In this document: one piece after another, positions 1 to 64,000 of the stretch | How positions within the stretch are numbered: position 1 is the first letter of the stretch | Layout of the letters: the number at the start of each line of letters is the position of its first letter | NCBI GenBank assembly: GCA_001466705.2 | Contig: LATX02000180.1 | Span: 248,001 to 312,000, forward strand | DNA length: 64,000 bases | Reading direction: 5' to 3' | Origin: Moniliophthora roreri | Taxonomy: Eukaryota > Basidiomycota > Agaricomycetes > Agaricales > Marasmiaceae | Made by a program: the position numbers and the translations under genes | The notes under the pieces: generated by a model | Databases searched by the model: none | What the model saw: only the letters and a program-made list of their open reading frames with translations | What the model was told of the DNA's origin: nothing

Positions 1-3000
1 TCAGGACAAACGAATACCCGATGGGTTCGCCTCCGAGCACAGACGGAGTCATGGCGGTAGGACAGCGAGGTGACTCGTCTAAGCCTGATATGTATTGGGA
101 AACTTTTCATCCGGCACTGCTTAGTTGCAGTTCAGAACTGGTCTCCTTGTTTCAGATGCAAATTGAGGCCGCTCTCGCCAATGCGCTCCCCTATGCGCCG
201 TGCCTCGAAGATATCTCCTCTGAATACAATGCACCTGCTGGTTCGGTCACGGACCTTGCAAAAAGCATAACGGATACCTTCATTCTGCGTTTTGTCTGGT
301 CCTGTTTCATGCTGGAACACACCAGGGACGCGTTCGCTTTCCAAGACGATATGCTATCTGAAATTCACCAAGCAATCTCGTACGCGTTTTCGTGCAGGGC
401 AGGTACCGTGAATGTGCCTTATTCCAATCGGACTGTTACGCTATACGCACCTTACCATGGGGGAAATGCCGTAGTCGATTCTGTAGTCAAGGCGGCGGCA
501 TTAAAGGCAAACGCAGATGTACTCGTGCTTGATGCACTGGAATTAGCAGCCGGAGATTGTGGAGCTTTGGGAGAGGGTAAGCACTTTGTAAGATCGGCTA
601 CGGACTTGACTGATCCCACACCAATAAGCGGGTGCTATGATAGACTTTTTATACGATGGATTACCCATCAAAGGTTTTGCGGAGCACAATGATGTTCAAC
701 AATTCTTCTACTCTCTCGTAGAAGCCGGACTCGACACGCCAGCCTCGTCATCACCACGTCGAATCATCTATCTGAGAGACTTCGGTACGATATCCTGTGC
801 CGCAGTCCCGTTGATGATCTATCTTCTGCGGACCATCGAAAATCTACGCCAAAGCCCTGCATATCCCCAACCACCTGCCATCATCATTGTCATAGGCGGC
901 TGCCATCCATTGGGGTACCCAGGACGCCCTGATAAGTATTCGAATCAAAAAGGCTTTTGCACCTTTTCCACGAGTGTGCAGCAGCTCAACAACGTCTATT
1001 ATGATCACCAGACACTGCTGAAAGAAGGGGGTATACCCAACGATGAGATGCCTCTTTTGGACAACAAGGTGTACATCTCCGATGACATGCCTTTTGCTAA
1101 TCTATCTTCGGCATTCTTCGCTCCAATTCTCACACCGTACCACGACGAAATGAAGGAGTTATCTGTGTGCTATCGGCCATCAGGGAAGAGTTCCAATGGC
1201 GTATCAGGGCAAGACGATGCGGCGAGCGAACCCGCATTTTGGGAGGATCAAGTCAAGTCTCTCGCAACAAGTACTTTGGCTTTCAGTGTTTATTCGAAAG
1301 CCATCGATGCCAGCAGGCAGCACGCAGAGCTTGAAGAGAGAGCCTCCGCTGTCAATGCCATTCTTCTGAAGCTCTTGCTTGCACAAAAAGGTGTCAACGT
1401 CACCGGAAAACTTCATGGTGTCTCCTCGGGTGACTTGTTCGAGAAAAGGTATATCCCTATGTTTCCCCGTCTCTGCTTAACTCACGGCTCCGACGACGAC
1501 AGAGAAGGAGAGGTCACGTACTCGATACTCTTGCCATCTTCTATCGACACTATTTTCGATATTCTGATCATGTTACTTGGCAATCAGTCAACGTCGGCAG
1601 TACCTCCAGATGTCGTGGTGGATGCAGTTCAAGCATGGATTCACCGTTATCAGCGGCTGGAAAGCTGGATCGATTCGGAAAATCAACGCAACCAATTGTA
1701 AGTCCTACATGATCTAGAGAATTGTCATTAAAATTATCTGTTATCAGAGATATTGGTGGTGATTCTAGCCACAACAACGGCGAAAAGCCAGGCATGGCTG
1801 ACCCTGTGGTTGAGGCGGTCCGACGCTCCTGGGACCTGTCCTCCCATGAAAAGAAGCTTCTTTCTTGTATCGTGGATTCCTGTACGTTAGTGCGCTGAAC
1901 TCTTGAGCCTTCACATGCTAATGCACTCCCTCTTTCACAGGTACACTATCCACTGCGTTTCAGGATGTTTGCCTGGACCGGAGAGTCATCGAAAACCTTC
2001 GTTCGATCGTGTCATTGCCTCTCTTGCACCCACAACAATTTAGATCTGGAATTCTTTCCCGCGAGTCGTTATCAGGTGTCCTCCTCTACGGACCCCCTGG
2101 AACTGGGAAGACTATGGTTTGTCGAGCGCTTGCCTGCGAGAGTGGTGCCCGAATGCTACTGGTCAAACCTAGCGATGTCTTTGACATGTATGTTGGGGAG
2201 TCGGAGAAGTATGCCAGAGCAGTTTTCGTAAGCATCCCTTGGTGGGTATTATATTTCCGGTACTAATCTACCCGTCTCAGAACCTGGCAGATCGCTTGGC
2301 ACCCTGCGTGGTCTTTATCGACGAAGTTGACTCCCTCTTTGGAGCCAGAAGTAGTAGATCCGGAGGACGTGACGTACATCGAGCAATGGTAAGCATCTTG
2401 GGCTTCATCACAAGTGACTTGCTGATCTTCTCGACCAGCTCACGGAATTCATGCAATGCATGGACGGATTGTTGAGTAAAGATAAGGGTGTCATCATTGT
2501 GGGAGCTACGAATAGGGTATGTCTCTCGCTCCGGCTCTGCGCATACGGGGTTCTGAGTGGCTTTCCAGCCCTATGATCTCGATGCGGCCATCTTACGAAG
2601 ACTGCCCTGTCGGATGTTGGTGGACCTGCCAGACGAACGTCAGCGGCGAAGTCAGTGTATTTTTTAAATTGGGTTTAACGTATAACTGAGCTAAACCGCC
2701 CTCAGATATTCTTCAGAGTCACCTCAAAGGGGAGATTCTGGATGGCGTAGACCTTGGCAGGATTGCGTCCCAAACAGAAGGATATTCCGGCTCAGACTTG
2801 AAGAGTAAGTGATAGCTGACTGAAAGCCTTTATCCACAGACTAATTCGTGGCATTCTGGTTCCCAGACTTATGCGTATCTGCAGCGATGGAAGCCCTCAA
2901 AGACTGCATCGGTGGTCTTGGCAAAGGTTCAATGTTCGAGGCAACGACAGCTGTTGCTGCGGAGAAGTCGAATCAGCCCACACCGCCCAATCGGGTGATC

Positions 3001-3279
3001 AGAATGGATCATTTTGGGCGTGCTTTCGCTCAGGTGACGGCTTCGTTCACGTTTGAAGGAAACAAGGCGCTATACGAATGGCACCAAAAGTATGGTTCGA
3101 ATCCAGATGAAGTATCGCTCTTTGCCAAGAGGTGTATGGAAGATGGTGTGAAGGGAAGTCCTCCGCCGAAGAGCGAGAACGGCAACATGAATTTGGATGC
3201 GAGCCAAATTCAGAGGAAGTTTGCCAAAACGATGCTGACAATGACTTCAATGCTCTCTGGGATATATCATTCCAGTTAG
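1..3279 (+). CDS. AAA ATPase (Msp1/ATAD1-like clade), 5' end outside or at window edge
   Basis: I read nine exons: 1-576, 644-1697, 1748-1881, 1941-2227, 2281-2388, 2439-2516, 2569-2650, 2706-2804 and 2867-3279 (stop). The frame is open to base 1, so the ATG at 21 may be internal and the gene partial. The C-terminal third is a single AAA module: Walker A GPPGTGKT, Walker B CVVFIDEVD, sensor 1 GATNRP, a RRLPCR stretch in the arginine-finger region, and the GYSGSDLK helix at the start of the C-terminal lid. Spacing and motifs fit the meiotic/Msp1-type clade, whose members remodel or extract proteins, often at mitochondrial membranes. The roughly 600-residue N-terminal part has no motif I recognise, so the substrate cannot be named. 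Every intron is GT-AG and phase-matched. ATPase identity is firm; the biological role is inferred. Confidence 0.9.
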
Positions 3280-3324
3280 TATTACAGTGATACTCTATCT
3301 TACAATCGCTTCAGAGTCTGCTGC

Positions 3325-4365
3325 TCAATAATAATATAAATACACAGGGTAACTTGATCGTCTATAATAGCCACCATCACCACTGGAGGTCCCTCGCTCA
3401 CTCCCGTACCGATAGGAATAAGAGTTAAATCCACGTCTCAACGCATCCTCCGCCACTTGATCGTGCCCGTCTTCGACTCCACGACTGGACATATGGTCCA
3501 AAAGAGCTCGTAGGGCCCGCTTCAGCACGTACCGCGCAATCCGACCTGTAGTCTTATGCTCTTCGCCGTCTCCTAATGTATGGTTCAATACAGCTTCCAA
3601 ACCGTACCTCAACGCGTACTCTGCTACTTGGACGAGACCATTATCTTCTCCAGACAGGTACTTCTGGTCCATGAATCGCGACAAGGTTCGCCTTAGAGCT
3701 TCCATCGCCAGTTGAACCAACTCATCGTTTGGTCCGTATCCGTATTGTGATGGTGGGCTCGAATACGACGAATGGCTTGGACTCGCGCCATAAGAGTACG
3801 ACGAACTTGAATAACTCGGACTTGAGCCATAAGGATAGGACGAACCCTGAGAACCCGAATGCCCGTATTTCGGGTCGTCCTCCGGATCAGAGTGGAACAC
3901 TTGATCGTAAGTGTCACTATGGTCCTGGTTGAAATCGTGAGGACCACTATAACTGTCACTGTAACTTCGGGGTGGTTGATCGTCGTCGTAGCGGTGGTGG
4001 TCATGATGACGATGGTGTCGAGGTTTTCTCGACCTGTTGTGTCCCCCTTCTCGAGGTGTGTCTGTGTATCCATATCCGGGTGCTGGAAAGCTACTGCCTA
4101 CGGGCAAGTATGGTTCGGGATAAGGCTGCTGAAGCGGAGGAGGTCCTGCTGGGTATGATACAGGGTATTCACTTGTTGGAGGTATAATAATTCCACCGAT
4201 TCCGGGAGCATAGCTCTCTGGAGAACCTCGATGTTCAATTGGTGCTCCGTACTAGAAATCATATGACATCAGGTTCAATTCAGATCTTTCAATCTGTAGA
4301 GAATAGCCCACCACTGGTGTGCCAACGGGTATTGGTACTAGTTGAGGTTGTACATAGTACGACAT
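3325..4365 (-). CDS. Low-complexity protein with C-terminal helical repeats
   Basis: Two exons, 4365-4312 and 4251-3325, encode about 326 residues. The intron (donor GTGGGC, acceptor TTCTAG) is phase 0. The first half is very rich in His, Ser, Tyr, Pro and Gly, with HHRHHDHH and repeated YSSSSYSYG-like stretches. The second half carries about three and a half copies of a roughly 29-residue amphipathic unit, seen in LVQLAMEALRRTL, LVQVAEYALRYGL and IARYVLKRALRALL, then a partial unit. There is no signal peptide or membrane segment. It converges on the AAA ATPase gene, with 45 bp between the two stop codons. I do not recognise the family. A disordered head plus a small helical oligomerisation domain is the simplest reading. 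Confidence 0.7.
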
Positions 4366-4905
4366 TGCAAGAGAAAGGAAGGAAGAAAATGATGAACCCA
4401 TGCTCCGACACCTTCTCGCCTTTTAGTCTTCCGAGGGCCAAGCTGCAGTGCTGCGGGGAGCGCCGGGATTTTTTCTCTCAGCGCTGGTTGAGCCCAAGGA
4501 GCATGAGGTCAGAGGTATCCTAATCCGAATATACCTCGGGCTAAAAAGTCATTGTGGCATACTTACCAACCCAGCTTTCTTTGTCATGTGCAGTTAAAAG
4601 CACTGCCGCTTAGAGAGAAGAGTCTAAAGCTCGGAGCAAGTTGGGTGAGCAACGGTTGATCCGCTTCGAGGTCGGTGAAAGAGGAATTCGCATATCCACA
4701 TTTAGATTGCTCCATAAAACGTTGATGGTTAACTAAGTAACATTTTTTTGGCCAGTGATATGTATAGTGCTACATGGTAATATATACACTCTTGTTTTTT
4801 TGCATCGAAATAAACCCCAAGAATGTAACAGCAGAAGTTATTTCCTGCTCGCAGGAGGAGGAGTGAGAGCCCAAAACGGGCGCTTCTAGTCGGATAGCAG
4901 TGGAG

Positions 4906-5403
4906 CTATCCATCATTATCCGGCAGCGATGTTGAAGTACCGCAAGTACTTGATGAGTCGATGAGCAAATCGAAACTCTTGTTCTCTGCTATAGAGGCAT
5001 GATTGGGAACCCTTTTTCGAGTCCTACGTCGAGGCAGAGCCCCTTTTCTAGGCTCCAAAGCGCCTTTGGCAACGATGACCGGCCCAAAAGGCTTTGTCCC
5101 CTCGAGGACAATGGTGTATTGGTATCCTCGCCTTTCGCCGAGTGAACCAGATCGTTTTCTGGTGTGTTGATTGTTGGCAGGGGGTAGTGGGACTGCGGCT
5201 CCAGAAGGAGGTGATGCGAAAGTGGAGTACGCGTTGTCGAGCATTTTCGTGAGAGCTGGAGAGGTAGCAGTAGTAGACGGCCGTGAGAGCTGTAACAGTT
5301 GTTCGGTGGTCATGGACGACGATGAAGTGAAAGTGTGTTCGTATAATATCATCGTGATGGTGATAGTTGCAGTTAAGAGTTTGAAATAAAATTGAGCAGC
5401 CAT
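4906..5403 (-). CDS. Small hypothetical protein
   Basis: An open frame of about 165 residues from the ATG at 5403. An in-frame ATG at 5313 (MTTEQLLQL) is an alternative start and may be the true one, because the residues before it are hydrophobic and Thr/Ser-rich. The C-terminal half is basic (RKRSGSLGERRG, PRRRTRKR) with one hydrophobic strand-like stretch (YTIVLEG). No family was recognised. It lies just downstream of a tRNA gene on the same strand. Confidence 0.4.
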   Translation of the reverse strand: MAAQFYFKLLTATITITMILYEHTFTSSSSMTTEQLLQLSRPSTTATSPALTKMLDNAYSTFASPPSGAAVPLPPANNQHTRKRSGSLGERRGYQYTIVLEGTKPFGPVIVAKGALEPRKGALPRRRTRKRVPNHASIAENKSFDLLIDSSSTCGTSTSLPDNDG

Positions 5404-5527
5404 TTTAAATTCGGAATCTGGGGTAAGTTTCAGCCACGGGGACAAACGTGGCAGACAGGTGGAGACTCACAGTGGCACGTACCCCCAGGGGGTAATAAAT
5501 ATTTTAGCACCTAGGGTTCCAGGAAAG

Positions 5528-5537
5528 AAAAAAAAAA
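5528..5537 (-). terminator. Pol III terminator of tRNA-Gly
   Basis: A run of ten A on the plus strand (T10 in the tRNA sense) lies about 20 nt beyond the tRNA 3' end, as expected for RNA polymerase III termination. Confidence 0.7.
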
Positions 5538-5558
5538 TCCCCTGCTCATAGACTTCGA

Positions 5559-5640
5559 TACACCGTTCGGGAATCGAACCCGAGCCGCTTGCTTACTGAG
5601 TAATGGAAGGCAAGCATGATAACCACTTCACCAACGGTGT
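5559..5640 (-). tRNA. trnG-UCC: tRNA-Gly (UCC) with short intron
   Basis: The minus strand folds as a full cloverleaf. The acceptor stem ACACCGT/ACGGTGT is perfect, the D arm carries GTGGTTATC, the anticodon stem is CTTGC/GCAAG, and the T arm is TCGGG-TTCGATT-CCCGA. The 17-nt anticodon loop starts C-T-TCC-A, giving anticodon UCC and leaving a 10-nt intron after position 37. The D arm and anticodon region closely follow known fungal tRNA-Gly(UCC). A at position 1, paired with U72, is uncommon for glycine tRNAs, which usually start with G. Confidence 0.85.
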
Positions 5641-5747
5641 CCGAAGTACGGTGAAAATAACAAGGCCATAGTCATATGTTTAGGCACAGGTAGCCCCGGC
5701 AGGCAAAATTTTTGAGAACTCATCCTCCTTCAACCTTCTCTTCCAGC

Positions 5748-6696
5748 ATGCCACCACTCAAACCTCAGAAACCTTCAAAAAGAAAGCTTGCGGAAGACCC
5801 AAATGCTGCGGAACCTGTCTCTCGAAGCAAAAAATCAAAGTCTTCAAAGTCTTCCAAGGTAGAAAAACTGCCTTCTCCGGATCCCCAGTCCTCGCATTCA
5901 GAAGAAGAGGAAGAACTCAAACTTCATGGGCTTACGAGTGACGAGGACTCGGAGGATGATGATGATGAGATGGGAGAGCCAGAAGGGGTTGACATTGGAA
6001 AACTTCCGACTATTGCAAAGGACGATGCTACTGTGAAAAGAAAACTAGAAAAAGCAAAACGGCAACCGGTATGTATCCCGTTTGTCTGTATCAGATGCAT
6101 ACTCATGATGCCCTAGACAGAAGATCGGGGCGTCGTTTACATCGGCCGTCTACCACATGGGTTTTATGAAGACCAGCTAAAAGGCTATTTTTCTCAGTTT
6201 GGAGATGTTACAAGATTAAGGGTGTCTCGAAATAAAAAGGTGCATCGCCTCAAAATAAGTCGTGAAACATTTCCTCACCGATATCAACCAGACCGGCCGA
6301 TCAAAGCACTACGCCTTTGTAGAGTTTGATTCATCTTCTGTCGCTCAAATCGTTGCGGAAACAATGGATAATTACTTGCTCATGGGCCATATATTGCGCT
6401 GTAAAGTGATTCCCAAGGATGAAGTTCACCCAGAGTTATGGGTCGGTGCTAACCGCAAGTGGAGAGTGGTACCTCGAGACCGCGTTGCTCGCGTTACACA
6501 CAACAAGGTGAACGATCTACAACTCTCGCTGTTTTCCACTGACCTGTATCCACCACAGCCTCGAACAGTTGAGGAACAAGTGAAAGCCAACAAGCGTCTC
6601 ATCAGAAGGCAAAACCAGAAGAAGCAGAAATTGGAAAAAGCTGGTATCAAGTACAACTTTGATGCTGTCGCATATGTGGGCGCTCTACTTTCTTAG
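5748..6696 (+). CDS. NOP15: Nucleolar RRM protein, NIFK/Nop15 family
   Basis: Three exons, 5748-6068, 6117-6239 and 6292-6696, encode about 282 residues. The acidic, Lys/Ser-rich N-terminus (KSKSSKSSK, then a Glu/Asp run) is typical of nucleolar proteins. Residues from about 110 form one RRM: RNP2 VVYIGRLP, then RNP1 as KHYAFVEF across the exon 2-3 junction. After the RRM comes the family's conserved [18 protein letters not shown] block and a basic C-terminus. In yeast, Nop15 works in 60S ribosome biogenesis (ITS2 processing); the animal homologue NIFK binds Ki-67. The acceptor for exon 2 is the TAG at 6114-6116, because only this keeps the RNP2 motif in frame. Confidence 0.88.
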
Positions 6697-7515
6697 AACC
6701 TCCGTCGCATTCACGCTTCATTTACAGAAAAAGCCCGTGGCTACTGCATCATAGTCGTTCTTCCATAGAAATAGAGCCCACTGTATCTGATTTTGTACAT
6801 ATTACTCCACCTTCAGATGCAATCATCATCCGCTGTAGTCCGGTATTCCGACCGTGGTATCCCCACTGGTGGGCGGGATGGGTAAATGCGCACAATGCCC
6901 ATCTGAAAGTGACGGATCTTCCATTGGCAACAAGAGAATGTCCGCTACGACCAACGACCAGGATCTCCTGGCGTTGTCGGGCACATCTCTTTGGTCCTTG
7001 AGTTACACCAGATTTGAGCGCATAGACTAGTGGCTTCACTGCCACCATCTTTTATTCCCCGGTCCGGGACCATCATCCTCGAGCTCATTGCAGCCTTGGT
7101 GGCGCTCATAGACTGACACGTCCGATGTGGTTGCTACAGTACCAAATGTTGATCAGTTGCTGTTCCTGCTACCAGCTATCTATCTGATGGGTAACTGTCT
7201 GCCCCAGATACTTAATAATGAGGCGTGACATCCCACAAGGTGGATCCCCGCTTCTTTTCCTCCACGTTGTGTTCCGCTCGAGATGCCCAGCCATGAAAGC
7301 GTCGTAAGTGGTTTTGATTTCTTATGCGCATCTCTTTGGCCCTCATTCAGCTTGAAAGGTCTTTACGCCGCTGGAATATAGCACGGGCCGGGTAATATAC
7401 GAAGCGGAAGACACGGACCTAACGCAACGAACCAGTGGGTACGGGACATTCAAATCATCATTCTCAAGGAGTGTAGTAGACCTTCGTCAGTGTTACTTAT
7501 ATCAAACCATCACTG
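6697..7515. other. Intergenic, no gene seen
   Basis: No open frame here has codon or motif support on either strand. It probably holds the 3' end of the Nop15 transcript and the promoter of the next gene. Confidence 0.5.
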
Positions 7516-8361
7516 ATGCTTACTGAGCTCATAGATCAAGAGAAACCTCGCATATCCATCTTCCATCTGAACCTTGACAACACCGCTTCAGATAGTAACA
7601 GACAGTCGAAACTGGAAATGTCTTCACCCTCTAGCTCTCCACCAAGCTCAACGCGTCCACCACGTATGCGAAACCGCACCATGAGCTGTGATCATCTCAC
7701 AAAGGTCGTACACACCGTTCGTTCAGCTCGCGTGCCCAAGATCACCATTCCTTGTGCACAAGCGGTACGAAACATGGTCAAGTGCAGAACACCCGGTAGT
7801 AGCACGACGGAACCTCATTTCGAGATTGTCACTCCAGTGATATATGTACCAGTGGATGTGAAGATGGTTGACGATGAAGACGCGAGGGCTTCAGAGACGG
7901 AAACACCTCAGGCAACCTTTTTCCCGAGGTATCCTGAACCCATGCCCGTTCCTCAATCGGCACCACCGTCAATGTCATGGCCGAGGACGGAATCGAGTTC
8001 AACACAACCCTCGAGATTGACCAAGGCAAAGGAAAGGTCGATTTTGAGCTCGCCGCCGCCGGAGATATCGACAAAGGCAAAGGAAGGGTCGCTTTCGGAC
8101 CAAAGCCACCCTGATCTGGTTCCTATTCCCAGTTCGGCACCACCAGTAGTCTTTGCGAACCAGACTTCGTTCCCGAGCGAGTCCGATCCCGTTCCTAGTT
8201 CAGACCCTCGACCAACGACACTGAAGAAACCGCGGCCGCTGCCAGTGCCTCCCGTGCTGAGCACGAGCACCACTGGTAACAAGACTGGCAAGCCACGACG
8301 GTGTAAACGACTTGGAGGTGCCGATGTATATCGCGAACTACCGCCTCTCCCAACGGCGTAG
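7516..8361 (+). CDS. Ser/Pro-rich hypothetical protein
   Basis: An intronless open frame of 281 residues from the ATG at 7516. A basic block near residues 50-90 (RPPRMRNRT, RSARVPKITIP) precedes a long Pro/Ser-rich region. That region repeats a short motif about every 50-60 residues: PMPVPQSAPPS, LVPIPSSAPPV, and a TKAKE-type repeat twice. The C-terminus ends in YRELPPLPTA. There is no signal peptide and no known domain. The length and uninterrupted frame favour a real, probably disordered protein, but there is no family evidence. Confidence 0.45.
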   Translation: MLTELIDQEKPRISIFHLNLDNTASDSNRQSKLEMSSPSSSPPSSTRPPRMRNRTMSCDHLTKVVHTVRSARVPKITIPCAQAVRNMVKCRTPGSSTTEPHFEIVTPVIYVPVDVKMVDDEDARASETETPQATFFPRYPEPMPVPQSAPPSMSWPRTESSSTQPSRLTKAKERSILSSPPPEISTKAKEGSLSDQSHPDLVPIPSSAPPVVFANQTSFPSESDPVPSSDPRPTTLKKPRPLPVPPVLSTSTTGNKTGKPRRCKRLGGADVYRELPPLPTA

Positions 8362-8565
8362 CGCTGTAGGCTTTGCCCTTGTCGCTCGGGAAAGTCTTGG
8401 CCAACGGCTATCATTGATTCTCCATGATCGGTTACTACTTATATTGCAGTACAGGTTGCAATCTATGGAATGTGGTGCGGTTGCGGTTGTACAGTACAGA
8501 TGAGGTCCACGACATGTATATATGTATTTTTACAATGTTGTACAACAGGAAAGGTATCATCATTA

Positions 8566-11500
8566 TTATCTTAGTGATAATTTACCTCCAAACCTCTTCT
8601 TGGCTATGCTGTCCATCTGGTCCTTCACATTTCTGAATGCATTCCACCACGCTTCACCTACTCTCCCTCTCTGTCGATAAGCTGGGTCTTCGTCATCCTC
8701 GTCGTAACCCAGTTCGAATGGTTCCCAGTATTTCTGGAGTAGAATGAGCCACCACTTCATAACCGCCAACGCCCTCGCCAACCCTTCATCTGTAGCTTCC
8801 AGGCTCTTCACTAACCATTTGGCGAAGAATTGAACATCCTTCTCATTCGGTGGCCAGTCTCGATGTCTCTCAATCCACATCTCTATCACACACTGAATAT
8901 CATCAGTTTCGTGGAAGAAAAGTTTCTGTCCGTCCTGTCCTTGTTGCTTGAGTGTCGGAGGCTGGACATGATTCGCCTTTGGTGGAGGCTGGATAAACAC
9001 CTCCCCAGGATCCAAAACCCTTGGTTTCAATACAACCCGTTGTGTTGGCCCGACAGGAATTGCACCCATCGTCTTGAGAATTCGAGCGGCGGTGATTTGT
9101 TCACGCTGAATGTTCCGAGGCAGCTGAACGAAAACTTCCGGGTCAATGTCCAATTTGCGGAGTTCGTGATCAGGAACTTTCCAAGCCGCTATACTTGGTC
9201 GTTTCATGAAGATGGTCTTCTTGTTTGGAGACCACGCTGCACCTCTACTCTTGGGTGCAAGTTGTTGGGTGATGCGTTTAGTGTTGACAGGGTTTGAATT
9301 AGTCTTTTGGGGAAATGGGAATGCGGGGCCATTGCGTGGTTTCGGGGGCGAAAATTGTACACGGGGAACCGCAGGTGGTGGAGTGGCTCGTACGGCGCTT
9401 TGTCCCCCGGTGACGTTGGGTAGAATGGGAAATGGAGAAGCAGACCGCCGTTTGTATTCACTCTCTAACTCCTTCCGAATGTCATCAGGAAGTGCATCAA
9501 ACACCGTCCTATCAAGCTGAGAAAAGGAGGGTAGATCTGGCATTTCCTTCCGAACCACTGGAATGACGTTCGCCCTCGAAGTTGTAGGTATTTCATGATG
9601 GTCGTAAGAATCCACCACCTTCCGCCGATCATTTCGCATAGGGGTATCCTCCTGGACTTTCTGGAAGTGCAGACGACCTTGCCCGGGTTCTACGGAATTA
9701 TCTCCCAATAACGGTTCCAACTTCTGTATCTGGATACCTATTCCTCGAAGTTCTTTGGGCTCGAAATTGAATGCTTTCAACATTCGCCACGCATGCTCTC
9801 CTATGACTCTGGGTTCGCTGGTAGCGCGGCCGTTGGGACCAGCTAGTGACGTTTGCTTGTTGAACACGTCGCATGCACCATGCCCGAGAAACTAGGGAAT
9901 TGCACGTAATGAGCACCGTGTTCATCTTGGATAGTACGTACTCACTTTTGGTGGCTCTACAGGGGCGGTAGAATCTCTTTTCATAATCTTGAGCGTTATT
10001 GACCGCCCTAGCACTTGAATCTCGTTCATTCGCCTACTAACCTCCGCTGCCATCCGATGTATGAAGGCCTCGACCTGCTCATTGGTCTCGAACCGAATGC
10101 CGTACTATAGATGAATTAGATACGCTTGACGAAGGGAGCTATCAACACTTACATTGATGTCGCACGAGACTGACTTTCGTTTCTTATCACTCTCCAACTT
10201 CCTTTCATCGATGCCCCTAATCGCATTATATAGCGTTTCACCTGTAGTCTTGCCCAACGCATCGCAGAGCACACTTTTGCTCTTAAGAGCTAGCTCCCCT
10301 AGTTTTGTTGCTCCAACTTTATCCAACGCTTTCTGCTTCGCTGAATGACCAAAACCGTGCAGATCGGAGATGTCCAGCGGTTGCAGGAAAGCCTCGACGT
10401 CTTGAGGCATAAGATGAAAAGAGCCAGCCGGCTTGGCGCGCTTAGTAGCGAGTCGGGCGAGGAGTATGTTATGAGCGACTCCGATACTTACTGTAAAGAA
10501 AGAGTGTTAGTTCCCACCTAGCAACGAATCAGCATTCCTCACCTTCACAACCAGTAGCTTTCTTAACCTGTGCCCGAATGGAATCGGCCAGATCCTTAGC
10601 AGGATCAAAGGACAACGCCTTCTCTGAGAAAGGATCTATTTCAGCATTCCCTTTGGCGCGTAGCCGCTCGACTGTACTCGTCACGTCTATGAGGGCTTCG
10701 TCGACAGAAACTGCTTGTAGGTCGTCGGCATGTGACATCAATATTGTGTAGAACCTGAGTGAGAATTGTTTATACCTGAAAAATGCGTGCCTGTTAGTCT
10801 CTGTACTTCGACTAACCCAACGAATACTTACAATTCAAATTCATATGGAATCGTGATGATCATTGGGCATAACTTCCTTGCTTGTTGAAGACTTCGAACG
10901 ACTCAGTGAATGTTTAGCCGAACATGCAAGGTATACCCATACCTCATTCCATTCCTAATCCCAAATTTCCTCGCCTCATAACTAGCCGATGCGATCTCAC
11001 TAGTACTCGAAGTACCCCCTTGAGCACCTTGAGAGTGACAGACAACAGTTGGTTTGCCTTTCAGTTCAGGTCTCTTCACCAGGCCAGCGGAAACAAAAAA
11101 GCTGTCGAAATCGCAGTGCATGATTACGCGCTCTTCTCCGGAGACAACTTTCTTTTTTCCCTTATCCTTGCCAGATTTCCTAGGGGATCGAAGGACAAAT
11201 TCTGCTCCACGCATGCTGACACCGCCAGGCAAAAGATCCGCCGGATCCTCTGCAGCTACCTTCCCAAAGGTCTCTTCTATCCCATCCTCATCGTCAACAC
11301 CGTCTTCGCCTCTCTCGGCCCGCTCTTGGGCCTCCTTCAATAGAGACTTAAGTTCTGCTTTCCATGTAGAGAGGTGGTGTAATCGAGAGTTCTTGTAGAA
11401 CCCATCGATAAAATCAGGTGCGACGGAAGTATGCGCTTTACGCCATTCTGGGTTATTCATAACGCGTTCTGCAATTGGATTGGATTTGTGTGCAGCATAA

Positions 11501-12496
11501 TGAGGTACGCGTAATGCTTCTTGCAGGTTCTTGGGGTCGGTAGTGTAAATTGGATTTATAGTCGATTTCGAGGGTGAAGGTGGAAGTTTACTGGAGCTAG
11601 CTTCTGCATTCTTGAGTAGGGTCGGAGCACTGGGTTTGGAAGCGGTCTGTGTGAAAGTAGAAGGTAGACCCTGTTGAAGTGACTTTTTGCCTTGTGTACT
11701 TTCGGAGCGTTGATTTGGTCGAAATATGAAGTCTGTCCAAGGTAAAAGAACACCCTGTTTCGCACTTTCAACAAGCCATTCCGGGCGTACAACCTTCATA
11801 TGTTTAAACTCTTGTACTTTAGCTGGAGTCAGAGCGCACGTAATAACATGGGTCCTATCAGCAAGTATTAAGCACCGTCAATTGTAATACCAAACGAATG
11901 CACTTACACCAGACTCTTCTTGGTAAGATACGCTTGAAATACACCTCCGTAGCGAACGACCAGTTCACGAAGTTCTTGTAGAGGGGGCTCTGTCCAACCG
12001 TTCACCTGGAAAATACCTCAGATTTTGTTATTCGTTAGCCAAAACCAATACGCACATAGATAGATATTCCTTGAAAAATCTTGCTCCGCGTCTCATCTTC
12101 CCCTATTCCAGCATTCTGAATCTGCAACTTTGCCCGCTTTCTCCTCATGTACTCTCCAAAATTTCCAAAATGCGCGGCACCGTAGATAGCTTCATCCTCT
12201 TCGATACCTTTCCCGCTGTTTCCGGTCTCCTTGGTTTCCTCCACGAGCGTGAACCTGCGCTTCAAGGACGGCTGAGTCGATGGTGGTGGTTCATTTTCAT
12301 CGAGAACATATGGGGTACCGCGTTGCTGGGAAACTGATAGTTCTTCTGGGTCTTCTTCAGCCTCCTCCTTATGACTGTCCGCCGATGCTTGCGAAAGGTC
12401 TCCTGGTAGTCGAGTCTTGCCCAAAACTTCGAGGAACTGAGAATCTTCGGGCTCGAAATAATCAGAAGAGTTGCTACTGGTAGGCGCACTGATCAT
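8566..12496 (-). CDS. REV1: DNA repair protein REV1 (Y-family dCMP transferase)
   Basis: Eight exons: 12496-12056, 12005-11908, 11854-10943, 10891-10832, 10775-10543, 10490-10153, 10104-9946 and 9891-8566, giving about 1188 residues. Domains in order: a BRCT domain at about 140-230 (PPLQELRELVVRYGG, VVRPEWLVES); the Y-family palm with catalytic CDFDSFFV near 425 and SVDEAL near 525; finger and little-finger regions (NYGIRF, ITLKIM); two ubiquitin-binding motifs, FDALPDDIRKEL near 880 and FVQLPRNIQREQ near 1000; and the C-terminal domain that in other fungi recruits Pol zeta (Rev7) and other TLS polymerases. REV1 inserts dC opposite abasic or damaged bases and scaffolds translesion synthesis in the nucleus. 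All catalytic carboxylates are present. Exon 4 is only 60 nt. The gene looks intact. Confidence 0.95.
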
Positions 12497-14110
12497 GGAT
12501 GCCGTTGATAGCCATCGTTGATGCGGAAGGTTTGAGATTTGAGGCCACGAATACTATTGACCTTAGTCATCGCGACACCTTTTCCAGGCCGGGCCCCGAT
12601 GCGTCAACTAGAGTTCATCCCATCTCATATACGCTTGGTCGTGTTCCTCCATATCTCACAAACAGCACCGATGTCATAGTAGCTGGAGGCTTTCGCATTG
12701 CCGATACTTCGTAGGCAAATGGGTTATTGACCGGCCTATTACTACCACAAAGTGCAGTTCTTAGCCAGGTAGGACTTCGGGACGTTATTACTTCGGTGGG
12801 GTGTTCTTACCGGCCAGAATGCCCCCGATGCATCACACGACATGGATACAGCACCCGAAGTTCAAAACGCACCTCCCGTTTCCGCTGTAAGTGTGACCCA
12901 TCATCGAGAGCTTGGTTCATGGATGTTGTACTCGACGTACCGCAAAGTGAATCCCTTCCTATCATAGATCAAGTTCAAAGGAGCCGATCATAGTGCCAAT
13001 CACTGGGGGAAAAATAGTCGATCTCACGAAGAACACCCACATGAAGAAGTGAGATCTGTGAGGAACCGCCGTTTGCTTTAACTTTGGCTAACATGGCATA
13101 CCAGGGAGCACCAAGCCCTCTTCGGGCAAGCAGGCATCTACTACGAGCATCGCCTCATTCATGGCGATTTCCCGGACCATTAGGTCTTCAGAGGAGGGTC
13201 CGTTGGGGAATTAAGAATAATGACGGAAGTGTTCGAAGCGATATCCTTGCACTAGATTTTGGTGACCTGAGAATGATGGCCAATGAGCTCATTGGAAAGA
13301 CTCTCGAGGGTGAAGTCGCCCATGGTGAGCCGCCTTCCGTGTATAAACTCACTCCACCTTGGCAGATTCACGAGTACCAGAAAGGTAGCGATACCTCCAT
13401 CCCGTTGCATCCACCTTTGCTTAGTCTCTGCCTGGACCCACTGTCTTATCCACCGTGCTGAGCTCGAGGACAGTGCACCTCTGCGCAAGTTCTGCGAGGA
13501 TCTCGAAGCACCTTGTATCGACTAGGACCACGTTATGATAAAAGATGCCGCATTGGCTATTTACGGAAAGGAGAGCACTGGGTCATCACGATGTCTGGAT
13601 GGACAAAGTCAAGGTAAGTTCCATTTTATGAATCAAGAGCACGTCAAGAGCACATCGTTGACCATGCGGGTGTTAGAAAAGAACTTCAATCGAAGCTTGC
13701 ACTCCTCCGGCATCCGCAAATAGTGCTGTAGGAAGCAAGTCTTCAAGACACAAGGTGCATTCATTACGGAAGTCATAGGACTATGGTGTACAGCACTAGC
13801 CTTATTTCACGCATACAAATGAATTCTCCTGCAGGCTACTGACTCTGTTGCAGTTATAGTGCTGTGGTTATGCCGAATCAACTTTCCACGCTCAACCTGG
13901 CAACCTGGGCGAGTCCGGATGCAATTTCTTCTCTTGATTAAGTTGAGTCGTATTCAAAAACTCCTAGGTTGGAAGTCTTCGAGACAGCAGGTGACCTTGT
14001 TCTTGCTCTGCGAGTACCTTGTCAAAGCTTCTCAATTGTGTAGCCCGGTCGGTCGAGAGCCGGCATGCAAATAAACCACTTGTGAGTAGGGAAAACACAA
14101 GGAAGAAGGT
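12497..14110 (+). pseudogene. Decayed sequence, possible kinase-like remnant
   Basis: There is no intact gene over 1.6 kb. At 13104-13220 one frame reads a phosphotransferase-like fragment (YYEHRLIHGDF, then a stop, then GGSVGELRI), resembling the HGD and ELRI(I)DF core of fungal kinase-like proteins. Further blocks in other frames (LDFGDLRMMANELIG at 13255-13299; IKDAALAIYGKE near 13540) suggest frameshifts and stops. No splice solution restores one protein. This is tentative; the match rests on two short motifs. Confidence 0.3.
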
Positions 14111-14122
14111 ATACTAGACTCC

Positions 14123-14129
14123 TATAAAT
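14123..14129 (+). promoter_or_regulatory. TATA box of cutinase gene
   Basis: TATAAAT lies 70 nt upstream of the cutinase ATG (14199), a normal distance for a fungal core promoter. Confidence 0.5.
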
Positions 14130-14198
14130 TGTGAATCTCAAGCTCTTGTGCACCTCGTCCCCAGCGACAATCCAGCACAGTTCCAGTACCTAACAAAG

Positions 14199-15062
14199 AT
14201 GTTCACATCTGTTGCGCGCCTCGTCCTCCTCCTTGGGATCTTGACCCCTGCTTTTGCAGCCCCCTTGGCTGAACGAGCAGAATGCGCAGAAGTGATGGTG
14301 AGTACAAGTCCTAATACTAACAGTATAACTTGTCTAACACGTCGATCCGAAAGGTGATATTTGCGCGAGGCACCACGGAAACGCCACCCATTGGTATCTT
14401 CGTCGGACCACCCTTTGAGGACGCACTAGTTTCTCAGCTTGGAGGGAGGTCCTTGTCATTCCAAGGCGTCGATTATGCCGCAGATATTGCGGGGTTCCTG
14501 GCAGGGGGTGACCCAGCGGGTTCACGGCAAATGGCGATCGACGTTGGTTCTCTTTTCTGGTTTCTTGCATACTTCACCCGAACTTTCTTGCCAGATCACT
14601 AACACGGCTAATGCCTGCCCAAACGTGAGTCAAGGCGATGTATTCAAGCTGGTATTAATTTTATATCTTTGACAGGCTAGAATTGTGTCCTCAGGCTACA
14701 GTCAGGGTGGTCAGCTCGTGCACAACTCAGCCGCGTTACTTTCTCGAGACATAGCTGCACGTATCAACGCTGTTGTCATCTTTGTCAGTCCGCCTCTCCT
14801 ATGCCTCGTTCGCTACTGATTGACAATACTCAAGGGTGATCCGAAACGGGGACAGCCAATCTCCGGCGTTGACTCGAGTAAGGTGAAGGTCTTCTGTCAC
14901 GATGGAGATAACATTTGCGATGGAGGCATTCTCGTTCTGCCGCCTCATTTGTAAGTGATTTCCTTACAGACCGTGATCTTTGGTCCGTGGCTCACTTCCT
15001 GCCTCAGGAATTACGTGGTTAATGTTGTTGACGCGGCAAAATTCGTTGTGTCAAAGTTGTGA
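14199..15062 (+). CDS. Cutinase (carbohydrate esterase family 5)
   Basis: Six exons, 14199-14297, 14354-14542, 14595-14624, 14676-14783, 14835-14950 and 15008-15062, give 198 residues, the usual length for the family. A hydrophobic signal peptide (VARLVLLLGILTPAFA) is followed by VIFARGTTE, the strand and oxyanion region of cutinases. GYSQGG holds the nucleophilic Ser. The catalytic Asp lies in the CHDGDNICDGG block and the His in PPHLNY. Cutinases cleave ester bonds of plant cutin and are secreted. Exon 3 is only 30 nt. Nothing is missing, so the enzyme is predicted active. Confidence 0.95.
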
Positions 15063-15609
15063 AGAACTCGAAATTGATTGACGTCCTGGTTACTAACTGT
15101 ACTATATGCTGTCATCTCCTTTTATTCCGTTATCGTGTATGAATTCTGCTACTACCGAATCTAAATTGTTTGTTTTGAGATTCTATTGGCCCACTGAGCA
15201 TTAGAGGGGGTATAGACAGATAGTTGTGTGGGCATCAAGTGGGGGCTTGAAGAGTGTGGCGCTGGTCAAGCGCCAACAAGTTGGAAGTCGAAGTTCCCGC
15301 CCACGCGCTTGACTTCACATCTGTGGTGGGCCTCCGTACCTCAAGCTCCTGGAATCGTTGTGATAGTTCATTTTAGCTCAAGGTTGTCACACTACTGCTT
15401 CATGTAGTCAACGCTCTTTCCTTCTGGCGCACGCTAGTCACTACTCCAGCAGATTTGCCTGCCATGACAATTACCGTTGAAGTTCATGAATAGGCCGTCG
15501 TAGATAGTAATAATATTCGATGATTCTACTATTGATATATGAGGGACAGCCGTAAGATATGTAATAGATGAAAGCACTATAGTACACCAATAAATACGAA
15601 TCCCCACTT
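15063..15609. other. Intergenic between convergent genes
   Basis: AT-richer sequence between the stops of cutinase (+) and BTN1 (-). No open frame with support. Confidence 0.5.
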
Positions 15610-17739
15610 TCAGAGACCTTTACACAACAGCTTTCCTCGGTTCACCTGTGCCTTGCAAAGCGTCAGCTCAGTCGGGACAGCGACCAGCGCCGCTAGCAAG
15701 ATTCCAGATGAATCTGCAAAGCCAATGGATCCAATCCTAAACTCCCTCTCTTGCTTGATACGTTCCAGATCATGTGTAGCCGTTGTGGGATCTGGTCGCT
15801 CCTGATTGATTCGGTAAAAGGTATTGACGCTAGTTTTATTCGTAAGATGGGTAGCAGGCACAAGTAGGATTTGAATACTTACTACGCCAAACCACCGCAC
15901 GTTCCTTCCAAACTAATCAAAAAGAAGACAAGTATGATACTCAAACCTTCGGTATCTTCAGAGAAAAAGCCCCTCGCAGATTCAAACATTAGTGTTAATA
16001 GGATAAATCCTTGCACAATTGCTGGAAGAGGTAACAGTCTCTCTGGAAGAGGTGGTATACCTAGTGTTATCGAAGATCGAGAAAGGAAGACGGTCGTTTG
16101 GTAAACAAGCTAGAAGTGCGTTAGTAACGTAGGTCCTTTGAAGTCGAGATACATGACTTACCTGCCAAAGTGGATAGTAGTCTCGCACGGAGTGTATGAT
16201 CTTGCTGAGGAGAGGATAATCATCGGCTGCGGGGACCGGGTACAACAGCGTTGGTGCTATACCCTGGAAATCAAGTTAGCACGCGTCGGAAACGATATGC
16301 CAGGAGCTGACCTGATTGATAGTGTACTCGAACTGAACTCAACAGTGTAAGAGCTAGCAGCCGCTGGAGAGATGTTCACTTACAAGATACACGCAGACTA
16401 TCAAGGCCTTCAGCAATCATGACAACTTGTTCGGAGAGCGGACTCACATAGAGGTAACATGTATTTCGCCAGCAAGGGTTTGACCAGGTGCCATTTATCG
16501 CTAATCGAGAGCGCGACGTTCCTCTTGAGCTCAAGCGGTGTTCTTCCTTCCTCGCCGAGTTCGTCTTCATTTGTTGCGAGGGGAGTGTATGGTAACGTGG
16601 CAGCAGCTGACGATATACCGTATTCTTCATCCGATGACGGTATCGATGTGTATAGGAATGAGTCGTTGGAGGGTAGGAGGAAGAAATAGGTTAAAGGAAT
16701 GATCAACGGGAGGACCTGGTCGGTGTACTATGTGAGTGCGGGCAAAAAGATCATGCGTGATTGCGACATACAGAAGACAGTCCGACACCAACGCGCACTC
16801 CGAATCCTCGTAGCTCCCACCAAAGGAAAGCGCCGACTAATCCAGCGGCACCAGTACCGGAAGCAAAGTATCTACAGCTGGTTGAGTTCAATCGTCCGGG
16901 AACCGAGTAGGAGACTCACCCGATGCTGTGTCCAGCAATTGACGGCGGAGCGTATGTCGTGGATAACTGTAAGAACGTAAGTTCACCAAGTCCTGCATGT
17001 CTTAGCCTTAGTAAAAGCCGAAAGGTGGTTAAGATGAATTACCCGAAGAGAACGAAGCGAGGCATATTCCGAACAGTCGAGCAAAGAGCGAATCGAAGAA
17101 GGCAACAACCTGGACCGTCGGCTGGTGAGTAACTTTGCACCACGTTAAAAGTGATATAGGGGAGCCCACCAGCATGCCAATGGAGCTCAGAGCGCAGCAT
17201 CCGACCAAACGCTTCACGTATCTTATCCTTCCCTTCAAGAAATAAGGCCAGCCCACTTTGGCAACCAAGGCAGGAGCTATGTTGCAGAATGCAATGATGC
17301 CTTTTGGTGTTGACGGTGGTACCAAATCCAAGGCTGCTGACAGGATTATCACGTATAGCACTGTTCCGAATTTCTTAAGACGTGAGTTCCGCTAAGAGTA
17401 GTTGGATGACATACCATTGTTGATGAGCCCGAATAGAAAGAACGAGAACCCAAGTCTTCTCAACAAGGCCTGATCGTCTGAGGAAGTAAGTCAGCCTTGC
17501 AGTATGTTTTCATGAATGCCTGGGGTCTCCTCACCTTTCGGTGAACTGTCGAGCTGGTCGTTTATGAGAGGATCCGAGTCATTCGAAGCTCTAGTAGCCG
17601 CGAGTGTAAGGCCATGAACAGTTATTGGAGGTTCTGATTCTGAAGGAGAGGATATCGACCTAGGATGCATTTCGATCCAGGACGATGAGGGTGACGGTGG
17701 GGAACGAGGTGAAGAATGAGGTGAACGTGGATTCGGCAT
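15610..17739 (-). CDS. BTN1: Battenin / CLN3 homologue (lysosomal-vacuolar membrane protein)
   Basis: Twelve exons: 17739-17535, 17477-17415, 17360-17170, 17109-17043, 16992-16920, 16871-16772, 16715-16448, 16397-16384, 16332-16312, 16263-16162, 16109-15883 and 15829-15610, giving 516 residues. Family hallmarks are FWLFGLINN-like FFLFGLINN, VIILSAALDLV, FFDSLFARLFGICLASFSSG, LGELTFLQLSTTY, EYTINQGIAPTLLYP and the C-terminal YRINQERP. About ten hydrophobic segments fit the multi-spanning CLN3 fold. Btn1 resides in vacuole/endosome membranes and affects vacuolar pH, basic amino acid transport and endosomal trafficking. Exons of 14 nt and 21 nt occur side by side (see findings). The exon 7 acceptor was set at 16716 because it preserves VLPLIIP; an upstream TAG would add four residues. 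Confidence 0.93.
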
Positions 17740-18635
17740 TTGGGTGACATTGCCCGCACAAAACGGTTGCACTGCCACTGGCACAGGATGACGGGCTTCC
17801 GAAATGGTAAGGCACGCGTAAAACAGTTTGGGAGTACTGTACCGGAGTGAACGGAGACAACCGCTGAGGCCTGCGTTACATCGCCGATGGCTGGAAATTT
17901 AACAACTCAAGTACTCATCTGGTACTACTAGTAGACTTGTACTGGACAAGAATCATCATAAGTCCCAAATTTCAGTGAACACACCAGAACCTGGCAACCT
18001 AAGGTAGAGGAGAACTCGGACTATTCAGGACTTCATTGTAGGTGAATCCACTGTTGAAAATGTAACGCTACTTTTCCTAACAACTGAGCCTTGTTACTGC
18101 GTTACGACCCCATTTACTACAACTTTCTGAGGCTGCCGCGTTACGCGTTACTGGTTGTCTCCATTCACTCCGGTACAGTATGCCACGTTCACCCTTTCTT
18201 GCAATTGCTGGGGATCGATAAATTAAGGAAATCCCCAGTGCCAGATTTTCTCCTTCAAGTGGAGCGAGAAATATACCCTCAAATGATTTACGGTTTGGTA
18301 CCGCTGGTACTTTATCCGGCCATACTCGAAGAATTGAGGACATTGTCAAACAAATACGCTCTATTATGGGATGTGCTATATCTACAGTGCAAGTTATATG
18401 GTTAATGCGTCGGGTACGAGAGGAAAACAAGAAACTAGGCAAGATTAGAGGAAATATGACAGTGACAGCAGAAACGAAAGGAGGAGGCGGTATATAGTCA
18501 AAACACAAAAAGCAAGATCCTAGAGCAAATGAGAGCAGTAACGTCGATACATAATTACATAACACGGGAATACAATAGCGCAAACTTAATCATCCAGCAT
18601 ATGAGGGGTCCCAACCTAAAGTGACCAATGATCAG
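17740..18635. other. Intergenic, no gene seen
   Basis: It holds the BTN1 promoter and the downstream region of the transcription factor gene, both minus strand. A 168-codon open stretch at 18077-18583 (-) lacks any domain and was not accepted. Confidence 0.5.
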
Positions 18636-21600
18636 CTACAAAGTCTCACCATAGTGTGGAAGATATACCTTATACATGTACGACTGCCATGTCTCCTGAA
18701 GTCGCGGATCATCAGCAGCGATACCTCTCATAGCACCCTCTGGAGTGTACTGTTGGTACGGCTGCTGCTGCATATGCATCTGATGCATCTGTGGATGTTG
18801 ATGATCCTGGTACGCCATGTTGGGATCTAGTGAATTATGCCAGTACTGCGTTTGATTCGGAGGTGGATGATGGGAATGATTTTGAGATTGGTGGTGTCCG
18901 TCATGCTGTTCAAAGGCAGGTGGCGGATACTGGTGGGTAGACGTGGCGGTAACAGGGGATGTCATGGTAGATTCAGGAGGGCTCGAAGTGGCAGAATGGA
19001 GGGATTGATACTGGTGATGCTGCATGTGGGGTGGTACAGAATACATTTCGTGTTGCTGAGGCTGTGGCGGTTGCGGTAGATGCGATTGCCGTGGAGGTAA
19101 GGGTTGTGATATCCGTTGCTGGGTGTGGGGTGGCATCCTTGGGTAGGGCTGATGACCATGTGTATGACGCTGCGAACGCGGTTGGCCTGATGATCGATCA
19201 ATGTATTGCCGTGAGGCTTGAGGAGAAGTATCACTCCCTTCGGATGGCTGATACGTGTAAGGTGCGACCGGGGACTGAGGCGTGTGATGATAGGATTCGG
19301 GAGAATAATGATGATCTACGGTTTGACGAAGATTCTGATGGGATTGGGAATGCGACAGACTGGGCCGGTGTTCAAGATTGGGAGCGGAACCACCGTTAAC
19401 ACGGGCAGGAGGGGATTCGTACTGAGGTTGAGCAGGGCCGACATTATACGGTGACGACTCTGGGTGTGCAGATGGAGGTGGGGCATACGTCGGAGCCTTG
19501 TAAGGGTAATCCTGCGGATGTGGGTGCTGCTGCTGCTGTTGTGCTGCGAAAGCACGCTCTTGAGCAAGGCGTGTCTCTTCCTTCCGTCTCTGCTCCTCGG
19601 TATAGGCTTGCTGCCGATGCCGTTCTTGCTCTTCCATCTCACGCTGACGTTCTTTCTGCTCTTGCTGACGCTGGTACTGCAGTTGCTGCTGCACCAGCTG
19701 CTCATGATGCATTTGCTGCTCTCGCATCTTCTGCCTTTCCTGCTCTTCCTCGTTCGCTCGCCGCACTTCAGTGGGTTGTCCCATGAGTGTCTGCGTGAAC
19801 CTGGCACTATCTGCTTTATAGGCATTTTGGATCTGAGCGTTGATGGTACCATCGAACCCATTAAGCTCATGTACCAAGCTCGGGTGAACACCAGCAAAAT
19901 TAGGGTTGGTTGTCGTGTAGCTTTGCTCAGGCGAACCTGCAGGCGGCGACTGCGAACCCCGAGGACTATTATTGTTCGAATGGGACCGAGGTGAGGAAGC
20001 CGAGTGCGGATTGGACTTTCTGGACAGAGTATGCGTTTTTCCCCCAAATATCGACATTTCATCATTGACATCGTTTTCCGAGGAAGATTTGAAGATGTCA
20101 TTGGGTATAGCCGGAGGAATGCCGTTGCACGTCTCGTAAAAGACCTTCTGAGCCTTCTTCTGCAAGCGTTGAATAATAGGCTATCGTTTTTTCTAGATTT
20201 AGAATAATGATGATAGCATCAAAAAGGACAGGGACATACGAGAAACTTTACTGCCCTTCCGCCGTGATCGGCGGCCTTCTCGAATAGGTCACAGGCAGAG
20301 ATGACTTCAAGGAGAGCGGCTGGAGCAACCTTGGACTTGGGACCATTCATAACCACGGATGACAACATGATCTACAGTCATTCAGTATCACGAGTGATTC
20401 GAGAGGCTCATAATAAACACTGGCTTACCGTAGCGGAGAATGCATGCGTCCACAATACCCAGAAGCGGGCAATTTGTCGCGGAAAGAGCGTGAACTGCTT
20501 TCGCACTGAAGCGAGCAGATCGCAGGCACTACGATAGCCGGCCAGAAACGACGGTGCATACTGACTCTTGATAGGGTCGGCTGGGTTACTTCGGATTGCA
20601 TGGGTGAAAAAGCATCGGTGAATATATAATAAAGCTGAAAGCGACAAGGTTACTAAAACTCGCTTCTTTGCGCTAGATTTGTAGCACTTACTCAATTCGC
20701 GGTAGTTAGTCGGCATGAAGTGGCTCATAGTCTTCCCGAGCCCAGCACCCTCAGGTGGTGGTTCTTGAGCATACTTAGGAAAGTCCATATCACGAACTTT
20801 TCGATCCAGCTCCAGAATGATTGAGTACTTTGGAGCTCGAGATGTCAGTGTGCCCTGGACGACAGCGGAGACACATTCGGCTCCGAATCTTGCTTTCCAG
20901 AATGGGACTGAATGTTGCCATTCCCAGAGTAGAAGCGATATTCGCCCCAGGACGATCCCACACGGATCATTGACATTATCCATTGAATGTCAACGGGCAC
21001 AGATTGTCGTCAGATTACCATTTTGCGTCGAAAGCCGGGAACGTATGTCCATCGTCGACGTATTTTCGCGTTCGCGTTCGGATTGATAAAGGTTGACGGG
21101 AACAGAGTTTATCGATGGGTGAAATAGGCGCAGAGAAGCAGAGAAAAAGAAAGAAAACGTGAGATTCCCAGGTAACAAAGGAGGACAAGATACTTACAGC
21201 TAGGCTGGACAGTACCGTCATCGGCAATTGTTTGATCAGGATCGAAGGGTAACTCGCAATCCACAAATGGCAGGGAAAATGTTGCCAGTCTCCCAGTGGC
21301 GAGACTCTGCAGAACAATTGTGTTTAAGGTACCCCCTATTGAGCGGGAAAAGAGTGGACTCACTTGCCAACAGTCTGTGATGAACAGTTCCCAAAACAAA
21401 GCACGCCGTTTCTGGACCTCGGCTGGTGTCAATTTCCAACGCGCGCAATCCCGGTCTGTATACAGTCGTTAGAGTTCTCCCGTTCGATACAAGGTGAGAT
21501 ATCACTTACGTAGACCAATCTGAAGGATAAAGATTCAGCATGGGAAAAGGTACGAGGAAGAGAAAAGATACCCACACTTTGAGCCAATTTAGTCGCCATT

Positions 21601-23314
21601 CCCATTAAAGCCCACGTACTTTCGATGCTATTCTCACCACTTCTAAGACCCTCGTAAATCGCCATAAGCGACAGGGTCTGCACCGTTGCTACCGATGGTG
21701 GCCGGTCTAGAACCCCTTCTAAGGCTAGAGCGACTTTGGTTAAATCGTAGAAGTGTTCAGCGAGGGTATTCCCCGGTGCAGCAGGCAAGTTCATGTCTGT
21801 AAGCGCTCCGAAACAGAAGATAACGAATAGTAGAGCAAGGTCATGTGCGCTACCACCGTGCTTTCCATGGGCACCATTATTGGTGGAAGACGTTCCATCA
21901 GCCATGCCTATGTCCGCAGGCGGCAAGGGATTTGTAGCAGGTGGTGATACGCCGTTCATAGTACCCATTCCCATCCCACTTACTGGAGGCGTAGTAGTGT
22001 GGTCGGGTTTTTGATGAGGACTGATCACAGCCGGTGCTACAGCGGGTCTTGGCGCTTCGGAGTACCACATTGGTAAAAGTTCATCGAATAGTTGGCGTTG
22101 GGTGACCGCACCGAAGAACCAGGGTGCCTGTTCGAGATAGAGATTGCATAATCGCAGGGCTTCAGGCCAGACTGGTAAAAATTTTTCAGTAAGATACTCC
22201 AGATCAAACACTGTTTGGGAGGCTGGCAATGGGAAAGAGTGTGATAGGTTCGTCAGGATAGGCGGAAGATTGCTGTTTTCAACCTTGAATGTTGAATGTA
22301 GCCAGCCTTGCGATGGATTCGGTGAATTAATACCCAAACCGGCACCATTACTTGTGTGGGGATTTGAATTAAGGCTGGAGGTCGGGCGGGACTCGGGAGA
22401 AGAAGATGCGACTTCGCCCTGTTATTAAATGGTAGTTGAGTAATGGTCAGTTCTAGATTTGTAATAGCGCCGCAAGCAGAAAGGTATAGAACGTACGATG
22501 AGGATACTCTGTGAGATTCGTGCCCCAGAAGATAGCAAAGTGAACAAGTATTCTATTTCGGGATTATGGCGTGACATACCTCTTGACCAGCTGAACGACC
22601 ATAAAAAGTCGCGGCACCATCATCTCTAATCGCAAGAGTCCCAAAGGCGTCGATGTATTGGGAGTCTTCTGTGTCCTCTTCCTGCTGGAGTTTCTCAGCT
22701 TGACCCTGGCTAACCGCCGCATGCAGTTCAATGATAGACTTGATCTTGAGTGCGTCGCGGTCAAGTAATGGATGCGGATCTGTGGCTCCAGTCGCTGAGT
22801 GGAGTATTGTCAACGCATCTTCTAACAACCGTATCCGGTCGCTCATTTGAGCAATCTTCTCATGCAGCTTCTCCGTATCGGCCAGTACAAAACTGCGAAT
22901 TGAGGAGATTTAACACAGTCCTTCCTGAACAATGTGATAATTGACTCACCGCGTACCCTGCCCAGTAATAAGACTACCGTTCGGACATATAGCTGAACAC
23001 CCTCTTCTCTTGCAACTGCAAGCAACCTATTGAGCCCCGTACTACCATAAGTAAAGCTTTGACCGACCTCGAACATGGAACAGTCTTGTCGCACTTCAAC
23101 TTGAGTCTACAACAAAAGGTGAGCAGCGAAGGCAAAGACTAATGGGTACCAGACTGACCGTCGACATTCGGCACAGGACAGAGCGCCTGTGAATATGATC
23201 AAAATTCAAGTCGATCGCGAAGAAAAGATCACCCGGACACGAACCTCTCGCGCGCTTAGCCTCTTTGTCCTGTGCCCTTTGGGCTGCAGGATCCTTTTGA
23301 GTTGCCTGCGGCAT
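18636..23314 (-). CDS. Zn2Cys6 transcription factor with Fungal_trans domain
   Basis: Fourteen exons: 23314-23245, 23186-23159, 23106-23068, 23015-22950, 22892-22580, 22508-22497, 22418-21576, 21519-21510, 21455-21364, 21306-21198, 20907-20692, 20634-20429, 20371-20240 and 20180-18636, giving about 1226 residues. The binuclear zinc cluster at 28-56 has spacing C-x2-C-x6-C-x5-C-x2-C-x8-C (CAEC, KCD, PCSSC, IC), assembled from exons 2-4. A short coiled-coil linker (EKLHEKIAQMSDRIRLLEDAL) follows. The Fungal_trans middle region contains RRALFWELFITDCWQ, SLATGRLATFSLPFVDCE and KARFGAEC. The last third is strongly Gln/His/Pro-rich, as in activation domains, and ends in WQSYMYKVYLPHY. It is nuclear and DNA-binding; target genes are unknown. 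The ring of wall-degrading genes nearby is suggestive only. Confidence 0.9.
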
Positions 23315-24690
23315 TGCAAGGCTAGATATGGGGGACAAAAATTGGGAGAAACGAAGGGGAGACGTGATGGGAAGAAGCGAATGTAGTCAGTTTACGAAGC
23401 TATATCATCCGGCGTCTGCCCAGCCTGCCCTTGATGGGTTTCACAATTTACTCCGATTTCCTAATTTAGTTATTTCTCCATGTGCTTTTTCAAGCTCGGA
23501 TTTTCTCCGGAAGGACTAAAAACTTGTCCGACTCGACGCTGCTGTGTATTACTCTGCCCTTATCTGCTAGCAACATACCGTAGCTTGCCAGTGACCCCCG
23601 ATCTCGAAACCTCAATATGACAAGCAAAATTCACTTGAAAAGGGCATTTCGTCAGTACATCACATTGATCAGCGATTGAACGATCATTCATATGGACTAA
23701 TCCAGTCAATTGTCAGTTGCTTCGCGACATTCTGATCTGAAGTATACAACAGGAACCTTGGCCTTGAGCTATCGAGTCTGAATCAGAGCTCATTGGCTCG
23801 ATTTCGAGGCCGAATCCATCACTAAAACCATGGCGACGCTGCCAAAACTTCCACGTTTAGAAGAAGCGGGGAGTTAGAGAGAGTACCGTAACTCAAATTG
23901 GCTCCCAAAATTATACGATTTCAACAAGTCATCAGTACCGGGCTCACCGAGCGAGGCCGACGCACTATTCATATCACGTTCTTCCCCTCTTCAAGCCCAG
24001 TGACGCCGCGTCTGCCAGTGGCGTACAGTGACCACAGTGTTAACCTCAGGATCAAACTCGACGAATCACAACTCTCAGATCGCCTTCACTGCAAGCTTTC
24101 GAAGTCTCTTCCATCGTTTAAAATGCATCTATCAAGGAACTTTCTGCACTGCTGTGTCTGTCGGCCTCACTTCTTGGAACACATCCAGTGCACCTCGACC
24201 ATTGGCTCGATCGCACCCCGTCCAGGAAAAAACGTCCACGACAAAAAACTCCGCAAACATCTAAAAAGGTTCCGTACATTCCAATCATACTCATTATACG
24301 CTCCAATGAAATGGCACATGTTGTCCTGTCCGTACCCAATGACGAGTAAGTGACCAGCTTCAATACTGCCTGTCAATAACGATCCTGGATTTCATGGCAA
24401 GGGCTGCTCCGTCTCCAACGCGCAAAACATGTACATATGTTCAACACTCGGAAGGGCTTACCAGGCCATGGCTGTGCACCTCGTCGATTATTGCCCTGAA
24501 TCTACGTATCCATGACTCCCACCAGCTCCTACCTCGTGGAAGGAGTTCTCCTGTCAAACAATTCCATCAGAAAGCCTCCGTCGACCTTGTGGTTTTGACA
24601 CATTACTAAGCACGGGCAAGTATCTTTCCCAAACATCACAAATTCCGAAACTTGTATTCGAGTTTTTGCCATAGTTCATTTCTTCCAACA
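23315..24690. other. Intergenic, no gene seen
   Basis: About 1.4 kb upstream of the transcription factor. Open stretches exist on the plus strand near 23898-24353 but have no domain, no splice logic and overlapping alternatives in other frames. Confidence 0.4.
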
Positions 24691-24828
24691 TCCCTCTTAG
24701 CTCAGTTGGTAGAGCGTGTCGTAAAGACAGCACGCGGCGTGAGGAGCGGTCAAAGGTTTTCCACGCCGTGTGTTGGTGATCAATGACGAGGCGGTCGTTC
24801 GAGTCGGCCAGAGGGATGTTTTTTTTTT
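24691..24828 (+). tRNA. tRNA-like locus with intron hairpin, anticodon unassigned
   Basis: TCCCTCT/AGAGGGA forms a perfect 7-bp acceptor stem (24691-24697 with 24810-24816). The D arm GCTCAGTTGGTAGAGC and T arm GGTCG-TTCGAGT-CGGCC are canonical A and B boxes, and T10 at 24819-24828 is a Pol III stop. The middle does not give a normal anticodon. The best stem (TGTCG/TGACG, two G-U pairs) leaves A at position 33 instead of U. An approximately 11-bp hairpin (24731-24741 with 24762-24772, one mismatch) lies in the intron position. It may be a decayed tRNA, a SINE head or a functional non-tRNA Pol III transcript. Confidence 0.4.
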
Positions 24829-25476
24829 GGTCTGCTTACTTTTCGACGAGCATTCATTGCCTTTCCTTCCCACGTAGATCACTGGAAACTAAGTAATTTG
24901 GGAACCCGATTTTTTGCGAAATGACAGCGGTGAGTGCCTTAAGCGCCCGTGTCTCAGCACGATATGGTGAGACAGCGCTCATCAAAGTTGGAAAACTTGA
25001 ACCCAACGGGTGTGGGCATTTCGAGTCCTGCATAAATAGTCACCCGAAAGAATAGAAAAGGTTGATAAAGTCTAATCAAGTGGAGTGAGACAAGGTTCTG
25101 CCTTTGTGGATGCAGACCAATCTTTCAACAGAAAATCTGCAGTGGTACTTGGGACATGATCTGTACCGACAGGTATTTGCTCCAATGAAGTAGATTTCAG
25201 ATCGGCGGGCGTCGAACTAGCTACAGTACATTTACATTACGATACATAACGTATAGAAAGCTCGAGTACTGCGATAATGCGAGAGCTGGAGAAGAGAAAA
25301 AAAAAAGGAATAGAAAGGCTATTGAAAATGAGATATGTAACAGAACGAGATGTAGATAGACAAGGAAAGAAAAAGACAGGGACAAAAACTTATCATCATC
25401 AAGGAGTTTAAATACACGAGAAAGCCGAAGATGAGGAAAACGAAAAGCAGATAATAAAAGGAAACGTTAATCGCTA
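24829..25476. other. Intergenic, no gene seen
   Basis: Purine-rich sequence that probably holds the 3' untranslated region of the minus-strand gene ending at 25477. Confidence 0.4.
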
Positions 25477-28400
25477 CTAGGCATCGACATCCATATCTCC
25501 TCCACTCGCTCTCACACCAACACCACTAGCCCGACTCTTCCTACGAGCATAGTACTCGCTCTGCCTGGCCCTCTTCTTCGCACTCAACATCACCGCACTC
25601 TCTCTCGCCTCTCTCCTTCCGCCTCCTGCAACACCGACATGACTGCGCCTTGCACCCACACCACTCTTGCGGGGTGCGGGTCCCCCACCAATGCGAGGAC
25701 CAAGACTCGAACGCGTCGTGATAGATCCATTCGTTGCAGCTGGTGCACGAGACGATGATGACGAGGCTGTAGAGGAATTCGATGCTACCCGTTGAGATGC
25801 TAGCTTTGCGATAACCTTTGAGCGGGAAATTCTTGGTTTCCTTGCTACTAGTGATCGCTGACGTGTGGGTGCACCGGTGGGTACAGCTAGAACACCGGCC
25901 GTCGTCAACGTCGTACTTCCACTACGAACTGGACTTGGAATACCGGAACCAGGGGGAACAATCAAAGGCTTGCTAAAGATCTTACCAGGTGTACCAGGCG
26001 GTGGAGATTTGGCACCTGCAAGACTGTCGCTGTTCGTAATGGAATCGAATATCCTTGACTTGGGTTCGGACGAAGCTTCAGCGGGCTTCTCGGTCGGTGC
26101 ACCCTGAGGCACAGGCAACTGCCTTAACTTATTCACCGGTCCTTGCGCTTTAGCCAATGAGCTAGCTGTGGGTGCCAACAGCCTTGAACCGGCAGTGTTG
26201 GGCAGGAAAGCCGTGCCGGCTGAAGTTCTGGACCTAGTTGATCCAGTGACTGCAGAACCTGTGTTTGAAGTAATGCTGCCTCTCACAGAACCACTAGAAC
26301 GACCAGCACCCACGCTGGTTATTCTAGAAGATGTTGTGGGAGGTCCACCGACGCCCACAACACTAGTCCGGGAACTCGTCGTTCCGTTGCGCATATTGAG
26401 TGGAATGGGTGACCGAGATCTCCCTGTTGCGTTCGTTCGTGTGGTAGCAATAGACGCTAGCGTTCCTATCGAGCTAACAGTGCTGGTGCCAGATGTAACT
26501 CGTGGCTTCGCGGTTGGTGGCGGAACGTTCAAACCAGAAGATGGTTTACGGTGGTGACCTGCACCAGTCGGAATCGAGGTGAGCGAAGCCTTGCCCTGCG
26601 AACGTGGCAGTCCTGGGGCCGTATTGCTGGATGAGGCAGTGGGAGGACCAGAAGAGGTTGTCGTTGTCGTTGTAGAGACAGCAACTTCCGTGGCTGGCTT
26701 CTCTTTCTTGGATCCCCAAACACCTCGTACGAGTGTTTTAGCAGCAGTCGAGACGAAGCCGAAGCCAAATCGGGACTTGTTCGCTGGCGCTGGCTTTGGT
26801 GGGGCTTTCTCTGAGCGAGTCATCAATAGAATGTTGCAAATTCAAGAATCCTAGAATACTCACGCAGTTTAAGCCCACTCTTTCTCGGCCCACCAGCACC
26901 GACTCTTCCTACACTAACTCGTCCACTACTCCTTCGTTTTTCTCGATTTGCTGCAAGCCTCCTCCGTATTGCCTCGCGCTCCCTTTGGAGACGCTCCCGT
27001 TCCTTCTCATCGTCGATCTCCTCATCACCGTCTTTCGCGTCATCTTTGTGTTCCGCGAATTCAACGCGTGCCTTCTTCCCGCCTCTATCCTCTTCCTGCT
27101 CAGATTCGTCGTCATCATCACCGAATCCACCAGGAACGGTCCCTTTCGGTTTTTTGGCGGCAGCAGCTGGTCGTTGCTCGTCCACTGCAGGTTGCAATAC
27201 GCTTGATTTACGCTTCCTACCAGCCACGGGTGCTGGAGCTGCAGGTGCACTACCCAAAGCCGTCGCGTTCTTCCTGTTCATATAACCTCCAATACTCTCC
27301 ATCTTTGAAAATTCCTTCTCATGCATCCGGTCAAACTTGCTGGCAACGCTGGTACGAGCCTTTGGAAGAGGCTTGGTCACTCTTGGGCTACCGTCCTGGT
27401 CGAGCTTGTCAAAGGTCGTACCGTGTCGCAGATGACCCACAAGGCTGGTATTATCGCCCTCGGTGGTTTCTGATCGCTTGTACAACTCCTCCATCATAGC
27501 GGCCATTCGATCACTGTATTCGCGGTCGGTTACCGAGGGACGGTTTCGTGGATTAGGAGATCCGAAGACGATAGGTTCCGGTGGTGGTATTAGAGATTTT
27601 GAAGGAGTGGCGGCAGGAGGAAGGGATTCGGATGGTAACGCGCCGGGAACTTTTCCTGTCTGTCTCGTATCTGTAGTACTAGCGTCGCCATATACGAGAT
27701 CATCCATCGGAAGGGCAGGATAGATACGTTCACCATCCCCACCGGGACTGGCCATGACCAAATCAAACGTCGGTTTGAATGGTTTCAATTGAGGCGTTGC
27801 TGGACCGGGCTTGCTCTCTGCAGACCAGCCAGCAGAGGATGCGATGCCGTCATCTCCAGTAGTAAGGTTTGATACCAGGCGAATCGTAGTCGTCAGCCCC
27901 ACTTTTGGTTCTCCTCCGGGGGTAGCGGGAGTTTGCCCCATGCTTAACCTTGCATTGAGAGGTGCAGGCATCCCGGGACGCAATATATGACCTGGAAGGG
28001 GTTCGGGTTCGGCGGTATTGTTGAAGTCAAACTTTGCCAAAGCAGCTGCGGTTGGCAGATTGCCTGGGGCAAAGTTGTCTTGTTTAGGCATTGTCGATGG
28101 TGACGGTGGCGGAAAGGCTGAATAGGGTCTGGAGTATTTGGATAGCTCGTCTTCAATAAGATGAGATTTGGGGAATACAGGTAATGGTGGAAGGGTAGAG
28201 GTGGTGGAAACGGTGGAAGTGGTAGACTTTGTTGTGATGCTGCGTTTCAGGCCTAAAGAAGAGGCCAAAGCTTTGATGGATGAGCCGACCGAACTGGAGC
28301 TCGACAATGTTCCCTTTGAGCTCGCTGTGCCAAATTCGCCGGAACGGTGCGAAGTCATTGTTCCCTGCGAGGCCAGTGTCCCCTGCGACGAGGATTCACC

Positions 28401-28670
28401 CATTTCTGCAACCGTATCCAACTTTTCATCCACATCCATCTCGATGTCCCCATCCTCCTCTAGCGCCTCTTCACTTCTCGCAGCGATACTCAAAGCCGAA
28501 TTCTTCGGCAAAGTTTCTGCCACCTGCTTTAGCCTGGCAATCAATTCAACATTCTTCCCTGATGCCTTGATAGAATGTATCTTGCAGAGCTTCACCAACT
28601 GATCTCGTTTGAGGGAATGAAGAGCGGGTGAGTTAAAGAGAATTTCAGTGGTCGTCGTTGCCATCGACAT
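25477..28670 (-). CDS. SAP-motif protein, large and mostly disordered
   Basis: Two exons, 28670-26864 and 26810-25477, joined by a 53-nt phase-1 intron, give about 1046 residues. The N-terminus (about residues 10-55) is a SAP-type motif: LHSLKRDQLVKLCKIHSIKA followed by a second helix, a fold that binds DNA or chromatin. The rest is Ser/Thr/Pro/Gly-rich with an acidic-basic charged stretch near 520-600 ending in KERERLQREREAIRRRL, probably helical or coiled-coil. A basic tail contains SAKKRARQSEYYARRKSRAS. It is probably nuclear. I find no catalytic domain. Without the intron the two halves look like separate genes, but phase and splice sites fit one protein. Confidence 0.8.
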
Positions 28671-29002
28671 TGCCGACGCCGGAATCTTGACGGCGTCGTT
28701 CGTGGTGGTTCTTGTTGAGTTTGTTGAATCCCATGTGATCGCGCTGAGTCACGCGTCACTGATTTATTGGCCAAGAGTGGAAGGTACTTTCCACGGGATT
28801 CTCTTCCTCAACGTCCACCACCATACATACTAAAAATTACTTCTGCAGTCTGCTACCGTCTACACATGCACCTCATTGACATGAGCGACAGACTCAGAGA
28901 AGCACTGATATGACGGGACGCTAAGATGTACATCAGATTCAGTAGTAATTCATGATGTGGGTCAGGCGGCTGGTTCATAGCTCCAAAGTTTCAAACCACA
29001 CC
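28671..29002. promoter_or_regulatory. Divergent promoter region
   Basis: 332 bp separate the start codons of the SAP-motif gene (-) and the DUF4139 gene (+), so this stretch must carry both core promoters. I see no clear TATA box for either. Confidence 0.5.
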
Positions 29003-31144
29003 ATGACCGTTCAAAATACTCCTAGCCATGATATTCATGCAGTTGAGCTATCGTGCTCAGACGGCGAGATGCTCGCGGTGAACCTATATCAGAGTCGTGC
29101 TGAAGTCACTCGCTTGTTCAAATTGACTGTAAAGAAGGGCCAGAATAACGTCGACATCAATGGATTGCCCTCCGTGATGGATAAGGACTCACTGAGGTAT
29201 GTGACCTTCTGCCTTTCTAAACTGTCCGTGTTTGATATGATTGCAGAGTCGAAGGCCATGGTCCCGCTATAATCCACGACGTCAATCTCAAAGAGAAGAG
29301 GGAGACAACCAAGTCTTCTAAGCCAAGGAATAACCCTCTGCTCAATGAACTCCGCACGAAGAAAGCTAGCATCGAGAAGGCTGAGTCCAGGTGTACCAAG
29401 TCCCGCCTGACACTTGACGACTACGTTGCGGCAGCTAAGCCATGGAATACTAAACACGACGAATTTGTTTCGGTGATGGATTACTATGAGGTCACGGCTG
29501 CGCAGTTGGATGAGAAACTCCTGGATCTGGAAAGGGAACTAAAGGAGATCGATAGACAAATCAAGGAACTCAGTTCAGAGGAACGGGAGGGAGAAAAGAA
29601 GCAGATTTCTTTTGGATTTTCAACCTTTGGGCAGACTGTACGGATTGAACCGACTGAACGAACTGCATCGATCGGTGTGGTGGCAGAATCAGACTCGGAC
29701 GTCGAATTGATCCTAATATATGGTATGTATCTCTGCTCATTCGCAACTACATAACCCGACTTAACTTCGTACCTTGAGCTGTTCATGGTGCCACCTGGAG
29801 AGCTGCCTATGATCTTCGCATTGACACCACCAAAAAAGACAAGCCAGTCACTTTGATTTACAAAGCTGTTGTTTCTCAGTCTACAGGAGAGGTAGGTGGT
29901 CACTCACCGATCTGTCTCTGAATGTCCCTCGACTGATTATGTCGTCTTTATTCAGTCGTGGGACAACATCTCGCTAACGCTCGACACTGGGAGGCCGACA
30001 TGGGGATTCAACCTTCCTTCACTTAAACAATGGTCGTTAAAACCTCGTCCTGTGCAAACGGCGTTCTTTGGGAGCGGCTCTGCAAGCCCAAGTGCCTTTG
30101 GAAGCACGATGCCTGCGGCAGGGAGTGGCCTTTTTGGAAGCGCGCCTACCTCAGCGTCCATGTCCATGATCCGCGGCGCTCCAGATGATCGTGACCGTGA
30201 ACGTGAACGCGATTGCGACCGTCAAATGGAGCATACCTCGTCCACAATCGCATCTCAAGGAAGTGTCTCAGCCAACTTCAAAATACCCGGTAGCGTCACC
30301 GTTCCTTCTGCCGAAGGAGAGCGTAGTTTTACCATTGCGACGCTGGAGCTGGATGCCCTCATGGCTTGGCTTTCCATCCCCAAGGTTGATAACCGTGTTC
30401 ATCTCAAGGCAAGTGGTCTGCACCTTCTCAGGATTGTCACAGAAGCTAACGGTGCAATGATAGGCCAATATCCATAATGATTCTGATTACACCCTCCTCG
30501 TCGGCACAGCGAGTATATACGTAGATGGGAGTTACATCATGAAATCAGATCTGCCAGTCATCAGTCCAAAGGAGCGTTTCGAGTGTTCGCTTGGGTAAGA
30601 TTCGCAAAGGACTCCGTGTTTTACCAGCTCATGGTCCTACAGATTGGATCCATCCATCCGTGTCACATACCACGCCCTGTCGAAGAAGGCCGCCACCTCC
30701 GGTTTCTACCAGAAATCGACAATCTATGTATACACACAACGCGTTACCATTCAAAACACCAAAACCAGTGCTATACCCTTCCTCAAGATAATTGACCAAA
30801 TACCGGTCCCGGAGCATTCCGAAATCAAAGTCAAGATTGTCAGCCCAGCACTGAAAGACCCCAGTGCAGACGTTCTTGACAATGCTCCTCGAGCAAGTAA
30901 CAAGCAGGGGTTCCACACCTCACTTTCGGAGGTTATCGCCGCGACTGCTGGACTGAATGTGGAAGTAGCCGATGGCATCATTGCAGTGTGGGACGGTGCT
31001 GATGAGCCCGATGCAGATTTGCGAGTCTTGGGCAAGAATGGCAAGATGAATTGGTTGTGCGAAGTGGCTGCGAAGGAGAAGCTTAATTTGATTTTACAGT
31101 GGGAGGTTAGTGTACCGCAAAATATGGACGTGATTGGATTGTAG
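29003..31144 (+). CDS. DUF4139/DUF4140 (mucoidy inhibitor A-like) protein
   Basis: Six exons, 29003-29196, 29247-29722, 29779-29891, 29956-30408, 30464-30594 and 30643-31144, give 622 residues. The N-terminal DUF4140 part contains VNLYQSRAEVTRLF and VDINGLPSVMDKDSLRVEG. A long charged helix follows (EKLLDLERELKEIDRQIKEL). The DUF4139 domain begins at GATWRAAYDLRID and runs through SWDNISLTLDTGRP, VHLKANIHN, SDYTLLVGTASIYVDGSYI and the terminal LILQWEVSVPQNMDVIGL. The family is widespread in fungi and some bacteria; its function is unknown. Intron 4 (30409-30463) begins GCAAGT: it is a GC-AG intron, and a GT donor cannot restore the frame. The DUF assignment is from family knowledge. Confidence 0.88.
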
Positions 31145-31255
31145 ACATTCCGTAACAATATTGATTTCCATCGTGTACACTTCAGTATTGTAATCCCTAA
31201 AATACCAAACTCTCAACCCAAAATATGATGACGCATTTCGACCTTGTTCTTCAAC

Positions 31256-34200
31256 TCATGAGGCAGTAAACTTGATCACGCTAAGACTCAGTCCGGGAAC
31301 GTCGTAACTGAAGTTCTGGCCCACGGTGATGGTCTTCGTGGTGGGTTGAATGCTGTTTGGGTTGCTGGGCGTATTCGATGCCCCACTGTTGGCAGACAAC
31401 ACGTCGACAGATGCGCTGGAGGCAACATTGCTCCATGGAAGAGCGAAGGCGAGAGTTTGGGCGCTGGTGCCAGTGTTGGCGATCTTAGCAAATGAGATCA
31501 TAGTTAGTATATACTTGATGCGAGCAAGACAAGCGGTTTTACCTTGATGATAATGTTGTTAGAGCCGCTCTTGACCACACTCCATTGGAGGGCACCACTC
31601 CTAGCGGGAAGAGTGCTGGAAATGTATTGATCCCCACGGTTGTTACCGAAGAGCTAGACTCAAAGGTCACCGACAGTCGTTAACCTTAGCGTAGATATCT
31701 ACCTTCTGGACATAGTAACTGGCAGACTTGACAACGTTCATAGCGCTTTGGGAGTTCAAAGTCAGTGGTGTGACTATTCATGAACATGATTCACGTACTC
31801 ATAGGCAACAAGGTTAGGGGACTTGCATAGAAAGGGTTAGCACTAGATATAGAAGGAAGCATGAGCGAATTACCCATTGGGTTCCGGAGACATGCTGTGA
31901 GTACAAGGATTAGTATTCGTCCACCTCATGTATAATATGGTGAACTGACGTTAAGCAAAGGAGCGTAACAAGCAGCAAACACGATATCGCTATTACGTTC
32001 GATACCAGTCATGTAGGCTGCTTCAGAAACAGCGCCTAATCACCAGCGATTCAACGAGCAGAGAAGCATAGAATCAGTAGAGATGCACCTTGAATAACAG
32101 GGTAAGGCAGACGGTTGTTCCAAATGTCACTGTCGACGGTAGAGATGACGGCGTATTCTCCCTAATTTAGAGTCAATACAGTCACGGAAATGATTTGGTT
32201 CTTTGTATACCTCAAAGTATTTTGTTCCATCACGCTGTGAACGACTTCAGTTATATCCTAGAGTCAAATTCTGAACTGGTCCTTACAGCAAGATCGTCGT
32301 AGAAGAAAGTGTTCTTGGCGAACCATGCTATGAGAAAGTACGTTGAAATAACCGAGTGAGTATAGCGGAGGAAATGGCATACAGGGACTCTGGTATACGT
32401 GGTGATCGCGTGCGGGAGGCTTAGGGCTGTAAGTTGTTCCCACATTGTCGGTGTGAATGAGAGCTGCAGGTGGTATTCGTCAGGGACATAGAAGGCACAG
32501 TACTTGATCGTGACACACTGAGTTGAGGGAAGGCAGCATGAATTGGATTGTAGAAGGCCCTCCATCGGTATTGGTAGCTAAAAGAACTTGAGATAGCCTT
32601 TTGCAGACGAGCTCCATTGGATTCTCACGTGGTGGGGTTAACGAAGTCCTTGATTGCACAGGTCAGCCACATTGCGTTTCACGTTACGCATTACGCCTAT
32701 ACACGTACCTCGTTTCCGATCTCAACGTATTGCAACTTGAAGGGTTCGGGGTGTCCCAGTTGTGCTCTCAGAGCAGCTGAACGAGCTCTTTTCAGTCTGC
32801 GGAAGTTTCGAGTGAAGCGACTCGTTTACCAGCGGAGCTCTTAGCAGGGTCACCGATTACGAAGTTGATCTAAAGAAGCAATGTTAAGAGTGCTCAACCG
32901 CAGAGGTAGTGGCATACTTGATCAATGGCTTCCTGAACATATGGTCCGAGCTGGTCTTCTGGCACGCTGCTACCAGAACCACCGCTGAGTGCGAGACCTG
33001 GCGAGGGTCAATTCACATGTCGGTCTATTGTGCTGGCTTGAAGACCTACCGGCCCAGACTGCCATGATTGGCTCCATTCCGCCATCTTCACACCACAGGA
33101 GATAGTCGTAGAGACCGAGGCCACTGTCGTCTCAAGTCAGTCACCCGTGCCACCGATTTGAAGCATTGGAATTATGTACTCAGTGTTGTAATAGCCCCAA
33201 GTACCCTGGCGTCCCGGACGGTCAATAAGATCACCGACTGTCTGACGCCACTTCCACCTGCCGTCTATGGATACGCCCTGGTATTTTGGTCAGTGACAAG
33301 TGAAATAGTACCCAAGCGTCCATCGCACCTCCTGTAGATCAACGTCAGTGAGCTAATTCGTATCAAAGCTAGTACTATATGACTTACGAGGTTGTTGCCC
33401 CCAGGGAATCGGAAGACGCAGGCTTGATGTCGACGAGAGCCTGAGCAATGTCAGCCCTCATCCCGTTCTCTCTGTTCTTGAAGGTTGGCGGAAATAGTGA
33501 GAGCATGGCGAATCGGATAGTCTTTCCGGAACCGGCAGCACCATCGATGGTTATGACGAATTTGTCCTGAGCGTTTGAAGCTGAAGTGGTAGGGGTAATG
33601 GAAGCAGTGACCTTCTTCCAGGTTGTTTGGCTTCCAGAGAGTGCGACATTGGCGCTTCCGAGAACTTGGCCACCATTAGTTTGAAGGCTGACGACGGCGT
33701 TACCAGAGAAAGACGTGGAGCTTGGGAAGCGATAGTAAAATGAAGCCTTGTAGGTTGAGCCCGCAGTGACTTTCATACCTAAAAAAAAAAGAGTAAGTAA
33801 GCGCTTGTCATGGAATGTCAAGTGACTGAACTCACCCCACCAGCCATCGTTGCTGAATCCAACGCCTCCGCTTTTTCCGCTCGGGATGGTCAAAGAAAGG
33901 GCATTCTTAAGGGAGCTAGACACAGCGTCTGCCACGACGGATATCTGACCACCATTTACAGCGGCCCAGTGACTCAAAGCTCCCGATGAACCAGCCTGCA
34001 CGTTCTGGAAAGCACGATTTTGGAGCACTGTGATTGGAAATGAGAATGTGATGGCGAAAAAATACATGTAATAACCTACTTTCTCCGTAAAGACCGCCAT
34101 CACCGCTCTTCGTGCATATCAGATCTTAGCGTCGGTTCTGAAGCGTAGAATATATAATGTTGCTTACGTGCTAGAGATTACCGGGTCAACACCACTGTCA

Positions 34201-34814
34201 TCTTTAATGACTTTACGAAGAGACGGGGAACTCACGTTAATATCCTATACAGGGGTCGCGAGTGCATTTTAAGTGATTTAAGCGAATTGCTTCACAACTA
34301 GTTCCTCACCTCGAACATCAAACCCCCTTGAAACGGATGTAACGTAAATAGCAGTAGCACTCAACCCCGTAAACGGCTTACAGAGAGTTGTAGGGATCGG
34401 GTGGGAAGCAGTAGAGCTAACGCGGACAGTGGTTGCTGCGGGAGCTGCTGTTGCTTGAGTGGTTGGTGCTGCGGGCGGATTGCCGCTGCTCGGGAGACAT
34501 TGGCTGTAGTCTAGCGATTTCCAGTCAGCAATGATTGGATGGCAGCATCAAAAAGAAGTTGACAAGGATTCTGGACCACACAAGAAGAGCTAAAAGGATA
34601 GTCATCAACTAGGATGGCCTAGGTTAAGCTGATTATTGCCCTCACCCGGAGGCGCAAGTCGTAGATCCACTCCAACCGATTCCACCACCTGCGAGATTAT
34701 AAGTGATGTCGGATACTCATGATCGTGCATAAATAGACCCGTACATTGACTCCAAACGGGGGACTGAGCGGATGCTAGAGTAGCGAGACCGACAAGAGTT
34801 AGGAGAGTGAGCAT
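31256..34814 (-). CDS. GH51 alpha-L-arabinofuranosidase with N-terminal CBM1
   Basis: 28 exons in 3.6 kb: 34814-34745, 34688-34646, 34589-34564, 34510-34382, 34326-34310, 34244-34236, 34170-34168, 34107-34080, 34027-33836, 33778-33388, 33331-33329, 33277-33180, 33123-33050, 32997-32918, 32869-32830, 32785-32709, 32648-32629, 32577-32519, 32463-32383, 32327-32287, 32234-32211, 32161-32089, 32035-31950, 31894-31874, 31821-31799, 31745-31703, 31653-31543 and 31483-31256. The product is about 696 residues. A signal peptide (MLTLLTLVGLATLASA) is followed by a CBM1 cellulose-binding module (WSQCGGIGWSGSTTC, YYSQCLPS), a Thr/Pro/Ala linker and a GH51 catalytic domain: EDINHSGDGGLYGE, FRFPGGNNLEG, acid/base Glu in YVEIGNED, nucleophile Glu in YFEGEYA. 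It releases arabinose from arabinoxylan or arabinan outside the cell. One base is missing near 33418 (see findings), so the frame is broken as sequenced. Confidence 0.92.
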
Positions 34815-34862
34815 GCCCGGTTGCAGGAGTTTACGTCGAAATATCACTGTCGAAACACGGTC

Positions 34863-34869
34863 ATTTATA
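34863..34869 (-). promoter_or_regulatory. TATA box of GH51 gene
   Basis: TATAAAT on the minus strand, about 50 nt upstream of the GH51 ATG at 34814. Confidence 0.5.
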
Positions 34870-35793
34870 GACCCGGTAAGATGAAAGTCATATGCATGGT
34901 TACAGGATGACTAGAGAGTGCCTCGGGCGTTTACTGGGAGGAACTCCGGGGATGATCAAGGGGGACGCAATAGAGCAAGGTCTGCATGCATTAAAAGAAT
35001 CTGTGCTCATATGCACTGAACAGGCACATTGGTCGCTGAAAGTTTTGATCAGCGAGAGAAGATGAATTCAAATTAGCAACTGACTTGTTACTCGCTTTCA
35101 GCCGTGTAGCAGAGCGGCCCGGGAGTAGAAGAGTAGCATTCGACCGTTATCATAAGGCAAATAGGTGTGTGATTTATGAGCGGCAACTTCAGGAAAAACG
35201 GTGACGGGAAGGCACGAGAAAACAGCGAAGAAGTTGTTCTGCAGAGAGTGAATGTTGGCATGAACTGGACGAGGACGGAATGGCAGAAACGTATAACCGC
35301 CTTGAACGTTTATGCGACTTGATTCGGAGAAATAGACCTGTTAAGGTGTGCACACGAGACCATTAAGAAGTAAGGTGCACGGTAATTGACGGTCGTCGAA
35401 TTCTGACAAAAATGACTCGGATTTGCACGCGTATTATGAACGAAACTCTGCATCAAATCCTGTGAAAATGGTGAACCCAAGCTATATTTTCTGCGGAGGA
35501 CGCACCAGAGCTCGAAAGGTTCAAAGAGCTCTTCCTTCGAAACATCAATGGTGCTGACAGTCAAATAGACGCCCAAACTCGTCTTTCTTACACTGACTTT
35601 CATGTTCCGATTCGCACATTCGGGTTCCGAGCCATCGGGGCGTAATCCTGTTAACGTCGATAGCGGCACCTTCCCGACGATAACTAGAGGGGTCTCAGCG
35701 GCAGCAGTGGTCTCACAATGGCCTTAGCTTACCAACCATCACTCATTATCAAGAACTGGATCGGGTTTGTCGTTCTAGTCGGATTTCTTCAAG
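34870..35793. other. Divergent intergenic region
   Basis: It lies between the divergent GH51 (-) and aldo-keto reductase (+) genes. A 119-codon open stretch at 35310-35669 (-) has no support and was rejected. Confidence 0.5.
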
Positions 35794-35800
35794 TATAAAA
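35794..35800 (+). promoter_or_regulatory. TATA box of aldo-keto reductase gene
   Basis: TATAAAA 75 nt upstream of the ATG at 35875; the 5' leader between is CT-rich, as in well-expressed fungal genes. Confidence 0.6.
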
Positions 35801-35874
35801 GGCAGGGTAGCTCTACGACATAACGATAATTTCCATCTCTCCCTTTCTCACCACCACCACCATCGACCAGAAAA

Positions 35875-37309
35875 ATGTCAGCTTTCGCGCCAGCACCACC
35901 TCCAGCAACCAAGCTCGGTATCTATCGCACCCTGTCACCTCGCGCAGGTGTACATCTCTCGCCTTTGTGCCTCGGTGCAATGAGCATTGGCGACAAATGG
36001 AGCGATTGGATGGGTTCTATGGAGAAGGAATCCAGTTTCAAGTTGCTTGACGCGTACTTTGATATGGGAGGCAACTTTATCGACACTGCCAACAACTAGT
36101 AAGTCGCTCAATACCATCTTTGAGATGGAACGATGCTGATAAACGCAATAGTCAGGATGAATCGTCTGAAGAGTTCATTGGAGAGTGGGCCGAGAAAAGG
36201 GGTATCCGAGACCAGTTATTCATCGCGACCAAGGTCTGTATATAGCCAGTGGTTCATCCTGCGAATCGATCGCTAACTCAATGAACTCAGTACACAACCT
36301 TGTTCCAGAAGATGGACCCAAAGATCATTCAGAAAGTTAACTACACCGGGAACAATGCAAAGAGCATGCATGTCAGCATCAATGCCAGTTTGAAGAAGCT
36401 TCGTACCGACTACATTGATTTATTATACGTCCATTGGTGGGACTGGGATACCTCCATCGAAGAGGTCATGGATGCGCTGCACGTCCTGGTCCAGCAAGGA
36501 AAAGTTCTCTACCTTGTATGATCATTCAGTTTATTTTCGTCACTCGATAATTGAGCTTGCGTACAGGGAGTCTCAGACACACCCGCCTGGATCGTTTCAC
36601 AAGCCAATCAGTATGCTAAAGACCACGGCAAGACGCCGTTTGTCGTTTACCAAGGGCAGTGGAATATCATGCAACGTTCGTTCGAGCGTGACATCATTCC
36701 AATGGCGAGGTCACTCGATCTTGCTTTGGCACCATGGGGTGTTCTCGCTGGTGGAAAACTCCGAACTGATGCTGAAGAGAAGAAGCGACTCGAGAGTGGT
36801 GAGGAAGGCAGAAAGAGGCTGGGTGCAGACTGGAAGAGAACTGAAGAGGAAGCCAAGATGAGCAGAGCTTTGGAAAAAGTTGCTCAGGAGGTCGGAGCGA
36901 AGAGTATCAGTTCCGGTAAGCATTTGTACTTATTCATAGTTCGGCTTTGGCTGACCAACGCGCTTCTAGTTGCCATCGCGTATGTAATGCAAAAGACTCC
37001 GTACGTCTTCCCCATCATCGGCGGAAGAAAAGTCGAACAGTTGAAGGACAACCTTGAGGCACTCGACATCACTCTCTCCGCGGAGCAGGTCAAGTTTTTG
37101 GAGAGCCAGGTTCCGTTTGATATTGGCTTCCCTATCACCATGATTGTGAGTGTTCTCTTTCGCTGACGCGATTGATACGCTGTGCTCGTGCTGACCGAAC
37201 CTTCTAGGGTGACGGAACTGAGCCTATGTTCTTGATGAAGATGGCAGCTAATTTCCAGAAGACTCCCTGGCCACAGGCGTTGGCTGCCCCGCAAATGCCA
37301 TCGCAGTAG
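35875..37309 (+). CDS. Aldo-keto reductase, aryl-alcohol dehydrogenase (AAD) type
   Basis: Six exons, 35875-36098, 36152-36233, 36291-36515, 36567-36915, 36970-37145 and 37208-37309, give 385 residues, the usual AAD length. The AKR catalytic tetrad is present: Asp and Tyr in FIDTANNYQDE, Lys in FIATKY, His in [13 protein letters not shown]-binding features include the [18 protein letters not shown] block. AADs reduce aromatic aldehydes (veratraldehyde, anisaldehyde) with NADPH and support peroxide supply for ligninolysis in white-rot fungi; cytosolic, no signal peptide. The first exon junction splits the Tyr codon of the active site. The gene looks intact. The substrate is inferred from the family. 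Confidence 0.95.
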
Positions 37310-37818
37310 ACTAGAAACTCTGAAGGTTGACTACAGTATAGATGAATTTTAATGGTATGTAGGCTATGTTGATATTGGATTGCGGATTGCGGTTCGTTCA
37401 AAATGTCAATGATGATAAGGATCCCGAAAACGTGCTGCTGAAAACCTAAGTATAACGTTGTACCACGGCATTATGTAGCACTGGTGATGGTCACGATCAA
37501 CAGGCGTTCAATTGATCATTGCGTCAACGACGCGCTCATTCCTCGACTCCCAGGCTCCAGCGTCCTCATCTTATCTTGGATCCCCTTAGCATGCATCCCA
37601 TTTCGCAGGACGCAATCAAGGTTACGTGCTTTGGATACAGCATGACCTGTCACGCAAGCCTTGGAATTTAGAGAGACGTAGTGCTTGATACTTCCCGTAA
37701 TGAGTAACCCCGTAGAGGAATAAAGGTATGCACCAGCCAAAAATAACCAAGCAGCAAGTCATCAAAGTCATAATCTAATGATACATGGACAGGTTTCTCA
37801 ACAGTAACGAAAAAAAAG
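37310..37818. other. Intergenic, no gene seen
   Basis: It carries the 3' end of the reductase transcript and the upstream region of the aminopeptidase. No supported open frame. Confidence 0.5.
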
Positions 37819-37826
37819 TATATAAG
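37819..37826 (+). promoter_or_regulatory. TATA box of aminopeptidase gene
   Basis: TATATAAG after an A-rich tract, 36 nt upstream of the ATG at 37855. Confidence 0.55.
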
Positions 37827-37854
37827 AGGACAGCAAGATACACGTTAATAGACA

Positions 37855-40800
37855 ATGTCGTCCCAAGGTTCCGCCGATTATCGCTTACCAACAAATCTTA
37901 CTCCCACTCACTATGACCTAGTTATTCGAACCGACCTCAAGAATTCAAAGTTCTTTGGAGTCGTGGAGATCAACCTCAAAATAAACGAACAAACGTCGCA
38001 GATTATCCTCAACGTGCTTGATTTGGCCATTGGAGAAGTCTCTGTCGCGACAACCGACGGTCAAGTGTTCACTCCGAGTACGCATATCCCGGAGAAGGAG
38101 AAAGAGCGAGTCGCTTTTCGGTTCCCAAATCAATTCGTAGCAGGGTCTACAGCCAGGCTGATGGTCAAATTCGAGGCAGACCTTACGGATAGTCTGGCGG
38201 GTTACTACAGGTCATCATGGAAAAGTAAAGCAGGAGAAGCTGAGTTTTATGCGCTGACTCAGTTCAAAGTCAGTGTGCTTATTCTTCGCGTTGTCGTGTG
38301 CACTCAACCCTCTTCATAGCCAACCGCAGCTCGACGTGCCTTTCCTTGCTGGGATGAGCCTGCTTTGAAGGCTACATTTTCTATGAATATGATCTCCCTG
38401 AATGATACTGTCAATCTTTTCAACATGCCGATATCCACTGAGAAGAGCTACAATACCATGGGAGATCCTTATGGACTCTTTACTTCAGCATCACCTGAAG
38501 AGAAACGGCAACAATGGAAAATCACTCGATTTAAGACTACACCGAAAATGTCAACTTATGTTGTGGCGTATGCGAATGGCCGGCCCGAACACATCGAAAG
38601 TATATACACTAGTCCTCTGACTGGTAATATCGTACCTCTACGGGTCTATGGTACGTCCTTTTCTCTCGTGTTCCTTGCGGCCCCTGACATGCTAAAACTT
38701 TAGCGAGCTCCTCTAACATCCAACAATGCCATTATCTCTTGGAGGTTACTGGAAAACTCCTGGGCGCGTATGAAAAAGCATTCGAAATAGAATATCCGCT
38801 TCCAAAATTGGATATATTTGTAGTATGCCTCACCTTCATCTCCCAGTGATTGTTTGAGAGTGAATCGCTATATTTAGATCGATGATTTCGAGGCAGGTAC
38901 GGATCAATACCGTAAAGATGATTTCATGGTGCTGAATCGCTGTCTCAGGCGCGGTGGGGAACTGGGGGTTGATTATTGGCCGTTCAAGCGTTTATTGCGT
39001 CGACTCAGAGACTGCAAGTCTCCGAAAGAAGCAGGATCTAGTCCATATCCAATCACACGAGGTGGCCCATATGTGGTACGTTTTTCTACTAACTTGTTTC
39101 GATTGTCGCTGAGAACAGTATGAGTCTAGGTTTGGTAATATGACAATGATGGAATGGTGGACGTACCTTTACTTGAATGAAGGTTAGAGACTATGCGACT
39201 TCAAGCTCTCACGTTCAAGTCTACTAATCATTCCGCAGGTTTTGCCTCTTTGGTCAATTTCCAGTAATTTTCTGGATATTTGAGACTGACGCAATAGCAC
39301 CAGATGAGCGGGGCAATCATATCCAGTAAGTTGCTCTGTCCACCTCGATAATATGGTACTCACCTGGTCACCAGATAGGTAAGCGGTCCCCAACCTTGAT
39401 TCACGCGCCGTTTGCCTCATGTCTTCAGACTTTGGCCTGAATGGAAAATGACTACGAGTTTCGTGTTCTTCCACCTCAATGCAGCACTCATCCTGGACTC
39501 CCTGCTGTCCGCACACCCAGTCGAGGTAGACTGCTCAGACGCAAAGAAGATTGGACAGGTATGCAGACACTCACAGTCGAAGCCGGTACGGTAGCTCATG
39601 TGGGGTCATCATAGATCTTTGATGCATTGTCGTACTCGAAGGCAGCGTCAGGTAAGATTCATACTATCGAAAGTATCGCTAAACATGGCATCAATCTCTG
39701 CAGTTCTTCGCATGCTGTCGGAACATGTTGGAGAAGAGCGGTTCTTGAAGGGTGTCTCGTTATACCTTAAGGATAAGTTATACAATAACAGCGTCATCCA
39801 GGATTTGTGGAAGGGTATCTCGGCGGCTACAGGTATGTTTCATTAATCTTAAGATTACAGACGTCGTTATAATGCTGTGTTGGTCACTGAAGGCTCAGAT
39901 GTCTCGGAGATGATGGAGAGTTATATCACAAAGGTGCATATATACATTTACTGTATTCCCTGAGTGTCACTACAAACGACCTCCGCAAGTCGGGCTATCC
40001 GGTGCTTACAGTGACAGAGAACGTAAATGGGATTCACGTTCGGCAGGATAGGTTTCTCAAGACTGGATTAGCGACAGGCAGCGATAACGAAACCATATGG
40101 TGAAATCCTTGCACTTGCTCAAAAATGGCTATAGTCCACTCACTCGTCGTTAACATAGGCACGTACCACTGAACATCAAGGCAGTCAGTGCAGGTGGCGA
40201 GGTGATCGAAGACAAGGTCGTACTCCGGGAGCGGGAGGCTGATTTCGCAGTCAACACAAATCTACCTTTCAAACTGAATGGGAGCTCTAGCGGCTATTGT
40301 GCGTAACCTATCATTCTTCGTCCTTTCTCTGATGTTCAGACGAACTTCGTAGACCGCGTGCTATACTCCCCCCAACGCTTGAATGCCATCGTCACCGAAC
40401 TGACAAAGCCCAACTCGCCCTTCGACGGGAGCGATCGTTTGGGTCTAGTATTAGACATCATAGCCTTTGCAAGGGTCGGTCTAGTTAGGTTTGGGGTTGT
40501 GCTGTCGACCATGTTCAAGTTCCAGCCTTGCAGAGAGTGTGAGTTCACTATCGCAGCTGTCTTGCTGGTCGGCTTATTTCTATGCAAGACCTGCCATGGA
40601 GTGTGATTGCCTTGGACTGGGCGAGGATGACCTCACTGTGGTGGGAGGATTCTCAAGTTCAAGAACTCCTCAAAAAGTTCGGAAAGGTACAGTAGACTTC
40701 CTTGAAGGGCAATACACACTCAACTGCCCATCAGGCTCTGTTCAAACCTCTGATCAAAGAACTGGGCTTCGAGACGTCCCCATCAGACAGTCAAGATACG

Positions 40801-41824
40801 GCACTCCTACGCGAGTGTGCAATACGCCATGCACTTCTAGCCGGAGATGAAGAGTATGTGTATTACTTTGGATGGTGGGAGCATGAGCGCTTGACTGTAC
40901 AAAACCTCTAGCGTTATCCAAGAACTCAAGAATCGCTTCAACCGCTTTATGGAGACTGGTGATTATGCAACTATTCCTTCTGGTATCGAAGAGGCTATTT
41001 TCACCGCTGTATGCATCTTATAGTTCTTTTCCCTCCGATGGACTGACACGTACCTTTAGGCGGTACGCCACGGTGGTCCGGCAGAATACGAGGCAGTGAA
41101 AAAGCTCATCGACAACGCCCGGCGTCCGTCTAAAAGTTTAGCCATGTGGGCATGATGTTCTCCGCCTGTTTGCTGACCCCTAATGACGGACTTCCCAAAG
41201 GATGGCACTGTGTGCGACTGAAGATCCGGAACTCATTCAAAAGACATTCGACTACATGCTCGAAACAAAAGATCGGGATCTCTTCGACTACTTCAAGGCC
41301 CTCGGACAAAATGTGAAGACAAGAAGAAAGCTTGTTGAGATCTTTAAGGACAAATATGATGGTGTAGGACATGATTGTTGAAACTAGTCAATGCTTCTCA
41401 CGTTTCGTACAAGCTCAATGCAAGGCTCAGGAATGGCTTCGGAATTGGGATCTATGTCAAGGTGATTCGAGAATTGCAACTGAAATGTACTACTCTAAAG
41501 TTAGCACACCCAGTTTACTTTCAACAACTTGAGTAGCGATGCGGATTACCGAGATATGCAAGAGTTCTTCAAGGTGACGGCTCTCTTTGCAATCAATGCT
41601 GACTGCCATCTCGCTGACATATCATGACTTTAGGATAAGGATACGTCTACTTGCATGTATCCCAGTCCCTTGATACCATTCAAGCAAACGCCTTGTGCAT
41701 CAAAGTTCGTGTTTCATTCTATTTGTGGCTTCGATCGGCTTTCTCAACAAATTACGATGATCTACCAATTCACGGCAGACCTTGTTGGATGGCTAGAGGC
41801 TTGGAAATTGCAATATCATTGATA
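37855..41824 (+). CDS. M1 family aminopeptidase, degenerate and probably inactive
   Basis: A multi-exon gene of the neutral aminopeptidase (yeast AAP1/APE2, human PSA) family. Secure exons are 37855-38268, 38320-38650, 38704-38819, 38878-38896 and 38949-39075. Family blocks then follow in order: FGNMTMMEWWTYLYLNEG, WPEWKMTTSFVF, HPVEVDCSDAKKIGQIFDALSYSKAASVLRMLS, SVIQDLWKGISAATG, PFDGSDRLGLVLD, and the ERAP1-like C-terminal helices to LVGWLEAWKL with stop near 41824. The zinc site HEVAH (39055-39069) and distal NEGF Glu are kept. The exopeptidase GAMEN motif reads GAVGN, losing the Glu that binds the substrate amino group. Two places (39240-39340 and 41640-41670) need a one-base shift to keep homology. 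It may be a decaying paralogue or a diverged, non-catalytic copy. Confidence 0.75.
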
Positions 41825-43444
41825 CCGAGTAACAATTTGCCTTGGGAATTGGGGAGAAGTGGACGTAGCTGACTGTGTATGACTTCTCTTTGGCTCGATC
41901 CACTCAAAAATGGCAGGTCCATGTGCGTGAATTCACACGAGCGCGTCGACTACCTGTTTGGCGCGATTTTCGACCAGGGGAGACTAATATCATATGCCCT
42001 CTCTTTAGCTCTGCGTCTTTCATATAACACTACTCCAGGCACTTTATGCCCTACCGGTACAATGGACCCGAACCCCTTCGTAAGCGAATCAAGTGTTCCT
42101 GAGCCACCTCAGTAGAGTCGTGTGGTGGAACCATTGAAGAAGAAACCTGACTTTTTCCTATTATTATTATCATGAGGATGGTGAGCAATTTCTTTGTGCC
42201 ACACTGCTGCCGAGGACGGGGCCTTTCGAAACTCGGGGCACTGGCACGACCTCCAGTGACGGCAAGTTGATTGATACACCGTCACGACCTAACTCACGAC
42301 AAATGAATTAAGGGTTGAAATCACGTCCAATATTCGGTCCCTCCAGAGGTGATCTACCGCCGAAATGTCCCCGTCTTGCCTCAAGGTGGCTGAAGGCGGC
42401 CAGGCACGGTGAGAGCTTGAAGTTGAGTCTAAGGCTGCTATGGAGCAGTTGAGATCTTGAATCTTCCGAGCCAGATCCCCAGCATCATGCGCTGCCCTCT
42501 CCGTCTGTTGTCGCCGCCCTCACTGCCGTGAAGTGGACCTTCCTGCAGACTCTGTTATGGGCTCTCCAAGCGCGTTGTGTATAACTGCACTGACCCCGCC
42601 AGGGTAGATACCATTAGCACCTCCGCTCAATACTGTGATCTTCGTCTTTGTTAGCTACACGGGGAGTAAATCAATGGCCTCTGACACCCTCGCCTACATG
42701 GTGGAGAGGGGCGGGTGGTCTGGCTATCGCGATGCCGAAGACTATGCTGCTGGTTGTGGATGATCGCTAACTATGTACACGGAAATGTAGACTACGCGCC
42801 GGAAGCTCGTGCCCCGGTCCCCCTACCACAATGGCTTCTCAACACGCTAGTTAAGCAGTATTTTGAGAATGACACTAACCCTGATCCCGCACGTCAGCTG
42901 GGTATAAAGCCAAATTCCCATCGAGCATGTGGATATATAGGATAGTACTAGCAGTATAAAAGCAATACGGGCACCCGATTCCTGGGCTTATCTTTTAAGA
43001 GATACAGTCAGGAATTATGTTTTGTAGCGTAGGTGTATGTAACGTACTACATAAATGGTATCGAAGAGTGGCAGTCCAAGGTTGAGGTTCTGCTGGGCGC
43101 TCGATCGGAAGTGCCGCCTGCGGGCCCGGCAGGCTACATAGTCAAGACGCACCACGAAGAATATTTATGGACTGAAAAGCCCTTTACAGCCGACCTCTAC
43201 GACCATAGAACCTGTGATGAAAAATGGCTTCTGAACGACAGGTAGGTTGGGAGATTCGGACCAAGTTGATTCCTTCGCTCATTTCAAACTTTCAGGCGGA
43301 ATTTCCCTCAACTACTCAAAGTTTGAAGGACCAGGTACGTATGCCTCACTCTCAGACGTCTGCCGTCGCTGAATGTCTTTCAGGATCCTACTCAGGTAAT
43401 TTCATCCTTCAAATCTTCAAAACTCGTTACTCAATAACATTATT
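41825..43444. other. Intergenic, short open fragments only
   Basis: No complete gene. Short open fragments of 70-80 codons occur at 41879-42115, 42715-42945 and 43033-43245 (+) without recognised domains. The region may hold decayed coding sequence. Confidence 0.4.
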
Positions 43445-45700
43445 ATGAAGATGCCACTACCGCCGTCGCCTATCCCTTCGCACAGTGACCAAATCAGTCA
43501 TGTTCAGAACGAAAACTCGGCCGGTCTACCGGAGAATCAGGTATGTGGATGTATCTCCACGCTCTCGTCACGCTGACAGGGCAAAACATATAGTATCAGA
43601 GTCCCTCACCATCAGCGACCTCCCAGCCTGTAGATGCTGCATACAACAGCCGGGGAAACAAGAAAAGGCCAACTGTTGATGAATCATGGGAGGTTTTGCG
43701 GAAAGCAGTAGCGAGGCATGACGATGACATGGTGAAGAATTATAAAGAAGACATTGATACACAGCTCGTTTTCGTGCGTATATGTTTCTTTTCGCTACGT
43801 TCCACCGTGAAGATTGATAATCGAATAGGCTGGTCTTTTCTCTGCCGTCGTCACCGCATTTCTTATCGAGTCATACCAGTGGTTGTCAGAAGACCCTGCC
43901 GACGCCACTGTCGCTCTCCTCATGCAAATATCGGCACAACTCAATGCATCCCAGAGCATCCCCGCTGAACGACCGCTATTCGAAGCCGATTCATTTTCGA
44001 TCCGTATCAATTGCTTTTGGTTCCTTAGCCTCATACTCAGTCTCACATCAGCACTTTTTGGCCTACTATGCAAGCAATGGTTACGGGAGCACCAGAGGGA
44101 TACGCAGACACGTACACCAGGCGAGGAATTAGCTCTTCGACAGCTTCGTCGAGAAAGCTTCGAGAAGTGGGGTGTATCGTCGTTCTTATCGGCATTGCCT
44201 ATTCTACTCGAAGTCGCATTGCTGTTGTTCTTTGTCGGTGTGCTGGACCTACTGTGGAATCGGAATCGTATACCCTTCGTCGTTTGCTTTGTCACAGTCA
44301 TGGTCAGTACTGGGCTGTACTTTGCCACGACGGTCCTGCCGACGTTGACGGTGCCAGGAGATCAGCAGGAGAGAATTTGGGATTGGGCTTTCAACGAGTT
44401 ATCTTACCAGTTTGTATGTCCCTACAAATCACCACAGGCATGGGGGGTTTATTACCTGTCATGCAAATTTTTCCGTTTCCTGCCTCGATATGGACGTATC
44501 GAAAGCTTTCTGTCCAAACGAGCTCCAGGTTTGTGGGATCACGCAGTGGATCTGGTCACAGACTGGTCATCATTTGACCTTCGTGTGGTCAGACAATTTG
44601 ACGCGGTTCCCTCTCCGTTCCCTGACTCAAGTGATTTCAGTCTGAGTGTGTACGAGTTGCGTGCATTTGAATGGGCAGTCATCATGTTCCAGGATAGCCC
44701 ATCGATGATACCGCATCTACAGAGCGTTTTGGGAACGGTACCCACGTCGGTGGTGATGTCTGTGATCCTCGATAGGTGGAGGTATACAATGTGGGAGAAC
44801 ATACCAAGATCAGATGTTGAGTTGGAACTCAGAGATCAAAACGCATTTGTCGACTCAAAGTACAAGGTGAACTATTACATATGGGACGCATCAGAACCGA
44901 GAATCAATAACCGTTCCCTTCACTCCCTGGAAGCACTCCAGCTATTGTTCTGCCACCACTACTGGTTAGCAATGGCAAAGCAGCCTGATATGGGAAAGGG
45001 ACACATTTCAGATCTCCTCTATGGATCCATCGACTCGAATCACACACGTCTGCAACAACGCACAAACCTCCGATTCGTCATACCATTTCCTGTGGTGGAT
45101 ACATTATGGACACATGAAGATCCAAAAGTTCGAAAGCGAAGCTTGAGATTACTTCGTTATTTCGAGGATGCATGGAGAACACATCCAGGGTACAACGAGT
45201 ATCGGCACAATCACCAGCGCTTACCTTTCATTGTTGCGCTGACGAGGCATCTCAACCGAAGAGATCGAGTTTCCGAACTATTGACAAGTAGCCGTGGGCA
45301 AGAATTCATACGGTTTATTCATGAGCAGGTTACTTCTCGACGTTTATATCAATCGACTTGGGACTCGAATATAAAACGTCGGTCATTAATGTCGGAATGG
45401 ACCAAAGCGACTCAAAGGGCTCGAGAAATTGGAAACCTCCCAGACGACCACTTCCTACCCATACCCAATCAACATGAAGATCCACCACCTTCGCTCGTTC
45501 ATGTCGCAGACTCATCTGGCATTCGATACTCCATCGACTCTGAATATCTCCCCCTGAATGCAGAAGGCGAAAATCGTGGCTCTGGCTCTAATAATGATGT
45601 ATTGGGCGAGAATGGTCGGGATGCAGGCACTTTGAGTGTAGCAGTACAGGAGGACACTGGTGATGAGATTGGGGGCAATGGTGCCGACGAGCGTGTATAG
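43445..45700 (+). CDS. DUF6535 transmembrane protein
   Basis: Three exons, 43445-43540, 43594-43773 and 43829-45700, give 715 residues (an in-frame ATG two codons downstream is equally possible). After a short polar head comes the DUF6535 region: DESWEVLRKAVARHDDDMVKNYKEDIDTQLVFAG, then membrane segments LFSAVVTAFLIES, FWFLSLILSLTSALFGLLC, PILLEVALLLFFVGVLDLLW and FVVCFVTVMVSTGLYF. A 450-residue soluble, Trp/Arg-rich tail follows, with a Glu/Asp/Gly-rich end. The family is expanded in mushroom genomes, often near transposons or in variable regions. Function unknown. There is no signal peptide; topology places four helices early. Confidence 0.85.
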
Positions 45701-46838
45701 GACAGGAACATAACCAACATGTAAAGTACTACACAAACCGTATTGGAAAATGTCAGTCCAAGTGTCGTCTAAAATGAAGTGTCACCTGCGAGATAAGACG
45801 CAAGTCCGTTTAGAATGGCGGACGAGACATGTGCGAGAGCTGTATATTGGGATACCAAATTTGCGGTGTCCAAGAAACACCCTTCATACTGGACGACCTA
45901 GAGTTGGGTAAAAGATAACACTGCTGATTGCATCAACTACCACGCGACCGCCGCGCAATGAGAAAACGAGATCCACTCTTCTTCGTCAGGGACAGCAACA
46001 TTGAGAAGGATGTTTCGACTCCCGAGGACGAACGGCTACAGGAAAAATACGTGGCATGGTGCAGTCAACTTACAATAGATGTGACCAGCTCGACCAAAAC
46101 CCACGGACAGTTCTATTGTCTCCCAAATCAAACGGAACCATTTGGACCAGTCCTCAGACTTAAACAAGCGACTCAGTTGTTCTTTCTCCCCAACGTCTCC
46201 GAGGCCCTACCCTATCTCCTCCTTCCATCGCCCCATAGGAATCCCTGCTAAACACTCGGAGCTTTCAAATGAATGCTTAGAGGATAGCGGATTCTTTGGC
46301 GGATAATGCACAGTCAACAAACAACAATCTGACCAGATGTGTTTGCTCCCTTGTTCATCTCCACCATCTCCGCCTATAACTCCCATCGTCCTAAGCTTAG
46401 AGCTTGCTGTTCAAACACCCAGTACTAGCCTTGTCTACGACAAGGCCGAACACCTGGAGTGTAACAAGGTCTCTAGCGGTCATCGGCGAGGTTGGTTGAA
46501 TTTCAACCATCGCATCGAAACAACCTTACCGCCTTCGACATCTCGTCGTACATCGCCTATCATGCATCGACGCACTTGCTCCACCTCCCACAAGACAACC
46601 GAAAGTCTCAACACCATCGACGAACACGAACCGAGCCTGAAGTGGCTCAAGCTCAACTCAACCGCAAACGACCCCACAATCAAGTTTGTGTCGACAACGT
46701 CAACAGTTTCCACCAGCTTTTAACACCATGTACCGGCGGTGTGGACCAACTGAATGGTGAATATTGGCTCGAGTGACGACTTGCTCAGAGTCAACGAACC
46801 CCGTGAAAAAAAGCGACCTTCACTTCAGCCTTCCTAGG
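45701..46838. other. Intergenic, unsupported open stretches
   Basis: Plus-strand open stretches at 45928-46251 and 46337-46723 (Ser/Thr/Pro-rich) lack domains and splice context. I see no certain gene. Confidence 0.4.
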
Positions 46839-47549
46839 GATGTTGCGGGCTTGGGCCTGGCCCGAGAGGGCTGCTCAGGCTCACCAAACATCTCGCCCGA
46901 GCCGTAGGCCGAGCCCGGCTTAGGCCAGGGCTTTTGGGTATCACTCGCCTACAGCCACAGGTTGCAGGGCCCTGGAATGCGCCAGGGGAACCCGTTTGAC
47001 TGACTCCCCAAAGATGTCTGAACCCGAAATCCTCAAATTTGGTCGAAAATGTCCGAACTTCAAACGGGTCCTGGTGATCCGAGATCGCCGACAGCCACAA
47101 AGTTGGGAAGGCAAGCGAAAAAGGGTAGGTTTTCCGCCTCAGATTCAAACGAGGCGCCTCAAACGGCCCAAAATCGCGCTGACGTATCAACCGATTCGCC
47201 AAACCAGCTCGACCTAACGGTTCTTGGAGTGGTATTCATCCCTCCCACCCGCAACTTTTGTCCGAACATCAAACCGCTCCCTGTCGCTCTGAGGCTCAAG
47301 ATGTCCGAACCTCAAATCGGAGATTAGCCGAAAATCCAAAATTTTGTCAGAACCATCAAACAGGACCCACTGTCACATTCCAGGGTCCTCGGGTTGCGCT
47401 TTCCGTCGTATCGTCTAGGGCTCAAGCCCCGGGCTTGGGCTTTCAGAAAATGCAAGCCCGAGCCCTAAGCCCGGTCAAAGTTCTACAGTAGGACTCGGCT
47501 CGGCTTTGCGAGCCCTGGCTTTAGGGCTTGAGCCGAGCCCCCAACACCA
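46839..47549. repeat. GC-rich element with inverted ends, possible non-autonomous transposon
   Basis: The left edge (46839) reads GATGTTGCGGGCTTGGGC; the complement of the right edge (47549) reads GTGTTGGGGGCTCGGCT, an imperfect inverted match. Both ends are packed with alternating GGGCTTGGGCC / GGCCCGAGCCC palindromic words over 100-150 bp. The interior repeats a short direct motif (ATGTCCGAAC-TCAAA) at least three times (47012, 47047 and 47300). No transposase is encoded. Target-site duplications are not obvious. Confidence 0.5.
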
Positions 47550-49320
47550 CTATTCAGCTGCCTTCCGGATATCGCAGCATAAGAATGGCCGGTCGAGGCG
47601 TAAACTGAGGCAGGTAATAGAGATACCCATCCCAACTAGGTGGAGAAGTACATATTACCACATCGCTTGTGATCGTCAGGAAGTTTCGTCAGTCTGAATA
47701 CTCGAGACTAGTGGAGAAGACGCCGAAATCGACACCGCAGTGACACGTGGAGTACGGAAAGGAGAGCGGGGAAGCGACTGTACGTTCCTGTGGATAAACC
47801 AATCATCCTGGAAGGCCATATAATCGACGAAGAACGGTCGATGACTCGAGCGCTCGGCGGTCAATCCTCTTAGCTATAGTCGTTGAAGCGAGCACAGCCA
47901 CCAACTCCAAGATAGACTTTGCCGAAAACGAACGAAGCCTGGTCCACCTAGTGGTTTGATGGCTATAGCTGGATGGCATGCTAAATGGAGACGTAGAGCG
48001 AGGGAGGTGAGGATGGAATGGTCAGGACCTCCCCAACACCTTGACTACGGGTGTCTAGAAAAATGCATAAAGGGCAACTCGGATATTGGAGAGTCGACTC
48101 GGCTCACCATGATTCGGGATTAGAAGTGCAGACAAGGGTGTCTGTCATTCTAATGGCTCGCAGGAGAGACCTATCTGCAAGAAAAAGGCCGTGTGCCTTG
48201 GTGAAACACAGGTCCTTATTGGAAAAACCGTGACGGATGATAGTACAGCGATGGATTTCGCCTTGAAAGCGATAGCCTGCAAATTGCCTCGCTTTTGTTT
48301 CTGTCTAGACCGGCGGTATAATTTGAAGAAAAATGAGCCTCCTGAGGTGTGCTCGAGTTCCGAGAAACCACGGAGAGGCATAGTTGAAGATTATCATGGA
48401 AATCGGTGGCGATGGGACCCCGGTTTCTTTTCAAAACGGTCGAGACCCCGTTCGTGGAGCTATGCAATTCGACACGAAACCGATGTCACTGAAAGGTCCT
48501 GAAGACGATGCAGAGGCAACACACCTTCCCAGTACTGCACATAAATCCTCCCAGTACATCAAGCATTCCTCCTTCATGCAAATGAAGATGACCATCCATG
48601 CCAAACTTTTCATGGGTTGACATTGCTGGCTGCGCTAAACCTCTTTGCTTGTAACCACTTTCGCCACAAGTGAAGAAAGAGTCTGGAAGGTTCAAGAAAT
48701 GTGGAGACTTGGCTAAGCGGAATACCTTCGAGTCACGCCTATGAAGTCTCCAAATGGAAGTTTGGCCTTTGACAGCCAATACTACACAGGATCGACAATT
48801 GGAGAAAAAAACAAAACTACTCCGAGCCAAGATCTCAGTCCTTTGTTCCCTTCATCCCTTCTTTATCCCTTCCTTTGTTAACATCACCAATGCTACCGCC
48901 ATTGCCATCGGAATAATCCTCAAATTAGGACTTGTGGGCGCAGGATATGGACACATGCAATTGTCATTGTTTCTTACTGCAAAGGGCGCTGACACTTATT
49001 GTTGCCATCTAGAGCAGACAGCAATTCGCATTTCTTGAGCCGGGAACCAGAGAAAAACTTCCCAAAATGGACAAGACGGGTAGACAACCGACAACACAAG
49101 GGACACTTGTAGCTGCCAAAGCGGGTAATTTTGGGTCGATTGGCCAGTTCTCATTCCAAAAAGGCAATAGTACACGGATTGTAGCATAGGGATTGGACAT
49201 TTTCCATGGCTCGCATGATTCGCATATTTATACGACAGCTCATTCGTTCAACATGTCCCGTCAACAACCCAAATCCGCCCCTTCTCCTCCTCCTCCTCCT
49301 CAATTCCCAGCAAAGTCAGC
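47550..49320. other. Intergenic, no gene seen
   Basis: 1.8 kb with only short overlapping open stretches. The last part is the promoter region of the Clp1-like gene. An ATG at 49254 opens a different frame (MSRQQPKSAPS) that ends without joining the Clp1-like frame. Confidence 0.4.
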
Positions 49321-50537
49321 ATGTTGCGCAACAGTAACCACTCGAAACGCATTTCTTCTCATTCGGAAAACTTGCCTCCGTCTACAAAGTTGTCCTCTCA
49401 TAGGTTCAACCCCATTGCTGCTTCCCGCCGTCAGCGCCGTGTTCGCACAAATGGCGGAGCAGCAATTCACTCCAAATACAACGTCGAACAAGCCCGTCGT
49501 CGTGCTCTGAAGCAACCCGTTCGCTTCGAGGTTGCCTGCGCACCTGTAGTGCGACCTGCGACAGAAGAAACTTCCAAGCCAAAATTCACCGCCCCAGCTC
49601 AAGTGCCTGTAGTCTTGCCTCGAGCTCTCTCACAACCTTCCTACGTTGAGGTTCCCGAGGAGAACCTTTGTGCTGCCTTTGGCTCCACTTATAACGGGGC
49701 CCATCCGCAGTTCTGCAGAGAAATCTTCAAAGAATTCGGTCCAGGGTATGTATCATCACATTCAATATTGTAACCACTCACTGATCGATTACTATCCACA
49801 GAATGCTCAAGACTGTCATCTCAGTCACCGCCGAGGTCCCCAAGAACAAACTCCCCAAGGAGATGGAAGTCTTCGTGCACGATCCAAATGTCCTCGAGCT
49901 TCCCAGCCACATGCTCGCTGTCTATGGCACAACTCCCAGCGCTGCCCCCAACAGCAAGATTGACGTGAAACTCTACCCAGTTCACGCCAACCTTCTTGCT
50001 TCCCACTGTGCCAAACTCAGCCCTTTCGAGCCTTCACCCGTCGCATTGGAACCAGAAAACCCCATGATGACACTCGGCACTGGTGAACCCATCAAAAAAA
50101 CACTCCCTGTCCGTTCAATCCGCCTCCCCAGCCCCCAAACCTTCCCCAAACTCTCCCAATACCTCTACACCCAACGCGCCGAGATCCTCTACGACGCCTT
50201 CCTCCCCACACCAGCCTCCAAATTCATCAACGCCTTCAATGCCGCCGGTACCACCGAACCATCCACCAGCCGCGAAGACACCGAATCAGCCACCTCCTTC
50301 TTTACACATCCACAAAACATGAACCGACAGCTCGAGTTTGCACAAGAGCTCGCCAGAACATATACTGCACACACAATGCTAGAAAAGTTGGCTGTCATTC
50401 ACGGTGTTTGGATGAACGCTTGTGCGTTGGGTGTCTTTGATGAGCCAATGTGGGCTATTATCGATGGGTGTTACGAGGTGTTGATTCGGGCACTCGCGAT
50501 GGGATCGGGTGTTGATCTTGATGCGCAGGAGAATTGA
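49321..50537 (+). CDS. Clp1-like (clampless1) protein
   Basis: Two exons, 49321-49745 and 49802-50537, give 386 residues. A basic, Ser-rich head precedes the conserved body. Family-typical blocks are VPKNKLPKEMEVFVHD, LPSHMLAVYG, VKLYPVHANLLASHCAKL, RLPSPQTFPKLSQYLYTQRAEIL and near the C-terminus HGVWMNACALGVFDEPMW. In Coprinopsis, Clp1 acts downstream of the A mating-type homeodomain pair and is needed for clamp cell formation and the dikaryotic programme; mushroom genomes carry several Clp1-like paralogues. Membership is from motif recognition and I cannot say this is the orthologue. A 32-T tract lies 30 bp after the stop. It faces a second Clp1-like gene. Confidence 0.78.
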
Positions 50538-50564
50538 TGAGCGATTATGGTGTTTTTCTTCTCT

Positions 50565-50599
<35 letters not shown>

Positions 50600-51527
50600 C
50601 CATATGATTCTATGCTCCACATAATATGCCTCTCCACCACGCATCATGCATTTTCTTGCCATACATCGCGATACCCTCTACATCAGTCATACCCCCCATC
50701 TACGCACATGACGGTTTTGAGTAGTAGTAGTAGTATCAAAGAAAAGCAAAATGTACTTTTAGTTGTTTATGATTTAAATATTTGTATGTAGTACGCATTT
50801 GGCTTGGGTATATAGACGCAATAAAAAGCCAAAAAGACTTGTAAAAAAAAAAAAAAACGATGTGTCAAGTGTGATCTTGCCTTGAAAATACCGCTAGGAA
50901 TTGCTTGAGTTGGTAAGAAACTTACTGGCTTAACAGCTACTAGTACTACACTCTACAACGCGCTGTACGTGCAATGTAATGCAACAATTAATATATTCCT
51001 CAACAACCAATACAGTAGCGAAACAAACAGGCAATATTATGTACCAAGTATTACTGAACAACTAGAAAGAAGCGAGAAGCGATCAAGATAAAAAAACCTC
51101 GAGTCGGTGGTACTAGTAAGAGTTTATACGGACCCCAGGGATCTAGGTATATATATGATAGCAAGGATAGCAAGAAGCAAAGGACTGAGAATCACAAGGA
51201 CGAATATATATGATAGTATAATGAAATAAGTAAAAAGAGTCCATGGATCTGGAATATATCGTGCAGGATCGTTCGTGGTATAAAAACGAGAGCAAGGGTA
51301 AAAGGAATGATGAAAGACACCAACTGTATCTTCTTTCGTTGACTGGTCGCAGTCATCTCTAGTAGCATGATCGTGAAACATAACCGTGAGTCATGTGAGG
51401 GGGAGTAATGCCGATTGAATGGTAAAAGCAAAGGTTAACAGCTCGAGGTATCGTGGTTTGAATTTGATGACGACGGCTTGTATCCACGCATGATACATAA
51501 AGATGGCTGTTGAGCCCCGTCAAAGCA
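50538..51527. other. Convergent intergenic region with 32-T tract
   Basis: It lies between the stops of the two Clp1-like genes. It has a T tract at 50568-50599, an A14 tract near 50843-50856 and otherwise AT-rich sequence suited to two overlapping 3' ends. Confidence 0.5.
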
Positions 51528-52322
51528 TCAATCCACCCATCGACCTCTAGCCGACTTGTACCTCGTTCTAAGTCTCCGAGCCTCGGCAGCAACATTCCAA
51601 GCCGTTTTGACGACTTCAGCAATGGGTACGTCCCTTAACCCAAGAGCGAGAATGTTCTGCCAAAGTCCCTGAATAAACCGGATACGACGCTGAAAGATGG
51701 TCTCGTCGTCCAATCTTTCAGCGTACTCGCTCGAGTCTCGGACGCGTGCAGCGAATACCTGCGCCATTTCCGCAGCGTTGGGGAATTCCTCGATTACCTG
51801 GGACGGTAAGAGGCGAGTCGTCAGATAATGCTGGTTCGCCTCGAGACCCATTCCGTATAAAAGTAGAAGAGGAACTGAGGACGGGTTTGGGACGCACAGA
51901 GGTACGACGGGGAGTGTAACGACAGCATGCGGGCTCGATGTCTTAGAGTGGGGTACAGGTGACAATGTACCAGGAGGTGGCACTGGTATGACTTCGGAAC
52001 GAAAACCACGATTGTACAAATTTGCGTCTACGGGTACAAGGGTCGGCTGAGAAGGGATTTGCGAGTTGTCGGAAGGCATATCGGACGGGTAAAGAGCGAG
52101 CAGGTGAGTGGGCATATGGGCATCACGCCGCACAGGCACGTCGATGGAGGAAGGAACGGAGGTCCCAGATGCAAATGTAGACGATATGTTGTACACGTTG
52201 AAATGTTTGTACAGGGCGCTACGAAAAAGCAGGATAAGCAAAATCAGTAAATAGACAATAGAAAGGCACCCGAATACGCACTCCAACGGCTCGTCGTTGG
52301 CCAGATATGACCGGCGTTGCAT
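51528..52322 (-). CDS. Short Clp1-like protein
   Basis: Two exons, 52322-52282 and 52218-51528, give 243 residues. The same order of blocks as in the facing gene is visible in shorter form: MPTHLLALYPSDMP, VVTLPVVPLCVPNPSSVPLLLLYG, then a C-terminal FIQGLWQNILALGLRDVPI block that parallels HGVWMNACALGVFDEPM. The N-terminal third of the longer paralogue is absent. No signal peptide; hydrophobic stretches are Val/Leu/Pro strands. It is probably a diverged Clp1-like paralogue derived from an inverted duplication. The family call is less secure than for its neighbour. Confidence 0.7.
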   Translation of the reverse strand: MQRRSYLANDEPLECVFGCLSIVYLLILLILLFRSALYKHFNVYNISSTFASGTSVPSSIDVPVRRDAHMPTHLLALYPSDMPSDNSQIPSQPTLVPVDANLYNRGFRSEVIPVPPPGTLSPVPHSKTSSPHAVVTLPVVPLCVPNPSSVPLLLLYGMGLEANQHYLTTRLLPSQVIEEFPNAAEMAQVFAARVRDSSEYAERLDDETIFQRRIRFIQGLWQNILALGLRDVPIAEVVKTAWNVAAEARRLRTRYKSARGRWVD

Positions 52323-55300
52323 GATGGATTTTGGAAAGGTCGTAGAGTCGTGGTTTCAAGAACAAAATTATAGAACGCCTGTCGGCGACGTATTATAGGA
52401 ATTCCGAGCGTATCGAGGTCGTAATTAAGATGCAGAGGTCTAAATATCGGATAATCCTGCGATGGAAAGAGCGACTGTCACAGAGCTTTGGGAGGCTTCC
52501 TCACAGGGAGAAAAAGGAAGATGAGGGGAAGGAAGAAAATAAGTTTCCTCTCCAGATGTATAAATCAGATATACGTACAAGGTCAAGTATTTTCCCCTTG
52601 ACAGCTTAGCCGAGGACACGCCTATCGGACGCGTAAGGGTTCTATCAATTCGACGCGTTGCACCTCGTTCTACTGGTCTGGTACCCTCGAGGTAAATATC
52701 CGCCACAGAAGTTGCACCAATTAGAGTAACAAAAGGAAAGGAATCAAAGCGAGTGACGTGGTGGTGGTGGTACAGCAGAGGATTGGAAAAAAAAAAAAGT
52801 TCGGATTCAGCGGGTGATGTCCGAACCGGCAATTGCCGGGAGCTTTCCGCCCTGAATCAATGTCGACTTGTCGCTTCCACTTGCGCCATTACGAAAGTGT
52901 TTCCGGAGTATATAGAGTACTACTTGGAATTCTCCCGGTTCTGCACACCTCATGAGCGTAGCTCAAAGGTCGGACTTCATGGATTCTGCGATCAGACCGA
53001 ATGATACGAGTAGTGAGTTCTCGGCGATTAGTTCCTCAATGGGACGTGTCACTTTCCTCTTCCTAGTACATGTCGCAAAATTGCAGAGCTGATACACTTT
53101 ATCAAATTATCCCGCAGATACGTTTTTCCACTACGGCCAGGGACAAAAACCATGAAAGGTAGAGCGGTAGTGTATCTCCGATTTCCCATTTCCGAATCCC
53201 ATTATGGTTAAATGTGTGCGACGAGTGAGTGCAGTCTACCAGTGATTACGACTAAAGCGGTGGATTATTTCGCCTTATTCTTGGCTTGGAGCGCCTGGTT
53301 TTTGTGTTATTATGGACAACGTATTCGGCTTGCGAGGGCCGTACCCATGCTCATGCTGGTTCGTCCTTACTCAGTCTCGGTGCTGGTCTTGGTCGGTGTA
53401 CCACCAATGGTATTGAATCTACTCAAAGCTACATACTGACATGTAGACGCGCCGAGCTATTCCATCCCTGCCACTGCACCATTCTTGCTATTTCATTCCT
53501 TTCCATGCACCTCCGATCGGACACGTCCTCACGGCCTCCGCCTCCTCGTGAGGTGAGACGGTGCTCACCAGCCCTGGAGATCTGCGTCCTAGTCGGTCTT
53601 GACCTGTCTTGACTTTTGCCTGCTAGATTCCTTGCCCTTCGGGCTAATCGTCCATAGGCGTCGTACTTCATTTCTACTCTCCCGTATCCTAGAAACCTGA
53701 AGCAGGAGCACCTGCCTAATAGTAAAGCATCCCGGCCAATGTAACACACATCCAAGATTCCGTTCGAGACCGGATATCGGAATGCGGGTACAATTACACC
53801 TCACTTGCTGGTACTCGGCACTCTCAAGTGGCTCGATGGTCAAATGTTCGAACGTCCCTCGATCTGACCGAATCTTGATCGAGTTTCAGCTGTCCCGTAA
53901 AAAATGCCCACCTCAATGAGTGGGTAATGGTAATGTCCCTGCGTCTGACTCGATGCACAGGTGGCGGCGACCCTTCCCGGCGTTCCAAAATTGGATGGAT
54001 TCCAGGGAACTCCGTCCCTAGTAGTACATTTGGACTGGTCAGTCTCACTCGAGAGTCGAGTTCCTCAGCCTCTGGCTAGGACCTGCTCACACACGAAGAT
54101 CATTCATCATAGAAGCTCGGGAATCACTCTCGAGGCGTGATGGATGTCTGACGTGTTCTGGAACTCCCCCTCTGGCTTCTAATTCAACTGATGGATTATA
54201 GACCGAAATTGAACATGGCGCGACTTCCATGAATTTCTCTGCTCACCTCGGTCTGTGGCTTCACCTTTAGGCTGGAATTACCGATGACACTCCGACAAAC
54301 TGGTTGAAGCTAACCGTATGGGGACGATTATAGAAACCAAGTGGAGAGTGGTATCTTTTCTTCCAGTCTTCTGGAATCTTGCCAACTTGAATCAATAGGT
54401 CCATCGGACAACGCACCGAATTGTAACTCTATCGTCAATAGTCCGCGGTGGCTTGTCACTCGGTATAGAGGTGCACGTCCAAGGTGGCTTTCGTAGTGAT
54501 TCGTAACGGAATGAGTTACACAAACACAGCTCTAACACCTATTCTGTTTCCCGAAATCAGTAACGACATCTTTTGAATGAGTGGGCGATGCGCCCTCACC
54601 TCACATAGCGGCTAGAAAGCGGCCTTAGGCTGATAGTTCCTGTCAAAGAGAGTCGGGTTCCTGTTTGCTCGCCAAGCGTTGGAGTCGAAAACACCCAAAG
54701 AGGTGATGCCGTGGAGATATCGTACATTGGGGCCCCATCAAATAGGTCTTTTCAATGGCCGTGTAGTCGTTAGCGGCGGCTTGTTCAGTGTCGAGTTCCG
54801 GGTATCGACGCCAGTTCACCTCAAGCGAGATGTTGTATGGCAGCTGCCACACCGGGGCCACCAGCCTATTTTGGTAAAGAATGCAACATATAGAACCGAC
54901 ATGTTCAAACCCAGGTGCCTCTGCAAACCGATAGCGTCGATAAGAATTTTGTCCCTCGTTCGTGTCCACTTGGTTGACGGGTTTGACTACTTCTGTCAGT
55001 GTTGGGTAATCCAAACGTCCGGCGCGCATTCTGTAGATTACAAAACCTTGAGTTAATAGTTAATGAAACCAAGCGCTTGCCCCCAGGATGTGAAGGAATA
55101 TCCAAACAACACCTGCTTTCCCCCGTCATTTATCATCCACAGCTCGTTCGTTTGACTAGACCCTTTGGTCTTACGGGTACTTCCTCTGTCCTCCCCAGTC
55201 TCTTTTGCAGTGGCTGTATCCTCCATCGTTCGGACTTGTTCCTCTGCAAGTGGGGCCTGTTGCTATTCTCCGCATCGCAAGGTCTGGGTCGTCCGAGGAT

Positions 55301-55503
55301 GCAATACTGTCCACGATGAAGTCCGTTTTCACATGTCTTAAACAGCTTCGTTAGGTCAGAAGGCCTGGTAAATGGACGAGTGGAGAGAATCTGGAGATGA
55401 TGAATAGCTAAGACATTCTCCTGAAAATGATCGATTGTCCATTAAGGTTTACATAGCCAATGGTATCGCAACGAAAAGTGGCGTTTGAACTTGTTTACAG
55501 TAA
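52323..55503. other. 3.2-kb region without convincing gene
   Basis: Open stretches of 75-130 codons occur on both strands (for example 53286-53612 + and 54643-55029 -). None carries a domain, consistent splice sites or clear protein-like composition. It may contain old, decayed insertions. Confidence 0.4.
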
Positions 55504-57759
55504 CTAAGCTTGCCCTGTTTCGTTACACGGAGCTATTGGGCGAACATGCTCAGAATGTGCCTCATGTCTTTGTTCTTGGACCGCTCACCTTCTAAACCTG
55601 AGAGTCCTGATACGTTCCGGCAGATATATCGAGGCAGCTGGTTTGCTGGTCCGGTGACTTCAAAGTTCGAGAACTGAATGTCGGAGCATCCAACAGCAGA
55701 GCTACACTCGATATCAACAACTGTGGATAGATTTAATTTCAGACTGTTGGTATAGATAAAGAGTAAATCACTTTTGTTCGTCAAAGCAGTCCCAGTCCAA
55801 TTTTCGAAACGCAAATCACTGAACATTAGCTGTGATGGAAGATCGCCACTAGTATGAGAACTTCAGCCTGGGACTGAGAATAGGAGGAAGCAAATATTCA
55901 TACGAGTGCCCGCCATTAGTCTGATAAAGGTGGAGGGGATTATTGACTCGATCCAACACTACATCCCGAGCAGTTAAGTTGCGCACGAAACCTACCACAC
56001 TAGATTGAGAGAGAGATCGACCAGATCTTAAGGAATGCTCAAACCTCCGCCTCCGCCTCCACCTGTTGGTGGCGCGCCATTGACAGAACCAGTCCAACTT
56101 TTAAAATAAACCTATCGTCATTTGAGTGTCAGTTTCGATAACATGTCACGAAACGAAATGGCGTTGCTAACCCCGCTGCCCATATTCGCTGAAAAGAAGT
56201 CATTATCTTTGGCGTTAGCAATACCTTCTCAAGTACTCACGTTGTATGTTAGAGTCGATCCGTCGAAGCTGTCGATATATCGCTGTACTTAGGAACACCA
56301 AGACTGCAAGTGACACGATGCTTACTGTCGCATTCTCTAGCAGCACGTTCTCAACAAGGTCACTCTGGCAGGAAACGTCAGATACGATAGTATGATTCAT
56401 TGAGATTTGCTAACCAAGTTGGAATATTGACCCAATGAGCCAATGGCAATTCCGTTACCCCCACGGCACATAATGTTCCGGGCTACGACATTTGACGAGT
56501 TCTGCTCTTTATGAGGATTAAGGATCCTAAGATTTGAAGTAAGCTCACCCCTTTGATTGCCAAACAGTCGTCTCCGCAAGTTATATCCCAATTGAGCATC
56601 GTGACTTCGTCGCTTCTGTACGTGTTGATGCCTAGAAGTCGTCAAATTCAGACACTTCTAATTCTCAGCAGTTTTGCGTTACCATCAGTATTAGGGACGA
56701 TGCTGCAAGACATGAGCAAAGCGCACACAAGCAAGGGAATAACTAGACCTACTTCTTTCCGGCATACAGCGGATCCTGATTCGTGGCATTGCAAAGCATT
56801 CCATCGTAGGTGATGTTCTTGGAATGTGAAACCGTGTTGCACCAGAAAGGCTGGGCTTCGATACGGAAATCTCGCACAATCCCGTTCGTAGCATTGTTAA
56901 TAGTCAAGGATATTGGGCGTCCATCCCCATCTTGTCTCGTTCTGTTCGCGAAATATGACCACCAAATCTGCAAGAACAAAAAAGTTGTTAGGTGAACTAA
57001 CAACCATAGGATGTAACGCACCTGTCCATTTCCATCTAATCCACCTTCTGAGTGCCCATCAATAACAAAGTTATTTCCAGTGACGACAAACCAGGACGCT
57101 TGGCTCTAGAGTCACCAGGTGAGCGTTCAAGTGGTTAATAATGTGGGAGAAGGTGGGCGCTTTGTCAGCGAAGAACGGTTCTCCTTTCAATTCCTTCTAG
57201 CAGCCCACAAACTACTCGATCAAGATGCCGTGCATGATTGAGACCCACCTGGATGAATACCACGCGGTACGTGTTCTCGGCGTTTAGCCAATATTCGATA
57301 TCTGGCTTGAACTAATTGTCCCTGACGTCAGGACGCGCAACCTTTACGAACCGAAAAAGCTGACCTTCAAGACACCGCGAAGGTCTACCTGTGCATCTCG
57401 CAGCTCCCATGTCATTTTCCTTTTGCTCTTTAGGATTGGCTTTTGCGGTTTTCGTTTGCACTCACCTGGTGATATTGTATGTGCCAGGTTCAAATGTCGT
57501 CAACCCAGATTGCCCGCATTTCGCTATCGCAGCTTCAACCTAATACAGCCAACTGTCAATCTCGGTTCTAACTGGCGGCTCCCAAAAAATGTACGCTAAC
57601 CTGGTCGGTATCATCAAATCCATCCCCGAGTGGCGTTAAGACGCAGTTGCTCTCGAAAGCCGAGCCAGGCCTTTGGTCCCTGTCCTCGACCTTGGCAGCA
57701 AAGGATGGGATCGCCGACCAAATGGCAGCACAGACGAGCCATTTATCAAGGATTAGCAT
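55504..57759 (-). CDS. GH28 pectinase, exo-polygalacturonase-like
   Basis: Seventeen exons: 57759-57601, 57539-57466, 57425-57365, 57311-57249, 57105-57022, 56967-56753, 56702-56683, 56631-56549, 56501-56415, 56364-56326, 56268-56241, 56188-56172, 56111-56045, 55991-55904, 55848-55772, 55720-55589 and 55532-55504, giving 440 residues. A signal peptide (LVCAAIWSAIPSFAA) starts a right-handed beta-helix protein. Motifs are IDGHSEGGLDGNGQIWW, the catalytic NWD and GDD pair (NWDITCGDDCLAIKGNS), GGNGIAIGSLGQY, YFKSWTG and the ending PCNETGQA. Several N-glycosylation sequons fit secretion. GH28 exo-enzymes remove galacturonate from pectin ends. The usual GHG motif is GNG here. The last intron was set to recover the family's PCNETG ending. 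Confidence 0.93.
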
Positions 57760-57872
57760 CTTGTTTCAAGGGATTGGATGAGAGTCCGAATTGCAATCTG
57801 CAAGTGGTCTAAATATCTTCGACGGTAGGACTATCACGGGGCATCGTGCAACGGACCGTAGGTCTCGTTCAG

Positions 57873-58024
57873 CTTCTGTAAAGCATGAATGATCACTATC
57901 ACGAGTTACTTTCGCGATTCACTGGCTCCGTCATTGCAGGTTTTCATACTTCTGTGGAGCATGGACGACCACTACCACGAGCTACTTTCGCGATTCACTG
58001 GCCTCGTCGTTGCAGGTTCTCATA
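57873..58024. repeat. Two tandem 76-bp units
   Basis: Units 57873-57948 and 57949-58024 start CTTCTGT(A/G)(A/G)AGCATG and end GGTT(T/C)TCATA, with about 85-90% identity by eye. They lie upstream of the GH28 gene, about 110-265 bp before its ATG, so they could be promoter repeats. Confidence 0.8.
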
Positions 58025-59827
58025 CTGTCAGTGAGAGCGATTAGGGCATATGATGTTATAAGCTTTGGAGTCACTCGCCCGTACCCGGCCCGTTTCTTGC
58101 GGTGGTCGTGCGGGCTCGATTGGTGACGTGACATCGAGGTCTACCTCCCTGCTGGTTTATCTTTTTTTTTTTTTACAAACGACAGATGGCTCTCATCCCA
58201 TTTCAATTGTTTGTTGTTGCGCTGACCGAAAGGAGCGGCATGGTTTTCAATATCACTCAGGGACTATATTCGCAGGTTCTCATCTTATGTCTTCAGTCCG
58301 GGAATCATGTAGGTACAATCAATACACGGGAAGTCCCCTTACATTATCTCTTACAGCATACAAGCGAGGATAATGACCGCAGGCACGGGAATTTATTATG
58401 TCTTATCCGCTGAACTTCCGACATTAGCTGCAAGAACCGTGCGGTCCTGTTACAACCTATGCAGATTCGTCTTCCACGTTGACTATGGTCAGTCAATATT
58501 CTGACGGTGGTGTCGTGTACTGACAAGCAAGGACCTTTGGAGTGCAACTCTTCAAGAATGGTATTGTAGGGGGTTCCGAGAGGTTTGTCTATAGGGGGGC
58601 CTGGAAGTCGTACCGCAGACCCAGTTCCGGACGAAATGACACGAAATCCTGCCTTTCTTTACAGCTAGTAAGGATAAAAAAGGCTTGTAAAAGGCTCATT
58701 GACGTACGATAAAACATGGTGCCCCTCCATATACCTATTTTGATCACTAGCACAAACGACGCAGAAAAGCAGCCTTGGTTTGAAAACAGCAGATTCTCGC
58801 GGTGCTGCATTAGCCATGGGTGCGTCCGATGGGTGTGTAGTCACAGGCTCTGTTTCGTTTGGCGGAGTACTGATGTTCACTCCTGGTGCGGTTGCGGATG
58901 CTGGTGCGGGTGCAGGTGCAGGTGTTTCCGATTGTACACGTTATAAACGATGATCAGCATGGCTCAGCAGAGGGTCTTTGGCCCTTCCAGGATCCATGAT
59001 ATCCTGAAAGTGAATGAGTGAGTAAAGGAATAAGAACACAGAATGATTTTGCTTCAGCAGTATCTAGAACATTTGCTGGTCATTGTCTCAACCCAGAACT
59101 AGTCATTCTTGAATGGGTAGATCGTGATTCCACTCTGGATACTCCAGCCGGTATTGTAGCGAGGTCCTTGAAGTGGCAGAGGAGATAGGCGCGACCTCGT
59201 CTAGGTACATCGACAGTCGACCACAGTCTTGCAGTCTTGGATTAGTCTCGAGTATCCAGGCTAACGATACACATTCACGATTGCAAGCCGCGATGCGTGG
59301 ATAGCCCGGACGCGCAACATTAAGCACTCGAGGAGAACACAATACCACCCAGCGTTCCGTCCTCACTGAAAATGCCGTTGTGGGTCCATTGTACAGGATA
59401 CCTCGAGAATTCATACTTGAGGACACCTCAAGCAAACCGATTCATGAAAGAATATGAGACAAATCCATGTCGGGAAGAGACCACATACTGTAAACATTGC
59501 CTTTGTATATTCAGTCATGGCTGCCGTTGCTCCCATCCTAGAAATCTCACACGCGTCTACAGAATTGGGTGATACAAGCTCACCATATTACTTCCTTGCC
59601 ACCAACGCGTCGCCAACTTCCGACAGTGAATATCTTCCAAGAAAGAAACATTCGAAAATCCGGAGTACAGCTTCGCATCTCTCCCTGACTTCGAGTTCAT
59701 ATCTCACTTCCGTTTCACCTGAAGGTCACCCATAAGAACGACAGCAAAGTCGCGCGTCTTCAAAAATAAGCCAAAAACCATGTTAATCTTTGTTCTTATA
59801 ATGGACACGAACAGCATGCACAACTTT
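58025..59827. other. Intergenic, no convincing gene
   Basis: A Pro/Ala/Thr-rich minus-strand stretch near 58665-58930 and an open stretch at 59103-59435 (-) lack domains or splice logic. I call no gene. Confidence 0.4.
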
Positions 59828-61138
59828 CTATTCTTTTAACTGCGGGATTTTGGATAGCAAGCTGTAATCTTCCTTCCCATTATACCTCACCAACGGAGCC
59901 GGATTCGTTGGCGGGGTAGCAACATACAAGGACAAGAGGTCAGGACGAGAGCTATCAGTCACACAAGTCAGCCATAGATGCGCACAAGTCGACATCATGA
60001 GAGACATACTAGTGCCCAACGGGATCCGCCATCAACTTTGCAGTCTTGATATGGTCCAAATCGATGTCAGCATACAGAATCTTCTCTTCTCCAGGATCGA
60101 CAGGAGGTGTCAATTGCACTCCATCAGGTCCATATATCGCTGCATACCCCCCGCCTTTCTTGGGATTCCATGGTGTTCCATCAAGCCTGGTCAAAAGCAC
60201 ATAAACCAATCTAGACATTAGTAGTTGGGAGCTAACACATACCCGCACAAGGCTGCATTTTCCGGTCGAAGAATGTGAGTGCTCGAGATGACGAACATGG
60301 GTCCTTCCATTGCTGCAAACCTGGAAACGGTGGTCTGGAAGTCAGAAGAAACTTGCGGACTTGCCCCATCGGCAATGGAGCCAAAAAATGGCCAGCTTGC
60401 AACGTGAATCTGTACACCTTGACTGTAATGATGGAATCGCAGCAACGGCTGGATATTTTCCCTAGGTATAGAACATTCAGTAAGAGGTAGCGAGGAAGCA
60501 GGACAAGGCAAACCAGCAATTAAGAGCTCCGATAATAACACCATCAGGTCCCTGAACAGCGGTCTTCAGTGAGTCGGCTGGGATTGTACGTTAGTATGAG
60601 CAAACGACCCTGAAGTAGTTTGCGCACCAGGACCTTCACCCCAAATTGTACGTTCATGACCTGTCGGCTTGATTTTCCTTCGGTGCAAGACGACTTCGCC
60701 CGTAGAGCTAATAATGCTTTGTGCAGCGTACATGGTGTTCCCATCAACTTCGACAAACCCCAGGACCACCCTATAGTGTGTAAGTCCATCGTCAACGCTG
60801 TCGTGATAAAATCCCGTACCATATGCCAGCATCTTTTGTAGCTTGCAGGATACGCTGATATTGAGACGATGTGACACTGAGCGATGCCTTCTGAAATTTC
60901 GTGAAGAAGACGGGATCGAAGGCTTCAGCCCAAACACGCATGGGATATCCAGGAATGAAAGCTTCAGGAAACCCTATGAGCTGTGCTCCATTCGCGGCCG
61001 CTTCCTTGATGATGGACACTACTTTGTCGACACTAGCTTCGAGGTCGAACCAGGCAGGCTCAGCTTGTACTGCAGCGACTCTGTCAGCAACCAATTAGTC
61101 ACAGAACGGATATGAACGTAGGAGATGACACACTTCAT
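59828..61138 (-). CDS. Nitrilase / cyanide hydratase family protein
   Basis: Seven exons: 61138-61134, 61080-60820, 60770-60628, 60577-60514, 60461-60243, 60186-60010 and 59951-59828, giving 330 residues. The first coding exon is only ATGAA; splicing to 61080 gives the family start MKVAAVQAEP. The catalytic triad is complete: Glu in GFPEAFIPGYP, Lys in LHRRKIKPT, Cys in ALNCWEN. The QIHVASWP and GPDG blocks support the aliphatic/aromatic nitrilase branch rather than amidases. The reaction is nitrile plus water to acid and ammonia (or to amide in cyanide hydratases). It is cytosolic. Its 5' half recurs at 62465-62888 because of the duplication described below. Confidence 0.93.
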
Positions 61139-62463
61139 CGTGTGTTTGTGTTTGGAGCAGAGAAGCACATCTCAGGTCTTTAAGTATCTTTTGCCCACTG
61201 ATAAGCGCCAAGGACAGCTGACTGGGATGAGGTTAGCAAAAGGGCTAGTCGGTGGGCCGAAGACGGCGAATATGATTCGATATGGTGCTTTGTTCACTGG
61301 GCACACTGAGAATTGAATAGTATGGATAATTGTGGTTGAAAATTGCGAATATCTTGGGCTCGTCAGAAAAGAAAATGCTTACCTAGACGCCTCCGCTTTC
61401 TTCGCGTATTGACTGAGTTGCCAGGGAAATGACTCGTGTCCTACCAAGCGAGCTACGGGCATTCGGAAAATTTGCCTGGAGGAGACTATGTGAGCCGCTT
61501 ACGGCGCTAAAGTATCGTCTCACCGTGTTGTTGTTGCCTGGCTCATTTTTGTTCCGTTCGAATGGGATAGCAAGGGGGAAATCGGAAGGAATTCTTTCAA
61601 AGCAAGATCATGAGAGGTACATTCAAGCTTTTCCGCTCTTCCAGGACGACGAGAAGACGTAACAACGTATCGACTCGTCCCGATTCATCCGATACCTCTG
61701 CAAACTCTGTGCTCTGGACATTCGGAAAATTTGCCTGGAGGAGACTATGTGAGCCGCTTACGGCGCTAAAGTATCGTCTCACCGTGTTGTTGTTGCCTGG
61801 CTCATTTTTATTCCGTTTGAATGGGATAGCAAGGAGGAAAACGGAAGTAATTCTTTCAAAACAAGACCATGAGGGGTACATTCAAGCTTTCCGCTTTCCG
61901 CTCTTCCAGGACGACGAGAAGACGTAACAACGTACCAACTAGTCCTGACTCATCCGATACCTCTGCAAGCTGCTCTGTATCCAATCCAATATCCGTGCTC
62001 TGTTTCTTTAACGTGCTCGTACGGAACCTATTCGGTACTGATTGGTTTTGGAGTATGCGTGATGCTTCGCTGCGGATGTAGCCAGCGGGTCAGCTTTGTG
62101 GTATCGTATGGAGGTGTGTTTTGATTGACCAGGTCAGTCGACCCGTTGTGACCAATGTTGTTAGGCTATGGTATGGTTTTGATTAAAAAACGGTCGTTAC
62201 GGAAAGCAGTACTTGACTTACCTAGAGTATAGTTATGAATTGACTTGAACTCCAATACGCTGGTATCGGCGTTGGTGAAGGTGAATTCGTTTATTGTATG
62301 CATAGCACGTGGAAGGTGGCTGTGCTAAAAAAGCGATTCATTCCTTGATAATTGCAACCCTCAAGGACAAGACCTCAATTCTACCTGCCTCAGGGAGTAT
62401 ACAACAGCCCAGACGTTGCACCGAGAATCTAGCATACTGTACACTGGTGGTAGGGCTCCAGGT
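60715..62463. repeat. Direct repeat copy A (1749 bp)
   Basis: It matches 62465-63954 almost base for base where compared. Copy A spans nitrilase exon 3 to about 1.3 kb upstream of the nitrilase start. It differs from copy B by one extra 259-bp tandem unit. Confidence 0.92.
61461..61978. repeat. Tandem pair of ~259-bp units
   Basis: Both units begin ATTCGGAAAATTTGCCTGGA (61461 and 61720). They share long identical stretches and differ at scattered sites (for example GTTCCGTTCG against ATTCCGTTTG, plus a short TTTCCGC insertion in unit 2). In copy B (63211 onward) only one unit exists, with unit-2 type variants. Confidence 0.9.
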
Positions 62464-62464
62464 N
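62464..62464. other. Ambiguous base N, probable contig junction
   Basis: The only N in the window sits exactly between copy A and copy B, as expected when two contig ends are joined without merging their overlap. Confidence 0.85.
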
Positions 62465-62888
62465 TGCTTTGTGCAGCGTACATGGTGTTCCCATCAACTT
62501 CGACAAACCCCAGGACCACCCTATAGTGTGTAAGTCCATCGTCAACGCTGTCGTGATAAAATCCCGTACCATATGCCAGCATCTTTTGTAGCTTGCAGGA
62601 TACGCTGATATTGAGACGATGTGACACTGAGCGATGCCTTCTGAAATTTCGTGAAGAAGACGGGATCGAAGGCTTCAGCCCAAACACGCATGGGATATCC
62701 AGGAATGAAAGCTTCAGGAAACCCTATGAGCTGTGCTCCATTCGCGGCCGCTTCCTTGATGATGGACACTACTTTGTCGACACTAGCTTCGAGGTCGAAC
62801 CAGGCAGGCTCAGCTTGTACTGCAGCGACTCTGTCAGCAACCAATTAGTCACAGAACGGATATGAACGTAGGAGATGACACACTTCAT
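62465..62888 (-). pseudogene. Partial nitrilase copy (exons 1-2 and part of exon 3)
   Basis: Identical to the nitrilase gene at an offset of 1750 bp. Exon 1 is 62888-62884, exon 2 is 62830-62570, and exon 3 is 62520 to the N at 62464, where the copy stops. The catalytic Cys exon is absent. Probably an assembly duplicate rather than a biological gene. Confidence 0.88.
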
Positions 62889-63954
62889 CGTGTGTTTGTG
62901 TTTGGAGCAGAGAAGCACATCTCAGGTCTTTAAGTATCTTTTGCCCACTGATAAGCGCCAAGGACAGCTGACTGGGATGAGGTTAGCAAAAGGGCTAGTC
63001 GGTGGGCCGAAGACGGCGAATATGATTCGATATGGTGCTTTGTTCACTGGGCACACTGAGAATTGAATAGTATGGATAATTGTGGTTGAAAATTGCGAAT
63101 ATCTTGGGCTCGTCAGAAAAGAAAATGCTTACCTAGACGCCTCCGCTTTCTTCGCGTATTGACTGAGTTGCCAGGGAAATGACTCGTGTCCTACCAAGCG
63201 AGCTACGGGCATTCGGAAAATTTGCCTGGAGGAGACTATGTGAGCCGCTTACGGCGCTAAAGTATCGTCTCACCGTGTTGTTGTTGCCTGGCTCATTTTT
63301 ATTCCGTTTGAATGGGATAGCAAGGAGGAAAACGGAAGTAATTCTTTCAAAACAAGACCATGAGGGGTACATTCAAGCTTTCCGCTTTCCGCTCTTCCAG
63401 GACGACGAGAAGACGTAACAACGTACCAACTAGTCCTGACTCATCCGATACCTCTGCAAGCTGCTCTGTATCCAATCCAATATCCGTGCTCTGTTTCTTT
63501 AACGTGCTCGTACGGAACCTATTCGGTACTGATTGGTTTTGGAGTATGCGTGATGCTTCGCTGCGGATGTAGCCAGCGGGTCAGCTTTGTGGTATCGTAT
63601 GGAGGTGTGTTTTGATTGACCAGGTCAGTCGACCCGTTGTGACCAATGTTGTTAGGCTATGGTATGGTTTTGATTAAAAAACGGTCGTTACGGAAAGCAG
63701 TACTTGACTTACCTAGAGTATAGTTATGAATTGACTTGAACTCCAATACGCTGGTATCGGCGTTGGTGAAGGTGAATTCGTTTATTGTATGCATAGCACG
63801 TGGAAGGTGGCTGTGCTAAAAAAGCGATTCATTCCTTGATAATTGCAACCCTCAAGGACAAGACCTCAATTCTACCTGCCTCAGGGAGTATACAACAGCC
63901 CAGACGTTGCACCGAGAATCTAGCATACTGTACACTGGTGGTAGGGCTCCAGGT
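62465..63954. repeat. Direct repeat copy B (1490 bp)
   Basis: Copy B matches copy A from its first base to the point where copy A reaches the N. After 63954 the sequence continues uniquely (TTCACCTTCATTGAG) to the window end. Confidence 0.92.
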
Positions 63955-64000
63955 TCACCTTCATTGAGTTGTAGCTGCCGTAGACGCTTCTATAGGCCCC

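Follow-up and report, generated by a model that had tools for sequence, protein, structure and literature searches.

Results

A CBM1-GH51 gene with exons of 3 and 9 nt

The window, meaning the whole 64,000-nt stretch of DNA from the cacao fungus Moniliophthora roreri that was analyzed, carries on its minus strand a CBM1-GH51 gene of 28 exons (31256..34814), whose product comprises a signal peptide-like start, a CBM1, a linker, and a GH51 alpha-L-arabinofuranosidase. The 27 introns of the gene are 48-65 nt long. In the gene model, exon 3 ends at 34564, and the intron at C82 33049-32998 (minus strand) has corrected bounds. A 183-aa piece of the window protein matched 6zps (4.7e-56), and the closest database proteins among the matches listed were the Moniliophthora roreri entries P0001 (strain MCA 2997; 98%) and P0002 (97%). 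PF00734, PF02018, PF06964, and PF22848 are listed for both of these entries, which are near-identical to the window protein. Its homology to MgGH51, together with PF22848 and PF06964 via P0001 and P0002, places the protein in the fungal branch of the GH51 alpha-L-arabinofuranosidases.

Exon 11 of this gene consists of the three nucleotides GAG (33329..33331, minus strand), is in phase 0 on both sides, and encodes the Glu of FPGGNNLEG. Upstream of it lie exon 10 (391 nt, 33388..33778, minus strand), the 3' end of which encodes FPGGNNL, and intron 10 (56 nt, 33332..33387, minus strand; GTAAGT...CTACAG). Downstream, intron 11 (51 nt, 33278..33328, minus strand; GTGCGA...TACCAG) is followed by exon 12 (98 nt, 33180..33277, minus strand), which starts with GVSIDGRWKW. 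Each of the two introns contains a CTGAC branch-like site, with the A 13 nt before the end of intron 10 and 12 nt before the end of intron 11, and GAG therefore has GT-AG introns with a plausible branch site on both sides, as a microexon should. The arrangement CTACAG|GAG|GTGCGA with flanking introns of 56 and 51 nt, which an earlier note on this DNA had described, is thus indeed present on the minus strand.

That note had also counted two 3-nt exons in one 28-exon gene, and our model of 28 exons contains the second one as exon 7, CAC (34168..34170, minus strand), which encodes the His of DINHSGDGG. It is separated by intron 6 (65 nt, 34171..34235, minus strand) from the DIN and by intron 7 (60 nt, 34108..34167, minus strand) from the SGDGG of this motif. 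The DIN is itself encoded by a separate exon, the 9-nt exon 6 with the sequence GATATTAAC (34236..34244, minus strand; Asp-Ile-Asn). Between 34245 and 34107, the coding sequence E|DIN|H|S accordingly takes up three introns of phase 0 over no more than 12 coding bases, with a 9-nt exon followed by a 3-nt exon.

GAG is the only direct source of the Glu

All possibilities of bridging NNL and GVSID with zero, one, or two introns were enumerated, permitting GT or GC donors, AG acceptors, and introns of at least 30 nt. This resulted in 14 in-frame, stop-free bridges, only one of which reads L-E-G directly, namely GAG between introns of 56 and 51 nt; one further bridge of the 14 has a Glu but with four extra residues. 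A single intron or a shifted exon boundary as the origin of the Glu was rejected, as no direct L-E-G was obtained by such means. When the Glu and His spans of both the window gene and its paralog (described below) were considered, each of the four spans had exactly one direct L-E-G or DIN/DIS-H-S bridge.

Spliced alignments, in which any exon length was allowed and for which we chose the weights ourselves without training, gave the same result. With all four guide proteins, exon 11 was part of the best alignment of the window gene, and its omission cost 18 score units and left a one-residue gap. The CAC exon was likewise in the best model with four of four guides and is the unique direct bridge of its span. 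Over all 16 guide-by-site trials (four guides, window gene and paralog), the best model contained both 3-nt exons, and dropping any one of them lost 12-20 score units and produced a one-residue gap at that place.

Chance occurrence of such a pattern was assessed with dinucleotide shuffles. An AG-GAR-GT was found in 129 of 20,000 shuffles of the 110-nt Glu span of the window gene, and in 18 of 20,000 once a minimum of 45 nt was set for each intron. The corresponding AG-codon-GT counts per 20,000 shuffles were 92 for the paralog Glu, 323 for the window His, and 101 for the paralog His. With this length limit on both introns and, in addition, a branch-like site ahead of the upstream AG, 5 shuffles per 20,000 remained for the Glu and 23 for the His of the window gene, against 3 and 2 for those of the paralog. 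In all tests applied, the GAG at 33329-33331 held up as a real exon of 3 nt and as the source of the Glu in FPGGNNLEG, as had been proposed. The additional view that this Glu belongs to a near-invariant GH51 motif can be upheld for the fungal branch, where the residue is kept, but not for GH51 as a whole, as the three other GH51-type PDB chains with alignments shown have a gap at this position.

A frame break upstream of the exon

The assembled copy contains a reading-frame break, one base short, at about 33413..33424 (minus strand), just upstream of FPGGNNL. It lies 25-36 coding bases before GAG, and the assembled copy is thus not continuous into the exon. P0002 falls out of frame at the same place and also lacks DIN, the His, the Glu, and GVSIDGR. 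The P0001 protein of strain MCA 2997 has a continuous frame there and contains the Glu, in a model without the DIN-His region. The break is either an assembly error or a frame break of the isolate itself, and neither has any bearing on the reality of the GAG exon. On the strength of the break and of P0002, the window copy could be viewed as a recent pseudogene or an assembly error, with GAG as a relic at this locus that is real in the family. We consider this possible but rather improbable, as the two parts of the gene, when read separately, show no other break or internal stop, and as P0001 is continuous; moreover, such a reading concerns the function of the gene in this strain and not the existence of the exon.

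The paralog shares the tiny exons and is represented by spliced RNA

A search of the genome (59.4 Mb, 154 contigs) for further GH51 loci matched one other locus, C72:829444-832364, which is 48-73% identical to the window gene, depending on the piece, and 57% identical across the longest piece. The positions given in the following are local to this locus as it was read (L020). The paralog has 29 exons and 28 introns of 48-80 nt that sum to 1,524 nt. It contains a 3-nt GAG exon (L020 2164-2166) at the same codon position and in the same phase as exon 11, a 3-nt CAT exon (L020 1226-1228) that corresponds in the same way to exon 7, and a 9-nt exon (L020 1165-1173) as the counterpart of exon 6. As a side aspect, a probable GC-AG intron with a GCGAGT donor is found at L020 3271-3319, and its counterpart in the window gene is a GT-AG intron (32286-32235).

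CAC in the window gene and CAT in the paralog differ merely at a silent site. The paired introns of the two genes are no more alike than shuffled sequences, 1998, 1115, 892, and 1049 of 2,000 of which scored as high. As the 3-nt exons are at the same places while the introns around them are unalike and the His codons differ silently, the splitting of the exons predates the duplication, and the 3-nt exons have outlasted the turnover of the surrounding introns.

The entry P0011 (longest contig 2,148 bases) stems from the source "lgn", which we take to consist of assembled public read sets. It is identical to the product of the 29-exon paralog in 650 of 650 residues and includes both the Glu and the His. 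Outside the reading frame of this entry, 195 contig bases remain, too few for 28 introns with a total of 1,524 nt, and the contig must therefore come from spliced RNA. So both 3-nt exons are precisely spliced in, in M. roreri or in a fungus with an identical protein. A comparable transcript of the window gene was not found among the matches listed in the three protein searches; by analogy with the paralog, GAG would be included in the window gene's own RNA as well.

The earlier note had suggested a relaxed process of intron gain, by which conserved codons were split, as one of two possible explanations. The idea of such a process, acting recently, found no support, as the paralog shares the 9-, 3-, and 3-nt exons and as several orders of fungi carry the matching annotation scar (see below). 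A recent intron gain or tandem duplication was also considered and rejected, as the intron pairs beside the 3-nt exons have no clear similarity. The best match within the GAG intron pair of the window gene, TCACTGAC, which is the branch-site region, was equalled by 107 of 2,000 shuffles, and for the other three intron pairs 1,812, 1,478, and 1,719 of 2,000 shuffles scored as high.

Homologues in other fungi

Three protein searches, with the best 120 matches of each, yielded 180 homologues. Twelve of these were transcript-like, defined by a limit of under 1,000 contig bases that are not part of the reading frame (under 600 in 10 of the 12), three further entries also had short contigs, MgGH51 as a crystallized protein was counted apart, and the 164 others are mostly, not provably all, genome predictions. 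The Glu was present in all 12 transcript-like entries and the complete DI[S/N]-x-S segment in 11 of them. As the three further short-contig entries have both residues, the Glu is found in 15 of 15 short-contig entries; none lacks it, which bears on regulated skipping at the level of assembled entries rather than of reads. MgGH51 also has both the Glu and the His.

At the Glu site of the 164 other entries, the residue is present in 87, exactly one residue is missing in 51, 12 are garbled, four have Q or K, and 10 are without the anchor. The His segment is complete in 27, lacks the His alone in 23 and all four residues in 20, is garbled in 18, and has no anchor in 76. Comparison of the transcript-like entries with all 164 by Fisher's test gave 0.0013 for the Glu and 1.3e-7 for the His segment, with related proteins treated as independent. 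The S7.9 and S7.3 models of Serpula lacrymans agree in 628 of 628 residues, and the Glu is their sole difference, and the Psilocybe genome model P0046 agrees with the transcript-like P0070 in 611 of 650 residues, with the His as the sole gap.

Models that are one residue short come from Sanghuangporus (Hymenochaetales), Dentipellis (Russulales), and Plicaturopsis (Amylocorticiales), and likewise from Suillus, Serpula, Trametes, Pleurotus, and Mycena, genera of the Boletales, Polyporales, and Agaricales. Conservation of the exons between genes was thus found in the paralog by DNA and in other species by way of protein models; scans of genome contigs and viral contigs returned no related DNA from other fungi. 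The simplest reading of these models would be that one pair of 3-nt exons is old and is overlooked by gene finders, and single cases in which one residue is missing may be real losses. On this basis, the 3-nt exons look old and widely misannotated, with an age that is suggested by the protein models of other species.

Two individual entries deserve mention. P0101, the twelfth transcript-like entry, starts with MNPAFWSVQHSGDGG and reads SVQHSGDGG, as if translated from the intron just before the His. It possibly represents an RNA in which the intron before the His was retained and the intron after it had been removed, which would hint at an order of removal; alternatively, its start could be a truncated end. 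The second entry, P0136, is a broken GH51 model labelled Trametes cinnabarina, which we take to be the same species as Pycnoporus cinnabarinus. This model is in the databases despite a statement in the Pycnoporus cinnabarinus genome paper that no GH51 was found (PMC4101180).

Splice signals and the proposed sequential removal of introns

All introns that flank the 3-nt exons (48-65 nt) begin with GT, end with AG, and have, 8-15 nt before the end, a branch-like site that is CTNAY or a near match to it. Their donor and branch scores are ordinary. Against 44 comparison introns, two of which, the introns at C82 33049-32998 and L020 3271-3319, were mis-set, the acceptors of the eight introns around the 3-nt exons ranked 14, 2, 34, 6, 8, 18, 9, and 16, and seven of the eight were thus below the median of this set; rank 2 belongs to the intron after CAC. 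The base after the AG is perhaps the origin of these low acceptor scores, and no such weakness was seen at donors and branch sites. Joining of the outer sites would require introns of 110, 109, 128, and 105 nt, whereas all other introns of both genes have 48-80 nt.

As the other possible explanation, the earlier note had raised a dedicated mechanism for the recognition of tiny exons, perhaps recursive or stepwise splicing. One could invoke recursive splicing, a special factor for 3-nt exons, or a nested stwintron because two 3-nt exons and a 9-nt exon occur in one gene, because factors binding to splice sites that are 3 nt apart face a steric difficulty, a general argument made in PMC8378409, and because the weaker acceptors would leave room for a helper. 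Recursive splicing was rejected, as the acceptor is followed by GAGGTGCGA and the exon thus begins with GAG and not with GT, so that no donor is regenerated at the junction. A stwintron was rejected as well, as the sole direct Glu bridge in the enumeration consists of two complete introns side by side. With complete signals in all four flanking introns and ordinary intron lengths of 48-65 nt, we regard any dedicated mechanism as very improbable.

Very little credit can be given to the idea that the Glu is usually skipped by one 110-nt intron from NNL to GVS, with GAG as a chance AG-GAG-GT, since this direct join, although in frame, used in 51 of the 164 mostly genome-predicted homologue models, and compatible with weak acceptors at seven of eight sites, has against it the spliced RNA of the paralog with both 3-nt exons, the Glu in every one of the 15 short-contig entries (or of the 12 that are transcript-like by the stricter limit), an intron length beyond that of any other intron of either gene, and the rarity of AG-GAR-GT in shuffles of both Glu spans.

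We therefore favor constitutive inclusion, and hold it to be very probable that GAG goes back to an early Agaricomycete ancestor, encodes an ordinary conserved residue, and is included by two ordinary U2-type splicing events. In such splicing, introns of about 53-55 nt would each be recognized as a unit, from the 5' splice site via the branch point to the 3' splice site, and exon size would then hardly matter. Either intron could be removed first, as the remaining intron would keep its complete signals. Whether the upstream intron is still present or already removed, GAG would occupy positions -3 to -1 of the downstream donor, and a 3-nt exon would thus be just long enough for these donor positions. 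For GAG to be skipped, the two outer sites would have to be paired over 110 nt, or double the length of a usual intron, which would make inclusion the default. Given separate signals for each intron and the 105-128 nt that skipping would take, sequential intron definition suffices, and the stepwise removal of both introns would be expected as its ordinary course. Intron definition with sequential removal is what we infer for M. roreri. This is in line with the description of fungi as mainly using intron definition and having few cassette exons (PMC2397502), and with microexons of C. elegans whose neighboring introns are very short (49-58 nt) and for which no help by PRP-40 is reported to be needed (PMC8378409).

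Discussion

Ultra-small exons have been described in other systems, and the cited accounts permit a comparison with the GH51 exons. The closest case is CYP621A of Fusarium, with a 1-nt exon that is documented by RNA reads and was missed by gene models; its authors present it as the second reported 1-nt exon, after that of Arabidopsis APC11 (Nelson and Syed, 2026, PMC12940212). Both systems have an ultra-small constitutive exon between fungal introns, within a conserved motif that cannot be assembled without it. CYP621A is an ascomycete P450 and its exon has 1 nt, whereas a basidiomycete GH51 gene and its paralog each contain two exons of 3 nt, both of them whole codons in phase 0, together with one of 9 nt. 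Conserved plant microexons, among them the 1-nt exons of APC11 and VPS55, are described as old, mostly included, and pervasively misannotated (PMC8831610), and the GH51 exons resemble them in these respects; the plant microexons were found with large RNA-seq sets, unlike the GH51 exons.

Within the Agaricomycetes, microexons with a shortest exon of 6 bp are reported for P450 genes of Phanerochaete chrysosporium, where introns of 45-55 bp are found next to the tiny exons; in contrast to the GH51 exons, class-wide conservation is not part of that account (PMC1184071). The 3-bp exon of Drosophila homothorax is likewise an evolutionarily conserved 3-nt exon, but it is described as arising from a longer exon by a developmentally regulated choice of an alternative 5' splice site (PMC7392893), of which there is no sign in GH51. 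Stwintrons are complex fungal intervening sequences that are also removed in consecutive reactions. In these, an intron sits within a splice signal of a second one (PMC6616335), whereas the GH51 introns are adjacent and have all of their signals. Xlr2 of Trichoderma virens has a filamentous-fungus microexon as well, which has 20 nt and an inclusion that is switched by glucose (PMC11121469), and no sign of regulation is seen in GH51. Among the matches listed from the open-licence PMC literature, we found neither the GH51 exon pair nor a conserved mushroom exon of 3 nt reported. What is new here is the pair of 3-nt exons, the fact that it was conserved through a duplication and apparently across a class, and the extent of the misannotation.

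With 51 of the 164 other homologue entries one Glu short and only 27 of 164 with a complete DI[N/S]-x-S segment, conserved sites will often be incorrect in enzyme sets, models, and synthetic genes that are based on database entries. The conserved pair of 3-nt exons, present in a gene and its paralog, offers a natural test of the minimal exon size under intron definition, and the same pair also tests the order in which neighboring introns are removed. A wider view combines three points, namely that the cluster of tiny GH51 exons is ancient and class-wide, that exon size has no floor, and that many whole-codon exons are hidden in other genes; that all three hold together has, in our estimation, an even chance. 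If so, the cluster of 9-, 3-, and 3-nt exons would predate the split of Hymenochaetales, Russulales, Polyporales, Boletales, and Agaricales, and fungi that define introns would effectively have no lower limit of exon size. Many basidiomycete genes would then hide whole-codon exons that are lost in present annotation, and hundreds of catalogued enzymes would lack conserved residues.
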